DNA from: Ornithinimicrobium ciconiae | GTDB taxonomy: Bacteria; Actinomycetota; Actinomycetes; Actinomycetales; Dermatophilaceae | Assembly (NCBI RefSeq): GCF_007197575.1 | Contig: NZ_CP041616.1 | Span: forward strand, 62,001-126,000 | Direction: 5' to 3' | DNA length: 64,000 bases | Part shown: positions 1-64,000 of the stretch, in pieces | Layout of the letters: the number at the start of each line of letters is the position of its first letter | Position numbering within the stretch: position 1 is the first letter of the stretch | Translations under genes and position numbers: made by a program | The notes under the pieces: model-generated | What the model was told of the DNA's origin: nothing | Seen by the model: the letters and a program-made list of their open reading frames with translations, nothing else | Database searches by the model: none

Positions 1-308
1 TCCGATCCCGAGTCCGATGCGGTCAGCTCGACCGTGACCGTCACAGGCTCTGGCGCCTCGTCCTGCCGGGTCTCCCCCTTCCCTGTCTCCCCCGGCCGGG
101 TGTCCCCCTGCCCGGTCTCCCCCGGCCGGGTCCCCTCCGGCCCAGCCTCCTCCGACCCAGCCTCCTCCCCCGCTGCGCTGGCGACCTCAGAGACCGCCAG
201 GTGCCAACGCTCCGCGACCATCTGTGCGAACTCGGTGGCTCCCTCACCCGACACGACGATGTCCACGTCCGTGTCGAGCACGTGCAGCGGGACTACGGCG
301 GTCTCCAT
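1..308 (-). CDS. N-terminal part of an unidentified protein, cut by the window edge
   Basis: An ATG at 308 opens a frame that runs without a stop to the left edge, so only about 102 N-terminal residues are visible. They begin with a hydrophobic stretch rich in VPLHVLDTDVDIVV, followed from about residue 50 by a low-complexity linker of Gly/Glu/Thr/Arg repeats (variants of RPGETG). No function can be read from this. The opening resembles, from memory only, HprK-like or PqqD-neighbour proteins that occur near MauE genes in actinobacteria; that is weak. It is divergent from the MauE/thioredoxin gene with only 44 bp between them, so the two probably share a promoter region. Confidence 0.55.
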   Translation of the reverse strand, partial: METAVVPLHVLDTDVDIVVSGEGATEFAQMVAERWHLAVSEVASAAGEEAGSEEAGPEGTRPGETGQGDTRPGETGKGETRQDEAPEPVTVTVELTASDSGS

Positions 309-352
309 GCAGGACAGCCTAGGCATGCGCCGGACCCACGTACCCTAGGTGT

Positions 353-1486
353 GTGGACACCCCTGCCCTGCTCACTGCCTGGCTGGTGCTCGCGGCGGTC
401 CTGATCGCCAGCGGCATCGGCAAGCTCCGCCACCCCGAGGGCACCGACGAGGCCTTCACCGCACTCAAGGTGCCGGACGCCCTCAACCGTGCGTGGATCA
501 TCCGGTCGCACCCGTGGGGCGAGATCGCCCTGACGCTGCTCCTGCTGGCCCTGCCCCACCCGCTCAGCCTGGTGGTGGCCGCGGTCGGACTCGCCCTCTT
601 CACGGCATACCTGGTCCTGGTATGGCGGGTGGTCGCCTCCGGTGAGGAAGCTTCCTGCAACTGCTTCGGCGCCACCGGCTCCAGCACCGTGGACAGGTGG
701 ACCCTGGCTCGCAACATCCTGCTCGCCGTGGTGGCGCTGGTGGTCGTGGTGGACGCGGCGACCGGCGGCTCGGCCGTGGCCCGGATGGGCACCCTCGGCT
801 CAGGGTGGTGGTGGGTGGTCGCGCTGGCCGTGGCCGCAGCGGTGACCTACCTGATCGCTCGCGAGGGCACCACCGAGGTGGCCGAGGAGGAGCTCGCGGA
901 GCCGGAGGAGGACTACCTGCGGCTGCCGATCCCCGACGTGCCGGTGCGCCTCGAGGAGGGTGGCGCGGAGATCTCCCTGCGCGACCTGGCCGCTGAGCGG
1001 GCCCAGGTGATCCTGCTGCTCAACCCGGGCTGCGGCCCGTGCACCACGATCAGCAACAAGGTCGCGCAGTGGGCCGGTGCGGTGCCGGAGATCGACTTCC
1101 GCGTCCTCAACCCGATCAGCCACCAGAACATGCGTGAGATCAAGCCGCTCTGGGAGCCCTACTACGTCGAGGAGGTCGGCCACCAGGTTGGCGACGTCTT
1201 CGGCAATCCCGGTCGGCCCTCCGCGATCCTGCTCGGCATGGACGGGTTGCTGGCCGGTGGTCCGGCGCAAGGACTCACCGCCGTCGAGAATCTGGTGGCC
1301 GACATCACCGAGCAGATCACCGAGGCCCGCGAGGCCAACGCCGAGATCGAGCGGCTCAACGAGCAGCACGCTGCGGAGGCTGAGCGCCTGGAGGCCGAGC
1401 GGGTGGCCGAAGAGTGGGCTGCAGCGGAGGCCGAGTCAGCCGGCGAGCCCGACCCCGCCACTCCCCGGTCAGCCGGGGCACGCTGA
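353..1486 (+). CDS. MauE/DoxX-type redox membrane protein fused to a thioredoxin-like domain
   Basis: The 377-residue product has two parts. Residues 1-170 hold about four membrane segments (near 6-24, 57-92, 119-136, 152-168) with a CNCFG motif at 102-106, as in MauE-type proteins that pass reducing power through the membrane. Residues 190-310 form a thioredoxin-like domain with the redox motif CGPC at 228-231. A charged Ala/Glu helix, probably coiled coil, ends the protein (about 305-365). I infer a thiol-disulfide role at the membrane; the substrate is unknown. The start is GTG. The stop codon directly abuts the GTG of the DedA-like gene, so they are probably co-transcribed. Confidence 0.8.
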   Translation: MDTPALLTAWLVLAAVLIASGIGKLRHPEGTDEAFTALKVPDALNRAWIIRSHPWGEIALTLLLLALPHPLSLVVAAVGLALFTAYLVLVWRVVASGEEASCNCFGATGSSTVDRWTLARNILLAVVALVVVVDAATGGSAVARMGTLGSGWWWVVALAVAAAVTYLIAREGTTEVAEEELAEPEEDYLRLPIPDVPVRLEEGGAEISLRDLAAERAQVILLLNPGCGPCTTISNKVAQWAGAVPEIDFRVLNPISHQNMREIKPLWEPYYVEEVGHQVGDVFGNPGRPSAILLGMDGLLAGGPAQGLTAVENLVADITEQITEAREANAEIERLNEQHAAEAERLEAERVAEEWAAAEAESAGEPDPATPRSAGAR

Positions 1487-1990
1487 GTGGAAGGACTACT
1501 CGACGGTCCCTTCTGGATCGCCCTGGCGGTCCTCTTCCTCGGGGCCATGGTCCGTGGCCAGGCGACCTACTGGTTGGCTCGGGTGGTGACCGAGCAGGCC
1601 CTGGCCCGCACGCACCCCGTCGAGGGCTGGCGGGCCACGGTGCACGGTTGGCTGCAGGGCGAGGGACCGCAGCGGGGCCGGGATGCGATCGAGCGGTGGG
1701 GTCTGGTGATGATCCCCATCTGCTATCTGACGGTCGGCTTCCAGACCCTGGTCATCGCCGCGGCGGGCATGCTGCGGATCCGGTGGGTGGTGTTCAGCAT
1801 CGTGCAGATCCCTGGCGCCGTGGCCTGGGGACTGCTCTATGCCACCATCGGCTTTGCCATGTGGGGCGCGGCGCTGGCCGCGATCGCCGGCTCGCCGCTC
1901 GCGCTGGCGGGGATTGTCGCCATACTCCTCGTGGTGGGGACCACGATCGTGCTCTCGCACCGCCGCAGGCGCCTGCAGACCCGGCACTGA
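1487..1990 (+). CDS. DedA/VTT-like membrane protein
   Basis: This 167-residue protein looks like a short DedA/VTT-domain protein: hydrophobic segments at about 8-25, 75-95, 100-125 and 130-155, a GxxxRFxxYxxAR-like region rewritten here as GAMVRGQATYWLAR near the N-terminus, and a basic C-terminal tail. DedA proteins are membrane proteins implicated in lipid scrambling and membrane homeostasis; no specific role can be assigned here. The GTG start follows the previous stop codon with no gap, which implies translational coupling with the MauE/thioredoxin gene. Confidence 0.65.
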   Translation: MEGLLDGPFWIALAVLFLGAMVRGQATYWLARVVTEQALARTHPVEGWRATVHGWLQGEGPQRGRDAIERWGLVMIPICYLTVGFQTLVIAAAGMLRIRWVVFSIVQIPGAVAWGLLYATIGFAMWGAALAAIAGSPLALAGIVAILLVVGTTIVLSHRRRRLQTRH

Positions 1991-2047
1991 CCGACGGCGC
2001 AGATTCTCGGTCGGGATTGTCGGACTCTGGTGGCAGGATCGGGGGTT

Positions 2048-4408
2048 ATGCCGGAGACCACAGCCGCCAGCGATGCCCACGACGTGATCCGGGTCCGGGG
2101 TGCCCGGGAGAACAATCTCAAGGACATCAGCGTCGAGATCCCCAAACGCCGGTTGACCGTCCTGACGGGCGTGTCCGGGTCGGGGAAGAGTTCGCTGGTC
2201 TTCGGCACGATCGCCGCGGAGTCTCAGCGGTTGATCAACGAGACCTACAGCACCTTCGTGCAGGGCTTCATGCCGAGCCTGGCCCGCCCCGACGTCGACC
2301 ACCTCGAGGGGTTGACGACGGCGATCATCGTGGACCAGGAGCGGATGGGGGCCAATATCCGCTCGACGGTCGGCACCGCCACCGACGTCAACGCGATGCT
2401 GCGGATCCTGTTCAGCCGGCTCGGGGAGCCCCACATCGGCTCCGCCAAGGCGTTCTCCTTCAACGTCGCGTCGATGTCCGGCGCCGGTGCGGTGACCCTG
2501 GACAAGGGTGGCGAGAAGGTCAGGGAACGGCGCGAGTTCAGCGTCACCGGCGGGATGTGTCCGCGCTGCGAGGGAACCGGCAAGGTGACCGACTTCGACC
2601 TCACGGCACTCTTCGACGAGACCAAGTCCCTGCGCGAGGGCGCGCTGACCATCCCGGGCTACAGCATGGACGGGTGGTATGGCCGGATCTTCATGGACAG
2701 CGGCTTCCTCGACCCCGACAAGGCGATCAAGGACTACACCAGCAAAGAACTGTCCAACCTGCTCCACAAGGAGGCCACCAGGGTCAAGGTCGAGGGCATC
2801 AACGTCACCTACGAGGGGTTGATCCCCCGCATCCAGAAAAGCTTCCTGTCCAAGGACCGCGAGGCGATGCAGCCCCACATCCGGGCCTTCGTCGACCGGG
2901 CCATCACCTTCACCACGTGCCCCGACTGTGACGGCACGCGGCTCAACGAGGGCGCCCGTTCCTCCAAGATCAAGGGCATCAGCATCGCCGACGCCGCGCA
3001 GATGCAGATCAGCGACCTGGCTGAGTGGATCCGTGACCTGGACGAGCCCTCTGTGGCGCCCTTGCTCGAGGGTCTGCGCGAGACCCTGGACTCCTTCGTG
3101 GAGATCGGGCTGGGTTATCTGTCCCTGGATCGCCCCTCCGGGACGTTGTCGGGTGGCGAGGCACAGCGCACCAAGATGATCCGCCACCTGGGGTCCGCGC
3201 TCACCGACGTCACCTATGTCTTTGACGAGCCCTCCATCGGACTGCACCCACACGACATCCAGCGGATGAACGTCCTGCTCCTGCAGTTGCGGGACAAGGG
3301 CAACACGGTCCTGGTGGTCGAGCACAAGCCGGAGACGATCCTGATCGCCGACCACGCCATCGACCTGGGGCCGGGCGCCGGGACCGAGGGGGGCGAGGTG
3401 GTCTACGAGGGGACGGTCGAGGGGCTGCGCACCAGCGACACGCTCACCGGACGGCACCTGGATGACCGGGCGAGCGTGAAGGCCTCGGTGCGCGAGTCCA
3501 CCGGCGCCCTGCAGATCCGCGGTGCCACCAGGCACAACCTGCGAGATGTCGACGTGGACGTGCCGACGGGGGTGCTCACGGTGGTCACCGGGGTCGCCGG
3601 CAGCGGCAAGAGCTCGCTCATCCACGGCTCACTCACCCGCCAGGACGGGGTGGTCCTGATCGACCAGACCGCGATCAAGGGCTCACGGCGGAGCAACCCC
3701 GCGACCTACACCGGGCTGCTCGAGCCGATCCGCAAGGCGTTCGCCAAGGCCAACGGCGTCAAGCCCGCCCTCTTCAGCCCCAACTCCGAGGGCGCTTGCC
3801 CGACGTGCAAGGGGGCCGGGGTCGTCTACATGGATCTGGCGATGATGGCGGGCGTGGCCTCCACCTGCGATGAGTGCGACGGCAAGCGCTTCCAGGCGTC
3901 GGTCTTGGATTACACGCTGGCCGGGCGCACCATCAGCGAGGTGCTGGCGATGTCAGTCGCCGAGGCAGAGGACTTCTTTGCCGAGGGTGAGTCCCGGATC
4001 CCCGCGGCGCACAAGATCCTGGTCCGCCTCGAGGATGTCGGACTGGGCTACGTCACTCTGGGTCAACCGTTGACGACCCTCTCCGGTGGTGAGCGGCAGC
4101 GTCTCAAGCTGGCGGCGCAGATGGGCGACAAGGGCGATGTCTATATCCTCGACGAGCCCACCACCGGTCTGCACCTGGCCGACGTGGAGAACCTGCTGGC
4201 GCTGCTGGACCGTCTGGTCGACTCCGGCAAGTCGGTCATCGTCATCGAGCACCATCAGGCCGTCATGGCCCACGGCGACTGGATCATCGACCTCGGCCCC
4301 GGGGCTGGTCACGACGGAGGCCGGGTGGTCTTCGAGGGCACTCCGGCAGATCTGGTCGCTGGCGCCTCCACGCTCACCGGGCAGCACCTGCGCGACTACG
4401 TGTCGTAA
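2048..4408 (+). CDS. UvrA-like ABC ATPase (short form, drug-resistance/UvrA-paralog type)
   Basis: Tandem ABC ATPase of the UvrA family. It has two Walker A motifs (GVSGSGKSS near residue 40 and GVAGSGKSS near 515), two LSGGE signatures (TLSGGEAQR, TLSGGERQR), two Walker B regions ending in DEPSIGLH and DEPTTGLH, and CxxC zinc-finger halves (CPRC, CPDC, CPTC, CDEC). At about 786 residues it is clearly shorter than canonical UvrA (about 950), as in UvrA paralogs such as DrrC, which are linked to resistance to DNA-binding drugs rather than general excision repair. That role is inferred. ATG 2048 is preferred over GTG 2030 because it sits behind a purine-rich stretch. It is followed 8 bp later by an alkylation-repair gene. 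Confidence 0.85.
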   Translation: MPETTAASDAHDVIRVRGARENNLKDISVEIPKRRLTVLTGVSGSGKSSLVFGTIAAESQRLINETYSTFVQGFMPSLARPDVDHLEGLTTAIIVDQERMGANIRSTVGTATDVNAMLRILFSRLGEPHIGSAKAFSFNVASMSGAGAVTLDKGGEKVRERREFSVTGGMCPRCEGTGKVTDFDLTALFDETKSLREGALTIPGYSMDGWYGRIFMDSGFLDPDKAIKDYTSKELSNLLHKEATRVKVEGINVTYEGLIPRIQKSFLSKDREAMQPHIRAFVDRAITFTTCPDCDGTRLNEGARSSKIKGISIADAAQMQISDLAEWIRDLDEPSVAPLLEGLRETLDSFVEIGLGYLSLDRPSGTLSGGEAQRTKMIRHLGSALTDVTYVFDEPSIGLHPHDIQRMNVLLLQLRDKGNTVLVVEHKPETILIADHAIDLGPGAGTEGGEVVYEGTVEGLRTSDTLTGRHLDDRASVKASVRESTGALQIRGATRHNLRDVDVDVPTGVLTVVTGVAGSGKSSLIHGSLTRQDGVVLIDQTAIKGSRRSNPATYTGLLEPIRKAFAKANGVKPALFSPNSEGACPTCKGAGVVYMDLAMMAGVASTCDECDGKRFQASVLDYTLAGRTISEVLAMSVAEAEDFFAEGESRIPAAHKILVRLEDVGLGYVTLGQPLTTLSGGERQRLKLAAQMGDKGDVYILDEPTTGLHLADVENLLALLDRLVDSGKSVIVIEHHQAVMAHGDWIIDLGPGAGHDGGRVVFEGTPADLVAGASTLTGQHLRDYVS

Positions 4409-4415
4409 TGGTGTC

Positions 4416-5126
4416 GTGACCGTAGGCAGTCAGCGCGAGCTCATCGGGGCCGTCCGGGAGGCACTGGCCACGGCCGCGGCCCCGGAGCGTGCCGTCGGGC
4501 AGCAGCGCTACATGAAGTCGGCGATGCCCTACCGGGGGCTGACCAGCCCAGTCCTGCGAGCGACCCTGAAGCCGATCCTCAAGGATCCCGCATACGTCCT
4601 TGGAGATCGCGACCGTTGGGAGGCGACGGTCCGCGCCCTGTGGGACGAGGCGGAGTTCCGCGAGGAGCGCTATGCGGCCCTCGCTCTGGCCGGCCATTCC
4701 CGCTACCGCGCCTTCCGTGACGTGGCCACCCTGGAGCTGCATGCCTATCTCGCGCGGACCGGGGCCTGGTGGGACCTCGTCGACGACATCGCCACGCACC
4801 ACGTCGCGCCGGTGCTGCAGGCTGACCGGGCCGGGGCGACCCCGGTGGTGCGGGGATGGGCGCGGGATCCGGATTTGTGGGTGCGTCGGACGGCGATCCT
4901 GTGTCAGCTGCCGGCCAAGGCAGACACCGACACCGATCTGCTGCGTCACTGCCTGGATGCGAACCTGCCGGAGAGCAGCTTCGGCTCGGAGTTCTTCATC
5001 CGCAAGGCGATCGGCTGGGCCCTGCGCGAGTTCGCCAAGTCCGATCCCGAATGGGTGCTGGACTATGCCGCGACCCGTGTCCTGAGCCCCCTGAGTCGAC
5101 GCGAGGCGCTCAAGCACCTTGCCTGA
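4416..5126 (+). CDS. DNA alkylation repair protein, AlkD-like
   Basis: The 236-residue protein matches the AlkD/AlkC-type HEAT-repeat DNA glycosylase family in length and content: an all-helical sequence, an N-terminal MKSAMPYRGLTSPVLR segment, the WDEAEFREERYAALAL repeat, a WVRRTAILCQL repeat, and a C-terminal FFIRKAIGWALREFAKSDPEWV repeat that is very typical of the family. Such enzymes remove positively charged alkylated bases. The frame is open upstream inside the UvrA-like gene; I chose GTG 4416, 8 bp after the uvrA-like stop, because homology begins just after it. The pairing suggests a small DNA-damage unit. Confidence 0.85.
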   Translation: MTVGSQRELIGAVREALATAAAPERAVGQQRYMKSAMPYRGLTSPVLRATLKPILKDPAYVLGDRDRWEATVRALWDEAEFREERYAALALAGHSRYRAFRDVATLELHAYLARTGAWWDLVDDIATHHVAPVLQADRAGATPVVRGWARDPDLWVRRTAILCQLPAKADTDTDLLRHCLDANLPESSFGSEFFIRKAIGWALREFAKSDPEWVLDYAATRVLSPLSRREALKHLA

Positions 5127-5159
5127 ACCAGGCTGTGACGCTGGGATGGGATGAAGGGT

Positions 5160-5189
5160 CGGCCGCGCAACCTGCTGGTCAGGCGGCCG
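5160..5189. terminator. Possible bidirectional hairpin between convergent genes
   Basis: CGGCCGC at 5160-5166 is complementary to GCGGCCG at 5183-5189 with a 16-nt loop. It lies between the 3' ends of the alkylation-repair gene and the HNH gene and covers the latter's stop codon. There is no T-run, so termination is only inferred. Confidence 0.35.
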
Positions 5190-6666
5190 AGGTTTCTCGA
5201 TGGTCCTGGGGATAGGTGACCCACTGCTCCCCGTAGGGGTCCGTCCAGATGACCCGCCCGTCGGCACAGAGCTCGGCCCGCCAGGCGGTGGAGTGCTTCA
5301 GTCGATGGTGATGCCGGCACAGGGCGATCAGGTTGCGTGCCTGTGTCGGGCCGGCGGGCCACGGCACGACATGATCGAGATCGCAACGCTCCGCTCGGCG
5401 TGAGCAGTTGGGGAAGCGACAGGTGCCATCACGCAACCGGACCAGCCGAGCGATGCCCGCCGGTGGCCGGTAGCCCGTTGCCCGGGTCTCCAGGGTCGTG
5501 CCCGTCTGCGGGTCGATCAGCATCCGGGTGATCGACACACCCAGATCAGCCGCCATGGAGAGCACCATGGGCACGGGGATGACACCGATGCCAGGGACCT
5601 CGACACCGACCCCGTCAGGGTCAGAGGGTGCCAGGTGCGGCCAGATCTGCTCCCACACCGACCCGGCTGGCCCGCAGGCCCCACTGGCGAAGGCCTCGGG
5701 CACCATCGGGTCTCCGATCGGAGACTCCGCGGCGGCGTCCGACAGGGGGTGGAGCTCCGCGTCCTGTCCACCCGCCCTGCTGGTGCCCGTGGTGGTGCCG
5801 GTGACGGGGACGGACAGGGTGAGCACGGCGCTGACGGTGGCGTTTCCCAGGATCAGGTCCAGCAGGGCGTCAGCGCGGCACTGGTCCATGCTGCCCTCGG
5901 GGTCCTCCTGCTTGTGCTGGTGGGCCAGGGCGTCGATCGCGGCCCACGCCTGCGCGGACTCCGCTGCGGGCAACTGGGCCATCCACTGGGTCATCCCCGG
6001 CAGGTGCGAAGCACGGGTGCTGACAAAACGCTCGAGCCGTGCCCGAGCTGCCCGCTGGCGCACCGCCTCGGGGTCAAGGTCGGCCAGCACCTGGCGAATC
6101 CGGGACCGGATCCGTCCGGGGGTCTTGGTCCTGGCCCACGGGAAGAGTCGCTCCTCCACCGCTGCGCACAGGTCATGGTCGGCGTCGGCGAGCTCGTCGG
6201 CGATCACCTGGGCGCGGAACAGGTCGAGGTCCCCGTCTGCAAGGGCGGCCAGCGTGACCGGCAGGTCCGCGGCGAGCTTTGCGGCGGTGCGCACCCTGGT
6301 GGCCGCGGGACCGTGGGACATGCCCAGCAGGGGCGCCAGGGTGTCTGAGGCGAACTCGTCCACGAAACCCACTCCGCGGTCCATCCGCTCGAGTCCGGAG
6401 TCGGTCTCGACAAGAGTGCGGGCAGCGAACTGGGCGATGCGCACGACCTGAGCCGCCTGTGCGGAGCCGACGGCGATCTGCAGGCCACGGATCTGCCCCA
6501 CCAGGTCGCCCTCGGTCTGCCAGTCCCCGCCGTCCACCGCCTCGTCAAAGACCTCGCGCGCTCCACTCGACAGCTCGGTCAGCATGTCCGGCACGGGCAG
6601 GCTGACCGGTGCACCGTGCTGTGTGAACCCCTCCACCCTCATGCGAACAAGTGTATGAGAGCGCAC
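5179..6666 (-). CDS. HNH endonuclease domain protein with DUF222 (13E12-type)
   Basis: About 495 residues. The first two thirds are the helical DUF222 region (for example RVRTAAKLAADLPVTLAAL, DLFRAQVIADELAD, RRIRQVLADLDP-like segments) common in multicopy actinobacterial proteins. The C-terminus (about 415-475) has an HNH nuclease core: CRFPNC, then CDLDHVVPW, then NLIALCRHHHRLKH. The metal and catalytic histidines are present, so a nuclease fold is likely; the biological role of this family is not established, and many copies occur in mobile or group-intron-like contexts. The start may be GTG 6666 or ATG 6642; neither has a strong ribosome-binding site. Confidence 0.85.
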   Translation of the reverse strand: MRSHTLVRMRVEGFTQHGAPVSLPVPDMLTELSSGAREVFDEAVDGGDWQTEGDLVGQIRGLQIAVGSAQAAQVVRIAQFAARTLVETDSGLERMDRGVGFVDEFASDTLAPLLGMSHGPAATRVRTAAKLAADLPVTLAALADGDLDLFRAQVIADELADADHDLCAAVEERLFPWARTKTPGRIRSRIRQVLADLDPEAVRQRAARARLERFVSTRASHLPGMTQWMAQLPAAESAQAWAAIDALAHQHKQEDPEGSMDQCRADALLDLILGNATVSAVLTLSVPVTGTTTGTSRAGGQDAELHPLSDAAAESPIGDPMVPEAFASGACGPAGSVWEQIWPHLAPSDPDGVGVEVPGIGVIPVPMVLSMAADLGVSITRMLIDPQTGTTLETRATGYRPPAGIARLVRLRDGTCRFPNCSRRAERCDLDHVVPWPAGPTQARNLIALCRHHHRLKHSTAWRAELCADGRVIWTDPYGEQWVTYPQDHRETSAA

Positions 6667-6699
6667 CGACAGTCCCCGCCATCATCCACAACGCCCTGG

Positions 6700-8010
6700 T
6701 CAGCCCCTGTCCGCAGGGACCGCTCCGAGCGTCACCACCCCCGCTGGACCAGAGATGGTCACCACGTCCTGGATCGCGGGGTCGTCGGCTATCTGGGCCG
6801 GCAGCGACTCCTGCCCCACCTCAAAGTGCACGACATTGCGCGGCGCCCAGGGCCACCAGGCATCGCGCCACATCACGGCACCTCCGTCCGAGCCAGCGAC
6901 CGAGAGGAAGACACTGCCGTCCTCATGCAGCAGCTGCGGCCAGCCCTGTCCGTCAGCTGCCACGACATAGGTCTCCCCCAGCACCACGACCCTGCCGCCG
7001 ACCCCGACCGGACCGACAGCACCGCCGCCCTCAGCCGGGTCATCGAGGTCCTGGTCGTGCCAGGTCAGCGCGTCGGTGGACCACTGCACCCCCGAGGCGT
7101 CAGCGCCTCGCTCCCAGTCAAAGACCGCGAGGTCCGCCGTGGCCAGCTCGCGGGTCTGCACCACCGGGCCGCCCACGACCCCGCCTGGGGCACCAGCTTC
7201 AGGGAACAGCTGCCTGGCGAACACCGCGTCCTGTGGCAGCCTCGCCGCCGTAAAGTCACCGCCGACGCCGACAAGGGTGTCCACCTCATACAACGTCTCA
7301 TCGTCGGCGACACCGATCATGCCCAGGTCCGGCAGCTCAAACCCGGTGAGCTCGACATCGCCGTCGACCAACTCCACGACCTCGGCGATCTGCCCACCGG
7401 CGGTCCAGACCCGCCCGCCGTCGTGAAAGACGATGTCCTGCGGGACGAGCCGAGGCGACCCCACGCCATACCAATAGCTCAGCTGCTCTCCGTCGAAGGT
7501 GTCCCACCCCGTAGCCCACCCCGAAATCCCGGGGTCGGACGGAGCGACCACGCTGCCCGGCTCGCCGGCCGGTGTCTGCCAGATCAGCACGGTGGCGCGC
7601 TCGCCGACGAACACGTCGGCGCCACCGGCCATCGGCTGCCCGGTCACCGTCTCCTCATGACCGTTCACCACGAAGGTCGCGGAGGAGCCCTGCGGTCCCT
7701 TGGTGACGGTGAGCGGAGCGACGTCACCCCTCCGGGTCACCCCGTCGAGGATCGTCACGGTCGTCTGCTCGTCCACCTGCCAGGTCACGCTCGCCGGGGA
7801 GAGCTCCTCGGTGCCAAGCAACCCGTCCCCCAGCCCCGCGTTCCACCAGAGGGCACCGGCGAGCACGCCCGCCGTCATACCTCCGACCACCAGTCGGCGG
7901 CGACGCACCCGACGCCGCCCCAGGGTCACCACCTGCGGCACCGCCACGTCCAGCGGGGGCGTGTGCGCCGCCACCCGCTCCAGCACCCTCATGACATCGC
8001 GCTCAGACAT
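6700..8010 (-). CDS. Membrane-anchored partner of a SigE-family sigma factor (possible anti-sigma protein)
   Basis: The 436-residue protein has a short cytoplasmic N-terminus, an Arg-rich stretch (RRRVRRRR) and one membrane segment at about 42-58, followed by a long exported region without a family I recognise. Its start overlaps the end of the sigma gene by 8 bp (ATG inside the sigma 3' end), the usual arrangement of sigma and membrane regulator. No zinc anti-sigma (HxxxCxxC) motif is visible, so it is either an atypical anti-sigma factor or simply a co-expressed surface protein. The arrangement is repeated at 54705-56413. Confidence 0.6.
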   Translation of the reverse strand: MSERDVMRVLERVAAHTPPLDVAVPQVVTLGRRRVRRRRLVVGGMTAGVLAGALWWNAGLGDGLLGTEELSPASVTWQVDEQTTVTILDGVTRRGDVAPLTVTKGPQGSSATFVVNGHEETVTGQPMAGGADVFVGERATVLIWQTPAGEPGSVVAPSDPGISGWATGWDTFDGEQLSYWYGVGSPRLVPQDIVFHDGGRVWTAGGQIAEVVELVDGDVELTGFELPDLGMIGVADDETLYEVDTLVGVGGDFTAARLPQDAVFARQLFPEAGAPGGVVGGPVVQTRELATADLAVFDWERGADASGVQWSTDALTWHDQDLDDPAEGGGAVGPVGVGGRVVVLGETYVVAADGQGWPQLLHEDGSVFLSVAGSDGGAVMWRDAWWPWAPRNVVHFEVGQESLPAQIADDPAIQDVVTISGPAGVVTLGAVPADRG

Positions 8011-8485
8011 GACCGTCCTCCTTGAGCGAAGCTCGCAGGGCCGCCAGGCCGCGCGAGGTGTAGCCCTTGACCGCCCCGACGCTGACGCCCATCGTCTCGG
8101 CGGTCTGCTTCTCCGACAGGTCCAGGTAGTGGCGCAGCACCACGCTCTCCCGCTCGCGCGAACCGAGAGCCTGCAGCGCGCGCACCACGTCGATCACCTC
8201 GGCGTCGAGCGACCCAACCGGTATGTCGTGGGGCTGGTCCACCAGCACCTCACGACGGGTGCGTCGCCAGCGATCGGTGTGCAGGTTGGCCAGGACGCGC
8301 CGCGCATAGGCGGCAGGCTGCTGACTCCCGATGCGCGGCCACCGCACGTAGACCCGGATCAGCGTCTCCTGCACCAGATCCTCGGCTCCGTGCCGGTCGG
8401 CGGTGAGCATCCACGCCGTGGTCAGCAGCCACGGCTTGACGGACATGGCGAACTCGACGAACGACTCCTCCTGCGCTCGACGCAC
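8003..8485 (-). CDS. SigE-family ECF RNA polymerase sigma factor
   Basis: 160 residues with sigma-70 region 2 (FAMSVKPWLLTTAWMLTADRHGAEDLVQETLIRVYVRW) and region 4 (LGSRERESVVLRHYLDLSEKQTAETMGVSVGAVKGYTSRGLAAL), the normal size for actinobacterial SigE-family ECF factors. It should direct RNA polymerase to a small regulon in response to a signal sensed by its partner. The GTG start at 8485 has GGGAGG 6 nt upstream. It overlaps the membrane-protein gene, and a candidate self-recognised promoter lies at 8532-8555. Confidence 0.9.
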   Translation of the reverse strand: MRRAQEESFVEFAMSVKPWLLTTAWMLTADRHGAEDLVQETLIRVYVRWPRIGSQQPAAYARRVLANLHTDRWRRTRREVLVDQPHDIPVGSLDAEVIDVVRALQALGSRERESVVLRHYLDLSEKQTAETMGVSVGAVKGYTSRGLAALRASLKEDGHV

Positions 8486-8531
8486 CCGACACCTCCCTGC
8501 CTCTGGTCACTCTGCCCTGTCAACCGTCCCT

Positions 8532-8555
8532 AACGCGGCAGCTGCCCAGAAGGTT
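8532..8555 (-). promoter_or_regulatory. Candidate ECF-type autoregulatory promoter
   Basis: Read on the minus strand, AACC (8555-8552) is followed by 16 nt and CGTT (8535-8532), 47 bp before the sigma gene start. AAC at -35 and CGT at -10 is the classic ECF pattern. The same pair, within ACAACC and CGTTA, precedes the second sigma operon at 56441-56465. Confidence 0.5.
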
Positions 8556-8627
8556 GTAGTCGGCCACCAGGCGTCGTCACCTCCGGCACACCAGCCACGG
8601 GCTGAGCCGGATCCGTAGGCTGGTCCG

Positions 8628-9707
8628 GTGAGTTCGGATGAGGAGACTGCGGAGGACCGGCTGGTCCGGGCCGCTGCCGCGCAGCTGTATGCCGGACCGC
8701 CCGCCGAGTTCGTCGCCACCCGGACCGCTCTGGTCAAGTCCGCCAAGGCGGAGGGTGAGAAGCAGGCCGCAGCCGCGATCGGGGCACTGCGCCGGCCCAG
8801 CGTCGCGGCATGGGCGCTCAATCAGGTGGTGCACCGGGACGAGCCGATCATCGACGAGCTCGCCGACCTCGGCGCCCGGCTGAGACAGGCCACCTCAGCG
8901 CTCGATGCGGCCGGGCTCACCAGCCTGCGCGGCGCCCGCGACGCCGCCCTCGCCTCACTCGTCACCACGGCGTCCGACGTCGCCGCGGCTGAGGGTCACA
9001 CCCTCACGGCAGCAGGTGAGGCGGAGGTGCGGGACACGGGCATCGCGGCCCTGGCCGACGAGGCGGCCGAGACCGCGCTGCGATCGGGCACGCTGACCCG
9101 GGCCCTGAGCTACTCCGGCTTCGGGGAGGTCGACCTGTCCGAGGCCACTGCCACGACGAGCACCGGCGTCGTGCTGACCTCACTGCGCGGCGGACGGCGA
9201 CGAAAGGCCACAGTCGAGGAGGACGCAGACGCCGTCGAGCAGGGCCTTGGGGACGTCGAGGACGTCGGGCCTGAGACTCTCGACGCTGATGAGACCGAGG
9301 ACATCGACGACCAGGACATCGACGACCAGGACATCGACGACGAGGAGGCCGTCGACGACGAGGAGGCCGTCGAGGACGACGAGGGTGAGGACGCCGACGA
9401 CGGTGCCGCTGCCCTCGCCGAGGCGGCAGCCGCGCAGGAGCACGAGCACCGGCTGGCGCAGGCCCAGAGCGCTCTCGAGCAGGCCACGACCGAGGTCGGC
9501 CGCCACCGCGCGGCCGTCGAGGCGGCGCGCAACCGCAGCGATGCCACGCGGCAGCGTGTGCACAAGCTCGAGACCCAGCTCGAGTCGGCCCGCGCCGAGG
9601 ACGCCGTCGCTCTCGAAAAGCTCACCGAGGCGGTCAGCGCTGGCAAGCGTGCCGAGAGTGACCTCGTCCTGGCCCGACAGACGCTCACGGAACTGACGGA
9701 CTCCTGA
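8628..9707 (+). CDS. Acidic coiled-coil protein of unknown function
   Basis: I do not recognise a named family. The 359-residue protein has an Ala-rich helical N-terminus (1-170), an extremely acidic middle (about 200-265) built partly from a 15-bp DNA repeat at 9300-9344 encoding variants of DIDDQ and then EEAVD, and a C-terminal coiled coil (about 270-355; heptad-like LAQAQSALEQATTEV, VHKLETQLESA). No signal peptide or membrane segment is visible, so it is probably cytoplasmic. GTG 8628 is chosen because it directly precedes the conserved-looking SSDEETAEDRLV. It overlaps the next gene by 1 bp and is probably co-transcribed with it. Confidence 0.65.
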   Translation: MSSDEETAEDRLVRAAAAQLYAGPPAEFVATRTALVKSAKAEGEKQAAAAIGALRRPSVAAWALNQVVHRDEPIIDELADLGARLRQATSALDAAGLTSLRGARDAALASLVTTASDVAAAEGHTLTAAGEAEVRDTGIAALADEAAETALRSGTLTRALSYSGFGEVDLSEATATTSTGVVLTSLRGGRRRKATVEEDADAVEQGLGDVEDVGPETLDADETEDIDDQDIDDQDIDDEEAVDDEEAVEDDEGEDADDGAAALAEAAAAQEHEHRLAQAQSALEQATTEVGRHRAAVEAARNRSDATRQRVHKLETQLESARAEDAVALEKLTEAVSAGKRAESDLVLARQTLTELTDS

Positions 9708-10564
9708 TGGGCCACCTGTCCCACCTCGTCGACGATGCGCGACTCTCCACGCGGCAGGCCGAGCTCCTCGACAGCTGGCTCCCCGGAGCGGTGGTCGAGG
9801 CGGACCACACCTGGGAGATCGCCCACCGCGCCGTCCTGGAGGTCAGGCACGGGACCGAGCGATTGATCGTCAAGGCCGGCCGCGCTGACGATCACCACAT
9901 GGACCGGGAGATCACCGCGCACCAGCAGTGGCTGGCACCCTGGACCCGTCGGGAGCGAGCACCCCGGGCCGTGCACCTGGACCAGGAGGCCCGGCTGCTG
10001 GTCAGCACCTATCTGCCGGGGCGTCTCGTGCTGGACACCCCGGCAGCCGACGACCCGGACACCTTTGAGCAGGCGGGCCAGCTCCTGGCGCTGCTGCACG
10101 GGCAGTCCTCGGTCACCGACCCCGACGCGGAGGCCGCCCTTAACGCCCGGACGCTGCGGTGGTTGGACGCCCCCCACAGGATCAGCGACGCCACGACCCG
10201 GGCACTGCGCGAGGAGATCCGCTCCTGGCCGACCCCGCCGACGGTGCTGGTGCCGACGCACGGTGACTGGCAGCCCCGCAACTGGCTGGTGCACGACGGC
10301 CGGGTGTCTATCATCGACTTCGGTCGGGCAGATCTGCGTGCTGCGATGAGTGACCTGGCCAGGCTTGCCGCCCTGGACTTCGCCCGGGACGCTGCGCTGG
10401 AGGCGGCTTTCCTGCGCGGATACGGTTCCGACCCGCGGGAGCCAGCAGCATGGCGGCGCACCCGGATCCGCGAGGCGGTCGGCACCGCAGTGTGGGCCTT
10501 CCAGGTGGGCGACAGGGACTTTGAGGAGCAGGGGCACGCGATGATCGCGGCCGCGCTGACTTGA
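9707..10564 (+). CDS. Aminoglycoside phosphotransferase (APH)-family kinase
   Basis: The 285-residue protein has the protein-kinase-like APH catalytic signatures: the loop HGDWQPRNW (near residues 184-192, catalytic Asp and Asn) and the metal-binding IDFGRAD (about 203-209). A Lys in LIVKAGR near residue 55 is the likely ATP-contacting lysine. The family phosphorylates aminoglycosides, homoserine, choline, fructosamines and many unknown metabolites; the substrate cannot be told from the sequence and antibiotic resistance should not be assumed. The start codon overlaps the previous stop (TGATG). Confidence 0.8.
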   Translation: MGHLSHLVDDARLSTRQAELLDSWLPGAVVEADHTWEIAHRAVLEVRHGTERLIVKAGRADDHHMDREITAHQQWLAPWTRRERAPRAVHLDQEARLLVSTYLPGRLVLDTPAADDPDTFEQAGQLLALLHGQSSVTDPDAEAALNARTLRWLDAPHRISDATTRALREEIRSWPTPPTVLVPTHGDWQPRNWLVHDGRVSIIDFGRADLRAAMSDLARLAALDFARDAALEAAFLRGYGSDPREPAAWRRTRIREAVGTAVWAFQVGDRDFEEQGHAMIAAALT

Positions 10565-10681
10565 CCCAACCCAGACGGAGACTTCACCCGATCCTGGTGG
10601 TATCCGCCGCGTCAGCGACCTAGCCTGCGCATATCGGGTGACTGACTCACCCTTCCCACACCCCGTTCTAAGGACTTCCCC

Positions 10682-12889
10682 ATGACGCGCGTCCTCCGTC
10701 GCGGCCTCGTGGTGCCCAGCACCACGATGGCCCTGCTGACCACCATCTGTTTCGCTCCGCTCGCCACCGGTGCAGGGACCGACGATGGTGAAGCGACCGC
10801 GGCAGAGACCGCGGACTACGACACCATCGAGCTCCAGGCCCGCACCAACCTGCTGGTCAACGACGAGGGCTTCAACCTGCCCCCGGGCAGCAGCTTCAAC
10901 AGCATCACCCCGGACATCAACGACGCCGCCCAGATCGCCTTCCGGGTCCAGTTCACGGCCGCCGAGGGCGACCCCACCTCCGGCGCTCCCGGCATCTGGT
11001 TCGGCGGCGACGGCACCGGCTCCATCGTGCACCGCGGCACCGAGAACGAGAGTGTCCCCAACGAGGCGAGCCTCAACGAGAACGGTGACATCGCGTTCAC
11101 CTTCGGCGGCGGCGGCCTGGACAACTCGCTCTACCGGCTGGACGGAGACTCGGGGCTGGTCAGCCAGGTCGGGACCTCACCGGTGCTCCCCAGCAGCTAC
11201 AACAGCCCCGCCATCGACGAGGCCGGTGGCATCACCTTCGGCGGCACCTTCGGCTCCGGCCGCGCCTGGGCCGGGGTGCAGGGCAGCACCGGCACCTACT
11301 ACGTGCAGGACAGCACGCTGGACCCCACGAGCCCCTTCGGCTACCTCTACACCCCACGCGGCAACGATGCCGGTCAGATCGCCGGCAAGGTTGGCCTGGT
11401 CGGCGACATCAGCAACTCCGTCGAGATCCGCCTCTTCGAGGCCGACGGGACCAGCCAGCTGCTCGCGGCCTCCACCGTCGTGGACGAGAACTCTCCCTAC
11501 TCCCGGTTCGACAACTCCGTCGGTCTCAGCGACAACGGTCTGGTCGCCGCCATCGCCACCCGCGCGGCGGACAGCACCAAGGTCGTGGTGCTCCTCGACG
11601 GCACCAGCGCGACGGAGGTCGCCGTGGCCGGGGAGGACGGCATCGCGTCCTTCGACTCGTTCGCGCCGGACGTCAACGATGCTGGTCAGGTCGTCTTCCG
11701 CGCTGTCGATGCGACGGGTCAGGCCGTCTACGTCGCCGACGGCGAGAGCGTGACCCGAGTGGCCGGACAGGGCGACGAGGTGAGCACCGACAACGGTCAG
11801 GCCCAGCTCGGCCAGCACAACGACAGCCCCATCTTTGGCGGTGCCCCGAGGATCAACAACAGCGGGGACGTGTCCTTCACCGCCGGCGTGCACCCTGTCG
11901 GCGACAACCAGGTGGAGTGGGGCACCGGCGTCTTCGTGGCCTACGCCGATGAGGCCACCGAGCCCGACCCTGAGGGTCCGGAGAGCGTGGAGCGGCTGAG
12001 CGGCAAGAACCGTTTCGCCACCGCCGCCACCGCAGCGCTGTCCGTCTATCCCGAGGGCGCCGGCGTGGTGTACATCGCCACGGGCCGTGCCTTCCCCGAC
12101 GCCCTGACCGCAACCGCCCCGGCCGGTCACGAGGACGGACCGGTCCTGCTCACCGACACGGACCGGATCCCGCTGGACACCCAGGCCGCACTCACGGCCC
12201 TCAACCCGGCTGAGATCATCGTGAGCGGCGGGACGGGCGCGGTCTCCCCCGACGTCCTGACCGAGCTCGGGGCCTTCACCGACGGGACCGTGACCCGCCT
12301 CAGCGGCGAGGACCGCTATGCCACCGCGGCCGCGATCGCCACCCGCTTCGAGGCACCCGACACTGTGTATGTCGCCACCGGCCTCGACTATCCCGACGCC
12401 CTCGCCGCCGGGGCTCGGGCCGGCGCCACCGGGGCTCCGGTGCTGCTGGTCCGCACCGACGGCATCCCGCTGAGCACCCAGGACGCGCTGGAGGACCTCA
12501 CGCCCGGAAACATCGTGGTCGTCGGCGGGACCGGGTCCGTCTCCGCAGACGTCATGACCGACCTGGAGGACTACACCACCGGAGAGGTCACTCGGGTCAG
12601 CGGGGAGGACCGCTACGCCACCGCCGCGGCGCTGTCGGAAGAGCTGACCGTCAGCGAGTTCGGCTACATCGCCACCGGTGAGGACTGGCCAGACGCGCTG
12701 GGCGCCGCGGCCCTGGCCGGGCACCTGGAGTCACCGGTGCTGCTGGTCAAGCCGGACCTGCTCCCGCTGGTGACCGCCACCGAGCTGGAGCGCCTGGAGG
12801 CACCGCACCTGCGGGTCGTCGGGGGCACCGCCGCCGTCGCGGAGTCCGTCAAGGAGGCGCTTGAGGCGCTCGACTACACCGACGAGTGA
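10682..12889 (+). CDS. Secreted protein with NDxG repeats and three cell-wall-binding repeats (CWB2)
   Basis: A 735-residue exported protein. It starts with a signal peptide (basic MTRVLRRGL, hydrophobic 9-28, likely cleavage near 30). The body (about 70-420) contains some seven imperfect repeats of the form I-N-D-A-G-x-I-x-F (for example INDAAQIAF, LNENGDIAF, VNDAGQVVF, INNSGDVSF), likely beta-propeller-like. The last 300 residues hold three CWB2 repeats (PF04122 type), each with R-x-SGxxRFATA, P-DAL-A and GG-T-xVS. CWB2 domains bind anionic cell-wall polymers, so the protein is probably held at the cell surface with the repeat region displayed. The upstream 117 bp contain GGGTGA/TCACCC (10634-10650) but no riboswitch I can recognise. 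Confidence 0.85.
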   Translation: MTRVLRRGLVVPSTTMALLTTICFAPLATGAGTDDGEATAAETADYDTIELQARTNLLVNDEGFNLPPGSSFNSITPDINDAAQIAFRVQFTAAEGDPTSGAPGIWFGGDGTGSIVHRGTENESVPNEASLNENGDIAFTFGGGGLDNSLYRLDGDSGLVSQVGTSPVLPSSYNSPAIDEAGGITFGGTFGSGRAWAGVQGSTGTYYVQDSTLDPTSPFGYLYTPRGNDAGQIAGKVGLVGDISNSVEIRLFEADGTSQLLAASTVVDENSPYSRFDNSVGLSDNGLVAAIATRAADSTKVVVLLDGTSATEVAVAGEDGIASFDSFAPDVNDAGQVVFRAVDATGQAVYVADGESVTRVAGQGDEVSTDNGQAQLGQHNDSPIFGGAPRINNSGDVSFTAGVHPVGDNQVEWGTGVFVAYADEATEPDPEGPESVERLSGKNRFATAATAALSVYPEGAGVVYIATGRAFPDALTATAPAGHEDGPVLLTDTDRIPLDTQAALTALNPAEIIVSGGTGAVSPDVLTELGAFTDGTVTRLSGEDRYATAAAIATRFEAPDTVYVATGLDYPDALAAGARAGATGAPVLLVRTDGIPLSTQDALEDLTPGNIVVVGGTGSVSADVMTDLEDYTTGEVTRVSGEDRYATAAALSEELTVSEFGYIATGEDWPDALGAAALAGHLESPVLLVKPDLLPLVTATELERLEAPHLRVVGGTAAVAESVKEALEALDYTDE

Positions 12890-12947
12890 GTCGGGACGCC
12901 ACGGCGCCTGCTCCGGCACCGTCACGTCGCTAGGCTGAGCACGACCT

Positions 12948-12989
12948 CCACGGCCCAGGGTCACCCATCGGGTGCACCCTGGGCCGTGG
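12948..12989 (+). terminator. Strong hairpin after the cell-wall-binding protein gene
   Basis: CCACGGCCCAGGGT (12948-12961) pairs perfectly with ACCCTGGGCCGTGG (12976-12989), and the inner CACCC/GGGTG extends the stem to about 19 bp. No T-run follows, as is common in actinobacterial terminators. It ends only 25 bp before the next gene. Confidence 0.65.
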
Positions 12990-13014
12990 CCAGCACCAAC
13001 GATCGGCGGAGTCC

Positions 13015-13812
13015 GTGGGCCAGCACATCACCTGCACCATCGAGGGCTCGGTCGCCCACGTCAGCCTGGCCCGGCCGGACAAGCTCAACGCCCTGACCCT
13101 GGACATGCTGGGCGACCTGGCTGACACCGCGCACCGCCTGCGGGCGGACCGCACCCTGCGCGCCGTCATCCTCTCCGGGGAGGGCGAGTCCTTCTGTGCC
13201 GGACTGGATTTCGAGTCCGTGCTGGCGGACCGGACCAGCCTCGCCACGGCGTTCCTCACGCGCCCCTGGCGCGGGACCAACACCTTCCAGGAGGCCTGCT
13301 ACGGCTGGCGCCGCCTGCCGGTGCCGGTGATCGCCGCGGTGCACGGCAACTGCCTGGGAGGAGGGCTGCAGATCGCGCTCGGAGCCGACTTCCGCTTCAC
13401 CACGGCCGACGCCCGCTGGTCGGTGCTCGAGGGCAAGTGGGGGCTGATCCCCGACATGGCCGGGGTGCGACTGCTCGCCGACCAGGTCGGCATGTCCCAG
13501 GCCAAGCGGTTGACGATGACGGCCGAGATCATCGACGGCACCGCCGCCGACCGCCTGGGACTCGCCAGTGTCGCCGCGGACCCGCACGCGGCGGCAGCCG
13601 AGCTGGCCGCTCTCCTGGCTACCCGGTCACCCGACGCCCTGGCCGCGGGCAAGCAGCTCTTCGAGACCAGTTGGAACGCCGGTCCCAGGGCCACCTTCCG
13701 CCGAGAGCGGCGGGCACAGTTCCGTCTGCTCAGGCTCCCCAACACCGGCCGCGCCCGCAAGGCTGCCTTCGGCCGAGAACACGCCGACTACGCCGACCGC
13801 GCGCGGCGCTGA
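13015..13812 (+). CDS. Enoyl-CoA hydratase/isomerase (crotonase) family protein
   Basis: 265 residues with the crotonase fold: the N-terminal ALTLDMLGDL and VILSGEGESFCAGLDFESV, where the oxyanion-hole backbone is expected, and HGNCLGGGLQIALGADFRF, the second oxyanion segment. The acidic residues that act in classical hydratases are not obvious (the region reads EGKWGLIPDMAGV, with Asp in place of a typical Glu), so it may be an isomerase or another crotonase activity. Substrate unknown. The GTG start directly follows the hairpin terminator region. A possible gene pair with the epimerase 24 bp downstream. Confidence 0.8.
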   Translation: MGQHITCTIEGSVAHVSLARPDKLNALTLDMLGDLADTAHRLRADRTLRAVILSGEGESFCAGLDFESVLADRTSLATAFLTRPWRGTNTFQEACYGWRRLPVPVIAAVHGNCLGGGLQIALGADFRFTTADARWSVLEGKWGLIPDMAGVRLLADQVGMSQAKRLTMTAEIIDGTAADRLGLASVAADPHAAAAELAALLATRSPDALAAGKQLFETSWNAGPRATFRRERRAQFRLLRLPNTGRARKAAFGREHADYADRARR

Positions 13813-13835
13813 GGGGTCTGGGTCAGGATGGGGGC

Positions 13836-14876
13836 GTGAAGTTCCTCATCTTTGGCGGCAGCGTCTTCCTCTCCAAGGCGGTTGCCCAGACTGCCCTGGA
13901 CCGCGGCCACAAGGTCCGGTGCATCTCCCGGGGCGACAGCGGAGCCGTGCCGAAGGGTGCTCGGCACACCATCGTCGACCGGTCGGAGGAGACCGACCCG
14001 CACGCCGGGACCTGGACGGGACTGGCCTCCCACGACTGGGACGCCGTCATCGACGTGGCCAGCACCCCCTCGTGGGTCGAGACGGCCGTCACCGCGCTGG
14101 CCGACCGGGTGCGGCACTGGACCTACATCTCCACCGTCAGCGTCTATGCGGACCTCTCCCAGCCGGGAGGCACCCCCGCGGTGACGCCCACCCTCCCCCC
14201 GGCCGACGGCGACCTGGACGACTCCAGCGACCCCACGGCATACGGTCGCAACAAGGTCGCGTGCGAGCAGGCGGTCCAGTCCCGCCTCGGGGACCGGTGC
14301 CTGATCGTCCGTCCCGGGCTGATCATCGGGCCCGGTGACCCCAGCGGGCGCTACACCTACTGGCCCGAGCGGCTCTCCCGCGGCGGGCGGGTGCTGGTCC
14401 CGGAGCCCGCCGACGCCTCGACCCAGGTCATCGACGTTCGCGACCTGGCCGCGTGGCTCGTCAGCTCGGCCGAGGAGGGCCTCACCGGCGTCTTCGACGC
14501 GGTCGGTCCCGCCCAACCCTTCTCGGAGGTCCTCGACGAGACGGCCCGCGGGGTGTCTCAGGTGACGGTGCCGGGCCGGGAGCGGCGCCCACCGGTGCGG
14601 CTGGTCTGGACCGACCCCGAGACCCTGCTCCAACTGGATGTCCGCCCCTGGGCCGGCCCCCGGTCACTGCCGCTCTGGCTGCCCGGCGAGGAGTATGCCG
14701 GCATGCGGGACCGTGACGTGTCCTCCACCCTGGCGGCGGGGCTGGCACCGCGCCCGCTGGCGGAGACCGCTCAGGACACGCTGCGGTGGTTGGCGGAGGG
14801 CTCGAACTCGCGGAAGTCAGGTCTGACCTGGGACGAGGAGCAGGACGTCCTCTCCACGCTGAGCGCCGACAACTGA
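13836..14876 (+). CDS. NAD(P)-dependent epimerase/dehydratase-like SDR
   Basis: A 346-residue extended short-chain dehydrogenase. The N-terminal nucleotide motif FGGSVFLS (residues 5-12) is a degenerate GxxGxxG. A YGRNK motif near residue 131 carries the catalytic Tyr and Lys, preceded by STVSVYAD. This matches the family of reductases and epimerases acting on nucleotide sugars or flavonoids; substrate not predictable. GTG 13836 puts the nucleotide-binding strand at residue 1, as expected. The last codons and the stop are part of a 14-bp tandem duplication. Confidence 0.75.
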   Translation: MKFLIFGGSVFLSKAVAQTALDRGHKVRCISRGDSGAVPKGARHTIVDRSEETDPHAGTWTGLASHDWDAVIDVASTPSWVETAVTALADRVRHWTYISTVSVYADLSQPGGTPAVTPTLPPADGDLDDSSDPTAYGRNKVACEQAVQSRLGDRCLIVRPGLIIGPGDPSGRYTYWPERLSRGGRVLVPEPADASTQVIDVRDLAAWLVSSAEEGLTGVFDAVGPAQPFSEVLDETARGVSQVTVPGRERRPPVRLVWTDPETLLQLDVRPWAGPRSLPLWLPGEEYAGMRDRDVSSTLAAGLAPRPLAETAQDTLRWLAEGSNSRKSGLTWDEEQDVLSTLSADN

Positions 14877-14894
14877 GCGACGACAACTGAGCGA
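14867..14894 (+). repeat. 14-bp tandem duplication across a stop codon
   Basis: CGACAACTGAGCGA occurs at 14867-14880 and again at 14881-14894. It includes the TGA of the epimerase gene. Just downstream the palindrome CCTGAGCGCTCAGG (14930-14943) overlaps the stop codon of the convergent MOSC gene. Confidence 0.8.
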
Positions 14895-14938
14895 CGCCTA
14901 GCGGTCGGCGACTGTGACCAGCGACGACGCCTGAGCGC

Positions 14939-15751
14939 TCAGGTCCCGGGGACGACCTCGTCACCAACGCGCAAGGTGCCGCCTCCCAGCGGCACCAGCC
15001 GGGTCCCGAACCACGTCTTGCCATCCCACCGGCGGTGGCGCGCCAGGGTGGCCGTCGGCTCCCTGCCTGCAGCCAGGGACTGCGGGTGGATCGTGGCCAT
15101 CACGCACCGGTCGCAGATCTCTGCCGTGCGGAAGTCCACCTCACCGATCCGCACCGTCGGCCAGGCGTCCTCCGCAAACGGCTCGCCACCGTCGATGACC
15201 ACATTGGGCCGGAACCGGATCGTCGTCGCCTCGGGATCCTCCTGCGCCCACTCCTGCCCGACCCACTCGCGGACCTGCTCGACGGAGGTGCGCGAGACCA
15301 TCAGCAGGGGGCCGGCGTCGGCCAGGGAGAGCACGTCGCCCTCCTGACCGCCATGGGCGCCGGAAACCCGGCGCACCGTCGGGTCCTCCTGCCAGATCAG
15401 GCGCAGCGGGCTGCCGACGCGCTCCTGGATCCACCAGTTGACGTCCTCGTCGGCGGGATTGGCAAAACCCTGACGCGAGTGGCTGACCGGGACCGGTCCC
15501 AGGCCCAGGGGCGTCTCGACCAGGATGCTGTCGCCCTCCCGATCATGGATCCGGATCGTGTCCTCGTCGATCTGTTCGGCCCGCAGACCCAGCAGGGCGT
15601 GCTCCTCGCGGGCGGTGACCTTCTCACCGGCGGGGTCGATCAGCCCCCAGCGCCGGTCTCCGGCCAGGCCCCACGGCTCGACGAGCGCCTCGTCGACCGG
15701 GTCCCCCGCGAGGGACTTGATGGGATAGAGCCAGAGGTCGGTGACGTGCAT
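14939..15751 (-). CDS. MOSC-domain protein (molybdenum cofactor sulfur-carrier family)
   Basis: 270 residues: an N-terminal beta-barrel domain (LYPIKSLAG and GLAGDRRWGLID) followed by the MOSC domain with FRPNVVIDGGEPFAEDAW, the conserved Cys pair CDRCVMATIHP (near residue 215) and a C-terminal LGVGDEV-like strand. Such proteins bind or transfer sulfur for Mo-cofactor enzymes or act as molybdoenzymes like YcbX/mARC in reduction of N-hydroxylated compounds. The CDRCVM Cys is the likely cofactor or persulfide ligand. Molybdenum cofactor genes appear later in the window at 36.2 kb but are not linked. Confidence 0.85.
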   Translation of the reverse strand: MHVTDLWLYPIKSLAGDPVDEALVEPWGLAGDRRWGLIDPAGEKVTAREEHALLGLRAEQIDEDTIRIHDREGDSILVETPLGLGPVPVSHSRQGFANPADEDVNWWIQERVGSPLRLIWQEDPTVRRVSGAHGGQEGDVLSLADAGPLLMVSRTSVEQVREWVGQEWAQEDPEATTIRFRPNVVIDGGEPFAEDAWPTVRIGEVDFRTAEICDRCVMATIHPQSLAAGREPTATLARHRRWDGKTWFGTRLVPLGGGTLRVGDEVVPGT

Positions 15752-15758
15752 GGCAGCC

Positions 15759-16292
15759 TCAGGCGAGCTGGTCGGGCTGGCCCGCCTCGTCCGGCCCCGC
15801 GGGGAGCTGCGCCTGGATCGCGGCCACGATCTCGGCCGACTCGGGCTCGACCCGGGAGCGGAAACGGGTCACCGGGAGCCCGCTGGGGTCGATCAGCCAC
15901 TTCTCAAAGTTCCAGCCGACCTCGCCGGACCGTCCCTCGGCGTCCGGCACGGCGGTGAGCTCGGCGAACAGCGGGTGCTGCCCGGGTCCGTTGACCTCAA
16001 CCTTGTCCATCATCGGGAAGGTCACGCCATAGGTGGTCGCGCAGAAGGTCTGGATCTCCTCGGCCGTGCCAGGCTCCTGCCCACCGAACTGGTTGCAGGG
16101 GAATCCGACCACGGTCAGACCCTTCTCAGCGTAGGTCTCCTGCAGTCGCTCCAACCCGGCATACTGCGGCGTCATCCCACAGCGCGAGGCGGTGTTGACC
16201 AGCAACAGGGTGCGACCGGCGAACTCGCGCAGGGTGGCGGGACGGCCATCGAGGGTGCTCAGAGGGATGTCATAGAGGCTCACCCTCCTCAC
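15759..16292 (-). CDS. Glutathione peroxidase family thiol peroxidase
   Basis: About 177 residues, normal GPx length. The catalytic tetrad is visible: peroxidatic Cys in NTASRCG (residue 38, Cys rather than selenocysteine), Gln and Asn in GFPCNQFGGQEPG, and Trp in WNFEKW. Bacterial Cys-GPx usually take electrons from thioredoxin. Homologs start at SLYDIPL, which points to GTG 16283, but that codon directly touches AGGAGG; GTG 16292 is given as the outer limit. It lies just behind the disrupted oxidase gene. Confidence 0.88.
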   Translation of the reverse strand: MRRVSLYDIPLSTLDGRPATLREFAGRTLLLVNTASRCGMTPQYAGLERLQETYAEKGLTVVGFPCNQFGGQEPGTAEEIQTFCATTYGVTFPMMDKVEVNGPGQHPLFAELTAVPDAEGRSGEVGWNFEKWLIDPSGLPVTRFRSRVEPESAEIVAAIQAQLPAGPDEAGQPDQLA

Positions 16293-16305
16293 AATACGTC
16301 TCCCG

Positions 16306-17373
16306 TCAGGGGCCCAGCACCCGGTCCAGGTAGTCGTTGGCGAACACCCGGTCGGGGTCGAGGCGGTCCCGGACGGCGAGGAAGTCCTCGAAGCGCGGAT
16401 AGGCGGCGCGCAGCTGCTGGGCGCCGAGGGTGTGCAGCTTGCCCCAGTGCGGACGACCTGCGTGCTGGGTGACGATCTCCTCGAAGGCAGCGAAGGAGGC
16501 CGTGCCGTCCATCCGGTGGAACTGGTGCACCGCGATGTAGGCGTTGTCCCGCTGGTAGCCGGTAGACAGCCACACGTCGTCCGCCGCGGCGAACCGCACC
16601 TCCACCGGGAAGGGCAGGGGCGCCCGCTCCGCCGCGATCCATCCCCTCAGCTCGGCCATCACCGGGCGCAGGGCGTGGCGCGGCAGCGCATACTCGCTCT
16701 CGGTGAAGCGCACCTCTCGCGGGGAGCAGAACACCCGCCAGGAGGCGTCGGTGAACTGGCGGGCCCCCAGGGCGCGGGCCGAGATCTGGTTGAGTCTGGG
16801 CACCAGGGCGGGGCGGAGGGCAGCGAGACGGTTGACCTGCTCATAGACCGTGTTGGACAGGAAGCGGTCATCCAGCGCCTGCCGCCAGGACGGCAGCGGC
16901 TGGCCAGCCCGACCTGCCGGCGCAGTGGCCACCTCGTTGTTGCACTTGAGCAGGCACCGGTCGGTGTGCGGAAACCAGTGGATGTCGACGTGGTCGTGGT
17001 CGGTGACCAGCGTGTCGATGTCCGCCAGCACCTCGGTGATGTCGGCGCTGCTCTCGCGGGCGTGCAACCGGAAGGCCGGCACGCACTGCAGCTCGACCTC
17101 GGTGATCACCCCGAGAGCACCGAGGGAGACTCGGCCGGCCTGGAAAATGTCCGGATGCTGCTCGGCGGAGCACTCGACGACGGAGCCGTCGGCCGTGACG
17201 AGAGTCAGGCCGGTGACCGCGGCGGCGATGCCCTGGCGGTGCGCGCCGGTGCCGTGCGTGCCGGTGCAGATCGCCCCCGTGATGGTCTGACGGTCGATGT
17301 CACCGAGGTTGGGCAGCGCCAGGCCGATGCTCTCCAGTGCCGGGTTGAGCACATGCAGCGGGGTGCCGCCGAG
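16306..17373 (-). pseudogene. D-arabinono-1,4-lactone oxidase, 5' part deleted
   Basis: The frame encodes the oxidase from LPNLGDID onwards, including TGTHGTGA and LGALGVITEVEL, the C-terminal HWGKLH motif and the final RFLAVRDRLDPDRVFAND-like tail. Family members are about 430 residues; here roughly the first 85-90, holding the FAD pyrophosphate-binding PVGxGHSF segment, are missing. Recognisable homology starts at about 17373 and merges, out of frame, with the preceding aldolase gene. GTG 17352 could still initiate a 348-residue product, but without the flavin motif it should be inactive. In other actinobacteria these two genes are neighbours, so one deletion explains both. Confidence 0.75.
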
Positions 17374-18223
17374 CGCTCGGCGTGAAGGACCGGTAGCCGT
17401 CGAAGAGGGTGGGGCCGAACAGTCCGCTGCCTGCGGCGAGCTCGGTCACGACCGGGTCCTGCCCGGTCACATGCAGGCTGCCGGTGCCCCCGCCGTTGAC
17501 GAACTCCAGCTCGGTGACGTCCCGCGCCGCGGCGACGACGGCGGCGCGGCGGACCAACAGCTCCTGCGCCGAGCGAGCCTTGACCCAGCGCACCGCGGGG
17601 GAGCTGTCCGGCAGACCGGCGATCTGGGCGTCATAGAACATCAGCCCCACGACCGTCAGTCCGCGGTCTCGGGCAGCCCTGGCCAGGGAAGCCACCTCGT
17701 CCGGGTCGCGCAGATAGGAGCGCCGCACCCCGAGGTGGGCGGTGAACCGTCCCCGGCCGAACCGTAGCGAGGAGTCGACGTCGAGGGCGACCCGCAACGG
17801 GTGCTGCCCCGCGGCCGACGCCAGCAGGTCGAGGTGCTCCATGCTGTCGATCGTCAGCGTGATCCGGGAGGACGCCACCGGGTCCGCGGTGATCTCCCGT
17901 ACGGCTGTCACGTCGACCGTCGGATAGGCGACGAAGACGTCCTCGATCCCTGCGTCGGCGGCGCCGGCTGACTCAGCAGTCCCAGCGCTGGGGCGAGCGA
18001 GCCACAGGGCCTCGCGCACGGCATACGCCATCACGCCGGCGAAGCCGGGCGTTGCCAGGGCACGCTCGATCAGGGCTCGCACCCGAAGGCTCTTGGAGGC
18101 GACCCGGATCGGCTTGCCACCTGCCCGTCGCACCAGGTCAGCCGCGTTGGCGTCGAAGGCGTCCAGATCGACCACCGACAGTGGCGCGGTCAGGCCGGCG
18201 GTGGCCACGTCCCAGGACTTCAT
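17300..18223 (-). pseudogene. Amino acid deaminase/aldolase (alanine racemase-fold), 3' part deleted
   Basis: The N-terminal 270 residues match PLP-dependent alanine-racemase-fold aldolases of the D-threonine aldolase type: RVASKSLR with the PLP lysine near residue 44, VALDVDSSLRFGRGRF, VVGLMFYDAQI and NGGGTGSLHVTGQD, ending in the conserved GSGLFGPTLFDGYRSFTP. After that point the reading frame enters sequence that, in another frame, is arabinonolactone oxidase, and stops after about 25 unrelated residues. The family is about 400 residues, so some 100 C-terminal residues, including the metal-binding region, are lost. The junction lies near 17370-17385, at the palindrome CCGAGCGCTCGG (17369-17380). 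Confidence 0.75.
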
Positions 18224-18305
18224 AGTGGCGACTCTAGGTCGTGCCTGTGCTGCTCAGATCGGAAACCGGTGGTGTTGAGGCGGATCCCGTGCCAGCCTCG
18301 AGGCT

Positions 18306-19043
18306 ATGGACGCCGCCGACTACTACACGGGGATCGTGGCCGAGGGTTATGCCGTGCTGAAGGGCACCCACTTCCCCGTCGATCGCTATGCCGATCTCAT
18401 CACCGCCTCAGGGGAGCCTGCGCTGGAGCTCGGTTGTGGCGACGGGGACCCGCTCCTGGAACTGCGGCGGCGCGGTCTCGACGTCGAGGGAGTGGACTCG
18501 TCGGCAGACATGCTCGCGCGGTGTGCCCAGCGAGCTGCGGAGGCCGGGCTGGAGGTCGTCACCCACCACCAGCGGATGGAGGACCTGGCCCTTGACCGCC
18601 GGTTTGCGACCATCTTCCTGGCGGGGCCGACGTTCACACTGCTGCCCGACGACGACCTGGCCGCTCGCGCGCTGGCCGCGATCCGGGAGCATCTCACCGA
18701 GGACGGGATCGCTGAGGTGCCGCTGTGGATCCCACCGCCCAGGGAGGACCTGGGGACGGCGCGTCAGGCCGAGACCGAGGACGGCACCGCGCTGCAGTTC
18801 ACCGCCCTGAGCGAGGAGTATGACGCCGCGCACCGAACGCGCACCACGCACGTGCGCTACGAACGGTGGGATCGGCAGACGTCCGAGGTTGCCGAGCGGG
18901 AGTGGGTGATCCACTGGCACACCCAGGAGTCGTTCGGCGGTCTCGCGGAGGCGGCCGGGCTGCAGGTGGTCACCATGACCGACCTGGACGGTGGCGCGCT
19001 CACCGGCGACGAGGAACAGTTTGTGGTCACGCTGAGACGCTGA
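18306..19043 (+). CDS. Class I SAM-dependent methyltransferase
   Basis: 245 residues with SAM-binding motif I LELGCGDGDPL (near residues 40-50), an acidic end of strand 2 (VEGVDSS) and motif LFLAGPTFTLL-like strand 4 region. The C-terminal half is a beta-rich insert with VRYERWDR and a WHTQESFGGLAEAAGL tail typical of small-molecule methyltransferases. The substrate is not predictable. It is divergent from the disrupted aldolase with 82 bp between the starts and is followed by pfkA. Confidence 0.85.
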   Translation: MDAADYYTGIVAEGYAVLKGTHFPVDRYADLITASGEPALELGCGDGDPLLELRRRGLDVEGVDSSADMLARCAQRAAEAGLEVVTHHQRMEDLALDRRFATIFLAGPTFTLLPDDDLAARALAAIREHLTEDGIAEVPLWIPPPREDLGTARQAETEDGTALQFTALSEEYDAAHRTRTTHVRYERWDRQTSEVAEREWVIHWHTQESFGGLAEAAGLQVVTMTDLDGGALTGDEEQFVVTLRR

Positions 19044-19131
19044 GCCGCGAGTCGTTCCGCCAACTGGCCCCGATCGCGCCCGCTGACACCACAGATTGGC
19101 CCGGAACCCCCAGAACAGACAGACTGTGCCC

Positions 19132-20157
19132 GTGAAGATCGGCATCCTGACCAGTGGCGGCGACTGCCCGGGCCTCAACGCGGTGATCCGCGGGATCGTG
19201 CTCAAGGGCGACAAGGTCTATGAGCACACCTTCCTCGGCATCCGCGACGGCTATCGCGGGCTCGTGGAGGACGACATCTTCACGCTGCCCCGCAAGCAGG
19301 TCCGAGGCCTGTCCAAGCAGGGCGGCACGATCCTGGGCACCTCCCGCACGGGGCCGTATGGCGAGGGCAACGGGGGCGCCGAGCGGGTGCGGGAAGTGAT
19401 GGACAAGCATGAGATGGACGGGTTCATCGCGATCGGTGGCGAGGGGACGCTGACCGTCGCCCGGATGCTGCACGAGGAGGGTGTGCCGGTGATCGGGGTG
19501 CCCAAGACCATCGACAACGACCTGTCGGCCACCGACGTCACCTTCGGCTTTGAGACGGCGGTCGCGATCGCCACCGAGTCCATCGACCGGCTGCGCACCA
19601 CGGCCGAGTCCCACCACCGCTGCATGGTGGTCGAGGTTATGGGTCGCGACGCAGGCTGGATCGCGCTCAACGCCGGCATCGCCTCCGGTGCCCACGCGAT
19701 CCTGATCCCAGAAGTGCCGGTCACCATCGAGCAGGTCACCGGTTGGGTGCAGGCCACGGTCAACCGCGGTCGGGCACCCGTGGTCGTCGCCGCGGAGGGC
19801 TTCCGCCTGGCCGGTGAGGATGTCTCGGCCAAGCACGGCGTCGATCACATGGGCCGCCCTCGTTTTGGTGGCATCGCGGAGCAGCTCACCCCGATCATCG
19901 AGGAGCGGACCGGCATCGAGACCCGCAGTATGACGCTCGGTCACCTGCAGCGCGGCGGTGTCCCGACCTCCTACGACCGGGTGCTGGCGACGCGTTTCGG
20001 GACCGCGGCCATCGATGCCGTCCACCGCAAGGAGTGGGGCACCATGGTGGCGCTGAAGGGCACCGACATCGTCTCGGTGGAGTTGGCGGAGGCGACCAGC
20101 GAGATCAAGTCGGTGCCGCGCGAGCGCTGGGACGAGGCGGCGATCCTGTTCGGGTGA
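19132..20157 (+). CDS. pfkA: 6-phosphofructokinase
   Basis: Phosphorylates fructose 6-phosphate in glycolysis. The 341-residue product starts at KIGILTSGGDCPGLNA (phosphate-donor loop) and contains IGGEGTL, PKTIDNDL with the catalytic Asp, and MGRDAGWIA. The residue corresponding to E. coli Gly104 is Gly (GGEGT) and that for Gly124 is Lys (VPKTIDND). Gly/Lys is the combination of ATP-dependent actinobacterial enzymes, whereas PPi-dependent ones have Asp/Lys, so ATP is the likely donor. GTG 19132 places KIGIL at residue 2; GTG 19126 and a TTG further upstream are less likely. The stop overlaps the next start (GTGA). Confidence 0.92.
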   Translation: MKIGILTSGGDCPGLNAVIRGIVLKGDKVYEHTFLGIRDGYRGLVEDDIFTLPRKQVRGLSKQGGTILGTSRTGPYGEGNGGAERVREVMDKHEMDGFIAIGGEGTLTVARMLHEEGVPVIGVPKTIDNDLSATDVTFGFETAVAIATESIDRLRTTAESHHRCMVVEVMGRDAGWIALNAGIASGAHAILIPEVPVTIEQVTGWVQATVNRGRAPVVVAAEGFRLAGEDVSAKHGVDHMGRPRFGGIAEQLTPIIEERTGIETRSMTLGHLQRGGVPTSYDRVLATRFGTAAIDAVHRKEWGTMVALKGTDIVSVELAEATSEIKSVPRERWDEAAILFG

Positions 20158-20939
20158 GCACCTGGGCCGGTTCCCGCGGTGCCACGGCGTATGCCGAAGC
20201 GCCGGGTCAGTCCGGCCCGCGCCCCTCGGTGCGCCGGCGCGTCCTGGCCACGTGTGGGGTGGCGCTCGCGCTCGGGGTGACCAATGTGCTCGCGGCGCCG
20301 CGGTTGGGCCGGGCGGCCTCGATGACGTGGAACCTCGGCACCACCGCCGTGGTCCTCGGCCTCGGTCGCTGGGCCGGGGTGGATCGCACGGCGGTCGGGC
20401 TCGACCCGCGCCGGCTGCGAGCAGGGCTGGCCACCGGTGCTGCGGGGTCCGCCGCCCTCGCGCTGCTCCTGGGTGCGGTGAGCGCCACCACCACAGGTCG
20501 GGAGTTGCTGGACGACGACCGGGTGGTGGACGCCTCCTGGGCGCAGACCCTCGCCCACGTGGGTATCTTCATCCCGCTGGGCACCGTGGTGCTCGAGGAG
20601 GTCGCCTTCCGAGGGGCGCTGCCGGCGCTCCTCGACCCCGACGGGCGCTCGGTGCCGTTGACCGTCGCGGTCCCGTCCCTGGCATTCGGGGCCTGGCACG
20701 TCGTCTCGAGCCGTGCCTTCGTCGCCGCTCATGGCCAGGACAACGACCCGGACCGACCTGGCGGCGCCGCCGCCGGGAGCACAGCCGGCATCGTGGCCGC
20801 CACGGCGGTGGCCGGTCTGGTGCTCGGCCTCGCACGGCGCCGCGGCGGTCACCTCGCGGCGCCCGCGCTGATGCACCTCACGGCCAACGCGCTGGCCACG
20901 GTGGTCGGCCGGTGGGTGGGTCGGCACCGGCGGCGCTGA
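20154..20939 (+). CDS. CPBP-family intramembrane glutamic protease-like protein
   Basis: 261 residues, mostly membrane segments (about 25-45, 55-75, 90-110, 135-155, 168-188, 210-230, 240-258). The family signature EExxxR is present as VLEEVAFRG near residue 147, followed by FGAWHVVS (the FxxxH motif) and HLTANALA. CPBP proteins include CAAX-type proteases and self-immunity proteins of bacteriocin systems; no bacteriocin gene is seen nearby, so a housekeeping role is more likely. GTG 20154 overlaps the pfkA stop by 4 bp. Confidence 0.8.
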   Translation: MSTWAGSRGATAYAEAPGQSGPRPSVRRRVLATCGVALALGVTNVLAAPRLGRAASMTWNLGTTAVVLGLGRWAGVDRTAVGLDPRRLRAGLATGAAGSAALALLLGAVSATTTGRELLDDDRVVDASWAQTLAHVGIFIPLGTVVLEEVAFRGALPALLDPDGRSVPLTVAVPSLAFGAWHVVSSRAFVAAHGQDNDPDRPGGAAAGSTAGIVAATAVAGLVLGLARRRGGHLAAPALMHLTANALATVVGRWVGRHRRR

Positions 20940-21034
20940 CGACCTCTGTGTCGGCGGCAGCCAGGCCCCGCACCTGCCCACGGGTCTACGATGTCGAGGG
21001 ATCGACAGTCTCGGGCCACGGGGAGGAGTTCGTC

Positions 21035-21235
21035 GTGGGTCCTGATGTCCCAGCGGCCATCCGCGCCGAACACGTGCTGCCTCGTGTCGTCACCTTTCTC
21101 TGCATCCTGTATCTCGGTGCGGGACTCACCCTGTCGTGGAATCCCGTCACCTGGAACGGCTGGACCTGGGCGGTCATGCTTGCTGTCGGGGTCGCGGGGA
21201 CGACCCTGGTGGCCCGTTCCACGCCGGGCCGGTGA
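21035..21235 (+). CDS. Small two-segment membrane protein
   Basis: 66 residues. Two hydrophobic segments (about 18-33 and 42-60) are separated by a short NPVTWNGW loop, and the end is basic. No family is recognised. The start is well supported: GTG 21035 follows GGGGAGGAG (21020-21028) at ideal distance. Its stop overlaps the start of the AraC-type regulator by 4 bp, so the two are co-translated, which suggests a joint function. Confidence 0.65.
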   Translation: MGPDVPAAIRAEHVLPRVVTFLCILYLGAGLTLSWNPVTWNGWTWAVMLAVGVAGTTLVARSTPGR

Positions 21236-21630
21236 GCTTGTCTGAGGAGGACCTCAACCGGCGCATGCTGGCTGCTCGCGATGTGATGGACCGCTCGTAT
21301 GCCGAGGAGCTGGACATCCCCTCCCTCGCCTCGGTTGCGCACGTGTCTGCCTCGCACTTCATCCGGCAGTTTCGGGCGGTGTTCGGCGAGACGCCGCACC
21401 GCTATCTACAGCGCCGGCGCGTCGAGCGGGCGATGTTCCTGCTCCGCAGCGGCGACCTGTCGGTCACCGAGATCTGCTTCGAGGTCGGCTTCTCGAGCCT
21501 GGGGACCTTTAGTCGCACCTTCTCGGCGATCATCGGCGAGAGCCCCACCGCCTATCGCCGCCGCGGACCCCTGCCGCAGGTGCCCTCCTGCTTTGCGATG
21601 CGCTGGGCACGGCCCTCGGAGCACGGCTGA
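21232..21630 (+). CDS. AraC-family transcriptional regulator, DNA-binding domain only
   Basis: 132 residues that consist almost entirely of the AraC double helix-turn-helix: LDIPSLASVAHVSASHFIRQFRAVFGETPHRYLQRRRVERAMFLL followed by VTEICFEVGFSSLGTFSRTFSAIIGESP-type second HTH (positions about 15-110). No effector-binding domain is present. GTG 21232 overlaps the stop of the small membrane protein gene (GTGA). The VOC gene begins 76 bp downstream on the same strand and is a plausible target, since AraC regulators of this size often sit beside glyoxalase-fold genes. Confidence 0.85.
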   Translation: MSLSEEDLNRRMLAARDVMDRSYAEELDIPSLASVAHVSASHFIRQFRAVFGETPHRYLQRRRVERAMFLLRSGDLSVTEICFEVGFSSLGTFSRTFSAIIGESPTAYRRRGPLPQVPSCFAMRWARPSEHG

Positions 21631-21706
21631 GGCGGCGCAGCCCACGGCGCGAAGTCAGCACTTTTGGATAAGCAGGAGCCCTGCGGGCCGCCCTAGGGTC
21701 GGCAGC

Positions 21707-22150
21707 ATGATCACCAACCTGACAATTTCGCAGATCTTCGTGACCGACCAGGACGAGGCCCTCGACTTCTATGTCAACGTCCTCGGCCTCGAGCTCGACG
21801 CCGACATGGACTTCGGCCCCATGCGGTGGCTGACCGTGAAGGTCCCTGGCTCCGACCGCTCGATCCTCTTGGAGAAGCCCGGGCCTCCTGGCTACGACCC
21901 CGAGACCGCGGAGGCGGTGCGGGGCATGGTCACCAAGGGCGCCGGCGGCGGCACGCTGTTCTTCACGACCGACGATGCCTATGCCGCCCACGCCGCGCTC
22001 CGGGCCAGGGGTGTCGACGTGCCGGAGGAGCCGACCGACCAGCCCTATGGCATCGACTTCGGCTTCCGCGACCCGTCCGGCAACCACATCCGGATGAGAC
22101 AGATGCACCCGATGCCCCCGGAGGGATACCCGGCTCCGGCCGAGGGCTGA
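21707..22150 (+). CDS. VOC-family (glyoxalase/bleomycin-resistance fold) protein
   Basis: 147 residues with two beta-alpha-beta-beta-beta modules: QIFVTDQDEALDFYVNVLGLEL and, in the second half, FFTTDDAYAAHAALRARGV and GIDFGFRDPSGNHIRMRQ. The last module carries the usual DPSGN motif. Functions in this superfamily range from lyases to antibiotic binding, so none is assigned. The ATG at 21707 gives a normal length for a single-chain VOC protein. It follows the AraC-type regulator. Confidence 0.82.
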   Translation: MITNLTISQIFVTDQDEALDFYVNVLGLELDADMDFGPMRWLTVKVPGSDRSILLEKPGPPGYDPETAEAVRGMVTKGAGGGTLFFTTDDAYAAHAALRARGVDVPEEPTDQPYGIDFGFRDPSGNHIRMRQMHPMPPEGYPAPAEG

Positions 22151-22183
22151 GCAGCTGCAGCACCGAGTCGCACCGTGCGGCAG

Positions 22184-22624
22184 TTAAGCCTGCGCGATCA
22201 ACGGATCAAGCGTGCGCAGCCCGGAGAATCGCCCGATGCGACGATCCCGGGTGACGAGGGTGCCTGCGTGCTCCATGGCCAGGGCCGCGAGATAGGCGTC
22301 GGGGATGTGGTTGCCCCGTAGGTCGTAGGTCCTGGCCAAGTCGCTGAACAGACGCCAGTGGTGCCCGCCCGGCCGCACCACCGTGGTCGCGGGTGCTGCC
22401 AGCAACGCGTCCGCAAAGTCGAGTGCCGCACCCACCGGGGCGGGCTCGGCATAGATCTTCGGGTGCGTGGCGATGCGCACCATCGCCGACAGCACGAACT
22501 CGCTGAGGCCGAGCTGCTCATCGCCGGTCAACCGTGACGCCAGCCACGAGTGGACTCTGCCGGCATCCTCCGATGAGGTGGGACGGAAGGCATCGAGGCA
22601 GACGTTGACGTCGAGGAAGAGCAC
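22184..22624 (-). CDS. vapC: VapC-like PIN-domain toxin (RNase)
   Basis: 146 residues of PIN fold: the N-terminal FLDVNVCLDAFR with the first catalytic Asp (residue 5), SEFVLSAMVRI with the expected Glu after the second strand, and IPDAYLAALAMEHAGTLVTRDRRIGRF with two further acidic residues. VapC toxins cut tRNA or rRNA and are blocked by the VapB partner. The frame is open upstream, but GTG 22624, one base after the vapB stop and behind GGAG, begins directly at the first PIN strand and is the likely start. Confidence 0.85.
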   Translation of the reverse strand: MLFLDVNVCLDAFRPTSSEDAGRVHSWLASRLTGDEQLGLSEFVLSAMVRIATHPKIYAEPAPVGAALDFADALLAAPATTVVRPGGHHWRLFSDLARTYDLRGNHIPDAYLAALAMEHAGTLVTRDRRIGRFSGLRTLDPLIAQA

Positions 22625-22625
22625 G

Positions 22626-22892
22626 TCAACTCCGTGAGGCAGTGGTGTTGTCTCCGAGCGCCTCCGCCAGTGCCTCGCGGTCCAGCAGGTCGATGCCGGG
22701 GCGAACACCAGGATCGTCCGGCTCGAAGGTCGGCAGGCTGAAGTCCCCCGCCACCTCGGCCCGCCGCGAGTGTTCCGCAAGAAGCAGGCGCAGCGCGTCC
22801 TCCAGCACCGAGCCAATGGTCCGGTGCCCCCGCGCCGCCAGGATCTTGGCCTCAGCGAGGAGGTGCTCGTCGATCGTCACTGTCGTGCGCAT
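22626..22892 (-). CDS. vapB: VapB-like antitoxin
   Basis: 88 residues. The N-terminal MRTTVTIDEHLLAEAKILAARGHRTIGSVLEDALRLLL is a ribbon-helix-helix type DNA-binding region; the C-terminal part (about 45-88, acidic with FEPDDPGVRPGIDLLDREAL) is the expected toxin-binding tail. The gene ends one base before vapC starts, the standard antitoxin-toxin order. A perfect palindrome overlaps its start codon (22891-22902). Confidence 0.85.
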   Translation of the reverse strand: MRTTVTIDEHLLAEAKILAARGHRTIGSVLEDALRLLLAEHSRRAEVAGDFSLPTFEPDDPGVRPGIDLLDREALAEALGDNTTASRS

Positions 22893-22902
22893 GATGCATC
22901 AT
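22891..22902. promoter_or_regulatory. Palindrome at the vapB start, probable VapBC operator
   Basis: ATGATGCATCAT is a perfect 12-bp palindrome that includes the vapB start codon. Further GATGA/TCATC copies lie within 35 bp upstream. Autorepression by VapBC complexes is the known mode for this family; the site itself is inferred. Since the MFS gene ends at 22907, there is little room for a separate promoter. Confidence 0.5.
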
Positions 22903-22906
22903 ATCA

Positions 22907-24166
22907 TCAGGGTGGTGTCATCAAATCATCACGGACGATCTTGCTGATCCTGAAGTCACGAAGCGTCCGGTTGCGCAGCGCGATCCAGCCGACGAGGCCC
23001 GCGCAGGCCAGCCCACCCGTGGCGAGGGCAATCGGCGCCGAGGTGAGCCCCGCGACCACACCCGCCCGGAAGTTGCCGACGTCCGGCCCGGCCACCCCCA
23101 CGATGTGGTCAACCGCCGACACTCGGCCGCGGTGGCTGTCCGGTGTGGCCAGTTGGATCATCAATCCCCGTGAGGTCACGGACACCGTGTCGGCAGCACC
23201 GGCCACGATCAGGAGTGCCATCGCGAGCCAGAGGGGTCCGGCGAAGCCGAAGCCGGCCAGCGCCAGGCCCCACACCCCGGCTGCACCGAGCTGGATGGGC
23301 CCTGGCCGGTCGGCCCGGGTGACGAGTCCGGAGAACAGGCCCGCCGTCATACCCCCGACGGCGACGCAGGACAGGAACAGGCCCAGGGTCTGCGGGCTGC
23401 CACCAAAGCGCACCTCGTTGACGAGTGGGAACAGGGCGATCGGCATCGAGAGCAGGGTGGCCGCCAGGTCGCTGGCGAACGACCCGCGCAGGACGGGTCG
23501 CTGCAGCACATAGGCAAAGCCCGCCATCGTCGAGCGCAGGTCCGGGCGCGTCCCGGCCCCCTCGGGTGGCATCGAGGGCAGGCGGAGGATGCCGTAGAGG
23601 GAGAGCACCACCATGCTCGCGAAGGTGAGATAGCACGCGCCGACGCCCCACTGCCCGATGATCAACCCTCCGAGGGCCGGGCCGATCAGCATGGCGCCCT
23701 GGAAGGTCAGCATCTGCAGGGCGATGCCGGCCCCGACCTGCTCCGGCCCCAGCAGTCGCGGGATGAAGGTGCGGCGGGCCGGCGCCCCCACGGCGTTGGC
23801 CGCGCTCTGGGCCGAGACCAGGCCCAGCACGAGCCAGAGGGACTGGACGCCGGTGGCGGCCTGGGCCGCCAGGGCAAGACCGGCGAGCGCCTGTCCGACT
23901 GTGGACCAGCGCACCAGGTTGCGGCGGTCCACGGCGTCAGCCAGGGTGCCGCCGACCAGACCGAAGACGATGAGCGGGACGGCGTTGGCCAGTCCGATGG
24001 CACCGGTCCACACCGGGTCGTGCGTCAGGTCCCACACCTGGAACAGGACGGCCACGACCGCGACCTGGCCACCGAGTGCGCCGAGGAGACTGCTCCCCCA
24101 GAGTCGGCGGAAGGGCGGGCTCGAGCGCAGCGGGCGCACGTCGAGCAGGCCCCTGCCCACCCTCAC
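22907..24166 (-). CDS. MFS exporter-like transporter
   Basis: 419 residues with about twelve membrane segments. The N-terminal FRRLWGSSLLGALGGQVAVVAVLFQVWDLTHDPVWTGAIGLANAVPL and GGTLADAVDRRNLVRW (motif A region between helices 2 and 3) place it in the enterobactin-exporter/EntS-like MFS group. The substrate is unknown. It is translationally coupled to the MarR gene (GTGA overlap at 24163-24166), so it is probably an efflux pump controlled by that repressor. Confidence 0.85.
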   Translation of the reverse strand: MRVGRGLLDVRPLRSSPPFRRLWGSSLLGALGGQVAVVAVLFQVWDLTHDPVWTGAIGLANAVPLIVFGLVGGTLADAVDRRNLVRWSTVGQALAGLALAAQAATGVQSLWLVLGLVSAQSAANAVGAPARRTFIPRLLGPEQVGAGIALQMLTFQGAMLIGPALGGLIIGQWGVGACYLTFASMVVLSLYGILRLPSMPPEGAGTRPDLRSTMAGFAYVLQRPVLRGSFASDLAATLLSMPIALFPLVNEVRFGGSPQTLGLFLSCVAVGGMTAGLFSGLVTRADRPGPIQLGAAGVWGLALAGFGFAGPLWLAMALLIVAGAADTVSVTSRGLMIQLATPDSHRGRVSAVDHIVGVAGPDVGNFRAGVVAGLTSAPIALATGGLACAGLVGWIALRNRTLRDFRISKIVRDDLMTPP

Positions 24167-24717
24167 GGCGTGGCGTTCGGGCGCTCGGGCGCCGGGTGCC
24201 CGCCCGACTCGGACTGGTCACCGGCATCCGTGGGCAGGTGGGCCACGATGCGCTCCAGGAACGGCCGGTCCTCCAGGTGGGTCCGCAGCGCCGCGGTGAA
24301 CTCCATCAGGGACACCGGCAGTGCCGCGTCAAGCTCAGCGGCCGCGGCCTCGGTGGCGCGCCACTCGTCCTCAAGGAAGGGCACCAGCTCCCGGCCACGG
24401 GCGGTGAGCTCGACCACGCGCGTGCGGGCGTCCGGGCCGGGGACCGTGTCCACGAGTCCCTCGGCCCGCAGCGCGGACACGGTCTGGCTGACCGCGGAGT
24501 GCGTCAGGTCCAGGCTCGCGGCCAGGTCCTTGATCGTGAGCGGGCCGGTGTGCGCCAGCCGGATCAGCGGGTAGGCGAACCTGGGCCGCAGACCAGCAAC
24601 GCCGCGCTCGGCATACAACTCCTGGATGCCGGTCTCCATCAGCTCCTGGACCTCACGCAGGGGACGCCAGTAGCTGTCTGTTGTCGGGTCGGGAGCTCGC
24701 GGCTCAGGAAGTGTCAC
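24163..24717 (-). CDS. MarR-family transcriptional regulator
   Basis: 184 residues with a winged helix: LIRLAHTGPLTIKDLAASLDLTHSAVSQTVSALRAEGLVDTVPGPDARTRVVELTARG (about 60-120), the wing containing DARTR as usual. It probably represses its own promoter and the coupled MFS gene, and is relieved by a ligand. GTG 24717 is chosen; it sits inside the left arm of a near-perfect inverted repeat, which is the likely operator. Confidence 0.85.
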   Translation of the reverse strand: MTLPEPRAPDPTTDSYWRPLREVQELMETGIQELYAERGVAGLRPRFAYPLIRLAHTGPLTIKDLAASLDLTHSAVSQTVSALRAEGLVDTVPGPDARTRVVELTARGRELVPFLEDEWRATEAAAAELDAALPVSLMEFTAALRTHLEDRPFLERIVAHLPTDAGDQSESGGHPAPERPNATP

Positions 24718-24740
24718 AGCGCTAATATAACAGCGCTGTG
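24715..24740. promoter_or_regulatory. Inverted repeat operator of the marR-MFS operon
   Basis: CACAGCGCT (24715-24723) and AGCGCTGTG (24732-24740) form a perfect 9-bp inverted repeat around AATATAAC. The A+T-rich centre reads TGTTATATTAG on the minus strand, a good -10 hexamer (TATATT). The repeat overlaps the GTG start, so a bound MarR dimer would block transcription and possibly a leaderless start. Confidence 0.65.
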
Positions 24741-24840
24741 AGATTGACGTCGTGTGTGCCGTCGGGACCGGGACGGAGCGCTTCCCGAGCGGCACCGAGG
24801 GCAGGTCCAGTGCAGGCAGCCGTGCGTGACACCATGAACC

Positions 24841-26157
24841 ATGACCACCCCGGCACCCTCCGAGCCGCACCGCGACCCCACCACACCGCACGTCACCGCA
24901 CCTCTCGTCACCGCACCTCTTGTCACCGCCGCCGACATCGACGAGGCGGCCGAGCGACTCAAGGGTCTGGTCAGCATCACCCCCCTGACCAGGAGCCGCC
25001 GACTGTCCGAGATGACCGGCGCCAAGGTGCTGCTCAAGCGCGAGGACCAGCAACCGGTCCGCTCCTATAAGAACCGCGGCGCGATCAACCTCATCGCCCA
25101 GCTCGACGATGCCACCAGGGCCAAGGGTGTGGTCTGCGCGAGCGCCGGCAACCACGCGCAGGGCGTCGCCTTCGCCTGCGCCACCCTCGAGGTCTCGGCC
25201 CGGATCTTCCTGCCGCGCACCACACCCCGGCAGAAACGCGACCGGGTCGCCGCCATCGGTGGTGAGTTCGTCGAGATCGTCGTGACCGGGTCGACCTACG
25301 ACGCGGCGGCGGCCGCAGCAGCAGAGGACGCCGAGCGGACCGGCGCCACACTGGTCCCTGCTTTCGACCACCCGATGACCATCGCCGGCCAGGGCACCGT
25401 CACCCGCGAGATCGTCGGCGTGCTGGGCCACGCACCGGACGTCCTCGTCGTCCCCGTCGGCGGCGGCGGTCTGCTCGCCGGTGGCCTGACCTGGCTGCGT
25501 GAGCACTTCCCGGACAGCCGCGTCGTCGGCGTCGAGCCCGCGGGAGCGGCCAGCATGGCGGCCGCCCTGGAGCAGGGAGTTCCGGTGACGCTCGAGGAGA
25601 TCGACCCGTTCGTGGACGGGGCTGCCGTCCGCCGGGCCGGCGAGCACACCTACCCGATCGTGCGGGACGGCAACGCCGAGCTGGTCGCCGTCCCCGAGGG
25701 AGCGGTGTGCGTCGAGATGCTGGCGATGTACCAGACCGAGGGGATCATCACCGAGCCCGCCGGCGCCCTGGCCGCAGCGGCGCTGCCAGCCCTCGGCATA
25801 CAGCCTGGTCAGACGGTTGTCGTGGTGGTCTCCGGCGGCAACAACGACGTGCTGCGCTATGCCGAGATCGTCGAGCGGGCGCTGGTCCACGAGGGGCGCA
25901 AGCACTACTTCCTGGTCGATTTTCCTCAGGAGCCGGGGGCGCTGCGCGGCTTCCTGCACGACGTGCTCGGACCGGACGACGACATCGCGCTGTTCGAATA
26001 CACCAAGCGCAACAACCGCGAGACCGGGCCGGCACTGGTCGGCATCGAGCTCGGGTCACCCGAGGACCTCCAGCCGCTCCTGGACCGGATGGAGTCCAGC
26101 TCGATCGAGGTCGAGCGCATCCCGCCGGACAGCCCCCTCTTCCGCTTCATCCTCTGA
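24841..26157 (+). CDS. ilvA: Threonine dehydratase, biosynthetic short form
   Basis: Converts threonine to 2-oxobutanoate for isoleucine synthesis. 438 residues, as in Corynebacterium-type IlvA with one C-terminal regulatory domain. The PLP lysine lies in SYKNRGA (residue 77), the phosphate-binding loop is VGGGGLLAGG, and SAGNHAQGVA precedes. The last 95 residues (FLVDFPQEPGALRGFL, EYTKRNNRETGPALVGIEL) are the ACT-like domain that senses isoleucine. Two 15-bp DNA repeats near the start encode TAPLV twice in the N-terminal extension. Transcribed divergently from marR. Confidence 0.92.
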   Translation: MTTPAPSEPHRDPTTPHVTAPLVTAPLVTAADIDEAAERLKGLVSITPLTRSRRLSEMTGAKVLLKREDQQPVRSYKNRGAINLIAQLDDATRAKGVVCASAGNHAQGVAFACATLEVSARIFLPRTTPRQKRDRVAAIGGEFVEIVVTGSTYDAAAAAAAEDAERTGATLVPAFDHPMTIAGQGTVTREIVGVLGHAPDVLVVPVGGGGLLAGGLTWLREHFPDSRVVGVEPAGAASMAAALEQGVPVTLEEIDPFVDGAAVRRAGEHTYPIVRDGNAELVAVPEGAVCVEMLAMYQTEGIITEPAGALAAAALPALGIQPGQTVVVVVSGGNNDVLRYAEIVERALVHEGRKHYFLVDFPQEPGALRGFLHDVLGPDDDIALFEYTKRNNRETGPALVGIELGSPEDLQPLLDRMESSSIEVERIPPDSPLFRFIL

Positions 26158-26179
26158 CCGGGGCCGCCCGCACGTCCGG

Positions 26180-26875
26180 TCAGGGAGCCAGCAGGACAGC
26201 ACCGGCGACCAGGCAGGCAACGCAGATCAGCCAGAAGAGCCCGACCCAGAGGGTGGCCGGCACCCCGGTCAGCGCGGCGAGCTGATCAACGTCGGACTGG
26301 CGGGCGCCGCCGCGTCCGCGCTGCCGCTGCAACTCCACGACCGAGCGGGGAGCGGCCAGCAGCAGCGCCCAGACCAGCAGGTGCGCGATCCACCCCGCCC
26401 CCTCTGCCGGGAGCAGCCAGGTGGCACCGCCGACCAGCGCTCCTGCGACGAGCAGGACCCAGAGCCCATAGAAGTTGCGGATCTGGATCAGCATGAGGGC
26501 GCACAGGGCGACCATCAGCCAGAGCCAGCCCACGGCATACCCCTGGGAGAGCAGTGCGGCAGAGGCGAACCCCAGGACGGCCGGGGCCGGATATCCCGCG
26601 GCGAGGGTCGCCACCATGCCGGGGCCGCGGGGGCGTCCGCGCGAGATCGTGACGCCGGAGGTGTCCGCGTGCAGTCGGATGCCCCGCAACTGCCGCCCGG
26701 TCAGCACCGCCACCGTGGCATGTCCGGCCTCGTGCACGATCGTGACGCCGTGCCGGATGAACCGATAGCCGGTGGGCGTCCAGGTGACCAGCAGGGCGAG
26801 GGCGGCCAGGACCAGGGCACCGGCGAGCGACGGCAGCGGTTGGGTGGACGTGGCCGCATCCCAGATGTCACGCAC
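26180..26875 (-). CDS. M50-family membrane metallopeptidase-like protein
   Basis: 231 residues with the zinc-binding motif HEAGH near residue 49 (VTIVHEAGHATVAVLTGR) at the end of a membrane helix, then SRGRPRGPGMVATLAAGYPAPAVLG, corresponding to the second M50 region, and three to four further membrane segments. Site-2-type proteases cleave within the membrane; no PDZ domain is present and no partner anti-sigma factor is adjacent. The start is GTG. Confidence 0.8.
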   Translation of the reverse strand: MRDIWDAATSTQPLPSLAGALVLAALALLVTWTPTGYRFIRHGVTIVHEAGHATVAVLTGRQLRGIRLHADTSGVTISRGRPRGPGMVATLAAGYPAPAVLGFASAALLSQGYAVGWLWLMVALCALMLIQIRNFYGLWVLLVAGALVGGATWLLPAEGAGWIAHLLVWALLLAAPRSVVELQRQRGRGGARQSDVDQLAALTGVPATLWVGLFWLICVACLVAGAVLLAP

Positions 26876-26919
26876 GGGCTGAGTGAATCACGCTGAGCTG
26901 CACCGACCCTGGGACGCAG

Positions 26920-26984
26920 CCCACCGGCGGACCAGCAAACCCTTACGAAAAGACGGGGCGGACCAACAAAACCGCTACGAAAAT
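26920..26984 (-). repeat. 3'-end tandem repeat locus A (two units)
   Basis: Two imperfect 33-bp units, read on the minus strand. Unit 1 (26984-26952) starts ATTTTCGTAGCGGTTTTGT; unit 2 (about 26951-26920) starts CTTTTCGTAAGGGTTTGC. Both end in GGTCCGCC. The array begins 2 nt after the guanine deaminase stop codon, in the sense direction of that gene. Same family as 50238-50354 and 54610-54696. Confidence 0.7.
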
Positions 26985-26986
26985 TG

Positions 26987-27493
26987 TCAGTAGTCGGTGC
27001 GGTCTGCCTTGGCCTGCCACTGCGCAAAGACGTCCCCCGCGCCGGGCACCTCGAGCCGGCGGAACGGGAGCGTGCGGGCCTCCGGCGCCAGACCGATCTC
27101 GTCATAGATCATGGCGTCGCTGAAGCCGACGGCCGCCGCGTCGTGGCGGGTCGCGGCGTAGTACAGCGCCTCGGCGCGGGACCAGTAGATCGCCCCGAGA
27201 CACATCGGGCAGGGCTCGCACGAGGCATAGATCACGGCACCGGACAGTTGGAAGTCGCCCAGGTGCTCAGCAGCGGCGCGGATCGCGGTGATCTCCGCGT
27301 GCGCGGTCGGGTCACTGGTGCCCACGACCGTGTTCCACCCCTCGGCGATCACCTCCCCGTCGAGCACGACCACGGCTCCGAACGGGCCGCCGCTGCCACT
27401 GGTCACGGCACGGCGGGCCAGCTCGAGGGTGTGCTGCAGGTGTCGGGCGTGTTCGGCGTCGTCGGCGTCACGATCGAGGGGCGAGGTCGGCAT
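26987..27493 (-). CDS. guaD: Guanine deaminase-like nucleoside/base deaminase
   Basis: 168 residues of the cytidine-deaminase fold with HAEITAIR (zinc His and catalytic Glu) and PCPMCLGAIYWSRAEALYYAA (two zinc Cys). The following DAAAVGFSDAMIYDEI strongly resembles Bacillus GuaD, which converts guanine to xanthine, rather than TadA. ATG 27493 is chosen over an upstream extension because homology begins near HARHLQHTLELARRA. The stop codon is followed directly by a repeat array. Confidence 0.85.
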   Translation of the reverse strand: MPTSPLDRDADDAEHARHLQHTLELARRAVTSGSGGPFGAVVVLDGEVIAEGWNTVVGTSDPTAHAEITAIRAAAEHLGDFQLSGAVIYASCEPCPMCLGAIYWSRAEALYYAATRHDAAAVGFSDAMIYDEIGLAPEARTLPFRRLEVPGAGDVFAQWQAKADRTDY

Positions 27494-27549
27494 CAGGACA
27501 CGGTACCGTCGGCGCGCTCGCGCAGCACCCTTCTGCCGCGAGGCATCGT

Positions 27550-27574
27550 CCCGCGGGTCCGCGGGCCCGTTTTT
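27550..27574 (+). terminator. GC hairpin followed by five T's in the 170-bp gap before the stress-protein gene
   Basis: CCCGCGG (27550-27556) and CCGCGGG (27559-27565) can pair, and TTTTT follows at 27570-27574 on the plus strand. No plus-strand gene ends upstream, so it could be a leader attenuator of the stress-protein gene or chance. The rest of 27494-27663 shows only the AGGAGG site at 27653-27658. Confidence 0.3.
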
Positions 27575-27663
27575 CGGTGCCGAGGTCGGCGCATCGCCTG
27601 GCCAGCGGCTGCGCCCGCGCCTGGTTCGGGACAAGATGGGGACAGCAACCCCAGGAGGTTCCC

Positions 27664-28185
27664 GTGACTGACAGCAGTGCAGCTGCCGGGTCGAACTGGC
27701 CAGCGCCCGGGCCGGACCGGGTCATCGTCGTCGGTGTCGATGCCGACCAGGACCCACACATCGTCAAGGAGGCTGCCGACATGGCCACCACGATGGGGGC
27801 CGGGCTGGTCTGCGCGTGGGTCGACTCCACGCAGGTGATCTATGGCGCCAGTCTGGACGGCACCCGCCTCATTACCCCCCTGGATCCCGACCAGTCGGCA
27901 GACACCAGCCACGCCCTGAACGAGCGGGTGCATCGGTTCGTGGCCGAGCACCTGGCCGACCGGCAGGTGCCCTGGCGCCTGGAGTCCACCGTGGGTGATA
28001 TCGCCTCCGGTCTCACCGAGATCGCCGACCAGTGGCAGGCCTGTCTCATCGCGGTGGGCGGGCGTCGTCCGGGCTTCACCGGCTGGATGAACGAACTCAT
28101 CGGCGGCTCCATCGGCGGTCACCTGGTGCACACCCAGTCCCGCCCGGTGCTCGTCATTCCCGGCGCCCGCGACAAGGGCCACTGA
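27664..28185 (+). CDS. Universal stress protein (UspA family)
   Basis: 173 residues, one Usp domain: VIVVGVDADQDP at the first strand, a helix with ADMATTMGAGLVCAWV, and the C-terminal ATP-type loop GGRRPGFTGWMNELIGGSIGGHLVHTQSRPVLVIP, close to the G-x2-G-x9-G-S/T consensus, so ATP binding is likely. GTG 27664 has AGGAGG five bases upstream. The two fluoride-channel genes follow after 7 bp on the same strand and are probably co-transcribed. Confidence 0.88.
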   Translation: MTDSSAAAGSNWPAPGPDRVIVVGVDADQDPHIVKEAADMATTMGAGLVCAWVDSTQVIYGASLDGTRLITPLDPDQSADTSHALNERVHRFVAEHLADRQVPWRLESTVGDIASGLTEIADQWQACLIAVGGRRPGFTGWMNELIGGSIGGHLVHTQSRPVLVIPGARDKGH

Positions 28186-28192
28186 GCCGCCC

Positions 28193-28603
28193 TTGCGCCC
28201 TTCCCCTCTGCTGGTCGGTGTCGTCACCCTCGGCGGCGCACTGGGCACCCTGTCCCGGTATGCCGTCACGCAGGCCGTCCCCGCCACGCACCAGATCCCG
28301 TGGGCGACGCTGATGGTGAACCTCAGCGGCGCCTTCCTGCTGGGACTCCTCCTCGAACGCCTCGCCCGGACTGGGCCCGAGACCCCGGCGCGTCGCCTGG
28401 CCCGGTTGGGGCTGGGCACCGGTCTCCTGGGCGGATTCACGACCTACTCCGCGCTCGCGCTGGAGGTCCACGACCTGGTCGGCACCGGACACCTGGGTCT
28501 TGCCCTGGGTTACGGCATCGGCAGCGTCTGCGCGGGACTGGTGTCCTGCGCTGCCGGCGTCGTGCTCGGGGCCCGGGGCGTGCGCAGCGGGGCCGCACCT
28601 TGA
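28193..28603 (+). CDS. crcB1: Fluoride channel subunit (CrcB/FluC)
   Basis: 136 residues with four membrane helices. Family marks are GGALGTLSRY, NLSGAFLLG (conserved Asn) and GLLGGFTTYSAL (the sodium-site and phenylalanine segment). FluC proteins are dual-topology dimers that expel fluoride; two consecutive genes usually form a heterodimer. A TTG start at 28193 is assumed, as no other start fits between the stress-protein stop and the first helix. The stop overlaps the TTG of the second subunit. Confidence 0.88.
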   Translation: MRPSPLLVGVVTLGGALGTLSRYAVTQAVPATHQIPWATLMVNLSGAFLLGLLLERLARTGPETPARRLARLGLGTGLLGGFTTYSALALEVHDLVGTGHLGLALGYGIGSVCAGLVSCAAGVVLGARGVRSGAAP

Positions 28604-28986
28604 GCGGCCTGGCACCGGGCACGGTGCTCGTCCTGACCCTCCTGGGCGGCCTGGGAGCCGCCGCGCGCTTCCTGGTCGATGACCTGGTCAACCGACGCTG
28701 GCACGGGGCGTTCCCGCTGGCCACGCTGGTCATCAACGTGACGGGGTCACTGCTGATCGGCCTGCTGGCCACCTCGATGGCCGCCGACTCGCCGCAGGCC
28801 TACGCGGTCGGAGCGGTCGGCTTCTGCGGTGGCTACACCACCTTCTCCACCGCGATGGTGGAGTCGGTCCGGTTGACGCGCGAAGGCGCGTGGCGCACGG
28901 CCGGACTGGCTGCGGCAGGCATGCTCGCGCTCTGTGTCGGCGCGGCCGCAGCGGGAGCGCTGCTGGGTCGGGCGCTGTCCGGCTAG
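28600..28986 (+). CDS. crcB2: Fluoride channel subunit (CrcB/FluC), second copy
   Basis: 128 residues with four membrane helices and the same marks in diverged form: GGLGAAARFLVDD, NVTGSLLIGLLA and GFCGGYTTFSTAMVE. The TTG at 28600 overlaps the first subunit's stop (TTGA). With its neighbour it should make the heterodimeric fluoride exporter. No fluoride riboswitch is visible before either gene; expression probably follows the upstream stress-protein gene. Confidence 0.88.
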   Translation: MSGLAPGTVLVLTLLGGLGAAARFLVDDLVNRRWHGAFPLATLVINVTGSLLIGLLATSMAADSPQAYAVGAVGFCGGYTTFSTAMVESVRLTREGAWRTAGLAAAGMLALCVGAAAAGALLGRALSG

Positions 28987-29015
28987 CGCAGCGAGCAGAC
29001 CGCGCACCCGTCCGG

Positions 29016-30107
29016 CTAGTGTCCCGCGCCGGTAGTTCGTTGTAGAAGTCTGCCGAGGGAGTCGAGGATCTGTTCGGCGGTTTTGGTCCAGATGAATGGC
29101 TTGGGGTCTTCGTTCCAGGCCTTGACCCACTTGCGGATATCGCCCTCGAGGGCCTGGACGCTGCGGTGGTCAGAACGCTGGAGCAGGTCGGCAGTGACGT
29201 AGGCGAAGAACCGCTCGACCTGGTTCAGCCATGAGGAGTAGGTCGGGGTGAAGTGCATGTGGAAGCGGGGGTGGGCTGCCAGCCACTTCTTGATGCTGGG
29301 GTGCTTGTGGGTGCCGTAGTTGTCACAGACCAGGTGCACCTCCAGCTCGGCCGGGACCTGGTCGTCGATCTTGGCCAGGAACTTCTTGAACTCGATCGCG
29401 CGGTGCTTGCGGTGCAGGGAGGAGATCACGGTGCCATCGGCGGTGTTGAACGCCGCGAACAGGGACGTGGTGCCATGTCGGACATAGTCGTGAGTGCGCT
29501 TCTCGGGCATACCGGGCATCATCGGAAACGCCGGTTGAGACCGGGCCAAGGCCTGCACCTGTGACTTCTCGTCCACGCACAGCACCACCGCGGCCTCGGG
29601 CGGGTTCAGGTAGAGGCCGACCACGTCGTAGACCTTCTCCACGAACAGCGCGTCGTTGGACAGTTTGAACCCGTCTTCGCGGTGTGGTTGGAGGTCGAAG
29701 GCCCGCCAGATCCGCCCGATGGTGGACTTGGACAGCCCGCTGCGCTGGGCCATCTTCGCCCGCGACCAGTGCGTCGCGTTGAGCGGCGTGGATTCCAGGG
29801 TGGCCACCACGACGTCCTCGATCTGCTCAGCGCTGATGGTGGGAGGGCGACCCGGGCGAGCCTCATCCGACAGGCCGTCCAACCGGTGCTCAACGAACCG
29901 GGTCCGCCACTTGCCGACCGTCGGTGCCGACACCTTCTCCAGCGCCGCGACCTCCTTGTTCGTCAACCCCTCGGCGCACCCCAACACGATCCGCGAGCGC
30001 AACGCCAACGCCTGTGAAGACTTGCGCCTGCGCGCCCAGCGCAGCAGCTGTGCACGCTCCTCCTCGGTCAGCTCCAGCGGGGCCTTGGGGCGTCCGGTAC
30101 GACTCAT
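29016..30107 (-). CDS. IS630-family transposase
   Basis: 363 residues. The N-terminal half has two helix-turn-helix regions (LTNKEVAALEKVSAPTVGKWRTRF and AQRSGLSKSTIGRIWRAF); the C-terminal half is the DDE catalytic domain with VVLCVDEKSQ (first Asp), LVCDNYGTHKH (second Asp) and SSWLNQVERFFAYV (Glu). The frame is intact, so the element may be active. The stop codon TAG (29018-29016) takes its TA from the target-site duplication, so the coding frame ends outside the element proper. Confidence 0.92.
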   Translation of the reverse strand: MSRTGRPKAPLELTEEERAQLLRWARRRKSSQALALRSRIVLGCAEGLTNKEVAALEKVSAPTVGKWRTRFVEHRLDGLSDEARPGRPPTISAEQIEDVVVATLESTPLNATHWSRAKMAQRSGLSKSTIGRIWRAFDLQPHREDGFKLSNDALFVEKVYDVVGLYLNPPEAAVVLCVDEKSQVQALARSQPAFPMMPGMPEKRTHDYVRHGTTSLFAAFNTADGTVISSLHRKHRAIEFKKFLAKIDDQVPAELEVHLVCDNYGTHKHPSIKKWLAAHPRFHMHFTPTYSSWLNQVERFFAYVTADLLQRSDHRSVQALEGDIRKWVKAWNEDPKPFIWTKTAEQILDSLGRLLQRTTGAGH

Positions 30108-30151
30108 ACCCCATTCTACGATTTATGTAACGAATTAACGGCGCGACACAC
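29019..30151 (-). mobile_element. Complete IS630-family insertion sequence, 1133 bp
   Basis: Bounded by TA at 29017-29018 and TA at 30152-30153, the target duplication of this family. The ends are imperfect inverted repeats of about 28-30 bp: left GTGTCCCGCGCCGGTAGTTC and right, read inward, GTGTGTCGCGCCGTTAATTC, with a further TTCGTT shared inside. One transposase gene fills the element. It sits in the gap between the fluoride-channel genes and the convergent end of the siderophore operon and interrupts no gene. Confidence 0.9.
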
Positions 30152-30184
30152 TAGCTGTTCTGCCCACCTCCGTGGTCAGTGCAA

Positions 30185-31033
30185 CTAGCCGCGCGGCTTG
30201 CCCAGGATCCAGTAGGGGCAGAAGTAGACGGCGCGCTTGGCAGCCCCGATCTCGCTCGTCAGATAGCGGCGCACCGCCGCGACGGTGGCCTTCTCCCCGG
30301 CGATCCAGGACGCCGTCGGGATCGGCAGGCTCGCCGCCTCGATCGCGGGGACCAGGGCCGAGCCGGGCAGGCCGGTCCCACGCTCCACCACGGTGATCAT
30401 GGCGGACCGGGGCGACGGCAGCGGCGGCACATCCGTGACGGCCGGCACCTCGAGGAAGACGTGCGCCTCGACGGTGGCGGGCAGCTCCTCGAGAATACGG
30501 CTGATGGCCGGCAGCGCCGTCTCGTCGCCAGCGATCACCTGCGCACCGGATGCCTGCTCGGTGCGGTAGGCAGCCGTCCCGGTCTGGAACGCTGCCTGGG
30601 AGCCGACCTCGGCCCGCAGCACCCAGGCCGAGCCCGGGCCGGCGTCCCCGTGCGTGACGACGTCGACGTCGACCTCGCCGACCTCAGGACGGTGGGCCCG
30701 GATGGTGTACCACCGCACGTCCGGCTGCTGCTCGTCCGGGACATCGAAGCTGCCGCGGGGGGTGGCCCGGTCCGGGTCCGCCTCCGGCAGGGCGGGCAGG
30801 TCCTGACCCGCGGCGGGCATGACCAGGCCGAAGTACTCGTCCGGGCCCAGGGGCTGGTAGTCCGCCAGCTCGGGGGCACGCAGGGTCAGGCGCCGCATGA
30901 TGGGTGACACCTGCTCTGCTGCGGTCACGGTGACCCGGAACAGCTGGTGTGCCTCCCGCTCGATCGGCATGGACATCGAGCGGGCGTAGGCCGCCCGGAT
31001 CAGGGTGTCGCGGACGCGAAGTGCTCTGCTCAT
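30185..31033 (-). CDS. Siderophore-interacting protein (FAD-binding ferric-siderophore reductase)
   Basis: 282 residues. The flavin-binding RWYTIRAHRP (RxYTxR) and the family's HGDAGPGSAWV segment are present, followed by the NAD(P)H-binding half with AGDETALPAISRILEELP and a C-terminal RRYLTSEIGAAKRAVYFCPYW (the usual GYW end here is PYW). It should reduce Fe(III)-siderophore complexes in the cytoplasm to release iron. Last gene of the operon; it overlaps the ATPase gene by 4 bp. Confidence 0.9.
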   Translation of the reverse strand: MSRALRVRDTLIRAAYARSMSMPIEREAHQLFRVTVTAAEQVSPIMRRLTLRAPELADYQPLGPDEYFGLVMPAAGQDLPALPEADPDRATPRGSFDVPDEQQPDVRWYTIRAHRPEVGEVDVDVVTHGDAGPGSAWVLRAEVGSQAAFQTGTAAYRTEQASGAQVIAGDETALPAISRILEELPATVEAHVFLEVPAVTDVPPLPSPRSAMITVVERGTGLPGSALVPAIEAASLPIPTASWIAGEKATVAAVRRYLTSEIGAAKRAVYFCPYWILGKPRG

Positions 31034-31938
31034 CGGGGCTCCTGGAGAGTCATCAGGGGTGTGGACGTGGGTGTGGACGTGGGTGCGGTTGTGGGTGTGG
31101 ACGGGGACGGGGGTGCGGTGAGGGTGGTGGCGACGGATCGGGACCGGGCGCGCCTGGTCGGCAGGTGACGGCCCAGGGGGATCACGCTGACGTCGCCAGC
31201 CTCCTCCCAGCGCACCCGGCAGGTGATGCCGAAGACGTCGCAGACGGTCTGGGCGGTGACCACGTCCTGCGGCTCCCCCTCGGCGACGATGGCACCGTTG
31301 CGCATCGCGATCAGGTGGTCGGCATACCGGGCGGCGAGGGGCAGGTCGTGCAGCACCATGACCACCGTGGTCCCGTCCTCGATCGCGAGGTCACGGACCA
31401 GGTCAAGCACCTCGACCTGGTGGGCGATGTCCAGGAACGAGGTCGGCTCGTCCAGCAGCAGCAGGCCGGTGCGCTGCGCCAGGGCCATCGCGATCCAGAC
31501 CCGTTGCCGCTGACCGCCGGAGAGCTGGTCGACCTGTCGTCCGGCCAGCTCCGTGGTGTGGGTGCGGTCCAGGGACTCGGCGACGACCCGGTCGTCGTCA
31601 CGGCTCCACTGACGGAGCAGGCCGTGGTGGGGGTGACGTCCGCGGGCCACCAGCTCAGCCACGGTGATGCCCTCGGGGACGACGGGGCTCTGCGGGAGCA
31701 GCCCGACCCGTCGGGCGACCGCCTTGGTCGGCAGGGTGTGGATGTCGGTGCCGTCCAGGAGGACCTGGCCGGCGGACGGTCGCAGCAGGCGGGCCAGGCC
31801 CCGCAGGGCGGTGGACTTCCCGCAGCCGTTGGGTCCGACGATCGCGGTGACCTGTCCGGGCGGGATGTCGAGGTTGAGGCCCTCAACGACCGACCGCTTG
31901 CCATAGGCCAGCGAGAGGTTCTGGGCTTGCAGGGTCAT
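31030..31938 (-). CDS. Iron-siderophore ABC transporter ATP-binding protein
   Basis: 302 residues, FecE/FepC type: Walker A GPNGCGKST (near residue 38), Q-loop LLPQSP, signature LSGGQRQRVWIAMAL, Walker B LLLLDEPTSFLD and H-switch VVMVLHDL. The last 35 residues form a Pro/Thr/Ser tail encoded by a GT-rich repetitive stretch (31060-31130) not found in most homologs. It couples ATP hydrolysis to the two permeases encoded just upstream. Confidence 0.92.
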   Translation of the reverse strand: MTLQAQNLSLAYGKRSVVEGLNLDIPPGQVTAIVGPNGCGKSTALRGLARLLRPSAGQVLLDGTDIHTLPTKAVARRVGLLPQSPVVPEGITVAELVARGRHPHHGLLRQWSRDDDRVVAESLDRTHTTELAGRQVDQLSGGQRQRVWIAMALAQRTGLLLLDEPTSFLDIAHQVEVLDLVRDLAIEDGTTVVMVLHDLPLAARYADHLIAMRNGAIVAEGEPQDVVTAQTVCDVFGITCRVRWEEAGDVSVIPLGRHLPTRRARSRSVATTLTAPPSPSTPTTAPTSTPTSTPLMTLQEPR

Positions 31939-31947
31939 GCCGTCTCC

Positions 31948-33021
31948 TTAGGCTTTCTGGGCTGCTGGTCGGCTGGTGGCCAGGAGCCACAGCAGGAAGG
32001 GGGCGCCGGCCAGGCCGGTGACGACCCCGACGGGGAAGTTGTTGCTGGGCAGCGCGTAGGCCGCCAGGTAGTCCGCCACGACCACGATCACGGCGCCGAC
32101 CAGGCCGGCGGTGAGCAACGAGGGGCGGCCGCCGAGCAACCGCCGCGCGATGGGGCCGGAGAGGAAGGCGACGAACGCGATGGGACCACAGACCGCGGTC
32201 GTGGCCGCGGTCAGCACAACCACCAGGGCAATCGCCCTCATGCGGGTGGTCCGGGGAGACCGTCCCAGGCCGGAGGCCAGGTCGTCCCCGAGCTCGACCA
32301 CCTGCAGGTGACTGCCGACATACAGCAGCAATGGCAGGGTGAGGAGCACGATCAGGGCGAGCACGCGGATCTGGCCCCAGGTGACACCGGTGAGGCTGCC
32401 GGTCAGCCAGACCATCGCCTCGTGCGCCTGATAGATGTCGGCCCGCACCAGGACCCAGTGGATCACCGAGACGAGCATCGCGGCCAGAGCGATGCCGATC
32501 AGGATCATCCGTCCGGGTGCGGCGCCCGGGTGGCTGCCGGACAGGGTGACCAGGGCGAGGGCGACCGCGCCTCCCCCGGCGAGCGCCGCGAGCGACACGA
32601 CGGAGTCCGACGCGTCGAACAGGACGGTGGCGGTCACCGCTGCTGCCGAGCAGCCCAGGGTGATGCCCAGCACGTCGGGGCTGGCCAGGGGATTGCGCGC
32701 CATCGTCTGGAAGGTGGCACCTGTGGCTCCAAGGGCCAGTCCGGCGAGCACCCCGATCACGGCGCGCGGCAGCTTGGACTCCATCAGGATGAAGGAGGCC
32801 CCCGGGATCTCGGTGCCGGTGACGATCCGGAAGAAGTCGGGGATGGTGATCGTGAAGTCGCCCAGCAGCACCCGCGCCGCGACGGCTCCCAGGAGCAGCA
32901 GGAGCAGGCTCGAGATAACCCAGGTGAGGCGTTGGCGGACGCCTCGGGTCGCCTGGTGGATCGCCTCGAGGGACCGGGCCAGGTCGGGCTCGGGTCGGTG
33001 CTGCACGGGTGCTGTCGTCAT
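31948..33021 (-). CDS. FecCD-type siderophore ABC permease
   Basis: 357 residues with about ten membrane helices. FecCD marks: RLPRAVIGVLAGLALGATGATFQTMARNPLASPDVLGITLG (written here as LPRAVIGVLAG, then FQTMARNPLASPDVLG), and PIAFVAFLSGPIARRLLG near the end. ATG 33021 gives an ATGA overlap with the other permease; a longer open frame upstream is a shadow. It forms a heterodimer with the product of 33018-34028. Confidence 0.92.
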   Translation of the reverse strand: MTTAPVQHRPEPDLARSLEAIHQATRGVRQRLTWVISSLLLLLLGAVAARVLLGDFTITIPDFFRIVTGTEIPGASFILMESKLPRAVIGVLAGLALGATGATFQTMARNPLASPDVLGITLGCSAAAVTATVLFDASDSVVSLAALAGGGAVALALVTLSGSHPGAAPGRMILIGIALAAMLVSVIHWVLVRADIYQAHEAMVWLTGSLTGVTWGQIRVLALIVLLTLPLLLYVGSHLQVVELGDDLASGLGRSPRTTRMRAIALVVVLTAATTAVCGPIAFVAFLSGPIARRLLGGRPSLLTAGLVGAVIVVVADYLAAYALPSNNFPVGVVTGLAGAPFLLWLLATSRPAAQKA

Positions 33022-34028
33022 CGCAGCACCGCCCGCCTGATCATCAGGATCAGCACGGGCGCGCCGAGGATGGCCGTCATGATGCCGACCTGCACCTCCG
33101 TCGGCGGCGTCACGATCCGCCCCAGGGTGTCCGTGAGGAGGATCAGGACCGGACCGACCAGAGCACTGCCCAGCAGGATCTTGCGGTAGTCCGGACCCGT
33201 TGCCAGGCGCACGATGTGAGGCACCACCAGGCCAACGAAGGCGATGGGCCCGGCCAGCGCCACGGCACTGGCCGCCAGACCGACCGCCCCGAGGGCGACC
33301 ACCCCGCGGGCGAGCAGGATCCGCTGTCCCAGCGCCCGCTCCAGCTCCTCGCCCAGCGCGGCGGCGTTGAGGACCGGCCCGGACACCAGGACGATGACCA
33401 GGCTGATCAGCAGCAGCGGGAGCACGTCGGTGATGATCCCGGCGTCCCGGCCCGCGACCGAGCCGACCTGCCAGAAGCGGAACTCCTGCAGTGCCCCCTG
33501 GTTGCTCACCAGGACCCCGGCGATGATGCTGGTCACCCCGGCCGTCACCGCCGCGCCGGTCAGGACCATGGTCAGGGACTGGTCGCCCTGGCTCACCGAG
33601 GCGACGGCATAGACCACGACGGCCGTGATGAGACCACCGAGCAGCGCGAGCCACAGATAGCCACCGACACTGGAGATCCCGGCGAACTGCAGCCCCAGCA
33701 CGACGGCCAGCGCTGCCCCTGAGTTGACACCGAGGATGCTCGGGTCGGCCAGCGGGTTGCGGGTCAGCCCCTGCATCGCCGCGCCGGAGAGGGCCACCGC
33801 CGTGCCGACGACCAGCCCGATCAGGCTGCGGTCCAGACGGGAGGCGACGATCCCCTCCTCGAAGGCACCGGTCGGGTCACCACGCAGCACCGGCGCGAGC
33901 GCCTCGAGCGCTGCCACCGGTGAGATGCTCCGCGAGCCGATGGCCAGGGAGAGCGCGAACGCCACCGCCAGCGCGGTGACCCCCAGGAGGATCACCGCAC
34001 CGGCGGGGAGGCGACGGCTCCCAGTCAC
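33018..34028 (-). CDS. FecCD-type siderophore ABC permease
   Basis: 336 residues with about nine to ten membrane helices. The N-terminal RLDRSLIGLVVGTAVALSGAAMQGLTRNPLADPSILGVNSGAAL region and the C-terminal GPIAFVGLVVPHIVRLATGPDYR are diagnostic for the family (VPHxxR coupling helix). A GTG start at 34028 overlaps the end of the binding-protein gene by 4 bp. Works with the second permease and the ATPase. Confidence 0.92.
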   Translation of the reverse strand: MTGSRRLPAGAVILLGVTALAVAFALSLAIGSRSISPVAALEALAPVLRGDPTGAFEEGIVASRLDRSLIGLVVGTAVALSGAAMQGLTRNPLADPSILGVNSGAALAVVLGLQFAGISSVGGYLWLALLGGLITAVVVYAVASVSQGDQSLTMVLTGAAVTAGVTSIIAGVLVSNQGALQEFRFWQVGSVAGRDAGIITDVLPLLLISLVIVLVSGPVLNAAALGEELERALGQRILLARGVVALGAVGLAASAVALAGPIAFVGLVVPHIVRLATGPDYRKILLGSALVGPVLILLTDTLGRIVTPPTEVQVGIMTAILGAPVLILMIRRAVLR

Positions 34029-35227
34029 TGCACCTTCTCTGCCGCCTCGCTGGCCAGGGGGACGAACTCCTCCAGGACCACGGGGATCGTCAGCGGGGTG
34101 GGCGAGGACAGGGCGCTCATGAGCTGCATGTCCGTGAGAGCCACGAAGGAGCCGTTGGCCAGGGCCGGTGTCGATCCGATGAGCGGCTCGTTGACCAGTT
34201 GATCGACCTGGCTCTCGTCCTCGACATAGAAGAAGAGGACGTCGGCATCCAGGGTGTCGGCCTGCTCGGAGGACAGGTTGGCGCTGAACGTGCCCGGGTT
34301 GGCCTCCGTGAGCTCGGTGACCTTGCTGGCGTCGACCATCCCGAACTCGTGCATCAGCTGCGGGCGCAGGTCCGTGGCGGTGTAGACGCCGATGGTGCTG
34401 AGGTCGGTGGCGGTGTACCAGGTCCAGGCCATGGAGGTGCCCGCGAGCTCGGGGTGCTCGGAGCTCACCGTGTCAAGATCGACCTCGAGCTCGGCCAGCA
34501 CTGCATCGGCCTCGGCGTCTCGGCCGATGGCCTGACCCACCATCTCGACCGAGTCGCGCCACGGGGTGCCCCACGCGGTCTCCGGGAAGGCGACGACCGG
34601 TGCGATCTTGGACAGCGCGTCATACTCCTCCTGCGTCATGCCGGAGTTGGTGCCGATGATCAAATCGGGGGCGAGCTGGGCGATCTCGTCGGTGGGGATG
34701 CCGTCAGCGTCGTCATAGCGGGTGACCTCGCCCGGGTCGCTGCCGAGTTCGGTGACGGCGGCGTCAAACCAGTCCGTGGACCCGGCGTCGTTGCCGCCCC
34801 AGGAGATCCTGACGGAGCCGACCGGCACCTCGCCGAGCGCGACGACCGTGTCCTGGTCCGACCAGCCGACGGTGGCGACGCGCTGGGGGTCCGACTCGAT
34901 GGTCGTCTCGCCGAAGGCGTGCTCAATGGTCACCGGGAACTGTGCCGCCCCGGTCTCGCCTGCCGCGTCCGCGCTGTCCTCAGCGGAGTCGCCCGAGCCG
35001 GCACTCGTGCTGTCGGTGTCACTCGTGCCTCCAGTCTCGTCCGTCGGGCCGGCGTTGTCCGTGGTGGCGGTGTCGTCCGTCGGGCCAGTGGAGCAGCCCG
35101 CGACCAGCACGAGCCCAAGGGTGCACACCCCCAGCAGTGCACGGGTGCGGCGAGGGACGGTGAGCTGTGGGGCTGGGGCTGTGGCTGCGGCGCTGCGCGG
35201 CTGCGGCGCGGACATCGGTGACGGCAC
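34025..35227 (-). CDS. Iron-siderophore substrate-binding lipoprotein
   Basis: 400 residues. A signal peptide ends in the lipobox LVAGC (Cys near residue 45), so the mature protein is lipid-anchored. A Thr/Asp/Ser-rich linker (about 46-95) precedes the periplasmic-binding-protein fold: PQRVATVGWSDQDTVVALGEVPVG, APDLIIGTNSGMTQEEYDALSKIAPVVAF and a C-terminal LDADVLFFY. This is the FhuD/FepB-like class. It is the first gene of the operon and lies behind a DtxR/IdeR-type box. GTG 35227 has AGGGAG upstream; ATG 35215 is the alternative. Confidence 0.92.
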   Translation of the reverse strand: MPSPMSAPQPRSAAATAPAPQLTVPRRTRALLGVCTLGLVLVAGCSTGPTDDTATTDNAGPTDETGGTSDTDSTSAGSGDSAEDSADAAGETGAAQFPVTIEHAFGETTIESDPQRVATVGWSDQDTVVALGEVPVGSVRISWGGNDAGSTDWFDAAVTELGSDPGEVTRYDDADGIPTDEIAQLAPDLIIGTNSGMTQEEYDALSKIAPVVAFPETAWGTPWRDSVEMVGQAIGRDAEADAVLAELEVDLDTVSSEHPELAGTSMAWTWYTATDLSTIGVYTATDLRPQLMHEFGMVDASKVTELTEANPGTFSANLSSEQADTLDADVLFFYVEDESQVDQLVNEPLIGSTPALANGSFVALTDMQLMSALSSPTPLTIPVVLEEFVPLASEAAEKVQ

Positions 35228-35264
35228 GGGGTGGTTCTCCCTCGGCGTGACAGTAGGACGAAGT

Positions 35265-35283
35265 TAGGTTAGGGCAACCTTCC
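35265..35283 (-). promoter_or_regulatory. IdeR/DtxR-type iron box
   Basis: TTAGGTTAGGGCAACCTTC agrees with the DtxR/IdeR consensus TTAGGTTAGSCTAACCTAA at 15 or so of 19 positions. It lies 38 bp before the binding-protein start and, read on the minus strand, covers TAACCT, which sits 18 bp behind TTGTGG and could be the -10. Iron-loaded repressor would shut the uptake operon. Confidence 0.8.
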
Positions 35284-35343
35284 CTCATTCCACAACGCGG
35301 GAGTGTCTTATATGCTGACGCGCAGGTGACCGGGCAGTCGCCG

Positions 35344-35391
35344 ACACAGTGACAGCCAGGCCGGAGCACTCCGACCTGGCTGTCACTGTGT
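35344..35391 (-). terminator. Very strong hairpin after the LysM gene
   Basis: A perfect 17-bp inverted repeat (ACACAGTGACAGCCAGG at 35344-35360, complement at 35375-35391) continues inward as CGGAG/CTCCG, giving some 22 bp of stem. It separates the LysM gene from the iron operon promoter. There is no T-run. A GCGAAC triplet repeat (35392-35409) sits between hairpin and gene. Confidence 0.75.
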
Positions 35392-35439
35392 GCGAACGCG
35401 AACGCGAACGCTGGGGCGTGGCCCCCGGCTCTCAATCGG

Positions 35440-35895
35440 TCACTTGCCCGGGATGGTGAGCTTCTGGCCCGGGAAGATCAGGTCCGGGTTGTCGATCCCG
35501 GACGCCTTGGCGATGTCCATGTAGGACACGCCGTACTTCGCGCCGACCTCACTCAGGGTGTCTCCGGCCTTGACGGTGTAGGTCTGGGAACCGCCTCCGG
35601 CGGGCTGGGCCTTCTCGGCCGGCTTGGCCTTCTCCGCCGGCTTCGACTCCGCCGCAGGCTTGCCCTGCTTGGCCTCGGGCCGCTCCTTGGCGGTCGCCTC
35701 CTCCTTGGCGTCCTGGAGCTGGTCCTGAGCCCGGTCCAGCTTGTCGCCCAGGGACCCCCTGTCGCTCTTCGGCGTGGCGGCCCTGTCAGCCGTGGCGTCA
35801 GCCGTGGTGTCGGCCTTCTTGGCGTCCTTGGTGGTGTTGCTCGCGGCGTCCGCCGCGTCCTCCACCGCGTCCTTGATCTTGTCGAAGATGCCCAT
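35440..35895 (-). CDS. LysM-domain protein
   Basis: 151 residues. The first 45 are helical and acidic/Ala-rich (DKIKDAVEDAADAASNTTKDAKK), the middle is a Lys/Pro/Ala-rich linker with repeated KPAEKA, and the C-terminal 50 are one LysM module (TYTVKAGDTLSEVGAKYGVSYMDIAKASGIDNPDLIFPGQKLTIP). No signal peptide is present, so it resembles the cytoplasmic or BON/LysM-like (YgaU-type) proteins more than secreted peptidoglycan hydrolases. ATG 35895 has GGAGGGG upstream. Confidence 0.85.
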   Translation of the reverse strand: MGIFDKIKDAVEDAADAASNTTKDAKKADTTADATADRAATPKSDRGSLGDKLDRAQDQLQDAKEEATAKERPEAKQGKPAAESKPAEKAKPAEKAQPAGGGSQTYTVKAGDTLSEVGAKYGVSYMDIAKASGIDNPDLIFPGQKLTIPGK

Positions 35896-35930
35896 CGCAC
35901 CCCTCCGATGTGATTGTTACTGCTGGTTAA

Positions 35931-35946
35931 CTGTCGGATCCGACAG
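35931..35946. promoter_or_regulatory. 16-bp palindrome upstream of the LysM gene
   Basis: CTGTCGGATCCGACAG is a perfect palindrome 36 bp before the LysM start codon, adjoined by GTTAAC. It looks like an operator. The rest of the 270-bp gap up to 36165 shows nothing I can name, apart from an A+T-rich patch near 36045-36072 that may hold the promoter of the molybdopterin genes. Confidence 0.45.
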
Positions 35947-36165
35947 TAGGCGCAGGCCGCCACGAGCGCGAACGACAGCAGGACACGTCGGGCTGTGAGG
36001 CGAGTCTCCCACCTTGGCGCCATGGCGCTGACCTGCGGCGATGCCCATTTGGTAAGGATTCGGCAAATTCCTGAGACGGGGATTCGTGCGCCGCGTGACG
36101 TGCCGCGACCAGGCTCCGTCGAGGCGGCTCCTTGCGGGTCCAGACAGACTGCCTAGCATGGGGTG

Positions 36166-36684
36166 ATGAGCAACACCGCTGATCTGCCCCCGACCAGTGT
36201 CCTGGTGATCACTGTGTCAGACCGGGCGGCGAGCGGTTCCCGCGAGGACCGGTCCGGTCCCCGCCTGGTCGAGAGGTTCCGCGAGGCTGGCTACGCGGTG
36301 ACGGGCCCACGGCTGGTGACCGACGGGGTTGAGCCCGTCGGCGACGGCCTGCGCGCGGGCCTTGCCGAGGGCTTCGGCCTGATAGCCACGACGGGGGGCA
36401 CCGGGGTCTCCCCCCGGGACTTCACCCCCGAGGCCACCCGCACCCTGGTGACCCGGGAGCTCGTCGGCGTCGCTGAGTACCTGCGCAGCGAGGGTGCCCA
36501 CCACACCCCCCTGGCCACCCTGTCCCGCGGCGTGGTCGGCGTCGCGGACTCAGACGACCCGGATGTCACCGGGACCCTGCTGGTCAACCTGCCCGGCAGC
36601 CTCACAGGAGTGGAGCAGTCGATGGATGCGTTGTTGCCGCTGCTGCCCCACATCCTGTCTCAGATCATCGGATGGGATCACTGA
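36166..36684 (+). CDS. Molybdopterin biosynthesis protein MogA/MoaB family
   Basis: 172 residues with VLVITVSDRAASGSREDRSGP at the start and the MPT-binding GLIATTGGTGVSPRDFTPEAT motif near residue 75-95, plus a C-terminal VNLPGSLTGVEQSMDALLPLLPHIL. The family adenylylates molybdopterin before metal insertion. ATG 36166 is favoured over GTG 36163. Overlaps moaA (TGATG), so both act in Mo-cofactor synthesis and are co-translated. Confidence 0.9.
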   Translation: MSNTADLPPTSVLVITVSDRAASGSREDRSGPRLVERFREAGYAVTGPRLVTDGVEPVGDGLRAGLAEGFGLIATTGGTGVSPRDFTPEATRTLVTRELVGVAEYLRSEGAHHTPLATLSRGVVGVADSDDPDVTGTLLVNLPGSLTGVEQSMDALLPLLPHILSQIIGWDH

Positions 36685-37661
36685 TGGCACTGCTCGACAC
36701 CTATGGCCGGGCGCACCGGGACCTGCGCATCTCGTTGACCGACCGATGCTCGCTCCGGTGCACCTACTGCATGCCGGAGCAGGGACTTCCCTGGCTGGCG
36801 AAGCCAACCCTGTTGACCACCGAGGAACTCATCCACCTGGCGCGCATCGCCGTGGGCCTGGGCATCGACGAGGTCCGACTGACCGGTGGGGAGCCCCTGC
36901 TGCGGCGCGACCTGGTGGACGTGGTCGCCGGCATCTCGGCCCTGGGCGTCGAGGTGTCCATGACGACCAATGCCCTCGGGCTCGACAAGATGGCGCCCGA
37001 CCTGGTCGCCGCCGGACTCACCAGGGTCAACATCAGTCTCGACACGCTCGACCGCGAGACCTTCAAGACCCTGGCGCGACGGGACCGCCTCGATGACACC
37101 CTCGCCGGCATCGCGGCGGCCGACGCTGCTGGGCTGGCTCCCCTGAAACTCAACACCGTGCTGATGCGTGACATCAACGACCACGAGTCCCCGGCCCTGC
37201 TGGCCTTCGCTCTCGAGCACGGCTACCAGTTGCGCTTTATCGAGCAGATGCCACTCGACGCCGGACACACCTGGCGGCGGGACAACATGGTCACCGGCGA
37301 GGAGGTGCTGGTCCGCCTGCGCAAGCACTACGACCTGACGCCGGCCGAGCAGCGCGGCAGCGCTCCTGCCGAGCGCTTCCTGGTGGACGGCGGCCCCGCC
37401 ACTGTCGGGGTGATCGCCTCGGTCACCGCTCCGTTCTGTGGCGCCTGCGACCGGGTGCGCCTCACCGCCGACGGGCAGGTGCGCAACTGCCTGTTCGCCA
37501 CGACCGAGACGGACCTGCGGACGCCCCTGCGTGAGGGAGCCAGCGATGAGGAGCTGGGCGAGCTCGTCCAGGCCTGCATCACCGCCAAACTGCCCGGCCA
37601 CGGGATCAATGACCCCGGCTTCCTGCAGCCGGCCCGTCCGATGAGTGCCATCGGCGGCTGA
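36684..37661 (+). CDS. moaA: GTP 3',8-cyclase (molybdenum cofactor biosynthesis protein A)
   Basis: 325 residues. A radical-SAM enzyme that starts molybdopterin synthesis from GTP. The SAM-type cluster motif CSLRCTYC lies near residue 22-29, GGEPLLR follows, and the second cluster uses CGACDRVRLTADGQVRNC near residue 255-272. The protein ends in the functional Gly-Gly tail. ATG 36684 overlaps the mogA/moaB stop. Its last 30 bp, including the stop codon, are duplicated 50 bp downstream. Confidence 0.93.
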   Translation: MALLDTYGRAHRDLRISLTDRCSLRCTYCMPEQGLPWLAKPTLLTTEELIHLARIAVGLGIDEVRLTGGEPLLRRDLVDVVAGISALGVEVSMTTNALGLDKMAPDLVAAGLTRVNISLDTLDRETFKTLARRDRLDDTLAGIAAADAAGLAPLKLNTVLMRDINDHESPALLAFALEHGYQLRFIEQMPLDAGHTWRRDNMVTGEEVLVRLRKHYDLTPAEQRGSAPAERFLVDGGPATVGVIASVTAPFCGACDRVRLTADGQVRNCLFATTETDLRTPLREGASDEELGELVQACITAKLPGHGINDPGFLQPARPMSAIGG

Positions 37662-37719
37662 GCCGCACCCGCACCACCCGAGCCCGTCCGATGAGTGCCA
37701 TCGGCGGCTGAGCCGCACC
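37632..37719 (+). repeat. Tandem duplication of the moaA 3' end (period 50 bp)
   Basis: A 38-bp segment (37632-37669, containing the last nine codons and the TGA) is repeated exactly at 37682-37719. ACCACC(C/T)GAGCCCGTC also occurs in both intervals. The second copy lies outside the gene. Confidence 0.9.
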
Positions 37720-37810
37720 ACCTGAGCCCGTCGCGATTGCGCCAGGGCTGGGTCAAGAACACCCCAACAGGACTGCCTAGCGGCACTTCTGGACCCCTGC
37801 GCGCCCTCGC

Positions 37811-37890
37811 ATGTGTAAACGACTTGCAAAGGCTCTATTAATTTTTCGTTAACTTCGCTAGTCTCCTGCGTGAATCACTTGTCCCAGATG
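37811..37890 (+). promoter_or_regulatory. A+T-rich promoter region of the exopolysaccharide genes
   Basis: In an otherwise GC-rich gap (37662-38066), 37811-37870 is strongly A+T-rich: TTGCAA (about 37823), CTATTAATTTTTCGTTAAC and CTAGTCT. Exact -35/-10 boxes cannot be fixed. It is the obvious place for the promoter of the exopolysaccharide operon that starts at 38067. Confidence 0.5.
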
Positions 37891-37910
37891 CATGAGGGAG
37901 TGGGTTACAC

Positions 37911-38048
37911 GTGATCGGAACGACTGGCGTCCCTGCGCCATCACAGGAACACCCCCCATCACGGCACGCTGCGCCGCCCGTGAAACCGGCCAGAGCCCGC
38001 CCGTCGCGACATCGCGGGCGTCGCCGGTCTTGCGGACCGCGGGCATAG
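37911..38048 (+). CDS. Possible 45-residue Pro/Arg-rich peptide upstream of the sugar transferase
   Basis: GTG 37911 lies behind GGGAG and opens 45 codons (VIGTTGVPAPSQEHPPSRH, then Arg-rich RHRGRRRS) ending at TAG 38048, 18 bp before the sugar transferase. It has no homology I know. It may be a leader peptide, or the original N-terminal extension of the transferase after a frameshift, or not a gene. Confidence 0.25.
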   Translation: MIGTTGVPAPSQEHPPSRHAAPPVKPARARPSRHRGRRRSCGPRA

Positions 38049-38066
38049 GAAGCACGGGTCCTGGTC

Positions 38067-38810
38067 ATGTCTTCAGGCTCCGCTGCGGCTCGTGGGGTGC
38101 GCAGTCCCCACCGGAGGGTGCGCCGGCTCAGCTCAGGCGCACAACCGCTCAGCCCCGCGGCGTACCACCCCGACCGGCAGGTGCACATCTCACCCCTGAT
38201 GCTGCCCCGCGCGCCACACCCCTTGGTGGCTTCACGGGCCAAACGCTGCATCGACGTCCTGGGCGCGACCATGCTCCTGGGTCTGCTGCTCGTGCTGCTG
38301 CCCCTGGTGGCCCTCGCGATCAAGATCGACAGTCGGGGCCCGGTCTTTCACGTCCAGCAACGGGTCGGACTCCACGGCAGAACCTTCCGGATGTACAAGC
38401 TGCGCTCGATGACGTGCACCGCAGAGGCGGACGGGCTGGCCCGCTGGACCTTCCCCGGTGACCCGCGGGTCACCCGACTCGGCCGCCTCCTGCGAGCCAG
38501 CCATCTCGACGAGGTCCCCCAGGGGCTCAACATCCTCCGCGGTGAGATGTCCCTGGTCGGACCGCGTCCGGAGCGGCCCGAGCTGGTCGTGGAGCTGATG
38601 CAGCAGTTCGCCCAGTTCGAGCAGCGCCTCGTCGTGCGCCCAGGGCTCACCGGTCAGGCGCAGGTGCGACACTGCTATACTTCGGCGGTCGAGGACTGGC
38701 ACGGCAAGCTCGCCCACGACCTGGACTATGTCCGAGCCGGTTCCTTGCGGGGCGACCTGCCGATCCTCACCAGCACCGTGATGCAGGTGCTGCGCCTCAA
38801 GGGACTATGA
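38067..38810 (+). CDS. Undecaprenyl-phosphate sugar-1-phosphate transferase (initiating glycosyltransferase)
   Basis: 247 residues. After a basic, Ser-rich N-terminus (1-55) comes KRCIDVLGATMLLGLLLVLLPLVALAIKI, the single re-entrant helix of the short WcaJ-C-type polyprenol phosphotransferases, then GPVFHVQQRVGLHGRTFRMYKLRSM, PRVTRLGRLLRASHLDEVPQGLNILRGEMSLVGPRPERPE and PGLTGQAQV: all PF02397 landmarks, with the catalytic Asp-Glu (LDEVPQ) intact. It loads the first sugar phosphate on the lipid carrier. First gene of the exopolysaccharide operon; ATGA overlap with the next gene. Confidence 0.9.
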   Translation: MSSGSAAARGVRSPHRRVRRLSSGAQPLSPAAYHPDRQVHISPLMLPRAPHPLVASRAKRCIDVLGATMLLGLLLVLLPLVALAIKIDSRGPVFHVQQRVGLHGRTFRMYKLRSMTCTAEADGLARWTFPGDPRVTRLGRLLRASHLDEVPQGLNILRGEMSLVGPRPERPELVVELMQQFAQFEQRLVVRPGLTGQAQVRHCYTSAVEDWHGKLAHDLDYVRAGSLRGDLPILTSTVMQVLRLKGL

Positions 38811-39871
38811 CCGTGCCCTCGCGGTTGAGCATCGGGATCCTGGCCAGCACCGGCCTGCACCTCGACTCGTTCTTTGTCCGCATCGCGGATCTGCTGCGCG
38901 CGCACGGACATCTCGTCCACTTCGCGGCCGGCACCCCGATGGAGCACGGACGCTCGCACGTGGTCGAGTCGCTGACCCAGCGGCCCCGGCTGGTCAACCT
39001 GGGCACGGGCGGCGACCTGCGCAGGTGGGCCCAGCACGTGGGGGCCGACGTCGTCCTGGTCAATACCGCCACGGCCGGGTTGCTCGCCCGGCGAGCCTCC
39101 CTCCCGGTCCCGGTCGTCTACTTCGCCCACGGTCTGCACTGGCGTGAGGCCGGCGCACGGCGCACCGCTCACTGGGAGCTGCTCGAACGCTGGGCACTGC
39201 CCGGCACCGCGTCAGCCATCGTCCTCAACGCCGAGGACCACCGATGGTTCCAGCGCTGGGCCCCGGACCTGCCCGTGCACCAGCTGCCGTTCGGAGTCGG
39301 CCTGCCGGTCGATGCCTTTCAGCCGTCGCCGCAGCCAGACACCAACGTGGTGGTGTGGATCGGAGAGCACACCACCCGCAAACGCCCCTGGCTCGCCCTC
39401 GAGGTCGCTGCCGAGCTGCGCCGGCGGGGCAGCCCGATCCAGCTGCGGATGCTGGGGCGCGGCCCACTCACGGCAGAGCTCACCCGCCGCGCCGAGGAGC
39501 TGGGTATCGCCGCCGACGTGCACCTGCCCGGCTTTGTCGCCACTGCACCAGAGTTGCAGAGCGCGCGCCTGCTGCTGCACACGGCAGACTGGGAGGGACT
39601 ACCCAGGGTGATTCTGGAGGCGATGGCGGTGCACCGACCGACAGCGGCGTTCGACGTCAAGGGCGTGCGAGGCCTGCCGTCGGTGCACCTAGCGCCCGAC
39701 CGGGACCTGGGTGCGATGAGCGACATCATTGAGCGCGAGCTTGCCGAACCCACGGCCCCGGACGTCTACCCCGCGCGGGAGGACCTGTCTGACGTGCCCG
39801 TCGTGACGACACTCGAGGCGGTCCTGTCTCAGGCGGTCCGGGGCGATGCGAGAACGGCGCATCGTGCCTGA
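38807..39871 (+). CDS. Glycosyltransferase, GT4-like
   Basis: 354 residues with two Rossmann halves: an N-terminal IGILASTGLHLDSFFVRIADLLRAHGH and GADVVLVNTATAGLLA; a C-terminal nucleotide-sugar half with VVVWIGEHTTRKRP, IQLRMLGRGPL, and the family EGLPRVILEAMA (E-x7-E motif near residue 265). It adds a sugar from an NDP donor to the growing lipid-linked unit; donor and acceptor unknown. Co-translated with the initiating transferase. Confidence 0.85.
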   Translation: MTVPSRLSIGILASTGLHLDSFFVRIADLLRAHGHLVHFAAGTPMEHGRSHVVESLTQRPRLVNLGTGGDLRRWAQHVGADVVLVNTATAGLLARRASLPVPVVYFAHGLHWREAGARRTAHWELLERWALPGTASAIVLNAEDHRWFQRWAPDLPVHQLPFGVGLPVDAFQPSPQPDTNVVVWIGEHTTRKRPWLALEVAAELRRRGSPIQLRMLGRGPLTAELTRRAEELGIAADVHLPGFVATAPELQSARLLLHTADWEGLPRVILEAMAVHRPTAAFDVKGVRGLPSVHLAPDRDLGAMSDIIERELAEPTAPDVYPAREDLSDVPVVTTLEAVLSQAVRGDARTAHRA

Positions 39872-39883
39872 CCGGCAGAGCCC

Positions 39884-41158
39884 GTGACCCAGAAGTTCGC
39901 CCTGGGGGCGTTCCTGCTCTATCTCGTCCTCGGCGAACGCGTGGCCCTGGGGCGGGCTCCTGGCTTTGCTGGGCTGCCGGTGCTCGAGGTGCTCTTCGTC
40001 GGGTCCGCCCTCTGGGCCTGGGTGCGGGCGGGCCGCCCCCGCCCGTCGCTCCCGGGCGGGGTGATCAGCACGGTCGGACCGCTGTTCTTCCTGCTGCTGG
40101 CCCTGCCCCTCCTCGGCGTGCTGCTCGGGACCTACCAGGTGACCACGCTCTACTCCTGGATGTTGGTCCTGGTGCCCGGGGCGGTCCTGGCCCTCACCGC
40201 CACGGTCGGCGCCCGGATCCTCCCGGTCGTGCACCTGGCCATCGTGATCCACGGCACCTACGCACTCGGCCAGGCGCTGCTGCGCCTGGACCTGCTCCCC
40301 CTGTCCATCTGGGGGCCGATGCAGGAGTGGGACGTCGAGTCACAGCGCTCGCTGAGCGAGGCGTATGTCATCTACGGCCGGTCCACCGGCCTGTTCATCA
40401 ACGCCAACACCTTCGCGCTCTGGTCCCTGACCGCCCTCGTGCTCTCCTGCGCCTTCCTGCGCGGCATGCACCGCAGCACCGGCATCGCCTGCGCACTCAT
40501 CGGCATCCTGGGCAGCCAGTCCCGCACCGGGATCCTGTGCCTGGCGGTGCTGGCCGTCATCTGGCTGGTGCGGACGCTGCGCGACTCCCAGGCCCTCTCT
40601 CGCCACGCCCTGACCTCTGCCGTCTTCGTCCTTCCCCTGCTCCTGATCGCGTATGCCACCGGGCTGTTGCAGCGGCTGCTCGGGGGCGGTCTGCTGGGTC
40701 GCCTCTCGAGCGGGATCTCGATCCTGTCCGAGGGGGTCCGGGCAGACAGCAACATGCTCGGCCGGGTCGAGGCCTGGCAGGTCGCTCTGGACTACTCCCC
40801 CACCGACCCCCGGCTGAGCCTGGGCACGCTCGGTCCACCGCAGGTGCAGTTCATCAGTTTCATCGACAACCAGTTCGTCGCCTTCTATCTCCAGGGTGGC
40901 CTGCTGCTGGTGGGCGCATTCGTCGTCGCGCTGCTGTCGCCGGTCTTCCTGCACCGTCGGGGAGTGCGCCCGATCGCGCCCCTCGCCGTCGCGTGCGCCC
41001 TGGTCGCCCTCACCTCGCTGACCCTGACGCCGGTGTATGCCGCACAGGCGACCTGCCTGGTCTGGGTCATCGCGGGGCTGACACTCTCGAGCTCTCAGGC
41101 CCTGCCACGTCCGGTCACCCGGCGCACCCAGGGCCGCACCCTCAGGACCGCACGGTAG
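39884..41158 (+). CDS. O-antigen ligase/Wzy-type polysaccharide polymerase
   Basis: 424 residues with about ten to twelve membrane segments and a large outside loop (about 275-325) with LGRVEAWQVALDYSPTDPRLSLGTLG; the SQSRTGILCLAVLAV segment is typical of the Wzy_C/O-antigen ligase family (PF04932). It should polymerise repeat units outside the membrane. GTG 39884 follows the GT4 gene by 12 bp. Its 3' end overlaps the convergent GT2 gene by 64 bp. Confidence 0.8.
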   Translation: MTQKFALGAFLLYLVLGERVALGRAPGFAGLPVLEVLFVGSALWAWVRAGRPRPSLPGGVISTVGPLFFLLLALPLLGVLLGTYQVTTLYSWMLVLVPGAVLALTATVGARILPVVHLAIVIHGTYALGQALLRLDLLPLSIWGPMQEWDVESQRSLSEAYVIYGRSTGLFINANTFALWSLTALVLSCAFLRGMHRSTGIACALIGILGSQSRTGILCLAVLAVIWLVRTLRDSQALSRHALTSAVFVLPLLLIAYATGLLQRLLGGGLLGRLSSGISILSEGVRADSNMLGRVEAWQVALDYSPTDPRLSLGTLGPPQVQFISFIDNQFVAFYLQGGLLLVGAFVVALLSPVFLHRRGVRPIAPLAVACALVALTSLTLTPVYAAQATCLVWVIAGLTLSSSQALPRPVTRRTQGRTLRTAR

Positions 41159-42150
41159 GCAAGGGGGTAGTGGGCCCCGAGAGCCGCGAGGACGGCCACC
41201 CGCAGGGCCAGTTCGCGGTCGCGCGGAAAGAGTCGCACGGCAGCGCGCAGCTGCAGTCCGTCGCGGGCGATCCGCAGCCACTCGGCGCGGTCCTGCGGAT
41301 CGTGGTGCGCGCGCATCGCGGTGCCGGCCACGGCCACATGCCACTCCCGGTGGCGGAACTCGTGCAGCGCCGCAGCCACCGCCGTCGGGTCGGCGGGCCC
41401 GTCAGGATGCGCGAGGGCCACTGCTGCGACCCGCTCCCCGATCCGCTGTGACTCGCGCAGGGTCTCCAGGGAGGGGTGTTGGACCGTGGTCAGCGAGCCT
41501 GGTCGCTGCACGTGGTGGAACATCAGGTCCGGGATGAGATAGACCGTGGGCTGTCGAGCCATGAGCTCGGCCGAGCCGGCGAAGTCCGACCTGGTCCGGC
41601 GCGGTGGAAACGGAGACTCACCCAGGACCTCCCGCGCGAACAGCTTGTTCCACAGGTAGCCCCGGATCCGGCCGTCCAGGATCGCGATCCCGATCTCACC
41701 GCCGGTCAGCAGCGTGGGTCCGGTCACCTCACCCAACTGCTCCCGTCGACGCCCCCGGGTGTCGACCAGGTCAGCGCCACAGCCGACGACCGGCGCTCCG
41801 GAGGCGAGGCGCGCGGCATACAACCGGCCGACGATCGCCGGGTCCCACCGGTCGTCCCAGTCGACGAACCAGACCATCTCACCGCGAGCGCGGGTGAGGC
41901 CGTGGTTGCGCGCCGCGGCGACCCCTGCCCGCTCCGGGAGCCGCACCACCTGCACCGGCAGGCCCTGCCAGTCCGTGTCGCGGAGCAGGTCGGCAGTCCC
42001 GTCGCCGGAGGCGTCATCGACCACGACGAGCTCGTCCTCGGCCGAGAGCGTGGCCAGGAGTGCCGCAATCGTGGAGCGCAGTCCCGGGCCGGGGTCGTGC
42101 AGCGGCAGGATGGCGCTGACCCGCGGGGCACCGGGTGGGTCGTCACTCAT
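41095..42150 (-). CDS. Glycosyltransferase, GT2 (GT-A fold)
   Basis: 351 residues. Standard GT2 features: VSAILPLHDPGPGLRSTIAALLA, DDELVVVDDASGDGT-type donor site (ELVVVDDASGDG), GVAAARNHGLTRARGEMVWFVDWDD with the metal-binding DxD (DWDD near residue 98), and an acidic WNKLF acceptor region. The C-terminal 130 residues are helical. ATG 42150 overlaps the upstream GT4 gene by 8 bp; the longer open frame is not used. It is read toward the polymerase gene. Confidence 0.87.
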   Translation of the reverse strand: MSDDPPGAPRVSAILPLHDPGPGLRSTIAALLATLSAEDELVVVDDASGDGTADLLRDTDWQGLPVQVVRLPERAGVAAARNHGLTRARGEMVWFVDWDDRWDPAIVGRLYAARLASGAPVVGCGADLVDTRGRRREQLGEVTGPTLLTGGEIGIAILDGRIRGYLWNKLFAREVLGESPFPPRRTRSDFAGSAELMARQPTVYLIPDLMFHHVQRPGSLTTVQHPSLETLRESQRIGERVAAVALAHPDGPADPTAVAAALHEFRHREWHVAVAGTAMRAHHDPQDRAEWLRIARDGLQLRAAVRLFPRDRELALRVAVLAALGAHYPLAYRAVLRVRPWVRRVTGRGRA

Positions 42151-43255
42151 GCAACACCTCCTCCCAGGCGGCGATCGTCGCACGAGCACTGTAGGCGCGG
42201 CGGCGGAGCGCGTCGGCAGCCCGAAACTCGTCCGCGGCAGCGGCCCCGGGACCGGCATAGCGACGGGCAGCCTCCTCCACCGCCGCGGCCAGGTGTGCCG
42301 GATCAGCCTGCGTGAGCAGCCCGGGGACGGTGTCCGGCACGAGGGTGTTCATCACCGGGGCGTCACAGGCCACCACCGGCAGCCAGTGCTCAGCCGCCTC
42401 GAAGAGGACATAGCCGAAGGTCTCCGACGACGCCGGGTGGACCAGGACATCACTGTCGGCCAGCAACGGCCCGGGGTCGGCCACGTCACCCACCCACTCG
42501 ATCCGGTCGTCGACACCCAACTGCCGGGCCTGGGCCTGCAGCTCCGGCTCCAGGGGTCCCCCACCGACCATTCGGAGGCGCCAGTCCATGGTGAGCAGCG
42601 GCAGGGACCGGATCAGGACATCGAAGTTCTTCACGGCCCTGGCCTGACCAAGGGCCAGGAGCCGGACCGGAGCGGAGCTGTCCGGCGGGTCATCCGCACG
42701 CGCAGCGTGCCGGGTCGCACCCGGGGAGAGCTCCGGCAGGTCGAGCAGGTTGGGCAGGACGACGGTGGCCACGGACCACTGGTCGCACAGGGTGCTGGCC
42801 ACCACGGGGCTGACCGCGACGACCGCGCGGGCACGCCGATAGCTGCGTGCCACCAGCTCGGCCCGGAGCCGGAACCGCCGACCGGTGGCCAGCCTGGTGG
42901 GTGTCAGGGAGTGCTCCCACGCCACCGCGGACCGGAGCGCCCAGGGTGCGGCCAGGAGGAGCTGGGCTCCCGCCCAGACACCGGTGAGCACCAGGATCTC
43001 GCCGCTCGCACCGGCCCGCAGCCGCCGACGTAAGGCTGCGCGGGTGTGCCGCTCCGTCCCGGCATCGAGGCAGGTCACGGTCACCCCGGGCACCGTCACC
43101 GGCCCCGGGTCGTGCAGCACGAGGATCTCCACCTGATGCCGCTCCGCCAGGGCGGAGGCCAGCCGCACCAGGGCGTTCTCCATCCCGCGCCGTGGGGTCA
43201 GCACGGTGGCCAGGAAGGTCACCTGGAGATCGGCGGCTGAGACGCGTGGCGTCAT
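42143..43255 (-). CDS. Glycosyltransferase, GT4
   Basis: 370 residues. The N-terminal VTFLATVLTPRRGMENALVRLASALAERHQVEILVLHDPG is the acceptor-side Rossmann domain; the C-terminal half has RLLALGQARAVKNFDVLIRSL (GR-x-KN type donor site), WRLRMVGGGPL, and HPASSETFGYVLFEAAEHWLPVVA with the E-x7-E pair. ATG 43255 overlaps the flippase gene by 4 bp. Part of the minus-strand half of the exopolysaccharide locus. Confidence 0.88.
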   Translation of the reverse strand: MTPRVSAADLQVTFLATVLTPRRGMENALVRLASALAERHQVEILVLHDPGPVTVPGVTVTCLDAGTERHTRAALRRRLRAGASGEILVLTGVWAGAQLLLAAPWALRSAVAWEHSLTPTRLATGRRFRLRAELVARSYRRARAVVAVSPVVASTLCDQWSVATVVLPNLLDLPELSPGATRHAARADDPPDSSAPVRLLALGQARAVKNFDVLIRSLPLLTMDWRLRMVGGGPLEPELQAQARQLGVDDRIEWVGDVADPGPLLADSDVLVHPASSETFGYVLFEAAEHWLPVVACDAPVMNTLVPDTVPGLLTQADPAHLAAAVEEAARRYAGPGAAAADEFRAADALRRRAYSARATIAAWEEVLHE

Positions 43256-44532
43256 ACGTCCCTCCGTTCCTGGGGGACCGGGTGGCGCACCGAGACCGCG
43301 AGGGCGATCCACAGGGCCATCGCCAGCGCGGCCTCGCAGGCCAGTGTCGACCAGGCGGCGCCCCAGACACCGAAGCGCGGAATCAACCAGAGGTTCAGCC
43401 CCACATTGGTGGCCAGCACGACCAGCTGGATGATGGTGCGCAGCCCCTGGCGGCCCATCCCGGTCAGCACGTCCGCGGGCAGATAGTAGAGGCACCGCAA
43501 CAGCACGACGACGCCCAGCACCCGCAGCAGCGGGACCGACTCGGCATAGGCCTCGCCCAGCAGCGGGACCAGGATCCCGGCCAGGACGATCAACCCCACG
43601 GTCGCCGTCAGGCTGTAGAGCAGCGCCGGGCCGGCGATCGCCCGGACGAAGGGGATCAGCGACGAGTTGCCCTCTCGGGCGTAGCGGAAGAACCGGGGCC
43701 AGGCCGCGCCGAACAGTGCGCGCACGGGCAGCCAGGCAGTGTCGATGAAGCGGTAGGCCGCGCCGTAGACACCGGCCCCGGCCGGACCATCGAGCCGGCC
43801 CAGCATGGCCTTGTCGACATCATTGTGAGCGTTCTGGGTGCCGATCCCCACGCTGAACAGCAGGGCCTCCCGCCAGTGCCCGCGGAAGGGCGCCAGCCCG
43901 AGAACCGGTCGGCCCACCGCCCGCACGGCAAGGGTCAGACAGATGGCCCCGGAGAGCGCCGAGCTGAGCACCAGCGCGAGGACCCACGTGCCCAGTCCGA
44001 CCGGTGAGGGCGTGAGCAGCAGGATGGCCGCCGCCAGCAGGCGAAGCGCAGGCAGCAGCACCTGGCAGAAGGCGGTGACCCTCATCTCCTCGCGGGCCAC
44101 GAAGACGGAGGAGGCGAGGTCGGCAGCGCGCGCGAAGATGAAGTCGGCCAGGACCAGTCCCCAGAGGATCGCCACCCCGGTGCCCTGCGGGATCAGGACC
44201 GGAGACAGCACCAGGAGGAGCGCACCCACGACGACCGCACCGAGGGCGCTGATGGTCAGCCCCGCACCCAGCCAGCGGTGGGTCGTCTCCGGTTCGGTCG
44301 CGCCATACTTGACGATCAGAGCCCCGGAGCCCAGCGCCGAGAAGGGCGCCGCGATCATCACGACCGCGGCGACCGCCGTCAGCCGGCCGAACGACTCCAC
44401 TCCCAGCACCCGCGTCGCAGCCACGAAATAGACCGCGGTGATGGGCACGCGCAGCACCTGCGAGACGAGCAGGCTGCCCACGTTGCGGGCGAACCCGCGA
44501 TCGACCTGTGGGCGGGGCACGTGCGTCATCAT
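43252..44532 (-). CDS. Polysaccharide flippase (Wzx-like, MOP superfamily)
   Basis: 426 residues with about twelve to fourteen membrane segments. VGSLLVSQVLRVPITAVYFVAATRVLGVESFGRLTAVAAVVMIAAPFSALGSGALIVK is the typical start of PF01943 flippases, which move lipid-linked repeat units across the membrane. It leads the minus-strand operon flippase-GT4-GT2, with overlaps of 4 and 8 bp, and is divergent from the tyrosine kinase gene (64 bp between the starts). Confidence 0.87.
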   Translation of the reverse strand: MMTHVPRPQVDRGFARNVGSLLVSQVLRVPITAVYFVAATRVLGVESFGRLTAVAAVVMIAAPFSALGSGALIVKYGATEPETTHRWLGAGLTISALGAVVVGALLLVLSPVLIPQGTGVAILWGLVLADFIFARAADLASSVFVAREEMRVTAFCQVLLPALRLLAAAILLLTPSPVGLGTWVLALVLSSALSGAICLTLAVRAVGRPVLGLAPFRGHWREALLFSVGIGTQNAHNDVDKAMLGRLDGPAGAGVYGAAYRFIDTAWLPVRALFGAAWPRFFRYAREGNSSLIPFVRAIAGPALLYSLTATVGLIVLAGILVPLLGEAYAESVPLLRVLGVVVLLRCLYYLPADVLTGMGRQGLRTIIQLVVLATNVGLNLWLIPRFGVWGAAWSTLACEAALAMALWIALAVSVRHPVPQERRDV

Positions 44533-44596
44533 GCCGGATCGACCCCTCCGGCGACTATGCTGCGCAGATCACACCTGGGAGACCGGGAGGCGGCAC

Positions 44597-46093
44597 GTGG
44601 AACTGCACGACTATCTGCGAGCCCTTCGCCGACGCTGGCGCTGGGTCGCGCTTCTGCTTGTCCTGTGCGTCGGCGGCTCGGTCCTCGCCACCAGCCTGAG
44701 CACCCCCATCTATCGCGCGACGGCGCAGCTGTTCATCTCGACGACGGTGCACGACAACGTGACCGACCTCGCCCAGGGCAACTCGTTCACCCTGCGCCAG
44801 GTGACCACCTATGCCGACATGGTGACCGCGCCCGTCGTGCTGGAGCCGGTCATCGCCGAGCTCGGCCTGGACGAATCCCCCGAGCAGCTGGCATCCCGGG
44901 TCAGCACCGCGGTCCCCAAGGAGACCGTGCTGATCGACATCCATGTCAGCGGCGAGGACCCCGCGGAGAGCGCCGCGATCGCCAACGCCGTGGCCGAGCA
45001 GTTCACCGTCACCGTGGCGGAGCTGGAGCGGACCGGCGAGAGCGGACCGAGCCCGGTGAAGGCCTCAGTGATCCGACCGGCCCGGGAAGCAATCAGCCCG
45101 GTGTCGCCCAATCCACTCCGCAACCTTGCCCTCGGGCTGAGTCTGGGCCTGATGCTCGGGGTCGCGGCGGCTGTGGCCCGCGAAGCGCTCGACACGCGGG
45201 TCACCGGCGCCACCGATGTGCTGCAGGTGACTGACCGACCGGTCATCGGTGGCATCGCCTTCGACCGGGACGCGGCGCGCGTACCGCTGCGGGTCGATGG
45301 GGACAACTACAGTCCACGCGCCGAGGCGTTCCGTGCAGCGCGGACCAACCTGCAGTTCATCAATGCCGCCGAACGTCCCCGCCTGCTGCTGTGCACCTCC
45401 TCCCTGCCGGAAGAGGGAAAGTCCACGACGGTGGCCAACTTGGCCCTCACCCTGGCCGCCTCCGGTGCCACCGTGTGTGCTGTCGAGGCCGACCTGCGCC
45501 GCCCTGGGCTGCTCACCTACCTCAGGATGGAGGGTGGTGCGGGCCTGACCTCGGTGTTGATCGGAGCAGCCACCCTCGACGACATGCTGCAGCCCTACGG
45601 CAAGCACCTGACGGTCCTCGGGGCCGGTCCCATCCCGCCCAACCCCAGCGAGCTGCTCGGATCTCCCGGGATGGCCGCCCTGCTGGACGAGCTGCGCGAG
45701 CGTTTCGAGTATGTGCTGATCGACGCGCCGCCGCTCCTGCCCGTCACCGATGCCGCCGTGCTGTCGAAGATGGTGGACGGCACCATCGTGGTCGTCGGCG
45801 CAGGGGTGGTGCGACGCAACCAGCTCGCGCAGGCCCTGGCCACCCTGGAGGGGGTGGGCGCCCATGTGCTCGGGGTGTTGCTGAACCGGTTGCCGGCGAG
45901 CGGGCTCGACACCTATAGCTACTACCACCAGGAGTATGCGCACCCGGCCGAGAAGCCACCGCCCCCGCGGCGTCACGCGAAGCGCGAGAGGCCGTCCAGC
46001 CGTCGGACCCGCGCCACCCGACCCTCAGACGACGCCGACACACCAACTGTCGGGACCGAGGAGGTCCCTAGCCCTCACCCCGGCAGATCGTGA
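44597..46093 (+). CDS. Polysaccharide co-polymerase/tyrosine autokinase (Wzz-BY-kinase fusion)
   Basis: 498 residues. Residues 1-195 are a Wzz-like domain with membrane helices at about 16-33 and 178-193; 200-430 is the BY-kinase with Walker A SSLPEEGKSTT (268-278), a Walker A' VEADLRRPG and Walker B VLIDAPP. A Tyr cluster YSYYHQEY (near 438-446) in the tail is the autophosphorylation site, followed by a basic Pro-rich end. It controls chain length and export of the polymer. GTG 44597 follows GGGAGG. The 3' end overlaps the convergent cupin gene by 26 bp. Confidence 0.9.
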   Translation: MELHDYLRALRRRWRWVALLLVLCVGGSVLATSLSTPIYRATAQLFISTTVHDNVTDLAQGNSFTLRQVTTYADMVTAPVVLEPVIAELGLDESPEQLASRVSTAVPKETVLIDIHVSGEDPAESAAIANAVAEQFTVTVAELERTGESGPSPVKASVIRPAREAISPVSPNPLRNLALGLSLGLMLGVAAAVAREALDTRVTGATDVLQVTDRPVIGGIAFDRDAARVPLRVDGDNYSPRAEAFRAARTNLQFINAAERPRLLLCTSSLPEEGKSTTVANLALTLAASGATVCAVEADLRRPGLLTYLRMEGGAGLTSVLIGAATLDDMLQPYGKHLTVLGAGPIPPNPSELLGSPGMAALLDELRERFEYVLIDAPPLLPVTDAAVLSKMVDGTIVVVGAGVVRRNQLAQALATLEGVGAHVLGVLLNRLPASGLDTYSYYHQEYAHPAEKPPPPRRHAKRERPSSRRTRATRPSDDADTPTVGTEEVPSPHPGRS

Positions 46094-46451
46094 GCAGACA
46101 CACGGCATCGGTGACAGCGTCCACGTGATGGCGCACCGGGGGGATCGGCAGCAGGCTGCCCTTTGCCAGCCTCCAACGCTCCTCACCGGCGACCAGCACG
46201 ACCTGGCCGCGCAACACCTGGAGCGTGGCGGCCGGTGGCGAGTCGTGCTCGGGTAGTTGGGCTCCGGCCCGGAGGGCGAAGAGCACCGCCTGCTGCAGCG
46301 GACCCTGGATGATCGCCTTGGTGCGCAACCCGTTGGGCCGTTCTGTGGCCTCCTGCAGCAGCTGGTCGGTCAGCAGCGCGAGATCGGCCGGCTGGGCCCG
46401 CTGAGGCTCGGCGAAGTGCAGGCCGGTGATCCGCGGCGGCTCCGGCGTCAC
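46068..46451 (-). CDS. Cupin-domain protein
   Basis: 127 residues. The C-terminal 80 fit a single cupin barrel: ATLQVLRGQVVLVAGEERWRLAKGSLLPIPPVRHHVDAVTDAVCLLTIC (motif 2 H near HHVDA). In place of the usual HxH in motif 1 there is LPEHDSPPAA, with only one His. The start GTG overlaps the bioY stop (GTGA), so it is co-transcribed with bioY; a role in biotin metabolism is only a guess. Confidence 0.7.
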   Translation of the reverse strand: MTPEPPRITGLHFAEPQRAQPADLALLTDQLLQEATERPNGLRTKAIIQGPLQQAVLFALRAGAQLPEHDSPPAATLQVLRGQVVLVAGEERWRLAKGSLLPIPPVRHHVDAVTDAVCLLTICRGEG

Positions 46452-47056
46452 CGCAGGTCGCCACCCTTGGCTTCGTCGAGGCGTCGCACGGACTGCCAGA
46501 TCGCCGGGATCAGGGCCGCGGCGACGAGCGCCTTGACGATGCCGCCCGGGATGAAGGGCACCAGGCCCCACTGCAGGGTCTGCACGAGGTCGGCGCCGGT
46601 GACGACGGCCAACCAGGGAAGTCCGATGAGGAAGACGACTCCAGAACCGGCGAGGAAGGTCACCGCAGCATGCAGGAACTTGCGGTCCCACTGACGCTGG
46701 GCAAGCCAGCCGGTCAGCGCTGCCGCCAGGATGAAGCCGACGATGTAGCCGCCGCTGGAGCCCAGCAGCCAGGCGATGCCGTGCCCGGAGTCGGAGAACC
46801 ACGGGACACCGGCCACCCCGACCAGGGCATAGACCAGCATGGACAACGCGCCACGGCTGGCACCCAGCGTGGAACCGACCAGCAGCACCGCCAGGGTCTG
46901 GCCGGTGATCGGGACCGGCCAGAGCGGGATGGCCACCTGAGCCAGCAGACCGGTCAGTGCCGCACCGCCGACGACGAGCGAGATGTCGGTGACGAGACCG
47001 CGAGGAACGACGTGGTCGGCGAGCGTGGGACGGCCGACAGCGAGCGAGAGGGTCAT
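46448..47056 (-). CDS. bioY: Biotin transporter BioY (ECF substrate-binding component)
   Basis: 202 residues, six membrane helices. The family signature is clear: ALTGLLAQVAIPLWPVPITGQTLAVLLVGSTLGASRG, LVYALVGVAGVPWFSD, GYIVGFILAA and GLVPFIPGGIVKALVAA. BioY can take up biotin alone or with the energy-coupling factor module; no module genes are nearby. ATG 47056. Upstream on the minus strand are CTCCGG/CCGGAG (47100-47125) and the 23-bp repeat array. Confidence 0.92.
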   Translation of the reverse strand: MTLSLAVGRPTLADHVVPRGLVTDISLVVGGAALTGLLAQVAIPLWPVPITGQTLAVLLVGSTLGASRGALSMLVYALVGVAGVPWFSDSGHGIAWLLGSSGGYIVGFILAAALTGWLAQRQWDRKFLHAAVTFLAGSGVVFLIGLPWLAVVTGADLVQTLQWGLVPFIPGGIVKALVAAALIPAIWQSVRRLDEAKGGDLR

Positions 47057-47165
47057 GCGGCCGATGGTAGACCCCCGGGGGCGCACCCTCTTGGTTGTGT
47101 CCTCCGGCAGCCGCACACCGGAGGAGCACCGTGGGCGAAGAGATCGGCTTCGGGCACGCCACCTC

Positions 47166-47310
47166 GGACCTGGGCACCGGGAGTCCCTGGACTTGAGCAC
47201 GGGGAGTCCTCGGACCTGAGCACCGGGAGTCCCTGGACCTGAGCACGGGGAGTCCTCGGACCTGAGCACGGGGAGTCCTCGGACCTGAGCACGGGGAGTC
47301 CTCGGACCTG
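47166..47310 (+). repeat. 23-bp tandem repeat array between bioY and the kinase gene
   Basis: GGAC recurs every 23 bp exactly: 47166, 47189, 47212, 47235, 47258, 47281 and 47304. The unit is GGACCTGAGCACGGGGAGTC plus CTC, with a few substitutions in the first three copies (for example GGGCACCG, TTGAGC, CACCGG). Six full units and one partial. It fills much of the 305-bp gap between the divergent genes. Nothing else stands out there except CCCCCGGGGG (47072-47081). Confidence 0.85.
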
Positions 47311-47361
47311 CGACGATGACCCGATCACGCACTGCCGCGGGGGCAGTGGCACCATCAGAGG

Positions 47362-48168
47362 ATGACTTCCGCTCCGCTCGCCCTGACCATCGCCGGCTCC
47401 GAGGCCACCGGCGGCGCCGGGGCCCAGGCCGATCTGCGCACCTTCCAGGCCCACGACGTCTTCGGCGTGGTCACCCTGACCTGCATCGTCTCCTTCGACC
47501 CCAAGGCTGACTGGGGTCACCGCTTCGTGCCCGTCGAGGCGTCGGTGATCACCGATCAGCTGGAGGCCATCACGGCGGCCTACGACCAGGACCAGCTCTC
47601 GGTGACCAAGATCGGCATGTTGGGCACCCCGACCACGATCGCGACGGTCGCCGAGGCGCTGCAGCGACGGCCGTTCGCCCAGGTCGTGCTCGACCCGGTG
47701 CTGATCTGCAAGGGGCAGGAGCCCGGTGCGGCGCTCGACACGGACACCGCGCTGAAGGCCCAGATCCTCCCGCTGGCCACCTTTGTCACGCCCAACCACT
47801 TTGAGGCCGAGGCCCTCTCCGGGATGCAGATCCGCACGGTCGACGACCTCACCGAGGCAGCGCGCCGCATCCATGAGTTGTCGGGGGCCGCGGTCCTCGC
47901 CAAGGGCGGGGTGCACCTGCCCGGTCCGGATGCGGTGGACGTCTTCGTCGACGCGGACACCACGGAGGTGCTCTCCGCGCCCAAGGTCGGCGACGTTGCC
48001 GTGGCCGGAGCCGGCTGCACCCTGGCTGCTGCGGTCGCCGCGCGCCTGGCGCTGGGAGACTCCCCGCTGGAGGCGGCCCGTGCCGCGAAGGTCTTCGTGA
48101 CCTCCGGCATACACTCGCGTCTGCAGTCCGCCGCGCCCTTTGACGTGGTCCGCCAGCAGACCGTCTGA
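47362..48168 (+). CDS. pdxK: Pyridoxine kinase/hydroxymethylpyrimidine kinase (PdxK/ThiD type)
   Basis: 268 residues of the ribokinase-like ThiD family: [23 protein letters not shown] (substrate loop), [24 protein letters not shown] and [16 protein letters not shown] (anion hole; the catalytic Asp is replaced by Cys as in Bacillus-type PdxK). The DPVLICKG and AGAGC features favour the Bacillus/Staphylococcus pyridoxine kinase subgroup over ThiD proper. It would feed pyridoxal 5'-phosphate, useful to several PLP enzymes here. Divergent from bioY. Confidence 0.82.
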
Positions 48169-48231
48169 GGACCGGCTGCGCTTCCAGGGACAGGACACAG
48201 GAGATCTCGATGACCGCGCACGGCGGGGCCG

Positions 48232-49161
48232 GTGAGCACCCACACCAGCGCTGACGCCCGGGCTGCGGCTCGCAGCGGCGCCCTGATGGCGCTGGCGTCG
48301 ATGTTCTGCGTGCAGCTGGGTGTCGTGGCCGCCTTCTCGGTCTTCGACCAGATCGGCCCGGACGGGGCCGCCTGGCTGCGGCTGTCCTGGGCTGGACTGA
48401 TCTTCCTGGTGCTGGTGCGCCCGCGGCCGAGGCAGCTCGCTCGCCGGGACCTGCTCGCCTGCCTGGCCCTCGGCGTGGTGACGGCCTTCATCACGATCCT
48501 GTTCATGTATGCCGTTGAGCGGATCCCCGTCGGCACGGCGAGTGCGCTGGAGTTTCTGGGCCCCCTCGGAGTGGCTGTCCTGCGCAGCCGCAACCGGCGC
48601 GCCGCGCTCTGGCCCGTGCTGGCGTTGATCGGGGTGCTCATGCTCACCGAGCCGTGGCGCAGCACCGTCGACCCGATCGGTGTCGCCTATGCCCTGGGAG
48701 CGGCGGCATGCTGGGCGATGTACATCCTGCTCACCCAGCGCGTCGGCGACGCGGTGTCCGGCATGCAGGGCCTGGCGATCTCCATGCCGGTTGCCGCCGT
48801 GGTGGCGACCGCGGTGCTCGGTGGCTCAGTTATCCCCGACCTGACCTGGCAGCACGCCCTGATCGGGCTGGGGCTGGCGATCCTGCTGCCGGTCATCCCC
48901 TTCGCGCTGGAGATGATGGCGCTGCGCCGGATGACAACGGCCTCGTTCGGCACGCTGATGGCCCTGGAGCCCGCCATGGCGCTCCTGCTCGGTCTCGTGA
49001 TCCTCAGTCAGCAGCCGGGGGTCCTGCCGGTCATCGGCATCCTCTTTGTCGTGGCGGCCGGCATCGGGGCCGAGCGCACCGGCGCCCGAGACGAGGACCG
49101 CGCCCCGCCGGATCCCGACGGCGAGCACCGGGACACCGATCCGGGGTATGTGGTGCCCTGA
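48232..49161 (+). CDS. EamA/RhtA-like exporter
   Basis: 309 residues with ten membrane helices in two EamA repeats (first about 15-145, second 155-285). [39 protein letters not shown] and the second-half [33 protein letters not shown] are typical of the threonine/homoserine-exporter-like DMT family. The substrate is not predictable. The C-terminus is an acidic tail. GTG start, 63 bp after the kinase gene and likely transcribed with it. Confidence 0.85.
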
Positions 49162-49170
49162 CGCAGCAGC

Positions 49171-50202
49171 TCAGGACCCCTCGCGGGCCTGCTGCCACAG
49201 GTCGATCCCGGCGTCGACGGCATACTGCTCGATCTGCGCGAGCTCCTCGTCGCTGAACTCGAGGTTCTTGACCGCGGCGACGTTCTGCTCCAGCTGCTCC
49301 ACGCTGCTGGCGCCGACCAGCACGGAGGTCATCCGGGCATCCCGCAGCACCCAGGCCAGAGCCATCTGGGCCAGGCTCTGCCCGCGGCCGGCCGCCAGCT
49401 CGTGCAGCGAGCGCACGTGCGCGAGCGACTGCTCGGTGAGCATCTCCGCAGACAGCGACTTGCTCTGGCTGGCTCGGGAGCCCTCCGGGATCCCGTGCAG
49501 ATAGCGGTCGGTCAGCATCCCCTGGGCCAGCGGTGAGAAGGCGATGCACCCGGCGCCGACCTCCTCGAGGGTGTCCAGCAGCTGCTCCTGCTCGATCCAC
49601 CGGTTGAGCATCGAGTAGGACGGCTGGTGGATCAGCAGCGGGGTGCCGAGGTCGGCCAGCAGGCCGGCGGCCTCCCGGGTCGCCGCAGCGGAGTAGGAGG
49701 AGATCCCGACATACAGCGCCTTGCCGGAGCGGACGATCGCGTCCAGCGCGCCCATCGTCTCCTCCAGCGGCGTCGAGAGGTCCGGTCGGTGGTGATAGTA
49801 GATATCGACGTAGTCCAGCCCCATGCGTCGCAGCGACTGGTCGAGGCTGGCGATGAGGTACTTGCGCGAGCCCCCGATCTGACCGTAGGGGCCCGGCCAC
49901 ATGTCCCACCCGGCCTTGCTGGAGATGACCAGTTCATCGCGCAGACCGGCAAACGAGCGCTGCAGGTGACGGCCGAAGTTCTCCTCCGCGGCGCCGTAGG
50001 GCGGGCCGTAGTTGTTGGCCAGGTCAAAGTGGGTGACACCGAGGTCGAACGCCCGGCGCAGCACCTGCTCCTGCCGCTCGAAGGCGACGTCGTCGCCGAA
50101 GTTGTGCCACAGGCCCAGCGAGACCGCTGGCAGGTCCAGGCCGGAGCGTCCGGTGCGGCGGTAGGTCATCGAGTCATAGCGCGAGGGGTCCGGGGCGTGC
50201 AT
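49171..50202 (-). CDS. Aldo-keto reductase (YghZ/GSP69-like)
   Basis: 343 residues. The catalytic tetrad is visible: Asp in HFDLANNYGP, Tyr (YGPPYG), Lys in VISSKAGWDM and His in YYHHRPD. The YRRTGRSGLDLPAVSLGLWHNFGD start and the LDEVGAGCIAFSPLAQGML-like segment match the E. coli YghZ group, which reduces L-glyceraldehyde 3-phosphate and methylglyoxal with NADPH. ATG 50202 is chosen; an upstream extension would run into the 3'-repeat array. Confidence 0.88.
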   Translation of the reverse strand: MHAPDPSRYDSMTYRRTGRSGLDLPAVSLGLWHNFGDDVAFERQEQVLRRAFDLGVTHFDLANNYGPPYGAAEENFGRHLQRSFAGLRDELVISSKAGWDMWPGPYGQIGGSRKYLIASLDQSLRRMGLDYVDIYYHHRPDLSTPLEETMGALDAIVRSGKALYVGISSYSAAATREAAGLLADLGTPLLIHQPSYSMLNRWIEQEQLLDTLEEVGAGCIAFSPLAQGMLTDRYLHGIPEGSRASQSKSLSAEMLTEQSLAHVRSLHELAAGRGQSLAQMALAWVLRDARMTSVLVGASSVEQLEQNVAAVKNLEFSDEELAQIEQYAVDAGIDLWQQAREGS

Positions 50203-50237
50203 GTCCCTATCTTGCCCCTCCAACTCCTGCTGCGTTC

Positions 50238-50354
50238 CGAACCTCCCGAAAATGGTGCGTGGCCGCCCCGACGAAACCCCTCTCAAAAGGTGTTGGGCAC
50301 CGACGAAACCTCTCGGAAAATAGGTGAGGCGCCGACCAAACCTCTCTCACAGTG
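50238..50354 (-). repeat. 3'-end tandem repeat locus B (about four units)
   Basis: Read on the minus strand, four imperfect units of 30-35 bp follow the GH13 stop codon within 5 nt. The best-kept core is GAGAGGTTTCGTCGG (50303-50316 region), with ATTTTCCGAGAGGTTTCGT and TTTGAGAGGGGTTTCGTCGG as variants, and the last ending ATTTTCGGGAGGTTCGG. Same family as 26920-26984 and 54610-54696. The 153-bp gap to the reductase gene holds little else. Confidence 0.7.
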
Positions 50355-50355
50355 G

Positions 50356-52170
50356 TCAGGGTTCGAGCGAGAGGACCACGGCGCTGTAGGCGCCGACCGC
50401 CAGGGTCGCGCTCTGGGCGCAGTCGTCGGCTGGCTCCGGGTCCGTGACCACGTCGAAGACGGGGTGGTCCCCGAACGCCGGGTCGTAGAGCGTCGAGTCG
50501 CCGTTGAACCGGACAGCCCAGCGGCCGGCCCGCGGCATGCCGACGCGGTAGTCGGTCACAGGTGAAGCGGAGAAGTTCAGCGCGACGAGGGTGTCGTCGT
50601 GCGGACCACCCTGCCCCCACCGGTGCAGGATGATCAGTCCGCGCCCCTGGTCGACCCGAATGACATTGGCGTTTGGGCCACGCAGGCCCGCAGTCGTGCC
50701 CTGCCGGTTGCGGCGCAGCGCGATCAGGTGGCGGTGCATCGCCACGATGCCGGAGTGGTCGCGCACGTCACGCCAGTCCAGCGGCACGGAGTCATCGAAG
50801 TAGCGGTCGGCCAGCATCTCCTGGCCCTGGAAGAACATCGGCATGCCGGGCGCGAAGAAGACCGCCGCAGACCCGAGCGTCGCCCGCTTCTTTGCGGCGA
50901 GACTGTCTGCCGCACCGGGTGAGATCGCCTCCGGCACCCGCGTCTTGCCGTTGGCCACCTCGTCGTGCGACTCGGTGTAGATCACCCGGGAGCCAGCCGC
51001 GCCGCGACCTGTGCCGAGGATGCCCTGAGCCACCTCGCTCATGTCCCGGCCGGAGTCGTCGAGCTCGGTGAGCGCACGCCGCACCACGTGGACGAAACCG
51101 GCGTCCCACTGGGCGTGGAAACCCAGACCTCCCTGCTCAACCGGCATGGTGACCGTGGGGTCGTTCTGCAGGTCCTCGGCGATCAGTAGCTTCCACGGCT
51201 GGTCGCTCGACAGCGCCGAGTTCAGGGACTGGAGGTATTCGGTGGCATCCGGGAGCATCGACCCGGCGTCCTGGACTGTCCCGTGCACGGACCGAATGTA
51301 GGCGGTGGCATCAAAGCGCAGTCCGTCGCAGCGGAACTCGCGCAGCCAGAGCTTGGCGCTGTCGAACAGGAACTGGCGCACCGCCGCGCGCCCGAAGTCC
51401 GGCCGGGTCGCACCCCACGGGGTCTCGGCCCGCCAGTCGTTGTAGAAGTAGATCCCGCCGCCGTCATTCTCGTGCCACCCGTCAAAGCGCCACAGGTCCA
51501 GGTCCGAGGGCCCGATGTGGTTGTGCACGACGTCGACGATGACTGCGATCCCGTGCTCGTGAGCGGCCTTGATGAAGCGTTTGAAGGCGTCCGGTCCGCC
51601 GTAGGAGGACTCGACGGCAAACATGTGCGCCGGGTTGTAGCCCCAGCTGATGTCCCCGGCATACTCTGCCGGAGGCATCACCTGCACCACCGAGATGCCC
51701 AGCTCGCGCAGGTAGGGCAGTCGCTCGGCGGCCCGGTCGAAGGTGCCCCGGTGCTCCTGGTCCGCGGCGAAGGTGCCGACGTGCATCTCGTAGATCACCA
51801 CGTCGTCCCAGTGCGGCATCTGGAAGTCGTCGTCCCCCCAGTCGAAGGCGTGCGGGTCGTAAACCACCGAGTTGCCGACCGAGTTGGTCATGACGCGCGC
51901 ATAGGGGTCCGCCCGCCAGACGTCCTCACCGCCTCCGGTAGTCACCTTGAACTGATACTCGGCCCCGGCGCTGACCCCCGGGACGTGGACCGACCAGGTG
52001 CCCGCGGACCCGTCACCGTCGGGGCTCAGCTGTGCGGGGTCCTTCCACTCGTCGTAGGAGCCGACGGCCGCGACGCCGCGGGCGTTCGGCGCCCAGACGC
52101 GGAAGGTCACGCCGTCGTCGTGCAGGGTCGCACCCATGCCGGGGTGAGGGGACGGAGCAGTGTGTGCCAT
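50356..52170 (-). CDS. GH13 alpha-amylase-family enzyme (branching-enzyme or trehalohydrolase-like)
   Basis: 604 residues. An N-terminal CBM48-type domain (FRVWAPNARGVAAVGSYDEW and GAEYQFKV) precedes the catalytic barrel: DVVHNH (213-218), GLRFD with nucleophile Asp287, LIAED with acid Glu332, and SHDE (402-405). A beta-rich C-terminal domain ends the protein. Architecture fits glycogen-branching or malto-oligosyltrehalose trehalohydrolase enzymes; the sequence does not settle which. No treY/treS or glg genes are adjacent. ATG 52170 is preferred over an upstream start. Confidence 0.82.
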   Translation of the reverse strand: MAHTAPSPHPGMGATLHDDGVTFRVWAPNARGVAAVGSYDEWKDPAQLSPDGDGSAGTWSVHVPGVSAGAEYQFKVTTGGGEDVWRADPYARVMTNSVGNSVVYDPHAFDWGDDDFQMPHWDDVVIYEMHVGTFAADQEHRGTFDRAAERLPYLRELGISVVQVMPPAEYAGDISWGYNPAHMFAVESSYGGPDAFKRFIKAAHEHGIAVIVDVVHNHIGPSDLDLWRFDGWHENDGGGIYFYNDWRAETPWGATRPDFGRAAVRQFLFDSAKLWLREFRCDGLRFDATAYIRSVHGTVQDAGSMLPDATEYLQSLNSALSSDQPWKLLIAEDLQNDPTVTMPVEQGGLGFHAQWDAGFVHVVRRALTELDDSGRDMSEVAQGILGTGRGAAGSRVIYTESHDEVANGKTRVPEAISPGAADSLAAKKRATLGSAAVFFAPGMPMFFQGQEMLADRYFDDSVPLDWRDVRDHSGIVAMHRHLIALRRNRQGTTAGLRGPNANVIRVDQGRGLIILHRWGQGGPHDDTLVALNFSASPVTDYRVGMPRAGRWAVRFNGDSTLYDPAFGDHPVFDVVTDPEPADDCAQSATLAVGAYSAVVLSLEP

Positions 52171-52271
52171 GGGTCCCAACCTAGGTGCAGAAAGTTCCAG
52201 GTGCGATACGGACTCGACAGGTCTACCTTGTGCGAGGAGGGCCATATCACCTCGGGAAAAGGAGTGGGCCG

Positions 52272-53729
52272 ATGAGCGTCAGCCTCTGGGAGCAGATGAG
52301 TCGGCGCAAGCCGCTGGCGCGGGTCACCTCGGGGAGCAGCGACGAGCACCTGGAGCGCAAGCTCGGCACCTTTACGCTGATGCTCTTTGGCGTCGGCGCC
52401 ACCGTCGGCACAGGCATCTTCTTCGTCATGCAGGAGGCCACCCCCGACGCGGGACCGGCTGTCGTGGTGGCCTTCATCGTCGCCGGCCTGGCCGCCGGGC
52501 TGTCCGCGCTCTGTTATGCCGAGCTGGCCAGTGCGATCCCGGTCAGCGGCTCGACCTACTCCTACGCCTATCACTCGATGGGTGAGCTGGTCGCCATGAT
52601 CATCGCCGCCTGCGTGCTGCTGGAGTATGGCGTGGCGGCCTCCGCGGTCGCGGTCGGCTGGAGCGGCTACTTCAACGAGCTCACCAGCAGCCTGTTCGGC
52701 TGGCAGCTGCCCGACGCCCTGTCGTTCTCGCCCATCCCGTTCGAGGACAACGCCACCGGTCTGATCAACCTGCCGGCCGTGGTGCTGGTCTTCCTGTGCA
52801 TGCTGCTGCTGATCCGGGGAGTGACCGAGTCGGCACGGGCCAACACGATCATGGTGCTCATCAAGCTCGGGGTCCTGCTGATGTTCGTCATCATCGCCTT
52901 CACCGCCTTCGAGGCCGACCGGTTCGACAACTTCTGGGCCGCGGGGCCGGCCGGCGTGAGCGCGGCGGCCGCGACGATCTTCTTCTCCTTCATCGGACTG
53001 GACGCCGTCTCCACCGCCGGTGAGGAGGTGCGCAACCCCCAGAAGGCGCTGCCGCAGGCGATCATGGGTGCGCTGGTGATCGTGGTCACCGTCTATGTCC
53101 TGGTCGCCATCTCCAGCGTCGGCGCCCAACCGTTGGAGGACTTCTCCGACCCGGAGCAACAGTCCGCCGGCCTGTCGGTGATCCTGGGCAACATCACCGG
53201 CAACTCCACGGCCGGGACGATCCTGGCCGCCGGTGCCGTCATCTCGATCTTCTCGGTCACCCTGGTGACGCTCTATGGCCAGACCCGCATCCTGTTTGCC
53301 ATGGGGCGCGACCGGATGCTGCCGCACAAGTTTGCCCACGTCAATCCGCGCACCCTGACCCCCAACTTCAACACCGTCGTCGTGGCACTCGTGGTGTCCC
53401 TCATCGCCGGGTTCGTCCCGGCCGACTACCTGTGGGACACCGTCTCGATCGGGACGCTGGGAGCCTTCATCACGGTGGCGATCGGCGTCCTGGTGCTGCG
53501 GCGCACCAACCCCGATCTGGAGCGGCCGTTCAAGGTGCCGGGCTATCCGGTCACCCCCATCCTGACCGTCATCCTGTGCATCTATGTTCTGTCCGGCCTG
53601 CGCCTGTTCACCTGGGTCGTCTTCCTCACCTGGCTGGCCATCGTGCTCGCCTTCTACTTCCTGTGGGGTCGACGAAACTCGCGGTTGAACCCGGGCCAGG
53701 CCCCGGTCGAGACGGCGGACGTGCCATGA
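52272..53729 (+). CDS. APC-family amino acid permease
   Basis: 485 residues, twelve membrane helices. Helix 1 has FGVGATVGTGIFFVM, the substrate-binding GxG-type motif of APC transporters, and SARANTIMVLIKLGVLLMFVI and FFSFIGLDAVSTAGEEVRNPQKALPQAI mark cationic-amino-acid (CAT-like) members. The substrate is probably an amino acid, exact type unknown. ATG 52272 is divergent from the GH13 gene (101 bp between the starts). A 4-bp overlap links it to the stress-protein gene. Confidence 0.88.
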   Translation: MSVSLWEQMSRRKPLARVTSGSSDEHLERKLGTFTLMLFGVGATVGTGIFFVMQEATPDAGPAVVVAFIVAGLAAGLSALCYAELASAIPVSGSTYSYAYHSMGELVAMIIAACVLLEYGVAASAVAVGWSGYFNELTSSLFGWQLPDALSFSPIPFEDNATGLINLPAVVLVFLCMLLLIRGVTESARANTIMVLIKLGVLLMFVIIAFTAFEADRFDNFWAAGPAGVSAAAATIFFSFIGLDAVSTAGEEVRNPQKALPQAIMGALVIVVTVYVLVAISSVGAQPLEDFSDPEQQSAGLSVILGNITGNSTAGTILAAGAVISIFSVTLVTLYGQTRILFAMGRDRMLPHKFAHVNPRTLTPNFNTVVVALVVSLIAGFVPADYLWDTVSIGTLGAFITVAIGVLVLRRTNPDLERPFKVPGYPVTPILTVILCIYVLSGLRLFTWVVFLTWLAIVLAFYFLWGRRNSRLNPGQAPVETADVP

Positions 53730-54604
53730 CCGTCCTGGTCGGACTCGGCCCCCTGGACGACCACTCCACCATCGAGTTCGCGGCGACGCTGGCCCGGTCC
53801 GACGGGCAGGACCTGTCCGTGGTCTCCGTGGTCCCCGCACCCTGGCCCACCCCGATCTCCGGTGGGGTCGACGGGGAGTATGCCGAGTGGGCCAGCACGC
53901 AGGGAGCCGCCGCGGCCGCGCGGGCCAAGGAGTTCACGGACGAGCACTGTCAGGGGATCGAGGTCAGCACCTCGTGGGTGCGTGGCCGGTCCGCCCCGTC
54001 CGCGCTGCGCCGCGAGGCCGCGCGCATCAGTGCTGATCTCATCGTCCTGGGCTCGTCCAGGACGCGTGGTCGCATCGCGCTGGGCTCCACCGCCGACGCC
54101 TTGTTGCACTCCTCCCCGATCCCGGTGGCCATCAGCACGCACGGATATGCGGCCCCACGGAACGGGGTGATCGCGAGGGCAACGGTGGCCTTCCGGGGTG
54201 ATCCGCCCTCTCACCGAGCACTGCACCGCACCGCCGAGGTGTGCCAGCGGGCGGGAGCCTCGCTGCGCGTGGTGACCTTCTCGGTCACCAGTCAGGGCAT
54301 GTTCACCGCTGGTGTAGGTCGCAGCGAGCGCCTGGTCACTGACCAGTGGGAGGAGTCCGTGACGCAGGAGCAGACGCGCGCCGTCGAGTCCCTGGCAGAC
54401 CTCGGCATCGACCCGGCGCAGGTCGAGCAGGCCGTCGCCCGGGGCGCCGACTGGTCCAAGGCGCTGCACCGGGTGTCCTGGCACGACGACGAGATCCTGG
54501 TGGTCGGGTCCTCCCGCGAGGGTCGGCTGACCCGGCTCTTCCTCGGACCGACCGGCACTCGGATCGTGCGCGCCTCACCGGTGCCGGCGGTCGTCGTCCG
54601 CTAG
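53726..54604 (+). CDS. Tandem universal stress protein (two Usp domains)
   Basis: 292 residues with two Usp modules. Module 1 ends in LIVLGSSRTRGRIALGSTADALLHSSPIPVAI, a good ATP-loop pattern (G-x2-x-G-S-T). Module 2 ends in ILVVGSSREGRLTRLFLGPTGTRIVRASPVPAVVV, similar but with GPTG. Fusion to the permease operon (ATGA overlap) suggests that it serves the transporter's regulation. A repeat array begins 5 bp after its TAG. Confidence 0.85.
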   Translation: MTVLVGLGPLDDHSTIEFAATLARSDGQDLSVVSVVPAPWPTPISGGVDGEYAEWASTQGAAAAARAKEFTDEHCQGIEVSTSWVRGRSAPSALRREAARISADLIVLGSSRTRGRIALGSTADALLHSSPIPVAISTHGYAAPRNGVIARATVAFRGDPPSHRALHRTAEVCQRAGASLRVVTFSVTSQGMFTAGVGRSERLVTDQWEESVTQEQTRAVESLADLGIDPAQVEQAVARGADWSKALHRVSWHDDEILVVGSSREGRLTRLFLGPTGTRIVRASPVPAVVVR

Positions 54605-54609
54605 AAACA

Positions 54610-54696
54610 ATTTTGGTAGTGGTTTCGTCGGCGCACCCCGCATTTTGGTAGTGGTTTCGTAGGCGCACCCCGCATTTTGGTAGTGGTTTCGTAGGC
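54610..54696 (+). repeat. 3'-end tandem repeat locus C (three units)
   Basis: Units start at 54610, 54642 and 54674 (period 32 bp). Each begins ATTTTGGTAGTGGTTTCGT, followed by (C/A)GGCGCACCCCGC in the first two; the third is cut after GGC. Sense direction to the stress-protein gene. These fill the 100-bp gap before the convergent gene at 54705. Confidence 0.8.
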
Positions 54697-54704
54697 CCTG
54701 GGCG

Positions 54705-55874
54705 CTAGCCCGTCACCCGCATGAAGCGGGCGTCCCAGGCCTCACCGGGGCGCGGCGCTCGGTCCGGATCCGGCGTGATGTTCTCCAGTTCGGCATACAA
54801 CTGGTAGGCGAGATCACCCGCGGGGGACTCGATCTCGGTCACGCTCCCGAGCAGGCTGTCGAGATACTGCTCGCCGTCGTCATAGGTGTCCACCAGCGCG
54901 AGCACGTACTCGTGACCGACCTCGAGACGGGTGTCAGACTCCAGGACAGCCGGTTGCCCGTCGCTCCACCCCGGTGAGACCTCGAGGGTGATGACCTCAT
55001 CCCACGAGACCGGTGTGATGGCCTCGGGGTGGGACCACATGACGTCCCGCACATAGAGGTCCACCTCTCGGGCCGTCTGGTCGGCGCCGAGGGAGCCCGG
55101 ATAGCGCGGCTCCACCTCACGCTCGGCGAGCACCTCGACCCAGACCACGTGGGAGCCCCAGTCGGCGAACTCCTGCGGCGTGGTCGCGATGAGGTAGGGG
55201 TCGACCATGACCTCGACCGGCTCACCCCTCGGATGGGCCCACTGGATGTGGTCGTCGCAGGGCACCGGATAGTCGGTGTCCTGACAGGCCAGGTCGAAGA
55301 GATCACGCCGGCCGAGTGGTTCGTCCAGCACGACGTCGACCTCGACCTCGTCGTTGCCGGGACACGCATACTCGCCCGACGGCAGCGGCTCCACGTCGAT
55401 CCGGACCAGGACCCGGTCGCTCTCAGCAGTCACGACCGGCTCCAGCACCTGGCCGGTCCTGCCTCCGGAGCACCCTGCCCGGGTGACGCCCACCCGGAGG
55501 GTCTGCGACTCCATGGTCAGACTGCCCGGATCGAGCAACCGCCAACTGGCGGGGTCACCGTCGGACGGTGCGGAGTCCGACGGGGGCGGAGTCCCGGTGA
55601 GCTCTGCCCCGTCGGTCGGCGAGGGCTCACCCTGCGTCGGCGACGACCCGGTCGGCACGGCCGGTGCCATGTCCTCATCCGGGGCCAGGCCGCCCGAGAT
55701 CGCGAGAGCTCCGGCGACGGCTGTTGCCGCGAGCACCGCACCTCCCCCGGCAAACGCTGCCCGACGGCGGCGGCGCATCCCGACACCCCGAGCCCAGGCA
55801 CCCTCAGCCAGATCGACTCGGGGGGTCTGACCCACCGCCTGGTCCAGCACCTCATGCAGGTTCTTGCGAGTCAT
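54705..55874 (-). CDS. Membrane-anchored partner of the second SigE-family sigma factor
   Basis: 389 residues: about 38 cytoplasmic residues, a basic MRRRRRA, one membrane helix (about 40-60), a Ser/Pro/Asp-rich linker (70-110) and a long exported domain with three Cys-containing segments (RAGCSGG, YACPGNDE, LACQDTDYPVPCDD) that could form disulfides. No family known. ATG 55874 overlaps the sigma stop (4 bp), as at 8003-8010. Anti-sigma role is possible but the usual zinc motif is absent. Confidence 0.6.
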   Translation of the reverse strand: MTRKNLHEVLDQAVGQTPRVDLAEGAWARGVGMRRRRRAAFAGGGAVLAATAVAGALAISGGLAPDEDMAPAVPTGSSPTQGEPSPTDGAELTGTPPPSDSAPSDGDPASWRLLDPGSLTMESQTLRVGVTRAGCSGGRTGQVLEPVVTAESDRVLVRIDVEPLPSGEYACPGNDEVEVDVVLDEPLGRRDLFDLACQDTDYPVPCDDHIQWAHPRGEPVEVMVDPYLIATTPQEFADWGSHVVWVEVLAEREVEPRYPGSLGADQTAREVDLYVRDVMWSHPEAITPVSWDEVITLEVSPGWSDGQPAVLESDTRLEVGHEYVLALVDTYDDGEQYLDSLLGSVTEIESPAGDLAYQLYAELENITPDPDRAPRPGEAWDARFMRVTG

Positions 55875-56413
55875 GCGTGCTCACCTCCCTCGCCGGTCAG
55901 CACCGGCTCCAGCTCCGGCAGCAGCCGGCGCAGGTTGGCCAGGGCGCTGCTGGCCTGGCTCTTGACGGTCCCGCGGCTGATGCCGAGGATCTCGGCGATC
56001 TGCTCCTCCGGGAGGTCCTCGTAGTAGCGGAGCACCAGCACCGCCCGCTGACGGGGCGCGAGCTCCCCCAGGGCAGCGCGCACCTCGGCACCCTCCACCC
56101 ACTCGGCGGCACGGTCCGGCCCACCCTGCCGGGTGACGAAGTCACCCTCGGGCGAGTTGACGTCATACGGCTGCTCGCGGCGCCACTTGCGCCAGTGGGA
56201 AATCGCGTCGCGATAGAGGATCCGGCGGGTGTAGGCCTCGGGGGACCCCTGGCGCACCTGGTCCCAGCGGCTGGCCAGCTTGGCGAGCGCGTCCTGCAGC
56301 AGGTCCTGGGCGAGGTGGTGGTTGCCGCACATCAGCACCGCAGCACGCAGCAGCGGGTCCTGACGGGCCCGGACGAAGTCCAGGAAGTCCTCATCGACCT
56401 GCACGCTGCTCAC
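55871..56413 (-). CDS. SigE-family ECF RNA polymerase sigma factor
   Basis: 180 residues: region 2 (FLDFVRARQDPLLRAAVLMCGNHHLAQDLLQDALAKLASRW) and region 4 (LGELAPRQRAVLVLRYYEDLPEEQIAEILGISRGTVKSQASSALANLRRLL). GTG start. It is co-translated with its membrane partner. The candidate promoter at 56441-56465 has the same elements as the first sigma operon. Confidence 0.92.
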   Translation of the reverse strand: MSSVQVDEDFLDFVRARQDPLLRAAVLMCGNHHLAQDLLQDALAKLASRWDQVRQGSPEAYTRRILYRDAISHWRKWRREQPYDVNSPEGDFVTRQGGPDRAAEWVEGAEVRAALGELAPRQRAVLVLRYYEDLPEEQIAEILGISRGTVKSQASSALANLRRLLPELEPVLTGEGGEHA

Positions 56414-56440
56414 CCCCTCCGGCTGGGCCCATAGTGGTCT

Positions 56441-56465
56441 AACGGATGCGGGGTGGCCCCAGGTT
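56441..56465 (-). promoter_or_regulatory. Candidate ECF-type promoter of the second sigma operon
   Basis: On the minus strand, AACC (56465-56462), a 17-nt spacer and CGTT (56444-56441), 28 bp before the sigma start. The flanks repeat those of 8532-8555 (ACAACCT and CCGTTAG). Confidence 0.5.
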
Positions 56466-56486
56466 GTGCCGGCGGGTCACGATCCG

Positions 56487-56550
56487 GTCACGTCTCGAGC
56501 TGGTCGCGGCTCCGGCTGGTCACGTCTCGAGCTGGTCGCGGCTCCGGCTG
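56487..56550 (-). repeat. 32-bp tandem duplication at the 3' end of the GNAT gene
   Basis: The segment GTCACGTCTCGAGCTGGTCG plus CGGCTCCGGCTG occurs at 56487-56518 and 56519-56550. As 32 is not a multiple of three, the frame differs in the two copies and the duplication has replaced the end of the protein. Confidence 0.85.
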
Positions 56551-57582
56551 GTCTGGGCGCAGGCGCAGCAGCCCTGCTCGGGTCGGCACCAGCCCACAGC
56601 CCTGCTCGTAGAAGGCCGCGGCGGCCTCCTCGTAGTCGGCGTGCAGCCAGTGGCAGCCCCGCAGCGTCGCCTCGCGGGCCGCAGCCCGGACCAGTCCCCG
56701 CCCGATCCCGCGGCCCTGCTGGTCGGGGCGCACCATCGTGTCCAGCAGGAAGGCATGGGCGCCGCCGTCGCCGACGACGTTGACGAAGCCGACGAGGCTG
56801 CGGTCCTCGGGTGCCCGGGCCGTCACCCAGGTGAGGCTGTGCGCGGTGAGTCGCTCGTTCCAGGGGACGGCGGTGGGCGCGTGACCGAAGGCCGCGGCGT
56901 GCAGGCTGGTGAGCTCGGCGTCGGTGACGCTGCCCCACAGCTCCAGGTCGGCCGGGCGGCGCCGGTAGGTGTGCCACCTCTCGGTGATCTGATAGCCGAC
57001 CGCCCGGTTCATGGCCAGGCTGGCGAGATTACTGTCCGCGCCGCCGGTGCCGAAGTGGGTCTCACCCTGCCCGGCGTGGGCCAGCACCGACGCAGCCTTG
57101 ACTGCGCTGCCCAACCCGCGACCGCGGTGCTCGGGATGCACTGCGGTGAAGTCGGTCTCGACCCGGTCCTCGAGCCGGTGCGTCGTGGTCAGCGCGACCA
57201 GGGTCTCGCCCTGCCAGGCGCCCCAGACCTGGCCGCCCTGCAACAGGGCCGCGGCGGCGCTCTCGTCCAGGGGGTCGTGGCGGGTCGCCACCCCACCGGG
57301 ATAGTCCGGGGCGGTCAGCCCGTCCAGGGCCAGCAGCTGCGGTATGTCGTCGGGCTGGGCCAGGCGCAGCACGTAACCGGCGCTGTCCACCCGGCCCACG
57401 AGCCGGCGCAGCCGGGCCAACGGCTCCGGGTCCGACGGGTCGAGCTCGAGGCGGGCGCCCCAGGAGGTGGCGACGCACTCCCACCCGTCCGCCTCCGCCT
57501 GCCGGACGCGCGGGTCGCCGAAGCGCAGCACGATCTCGAGCTCTCGGGAAGGTCCGTCGGGTGTTGCGTCGGGTGACGGCAT
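56488..57582 (-). CDS. GNAT-family acetyltransferase, two-domain
   Basis: 364 residues with two GNAT-like halves. In the first, VHPEHRGRGLGSAVKAASV (acetyl-CoA loop Q/RxxGxG/A type) and NRAVGYQITERWHTYRR; in the second, VRPDQQGRGIGRGLVRAAAREATLRGCHWLHADYEEAAAAFYEQGCGLVPTRAGLLRL. Substrate unknown. ATG 57582; the longer frame upstream is not used. The last dozen residues come from a 32-bp duplication. Confidence 0.8.
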   Translation of the reverse strand: MPSPDATPDGPSRELEIVLRFGDPRVRQAEADGWECVATSWGARLELDPSDPEPLARLRRLVGRVDSAGYVLRLAQPDDIPQLLALDGLTAPDYPGGVATRHDPLDESAAAALLQGGQVWGAWQGETLVALTTTHRLEDRVETDFTAVHPEHRGRGLGSAVKAASVLAHAGQGETHFGTGGADSNLASLAMNRAVGYQITERWHTYRRRPADLELWGSVTDAELTSLHAAAFGHAPTAVPWNERLTAHSLTWVTARAPEDRSLVGFVNVVGDGGAHAFLLDTMVRPDQQGRGIGRGLVRAAAREATLRGCHWLHADYEEAAAAFYEQGCGLVPTRAGLLRLRPDQPEPRPARDVTSRSRDQLET

Positions 57583-57593
57583 ACGAGCCCGGC

Positions 57594-57899
57594 TCAGTCC
57601 TGCTGAGCCAGGTGTGCCTCGACCCGCTCGACCTTGGCGGTGAGCTGACCGGTGTGGCCCGCCCGGATGTCGGCCTTGAGGACCAGTCCCACGCGGGGGG
57701 ACTCGGCGGCGACGACATCGACCGCCTGCTTGACCACCGCCATCACCTCGTCCCACTCGCCCTCGATGTTGGTGAACATCGCGTTGGTCTCGCAGGGCAG
57801 TCCGGACGCGCGGATCACCTGGACGGCGCGGGCGACAGACTCGCTGACACCGCCGGTCTCGTCCCCGCCGGAGGGGCTGATGCTGATGGCAACGATCAT
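57594..57899 (-). CDS. Thiamine-binding (MTH1187/YkoF-type) protein
   Basis: 101 residues of the MTH1187 family: IVAISISPSGGDETGGVSESVARAVQVIRASGLPCETNAMFTNIEGEWDEVMAVVKQAVDVV, a ferredoxin-like fold that binds thiamine or related compounds. Overlaps the MFS gene by 4 bp, so the pair may handle uptake or efflux of a vitamin-like molecule. Not linked to thiamine synthesis genes here. Confidence 0.8.
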   Translation of the reverse strand: MIVAISISPSGGDETGGVSESVARAVQVIRASGLPCETNAMFTNIEGEWDEVMAVVKQAVDVVAAESPRVGLVLKADIRAGHTGQLTAKVERVEAHLAQQD

Positions 57900-59185
57900 G
57901 GCGCCATCCTGACAGAGCGGGCCGCACGGGTGGTGCCACGGTGCAGGAGCAGTGAGGCGCCCAGGAAGACCAGGCCGCCGAGGGAGAGGACCACCCCGAC
58001 CCAGCTGGCCGCCGGATAGCCCCAGCCGGCGGCGATCACCAGGCCACCGAGCCAGGCGCCCAGGGCGTTGGCGATGTTGAGGGCGGCGTGGTTGCTGGCC
58101 GCGCCCAGAGTCTCAGCGTCACCGGCGACCTGCATGAAGCGCAGCTGCAGCACGACGACCAGGGCGGTGGCCATCACCGAGACCAGGAAGAGGTTGACCA
58201 GGGCGGGGATCGCCCATTGGGAGGTGAGGGTGAAGGTGGCCAGCACCGCTCCCACCCCGACCAGGCTCAGCACCAGGCCGCGCAGCACGGACCAGTCAGC
58301 CAGTCGGCCACCGATCAGGCTGCCGAAGACGCCACCGAGACCGTAGGCGAGCAGGAACCACGGGATCGCCGCCTCCCCGAGCCCGGTCACCTCGGTCACC
58401 GTGGGGGCGATGTAGGAATACATCGCAAACATGCCGCCGAAGCCGACCGAGGCGATGGCCAGGGTCAGCCACAGCTGCGGGTTGCACAGGGCCGCGAGCT
58501 CCTTGCGACCGCTCGCCTCCGGGTTGCCCGGCGCCGCCGGGACCCACCGGGCCACGAGGGCGATGGTGAGCACCGCGAGCCCCGCGACCAGCCAGTATGC
58601 CGACCGCCAGCCCAGTTGCTGACCGAGCCAGGTCGCGACCGGGACACCGATCATGTTGGCGATGGGGATGCCGAGCATCACGCGGCTGACTGCCCGGCCC
58701 TTCAGGTGCGCCGGGGCGCAGGCGGCGACGATGAGTGCCGAGGCACCGAAGAAGGCACCGTGCGGCAGGCCTGCCAGGAAGCGGGCCAGGACCAAGGCCT
58801 CATAGCTGGTGGCGATCGAGCTCGCGACGTTGCCGGCGGCGAAGAGGAGCATCAGGCCCAGAGCCAGACCGCGGCGCGGCAGCCGGGCCCCGAAGAAGGC
58901 CACCAGGGGCGCACCCACCACGACGCCGATGGCGTAGGCGGAGATCGTGTGTCCGGCGGTCGGGATGGAGACCCCGAGGCCATCGGCGATCTGCGGGAGC
59001 AGACCCATCGTCACGAACTCCGTGGTGCCGATGGCGAAGCCACCGACGACCAGGGCGGTGGTGATCAGGGCCAACCGGGGGCCACCGACTGACGGCGGAT
59101 GACCGGGGAGCGCCTCTGCGTGCTGGGCCTGGGTCAGCGGGCCCACGCCGGAGGTGGCCGGTCGGGCAGGGTGGAGGGTCGTCAT
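57896..59185 (-). CDS. MFS transporter (AraJ/Cmx-like drug-proton antiporter)
   Basis: 429 residues, twelve membrane helices. GGFAIGTTEFVTMGLLPQIADGLGVSIPTAGHTISAYAIGVVVGAPLVAFFGARLPRRG (helix 1-2 and motif A) is diagnostic of the AraJ/DHA1 group, which exports sugars or drugs. GIPIANMIGVPVATWLGQQLGWRSAYW follows motif C. Substrate unknown. ATG 59185. Confidence 0.87.
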   Translation of the reverse strand: MTTLHPARPATSGVGPLTQAQHAEALPGHPPSVGGPRLALITTALVVGGFAIGTTEFVTMGLLPQIADGLGVSIPTAGHTISAYAIGVVVGAPLVAFFGARLPRRGLALGLMLLFAAGNVASSIATSYEALVLARFLAGLPHGAFFGASALIVAACAPAHLKGRAVSRVMLGIPIANMIGVPVATWLGQQLGWRSAYWLVAGLAVLTIALVARWVPAAPGNPEASGRKELAALCNPQLWLTLAIASVGFGGMFAMYSYIAPTVTEVTGLGEAAIPWFLLAYGLGGVFGSLIGGRLADWSVLRGLVLSLVGVGAVLATFTLTSQWAIPALVNLFLVSVMATALVVVLQLRFMQVAGDAETLGAASNHAALNIANALGAWLGGLVIAAGWGYPAASWVGVVLSLGGLVFLGASLLLHRGTTRAARSVRMAP

Positions 59186-59325
59186 ACGGGCTGCTCCGGT
59201 GGCGGGATGAGTCGGGAGGTGGTGCGACGGGCGCGGACCTCCCTGTCCAGCCCGTGTCAGGTCAAGCCGCGGGGTGCCCGAGCTATTCCTGCGCGTCGTC
59301 GCGTCGCTGACAGACAGGGTGGTGA

Positions 59326-59946
59326 CTACCGGTCGTCATCGTCGTCATCGTCGTCGTCATCGTCGTCGCAGTCCCACTCGTCGTCATCCCACTCGCAGTC
59401 GTTGCCCGGGGCGACCGGGGGCGGGGAGACCTGCCTCGGCGGCTGCGGGGCGGGCTGTTGCGGCGCGGGCGGCTGCGGCGCGGGGGCGGGCTTGGCCGCG
59501 GCCTCCTGACGGGCCCTCTCCTCGGCGGCGGCGGCCTCCTGACGGGCCTGCTCCGCGGCAGCCTCCTCGGCCGCCTGCTGGGCAGCGGCCTCCTGGACCG
59601 CGGCCACCTCGGTCTCGGCCTTGCTGCGGGCGTCCTGGACAGCCCCGGCCAGCTGGTCCGAGTCGGAGAGCACTGACCGTGGCTGGTTCTGCCACACGTC
59701 GAAGACGGCCTGCAGGCCGACGAACGCGGCGGCGTGCTCGCTGGTCAGGCCCGGCACATCCTGCACCTGGGCCTCGAGGCTGCCCGCCTCCAACGCTCCA
59801 CCGCCGGTGCTGCCTGGCTGCGTGCTGGTGGCGGCGGCCAGGTCGACTCCCGCAGCCTCGAGGTCGTTCGAGCCCTGGCTGAACCAGAGCCACGCGCTCA
59901 GCGCCGCGACGAGGGTGAGGGAGAGGAAAGATGCGAGCAACTTCAT
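59326..59946 (-). CDS. Exported protein with a poly-aspartate C-terminus
   Basis: 206 residues with an N-terminal membrane or signal segment (LLASFLSLTLVAALSAWLWFS, 3-23), an Ala/Glu-rich helical centre (about 95-150), a Pro-rich linker and an end in CEWDDDEWDC followed by twelve Asp and Arg. The last 16 or so codons are the GTCATC/GTCGTC run at 59333-59375. The acidic tail should bind cations. No family recognised. It is the first gene after the response regulator, in the same direction, and has an 11-bp-spaced direct repeat in its promoter region. Confidence 0.65.
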   Translation of the reverse strand: MKLLASFLSLTLVAALSAWLWFSQGSNDLEAAGVDLAAATSTQPGSTGGGALEAGSLEAQVQDVPGLTSEHAAAFVGLQAVFDVWQNQPRSVLSDSDQLAGAVQDARSKAETEVAAVQEAAAQQAAEEAAAEQARQEAAAAEERARQEAAAKPAPAPQPPAPQQPAPQPPRQVSPPPVAPGNDCEWDDDEWDCDDDDDDDDDDDDR

Positions 59947-59979
59947 GGCCCAAGTCTCCCGCCGAAGTCTTTGATGCGG

Positions 59980-60006
59980 ATGAGATGCCCATGAGAGAAC
60001 TCTCAT
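59980..60006 (-). promoter_or_regulatory. Candidate response-regulator site before the poly-Asp gene
   Basis: ATGAGAT (59980-59986) and ATGAGAG (59991-59997) are direct repeats with 11-bp period, as OmpR/PhoB-type regulators prefer; the second also starts a palindrome ATGAGAG-AA-CTCTCAT (59991-60006). Lies 34-60 bp before the start at 59946. Confidence 0.5.
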
Positions 60007-60026
60007 CTGCGGCGTGCCGCGCCGCG

Positions 60027-60692
60027 TCAGCCGTCGATGAGCCGGTATCCCACGCCGCGGACGGTGCCAAAGCGCTCGGCGCCGAGCTTGTTGCGCAGGT
60101 AGCGGATGTAGACGTCGACGACATTGGAGGCACCGTCGAAGTCGTATCCCCACACCCGGGACAGGAGCTGCTCACGGGAGAGGACCTGCCCGGGGTGCTC
60201 CAGGAACTCGCGGGCCATGGCGAACTCCCGGGGGGAGAGCTCGACGGCAGCGCCGTCGACCGTCGCGACCCGGGTCGTCAGGTCCAGGGAGAGACCTCCG
60301 TGGCTGAGGACGGTGGACTCCTGCACTCCCGGCCGGGGCCGCAGCCGGGTCCGCACCCGTGCCAGCAGCTCCTCGAACTTGAACGGCTTGGTCAGGTAGT
60401 CGTCGGCACCCCCCTCCAGTCCGGCGACCGTGTCGTCCACGGCGTCGCGGGCGGTCACCATGATGATCGGGATGTCGTGCTCCAGGGTCCGCAGCACCTT
60501 GAGCACCGTGAACCCGTCCATCTTGGGCATGCCGACGTCGAGGACAAGCAGGTCGTAGTCCCCGCTGGAGGCGTGTTCGAGCGCGCTGACTCCGTCGCCG
60601 ACCACGTGCGTCTCGTAGCCCGCCGACCGCAGCCCCTTGGCGACGAAGAGCGCGATCCGCTCCTCGTCCTCGGCGATCAGGATGTTTGCCAT
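60027..60692 (-). CDS. OmpR-family response regulator
   Basis: 221 residues: receiver domain with phosphorylated Asp52 (LLVLDVGMPKMDG), AEDEE acidic pocket and conserved Lys in LTKPF; C-terminal winged helix (SPREFAMAREFLEHPGQVLSREQLLSRVWG and VDVYIRYLRNKLGAERFGTVRGVGYRLI). Receives phosphate from the kinase encoded just upstream (10-bp gap). Confidence 0.93.
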   Translation of the reverse strand: MANILIAEDEERIALFVAKGLRSAGYETHVVGDGVSALEHASSGDYDLLVLDVGMPKMDGFTVLKVLRTLEHDIPIIMVTARDAVDDTVAGLEGGADDYLTKPFKFEELLARVRTRLRPRPGVQESTVLSHGGLSLDLTTRVATVDGAAVELSPREFAMAREFLEHPGQVLSREQLLSRVWGYDFDGASNVVDVYIRYLRNKLGAERFGTVRGVGYRLIDG

Positions 60693-60702
60693 GGGCCAAG
60701 CA

Positions 60703-62184
60703 TCACATCTCCTCCGGAATCCAGATCCGGAAGGTGCTCCCGGCCCCGAGCATGGTGTCGAGCGTCACCGTGCCTCGGTGGGCCTCGGCGATCGCCACGA
60801 CGATGGGCAGACCCAGTCCGGACCCGTCGACGGAGCGGTGCTTCTCGCTGCGACCGAACCGCTCGAAGATGCGCTCTGCTTCTTCGGGGGCGATGCCGGT
60901 CCCGTGGTCGCGGACCGAGATCACCAGATAGCGCTGAGCCTGGGCGGCCGCCTTGTGGGCCACCTCGCTCGTCGGGGGTGACCAACCGAGCCGCACCTCG
61001 ATCCGGGCCGCCGCCTCGGAGAACTTCTCGGCATTGGCAGCCAGCTGGATCGCGGCCTGCTGCAGGCGTTGACGGTCACCCAGGACCGTGCCGGTGGCGT
61101 CGATGGTGGTCTGCCACTCGTGGTCACCGAGCAGGTGCACCTTGTCCTGGATCTCACGGCCGAGTTGCTGAATGTCCACCGGGGAGAGCCGCACAAAGTC
61201 AGGCCGTTGGGACTTCGCCAGCAGGAGCAGGTCGTCGACAAGGCGCTTCATCCGGTCCAGCTCGTCCAGCACCAGCTCGCGGGTCTGGTCCACGTCCTCG
61301 GCGTCGCCGACCTCCATGATCTCCAGGTTGCCCCGGATGATCGTCAGCGGTGTCCGCAGCTCGTGCGCCGCGTCATCGAGGAACTGCCGCTGGTCGGCCA
61401 CCCCCTGTTCGAGCCGGTCGAGCATCTGGTTGAAGGTCACGGCCAGCTGGGCGACGTCATTGTCGACCGAGGTGACCTTGACCCGTTGGGTGAGTCCCTC
61501 CGTGTCCACGCTGGAGGCCGCCCGGGCGAGGTCGGTCAGCGGACGGAGCAACCGTCCGGCGACCACATAGCCGGTCGCGCCGGTCACCAGGATCACCCCG
61601 AGGGCGATCAGGGCATAGGTGCCCACCTGCTGCCAGATCGCCCGCCGTTGCACGCCGGCGTCGATCGCCACGATGAGGGTGCCCTCGCGGGTCTCGCCGG
61701 GCAGTGCAACGTCGGAGACGACCATCCGCAGGTCGCGATCGTCCAGCGCGAAGTCGAAGGTCAGGGCGCGGCCCGGCACCTTCCTGGCCTGCGCCTCGGC
61801 GACCACCCGCTCGTCGTTGAGGCTGAAGGCGATCTCCCCTCCCGGGATGAACGCCACCTCGCCGTCGATGAGCGTCACCATCGACTCATACTCGTTGGGC
61901 AGGGAGACCGACAGGTAGTCGTTGAACAGCTGGTCCAGGTCCTGGTAGGGCGCGTTCGTGTCGGGCGGTCCGTTGCTGGCGAGCTCCCGAACCTCGGTGA
62001 TCTCCTGTGCCAGCTCGCTGTCGAGGCGCTGGTTGAGCTCGCTGAACTGCACCGTGAAAGCGACCAGGCCCGCCAGCATCAGGCCGATCGTCAGCATCGT
62101 CACCACCAGGGTGATCACCCGCACCCGGACCGACCACGGCCGACCGTGAGGAGACGGGAGAGCGCTGCTCGGCATGCGGGTCAC
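60703..62184 (-). CDS. Two-component sensor histidine kinase
   Basis: 493 residues. Two membrane segments (about 21-46 and 190-210) bracket an extracellular sensor; a HAMP domain (RLLRPLTDLARAASSVD) and the phospho-accepting His274 (DDAAHELRTPLT) follow; the ATPase part has NAEKF in the N-box, DHGTGI and SGLGLPIV. The extracellular domain resembles no known sensor. GTG 62184 or ATG 62175 may start. ACC deaminase precedes it by 30 bp. Confidence 0.92.
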   Translation of the reverse strand: MTRMPSSALPSPHGRPWSVRVRVITLVVTMLTIGLMLAGLVAFTVQFSELNQRLDSELAQEITEVRELASNGPPDTNAPYQDLDQLFNDYLSVSLPNEYESMVTLIDGEVAFIPGGEIAFSLNDERVVAEAQARKVPGRALTFDFALDDRDLRMVVSDVALPGETREGTLIVAIDAGVQRRAIWQQVGTYALIALGVILVTGATGYVVAGRLLRPLTDLARAASSVDTEGLTQRVKVTSVDNDVAQLAVTFNQMLDRLEQGVADQRQFLDDAAHELRTPLTIIRGNLEIMEVGDAEDVDQTRELVLDELDRMKRLVDDLLLLAKSQRPDFVRLSPVDIQQLGREIQDKVHLLGDHEWQTTIDATGTVLGDRQRLQQAAIQLAANAEKFSEAAARIEVRLGWSPPTSEVAHKAAAQAQRYLVISVRDHGTGIAPEEAERIFERFGRSEKHRSVDGSGLGLPIVVAIAEAHRGTVTLDTMLGAGSTFRIWIPEEM

Positions 62185-62214
62185 TGTAGGGGAAGCCCGG
62201 CCCGCCAGAGCGGA

Positions 62215-63225
62215 TCAGGTGGTGAACAGGGCGCTGTAGGCGTTGAGGGCCGGCTGACCACCGAGGTGCGCGTACAGGACGTGGGAGTCCTTGCCGATCT
62301 CACCCTGGGTCACCAGGTCGATCAGACCGGCCATCGACTTCCCCTCATAGACGGGGTCGATGATCACACCCTCGAGGGACCCGGTGAGGCGGATCGCGTC
62401 CAGGGTGGACTGGACCGGTATGCCGTAGACGTCACCCGCCCAGCCCTCCAGGACGGTGATCTCGTCCTCGCGCAGATCGCGACCCAGCCCGATCAGTTCA
62501 GCAGTGCTGCGGGCGATCCGCGCCACCTGCTCGCGCGTGGCGGCGAGGGTTGCGGAGGCATCGATGCCGATCACCCGACGGAGCCGGTCCTGGCCGGCGA
62601 ACCCGGCGATCATCCCGGCATGGGTCGAGCCGGTCACCGTGCACACCACGATGGTGTCGAAGAAGACCCCCAGCTCCTGCTCCTGCTGGGCGACCTCCTG
62701 CGCCCAGTTGGCAAAGCCCAGTCCGCCGAGCGGGTGGTCGGAGGCCCCTGCGGGGATGCCGTAGGGCCGCCCACCTGCCGAGCGCACATCCTCCAGCGCC
62801 TGGTTCCAGCTGTCCTTGAAGCCGATGCCGAAGCCGGCCGGATCCAGCCGCACCTCGGCGCCCATGATGCGCGAGAGCAGGATATTGCCGACCCTGTCGT
62901 TGACGCTGTCCGGCCAGTCGACCCACTTCTCCTGCACCAGGACGGCCTTCAGGCCCAGGTGGGCGGCCAGCGCGGCGACCTGACGCGTGTGGTTGGACTG
63001 GTAACCACCGATAGAGACGATCGTGTCAGCCCCCTGCGCAAGGATGTCCGGCACGATGTACTCCAGCTTGCGGGTCTTGTTGCCGCCGAAGGCGAGACCA
63101 CTGTTGACGTCCTCCCGCTTGGCCCAGATGCGCGCCCCACCGAGGTGCGTGCTGAGCCGGTCGAGCGGGTGGATCGGGCTGGGGCCGAAGGTCAGGGGAT
63201 AACGCTCGAAGTCCTGCAGTGACAT
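62215..63225 (-). CDS. acdS: 1-aminocyclopropane-1-carboxylate deaminase
   Basis: 336 residues. Splits ACC, the ethylene precursor of plants, into ammonia and 2-oxobutanoate. PLP lysine in [45 protein letters not shown] with the Glu, and [10 protein letters not shown] with the Leu, that separate ACC deaminase from D-cysteine desulfhydrase. GGAGG precedes ATG 63225. Shares its end product with ilvA. GntR gene lies upstream. Confidence 0.9.
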
Positions 63226-63305
63226 GGGTTCCTCCGTGGGGCGTGGCGCAGGTGACGCGTGGAATGGGGCGGGGTGGGGCGGGGAGCCCTGGGCGTGCTG
63301 AGTCG

Positions 63306-64000
63306 TCAGCTCCCAGGACGGTGGTTGGGCGTGGCTGGGGAGTCGGTCTCGAGGGCGTCCAGGAGGGGCTCGAGGGCGCACCACGTCTGGTGGGACACGG
63401 ACGCGGCGGCTTCGGCGTCCCCCCGCTCGCAGTGCTGGACCATCTGCTCGTGCAGGCTCACGGACCCCCGACCTGCGAGCGAGCCGAAGCGCAGCCGCTC
63501 GACACGACGCAGCGTGGGGGTGAACTGCTCCAGGACGGTCATCACGGCCCGGTTGGCGGCCGCCCGGACAGGCACGTGGTGGAACTCGTCGTCGGCCGCA
63601 AGCGCAGCATCCACCTCCCCGCGCGACAGCGCGTCGGCAAAGCGTGCGTTGGCGTCTCGCATCTGGGTCAGGTCCGCAGCGGTGAGGCGGCCGACGGCCT
63701 CGCGGACGGCGACCTGGTGCATGGCTGCCACGACCGACTGTGCGTCGCGCACGGCTCTGGCGTCCAGCCCGGCCACCTCGGTCGAGCGTCCCGGACGTGC
63801 CACTACCAGACCTGCCTGCTGCAGCCGCAGCAGCGCCTCACGCACCGGCGTGCGGCTCACACCGAGCCAGGTGGCCAGTTCAAGGTCGCGCAGTTTCTCC
63901 CCGGGCTCGAACGTGCCGTCGACAATGGCGTCGCGCAACCGGCCGTAGACGTCGTCACGCAGCAGATTGCGAGCGACAGAGGCAGACGTTGCAGGGACCG
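63306..64000 (-). CDS. GntR-family (FCD) transcriptional regulator, 5' end outside the window
   Basis: At least 231 residues visible; the frame stays open to the right edge ([20 protein letters not shown]), so the start lies beyond 64000. Winged helix: [31 protein letters not shown]-terminal FCD-type helical domain with [17 protein letters not shown], a likely metal/ligand-binding His-rich part. 81 bp upstream of acdS and likely its regulator. Confidence 0.9.

Follow-up and report, generated by a model that had tools for sequence, protein, structure and literature searches.

The 32-bp repeats of the window, i.e., the whole stretch of 64,000 nt of DNA that was analysed, belong to a family of short tandem arrays that lie with their A/T end against gene boundaries, keep a 32-bp phase and, in almost every array, two or more units, and retain position and orientation across species despite a change of spelling. 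It is tentatively proposed, at somewhat less than an even chance, that the arrays are sites at which a putative protein, binding DNA sequence-specifically, would set a one-way boundary to transcription. A fuller version of this proposal, in which one Ornithinimicrobium lineage would possess a fast-evolving DNA-binding protein that reads the arrays as one-way exits for RNA polymerase, and in which protein and arrays would respell together, species by species and without moving, is considered rather unlikely.

Arrays of the window

The three arrays and their flanking genes are listed in Table 1. The preliminary description had placed three 32-bp units 5 nt after a TAG at locus C and the same core behind the deaminase and GH13 genes, and both statements hold, with 98% matches among the 32-bp units of locus C in a tandem repeat scan of the window (54610-54696) and with the other two arrays each beginning 2 nt after the TGA. 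At locus B, the A/T tract of the first unit is degenerate, and the fourth unit (50233-50252, minus strand) matches the spelling of the related genomes G007 and G019 at 18 of 19 positions; perhaps this last unit is a relic of an older spelling. No array lies beside the ortholog of locus A in the five carriers seen (G007, G009, G014, G018, and G023), beside that of locus B in the three seen (G007, G009, and G014), or beside that of locus C in the three seen (G018, G009, and G023), so that all three arrays of the window look like gains. At the equivalent of locus B in G014, the start of the aldo/keto reductase gene overlaps the stop of the GH13 gene (TGATG).

Table 1. Arrays, neighbouring genes, and other tandem repeats of the window.
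Feature	Position	Strand	Remarks
Locus A array, 2 units	26931..26984	-	2 nt behind TGA of deaminase gene; co-directional neighbours
Locus B array	50233..50353	-	Behind TGA of GH13 gene; 3 own-spelling units from 50353
Locus C array, 3 units	54610..54695	+	5 nt behind TAG of Usp gene; convergent spacer
Locus C tract-to-core blocks	54610-54631, 54642-54663, 54674-54695	+	
Gene at locus A: deaminase	26987..27493	-	PF00383 + PF14437; named guaD in the preliminary description
Next gene after locus A: Peptidase_M50B	26180..26875	-	PF13398
Gene at locus B: GH13-type alpha-amylase family protein	50356..52137	-	PF00128 + PF02922 + PF02806
Next gene after locus B: aldo/keto reductase	49171..50202	-	PF00248
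Gene at locus C: universal stress protein family	53726..54604	+	PF00582
Convergent neighbour of locus C	54705..55874	-	No Pfam family at E 1e-5
Other tandem repeat, 50-bp unit, 2.2 copies	37632-37737		Unrelated by eye
Other tandem repeat, 23-bp unit, 6.5 copies	47162-47310		Unrelated by eye
Other tandem repeat, 32-bp unit, 2.1 copies	56486-56553		Within a predicted gene; unrelated to the array family by eye

Size, unit, and period of the family

The genome of the window (G000) is a single contig of 4,092,907 bases, in which the window occupies positions 62001-126000. Its repeats are not random, as the preliminary description had maintained: the pattern AGNGGTTTCGTNGG with at most one mismatch matches 160 times, compared with 9 times for the reversed pattern; tandem pairs number 46 against 0 in the control, 44 of them at a 32-bp period; and a weight matrix at score 8 gives 193 hits in the examined stretches against 0 in reversed sequence. 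A profile search of the genome with an E cut-off of 10 gave 189 matches. The consensus from 39 units is TCnnnCCCGCATTTTnnGAGGGGTTTCGTAGG, and the unit in G000 is built of an A/T tract followed by AGnGGTTTCGTaGG. The shared ATTTT reported earlier stands as a tract, but the first A/T tract may be AAAAA instead; AAAAA-type tracts were found in 7 of 216 units in G000, 5 of 80 in G014, and 14 of 81 in G009, and 20 of these 26 belong to the first unit of their own array.

At least 84 arrays with at least 216 units are present in the window and in 60 further stretches of G000 around listed copies, while stretches of G014 and G009 hold 33 arrays with 80 units and 31 arrays with 81 units, respectively. 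The stretches were picked for holding copies, and the weight matrices were refitted for each species, with reversed controls of 0, 3, and 0 units (G000, G014, and G009) before array filtering. Neighbouring units are spaced by exactly 32 bp in 121 of 132 cases in G000, 47 of 47 in G014, and 42 of 50 in G009, as well as in 48 of 48 and 31 of 33 cases in the other-spelling genomes G007 and G019. Among neighbours less than 45% identical at variable positions, 40 of 42 are still 32 bp apart (gaps above 45 bp not counted), and the spacing therefore seems to be maintained, not merely recent. Two or more units make up 83 of the 84 arrays of G000, 146 of the 148 across G000, G014, and G009, 25 of 25 in G007, and 27 of 28 in G019. 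Units of the other spelling (at least 14 of 19 positions) follow 5 of the 84 arrays, compared with 7 of 420 in the control and 1 of 84 on the upstream side; since they trail just these five, no general claim is made on the direction of array growth.

Placement and polarity at gene ends

Genes were called with a codon-usage script, not taken from curated annotation. In G000, a gene reads toward the array on its A/T side in 58 of 84 cases, so the earlier statement that the repeats always lie in the sense orientation of the upstream gene is right for the three loci of the window and fails for the genome, in which just these 58 are sense. Their first tract is found no further than 10 nt from the stop codon in 52 cases and exactly 3 nt behind it in 22; the former holds for 20 of 21 sense arrays in G014, 15 of 20 in G009, 9 of 12 in G007, and 12 of 15 in G019, and in the last two, both other-spelling genomes, 3 nt is again the commonest distance (7 of 12 and 8 of 15). 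In 10 of the 58 the distance is negative, the stop overlapping or sitting in the first unit, e.g., as ATTTTGA or GATAG, and two of these ten, more than 20 nt into the array, may be miscalled. When arrays starting at or after the stop were placed uniformly within identical spacers, 11.8 of 48 in G000 were expected within 8 nt and 42 were found, while 2.4 were expected and 12 of 12 found in G014, neither count being reached in 20,000 simulations; the anchor is weaker in G009, with 6 of 12 against 2.2 expected and 37 of 20,000 simulations reaching the count. Enrichment behind stop codons, a check set beforehand in the preliminary description, is thereby upheld, and the bias recurs in the stretches of four other species, two of which have a different consensus. 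It was also observed in the own genome that the stop before the arrays is TAA in 16 of 58 cases, compared with 39 of 419 genes of those stretches, and that stop and tract are separated almost exclusively by C and A, with CCC as the commonest sequence.

In convergent spacers, the A/T end is the one nearer its stop codon in 34 of 35 cases in G000, 8 of 9 in G014 (with one tie), 9 of 9 in G009, 5 of 6 in G007, and 7 of 7 in G019, and all 12 pairs of oppositely oriented arrays less than 700 bp apart face each other. Antisense arrays, with the A/T end toward a gene start, number 26 of 84 in G000, 12 of 33 in G014, 11 of 31 in G009, 13 of 25 in G007, and 12 of 28 in G019, i.e., 31% to 52% of the arrays of each genome lie before start codons. 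Between co-directional genes, the orientation bias anticipated earlier is not seen, with 60 sense and 59 antisense arrays over the five genomes (23:20, 12:11, 11:7, 6:11, and 8:10). At several antisense arrays, the frame of the upstream gene continues across the array to a stop near the following start; the distances from array to start codon are looser and depend on start calls. Because both orientations occur, the rule is that the A/T end lies against a gene boundary, not that the array is sense. The genes beside arrays look ordinary and unrelated among the 40 proteins scanned, including argininosuccinate synthase, PurE, SelB, IMPDH, prfA/prmC, DnaJ, and others, which is expected of a general device rather than of a regulon.

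Spellings and shared positions among relatives

At E 0.001, the first consensus matches 8 of the 31 genomes of the genus (111, 47, 38, 36, 12, 3, 1, and 1 hits), and strict tandem pairs occur in 4 of 58 genomes (G000 among them), all of this genus. G007 and G019, with 3 and 1 of these hits, carry 32-bp arrays beside prfA that are spelled ATTTTTGGGGAGGTTCGGACCG; with at most two mismatches, this pattern has 68 and 93 matches in the two genomes (0 for the reversed control in both), 4, 7, and 3 matches in G000, G014, and G009, and 0 in the remaining 26 genomes of the genus; the control also matches once in G015. The family is thus written in at least two spellings whose consensus clearly differs, with smaller differences inside one of them. 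Seven of the 31 genomes are counted as carriers (G000, G007, G009, G014, G018, G019, and G023), G024 with its one weak hit being left out; this count rests on two patterns, and other species of the genus may have spellings invisible to them. The search of genome and relatives proposed in the preliminary description has thus revealed a family larger than had been claimed. By prfA, the six other carriers are the nearest relatives of G000 (84-94% identity), the remaining genomes reaching at most 82% in full-length matches and G003 having a split match (72% and 87%). It was also noted that the prfA-prmC gap holds an array in all seven carriers, on differing sides and in differing spellings. In a check for spread beyond the genus, 53 contig stretches matched the G000 spelling, and only two, from Ornithinimicrobium cavernae, scored above 11 by matrix, in a scan that may omit the own genome and very near ones. 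Carriage by viruses was rejected, since 9 viral stretches fit the tandem-pair pattern and none reached matrix score 8.

Arrays are found at the same position in at least two of five genomes in 42 cases, 13 of them in three or four genomes, and the orientation is the same in 42 of 42, often in different spellings. These positions account for 34 of 84 arrays in G000, 20 of 33 in G014, 16 of 31 in G009, 16 of 25 in G007, and 16 of 28 in G019. Thirty arrays (16 in G014 and 14 in G009) adjoin a gene that also has an array in G000, and their GGTTTCG block is 97% (G014) and 91% (G009) identical; the variable columns are hardly more alike than in random arrays (spacer 0.63 versus 0.57, and 0.56 versus 0.53), and third codon positions of flanking genes are 71% identical (650 sites in gap-free class-1 pairs). 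Swaps between A tract and T tract are also seen at shared positions. Both arrays between the IMP dehydrogenase gene and a ROK-family gene are kept in four species, and dhaL has arrays in four genomes and none in G007 and G019; gains or losses of arrays do occur. The start of dnaJ is directly preceded by an antisense array in three species, namely in G000 (4021371), G007, and G018.

RNA structure and known repeat families

Rfam 15 gave no match in the window at the curated threshold. Arrays folded without their flanks show no RNA folding signal in three genomes, G000, G014, and G009 (mean sense z values among the three of 0.05, 0.15, and 0.77), and a weak one in G007 and G019 (means of -0.60 and -0.99 between the two), alike on both strands; a sense z below -2 was obtained for 6 of 83, 0 of 33, 0 of 30, 8 of 25, and 5 of 27 arrays of G000, G014, G009, G007, and G019, respectively. 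Folding is weaker on the sense than on the antisense strand in G000 (p 0.001), G014 (p 0.015), and G009 (p 3e-7), and no strand difference is found in G007 and G019. Facing units in these two genomes meet as a GGACCGGTCC palindrome, which may explain their weak folding signal. The terminator suggested in the preliminary description is accordingly not borne out as an RNA-structure (intrinsic) terminator, given the lack of a hairpin signal in three genomes, a weak one in two, and a T tract that stands ahead of the core and is sometimes replaced by an A tract. An antisense promoter, with CAAAAT as a -10 element facing the gene, was considered by eye only and dropped, no -35 element being seen at a plausible distance. 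The Y1 (REP) transposase PF01797 was found in 0 of 31 genomes of the genus by a search that finds it in 5 of 14 control genomes. A literature search by core letters and by topic, with subscription journals mostly uncovered, gave no description of the family among the matches listed.

Proposed mechanism and its rivals

A length of 32 bp corresponds to about three helical turns. The helical phase, the presence of at least two units, the A/T swaps, and the two orientations point to recognition of the DNA by a protein, which would touch successive units from the same face of the helix, at intervals of three turns, and would need two units or more. As the spelling shifts genome-wide at fixed positions, the specificity of the putative protein and the arrays may have changed together. 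Of the roles put forward in the preliminary description, the target of a specific machinery is thus the one preferred here, as a hypothesis. Since antisense arrays precede the starts of genes that are seemingly read through, entry of polymerase across the array, in the direction of its A/T end, should be possible; given such entry, the polarity at stop codons suggests that a bound array would hinder an RNA polymerase leaving the gene on the A/T side. Behind a stop codon, the array would terminate the mRNA and so protect the neighbouring gene; ahead of a start codon, antisense transcripts would stop there and operon transcripts would pass. Several findings speak against a boundary. The 26 arrays of G000 before start codons lie in part apparently within operons (prfA-prmC, and before dnaJ), and they fit a boundary only if it is one-way. 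In addition, arrays appear and go, all three loci of the window being private to G000 among the relatives seen, and such turnover is as expected of a spreading repeat. The weaker stop anchor of G009 and the sense RNA of G007 and G019, which folds slightly better than shuffled sequence, also count against it.

The main rival is a MIRU-like tandem repeat that spreads by inserting beside stop codons and has no host function, its core being kept for spreading and its spelling changing as old copies are replaced. This explanation, which is unlikely but of appreciable probability, accounts for the insertions of the window, which the relatives lack and one of which separates genes overlapping in G014, and for the ordinary, unrelated genes beside the arrays; there is also a precedent in MIRU, tandem repeats that are described as lying in part between genes whose counterparts in related species almost abut (PMC2734929). 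It is strained by the 42 groups with the same place and orientation in different spellings, which replacement must reproduce site by site, and by a core that outlasts third codon positions (91-97% versus 71%). Moreover, random spreading would not predict the 3-nt anchor, the polarity, or the fact that just 2 of 148 arrays consist of a single unit, and no Y1 transposase was found in the 31 genomes.

Tight placement behind stop codons would also suit an RNA 3' element, i.e., a transcribed repeat to which an RNA factor binds so as to terminate or stabilise the mRNA with no need of structure, and the less folded sense strand of G000, G014, and G009 is what an accessible RNA site might show; such an element is nevertheless improbable, because 31% to 52% of the arrays, depending on the genome, lie antisense before starts, A tracts replace T tracts at shared positions, the 32-bp phase is exact, and the strands of G007 and G019 fold alike. 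A role in chromosome structure, with curved or A/T-tract-bound DNA organising the nucleoid and gene ends merely tolerant of it, would agree with A/T tracts spaced by about three helical turns, with both orientations, and with copies that occur along the whole G000 chromosome. Neither the 3-nt anchor nor the 34-to-1 polarity nor the conserved non-A/T core is explained by it, orientation is not biased between the chromosome halves (p 0.38), and this role is regarded as very improbable.

Comparison with known systems

MIRU insert at overlapping stop and start codons. In PMC2734929, they are described as interspersed direct tandem repeats of an actinobacterium, intergenic, with units of 40-100 bp and no agreed function; the arrays are likewise interspersed head-to-tail intergenic repeats of an actinobacterium, but their unit, at 32 bp, is shorter than the size described for MIRU. 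The arrays differ further in the fixed period across diverged units, the polar stop anchor, and the species spellings at shared places. With REP and BIME they have in common a large number of intergenic copies. REPs are palindromes that alternate in orientation within BIMEs, whereas the units of the arrays are direct, head to tail at 32 bp, with no consistent palindrome and no RAYT (PF01797). It has been reported that REPs are short intergenic repeats present in more than 100 copies (PMC2817692).

DNA uptake sequences of Neisseriaceae have dialects, the spelling of the motif differing between relatives and a receptor protein reading it, according to two reports (PMC3630211, PMC3868556). The two clearly different consensus spellings of the arrays resemble such species dialects, but the arrays are phased at 32 bp, comprise roughly 200 units, and lie beside gene boundaries. 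A different parallel lies in the direction of action. Tus-Ter is a polar protein-DNA barrier, and the arrays share with polar barriers a non-palindromic site of fixed polarity to its gene. The likeness to Tus-Ter and to the protein sites between convergent genes that are described in PMC4892627 concerns only the proposed principle of a site acting from one side, and no membership is claimed.

Significance

Bacterial interspersed repeats are often taken as selfish or structural. The same boundaries with a differing genome-wide spelling are what a co-changing site and reader would look like. Should a protein read the arrays, gene ends would be marked in a manner specific to this lineage, and the variants that occur naturally among the seven genomes make it straightforward to search for that protein and to test transcript ends directly.
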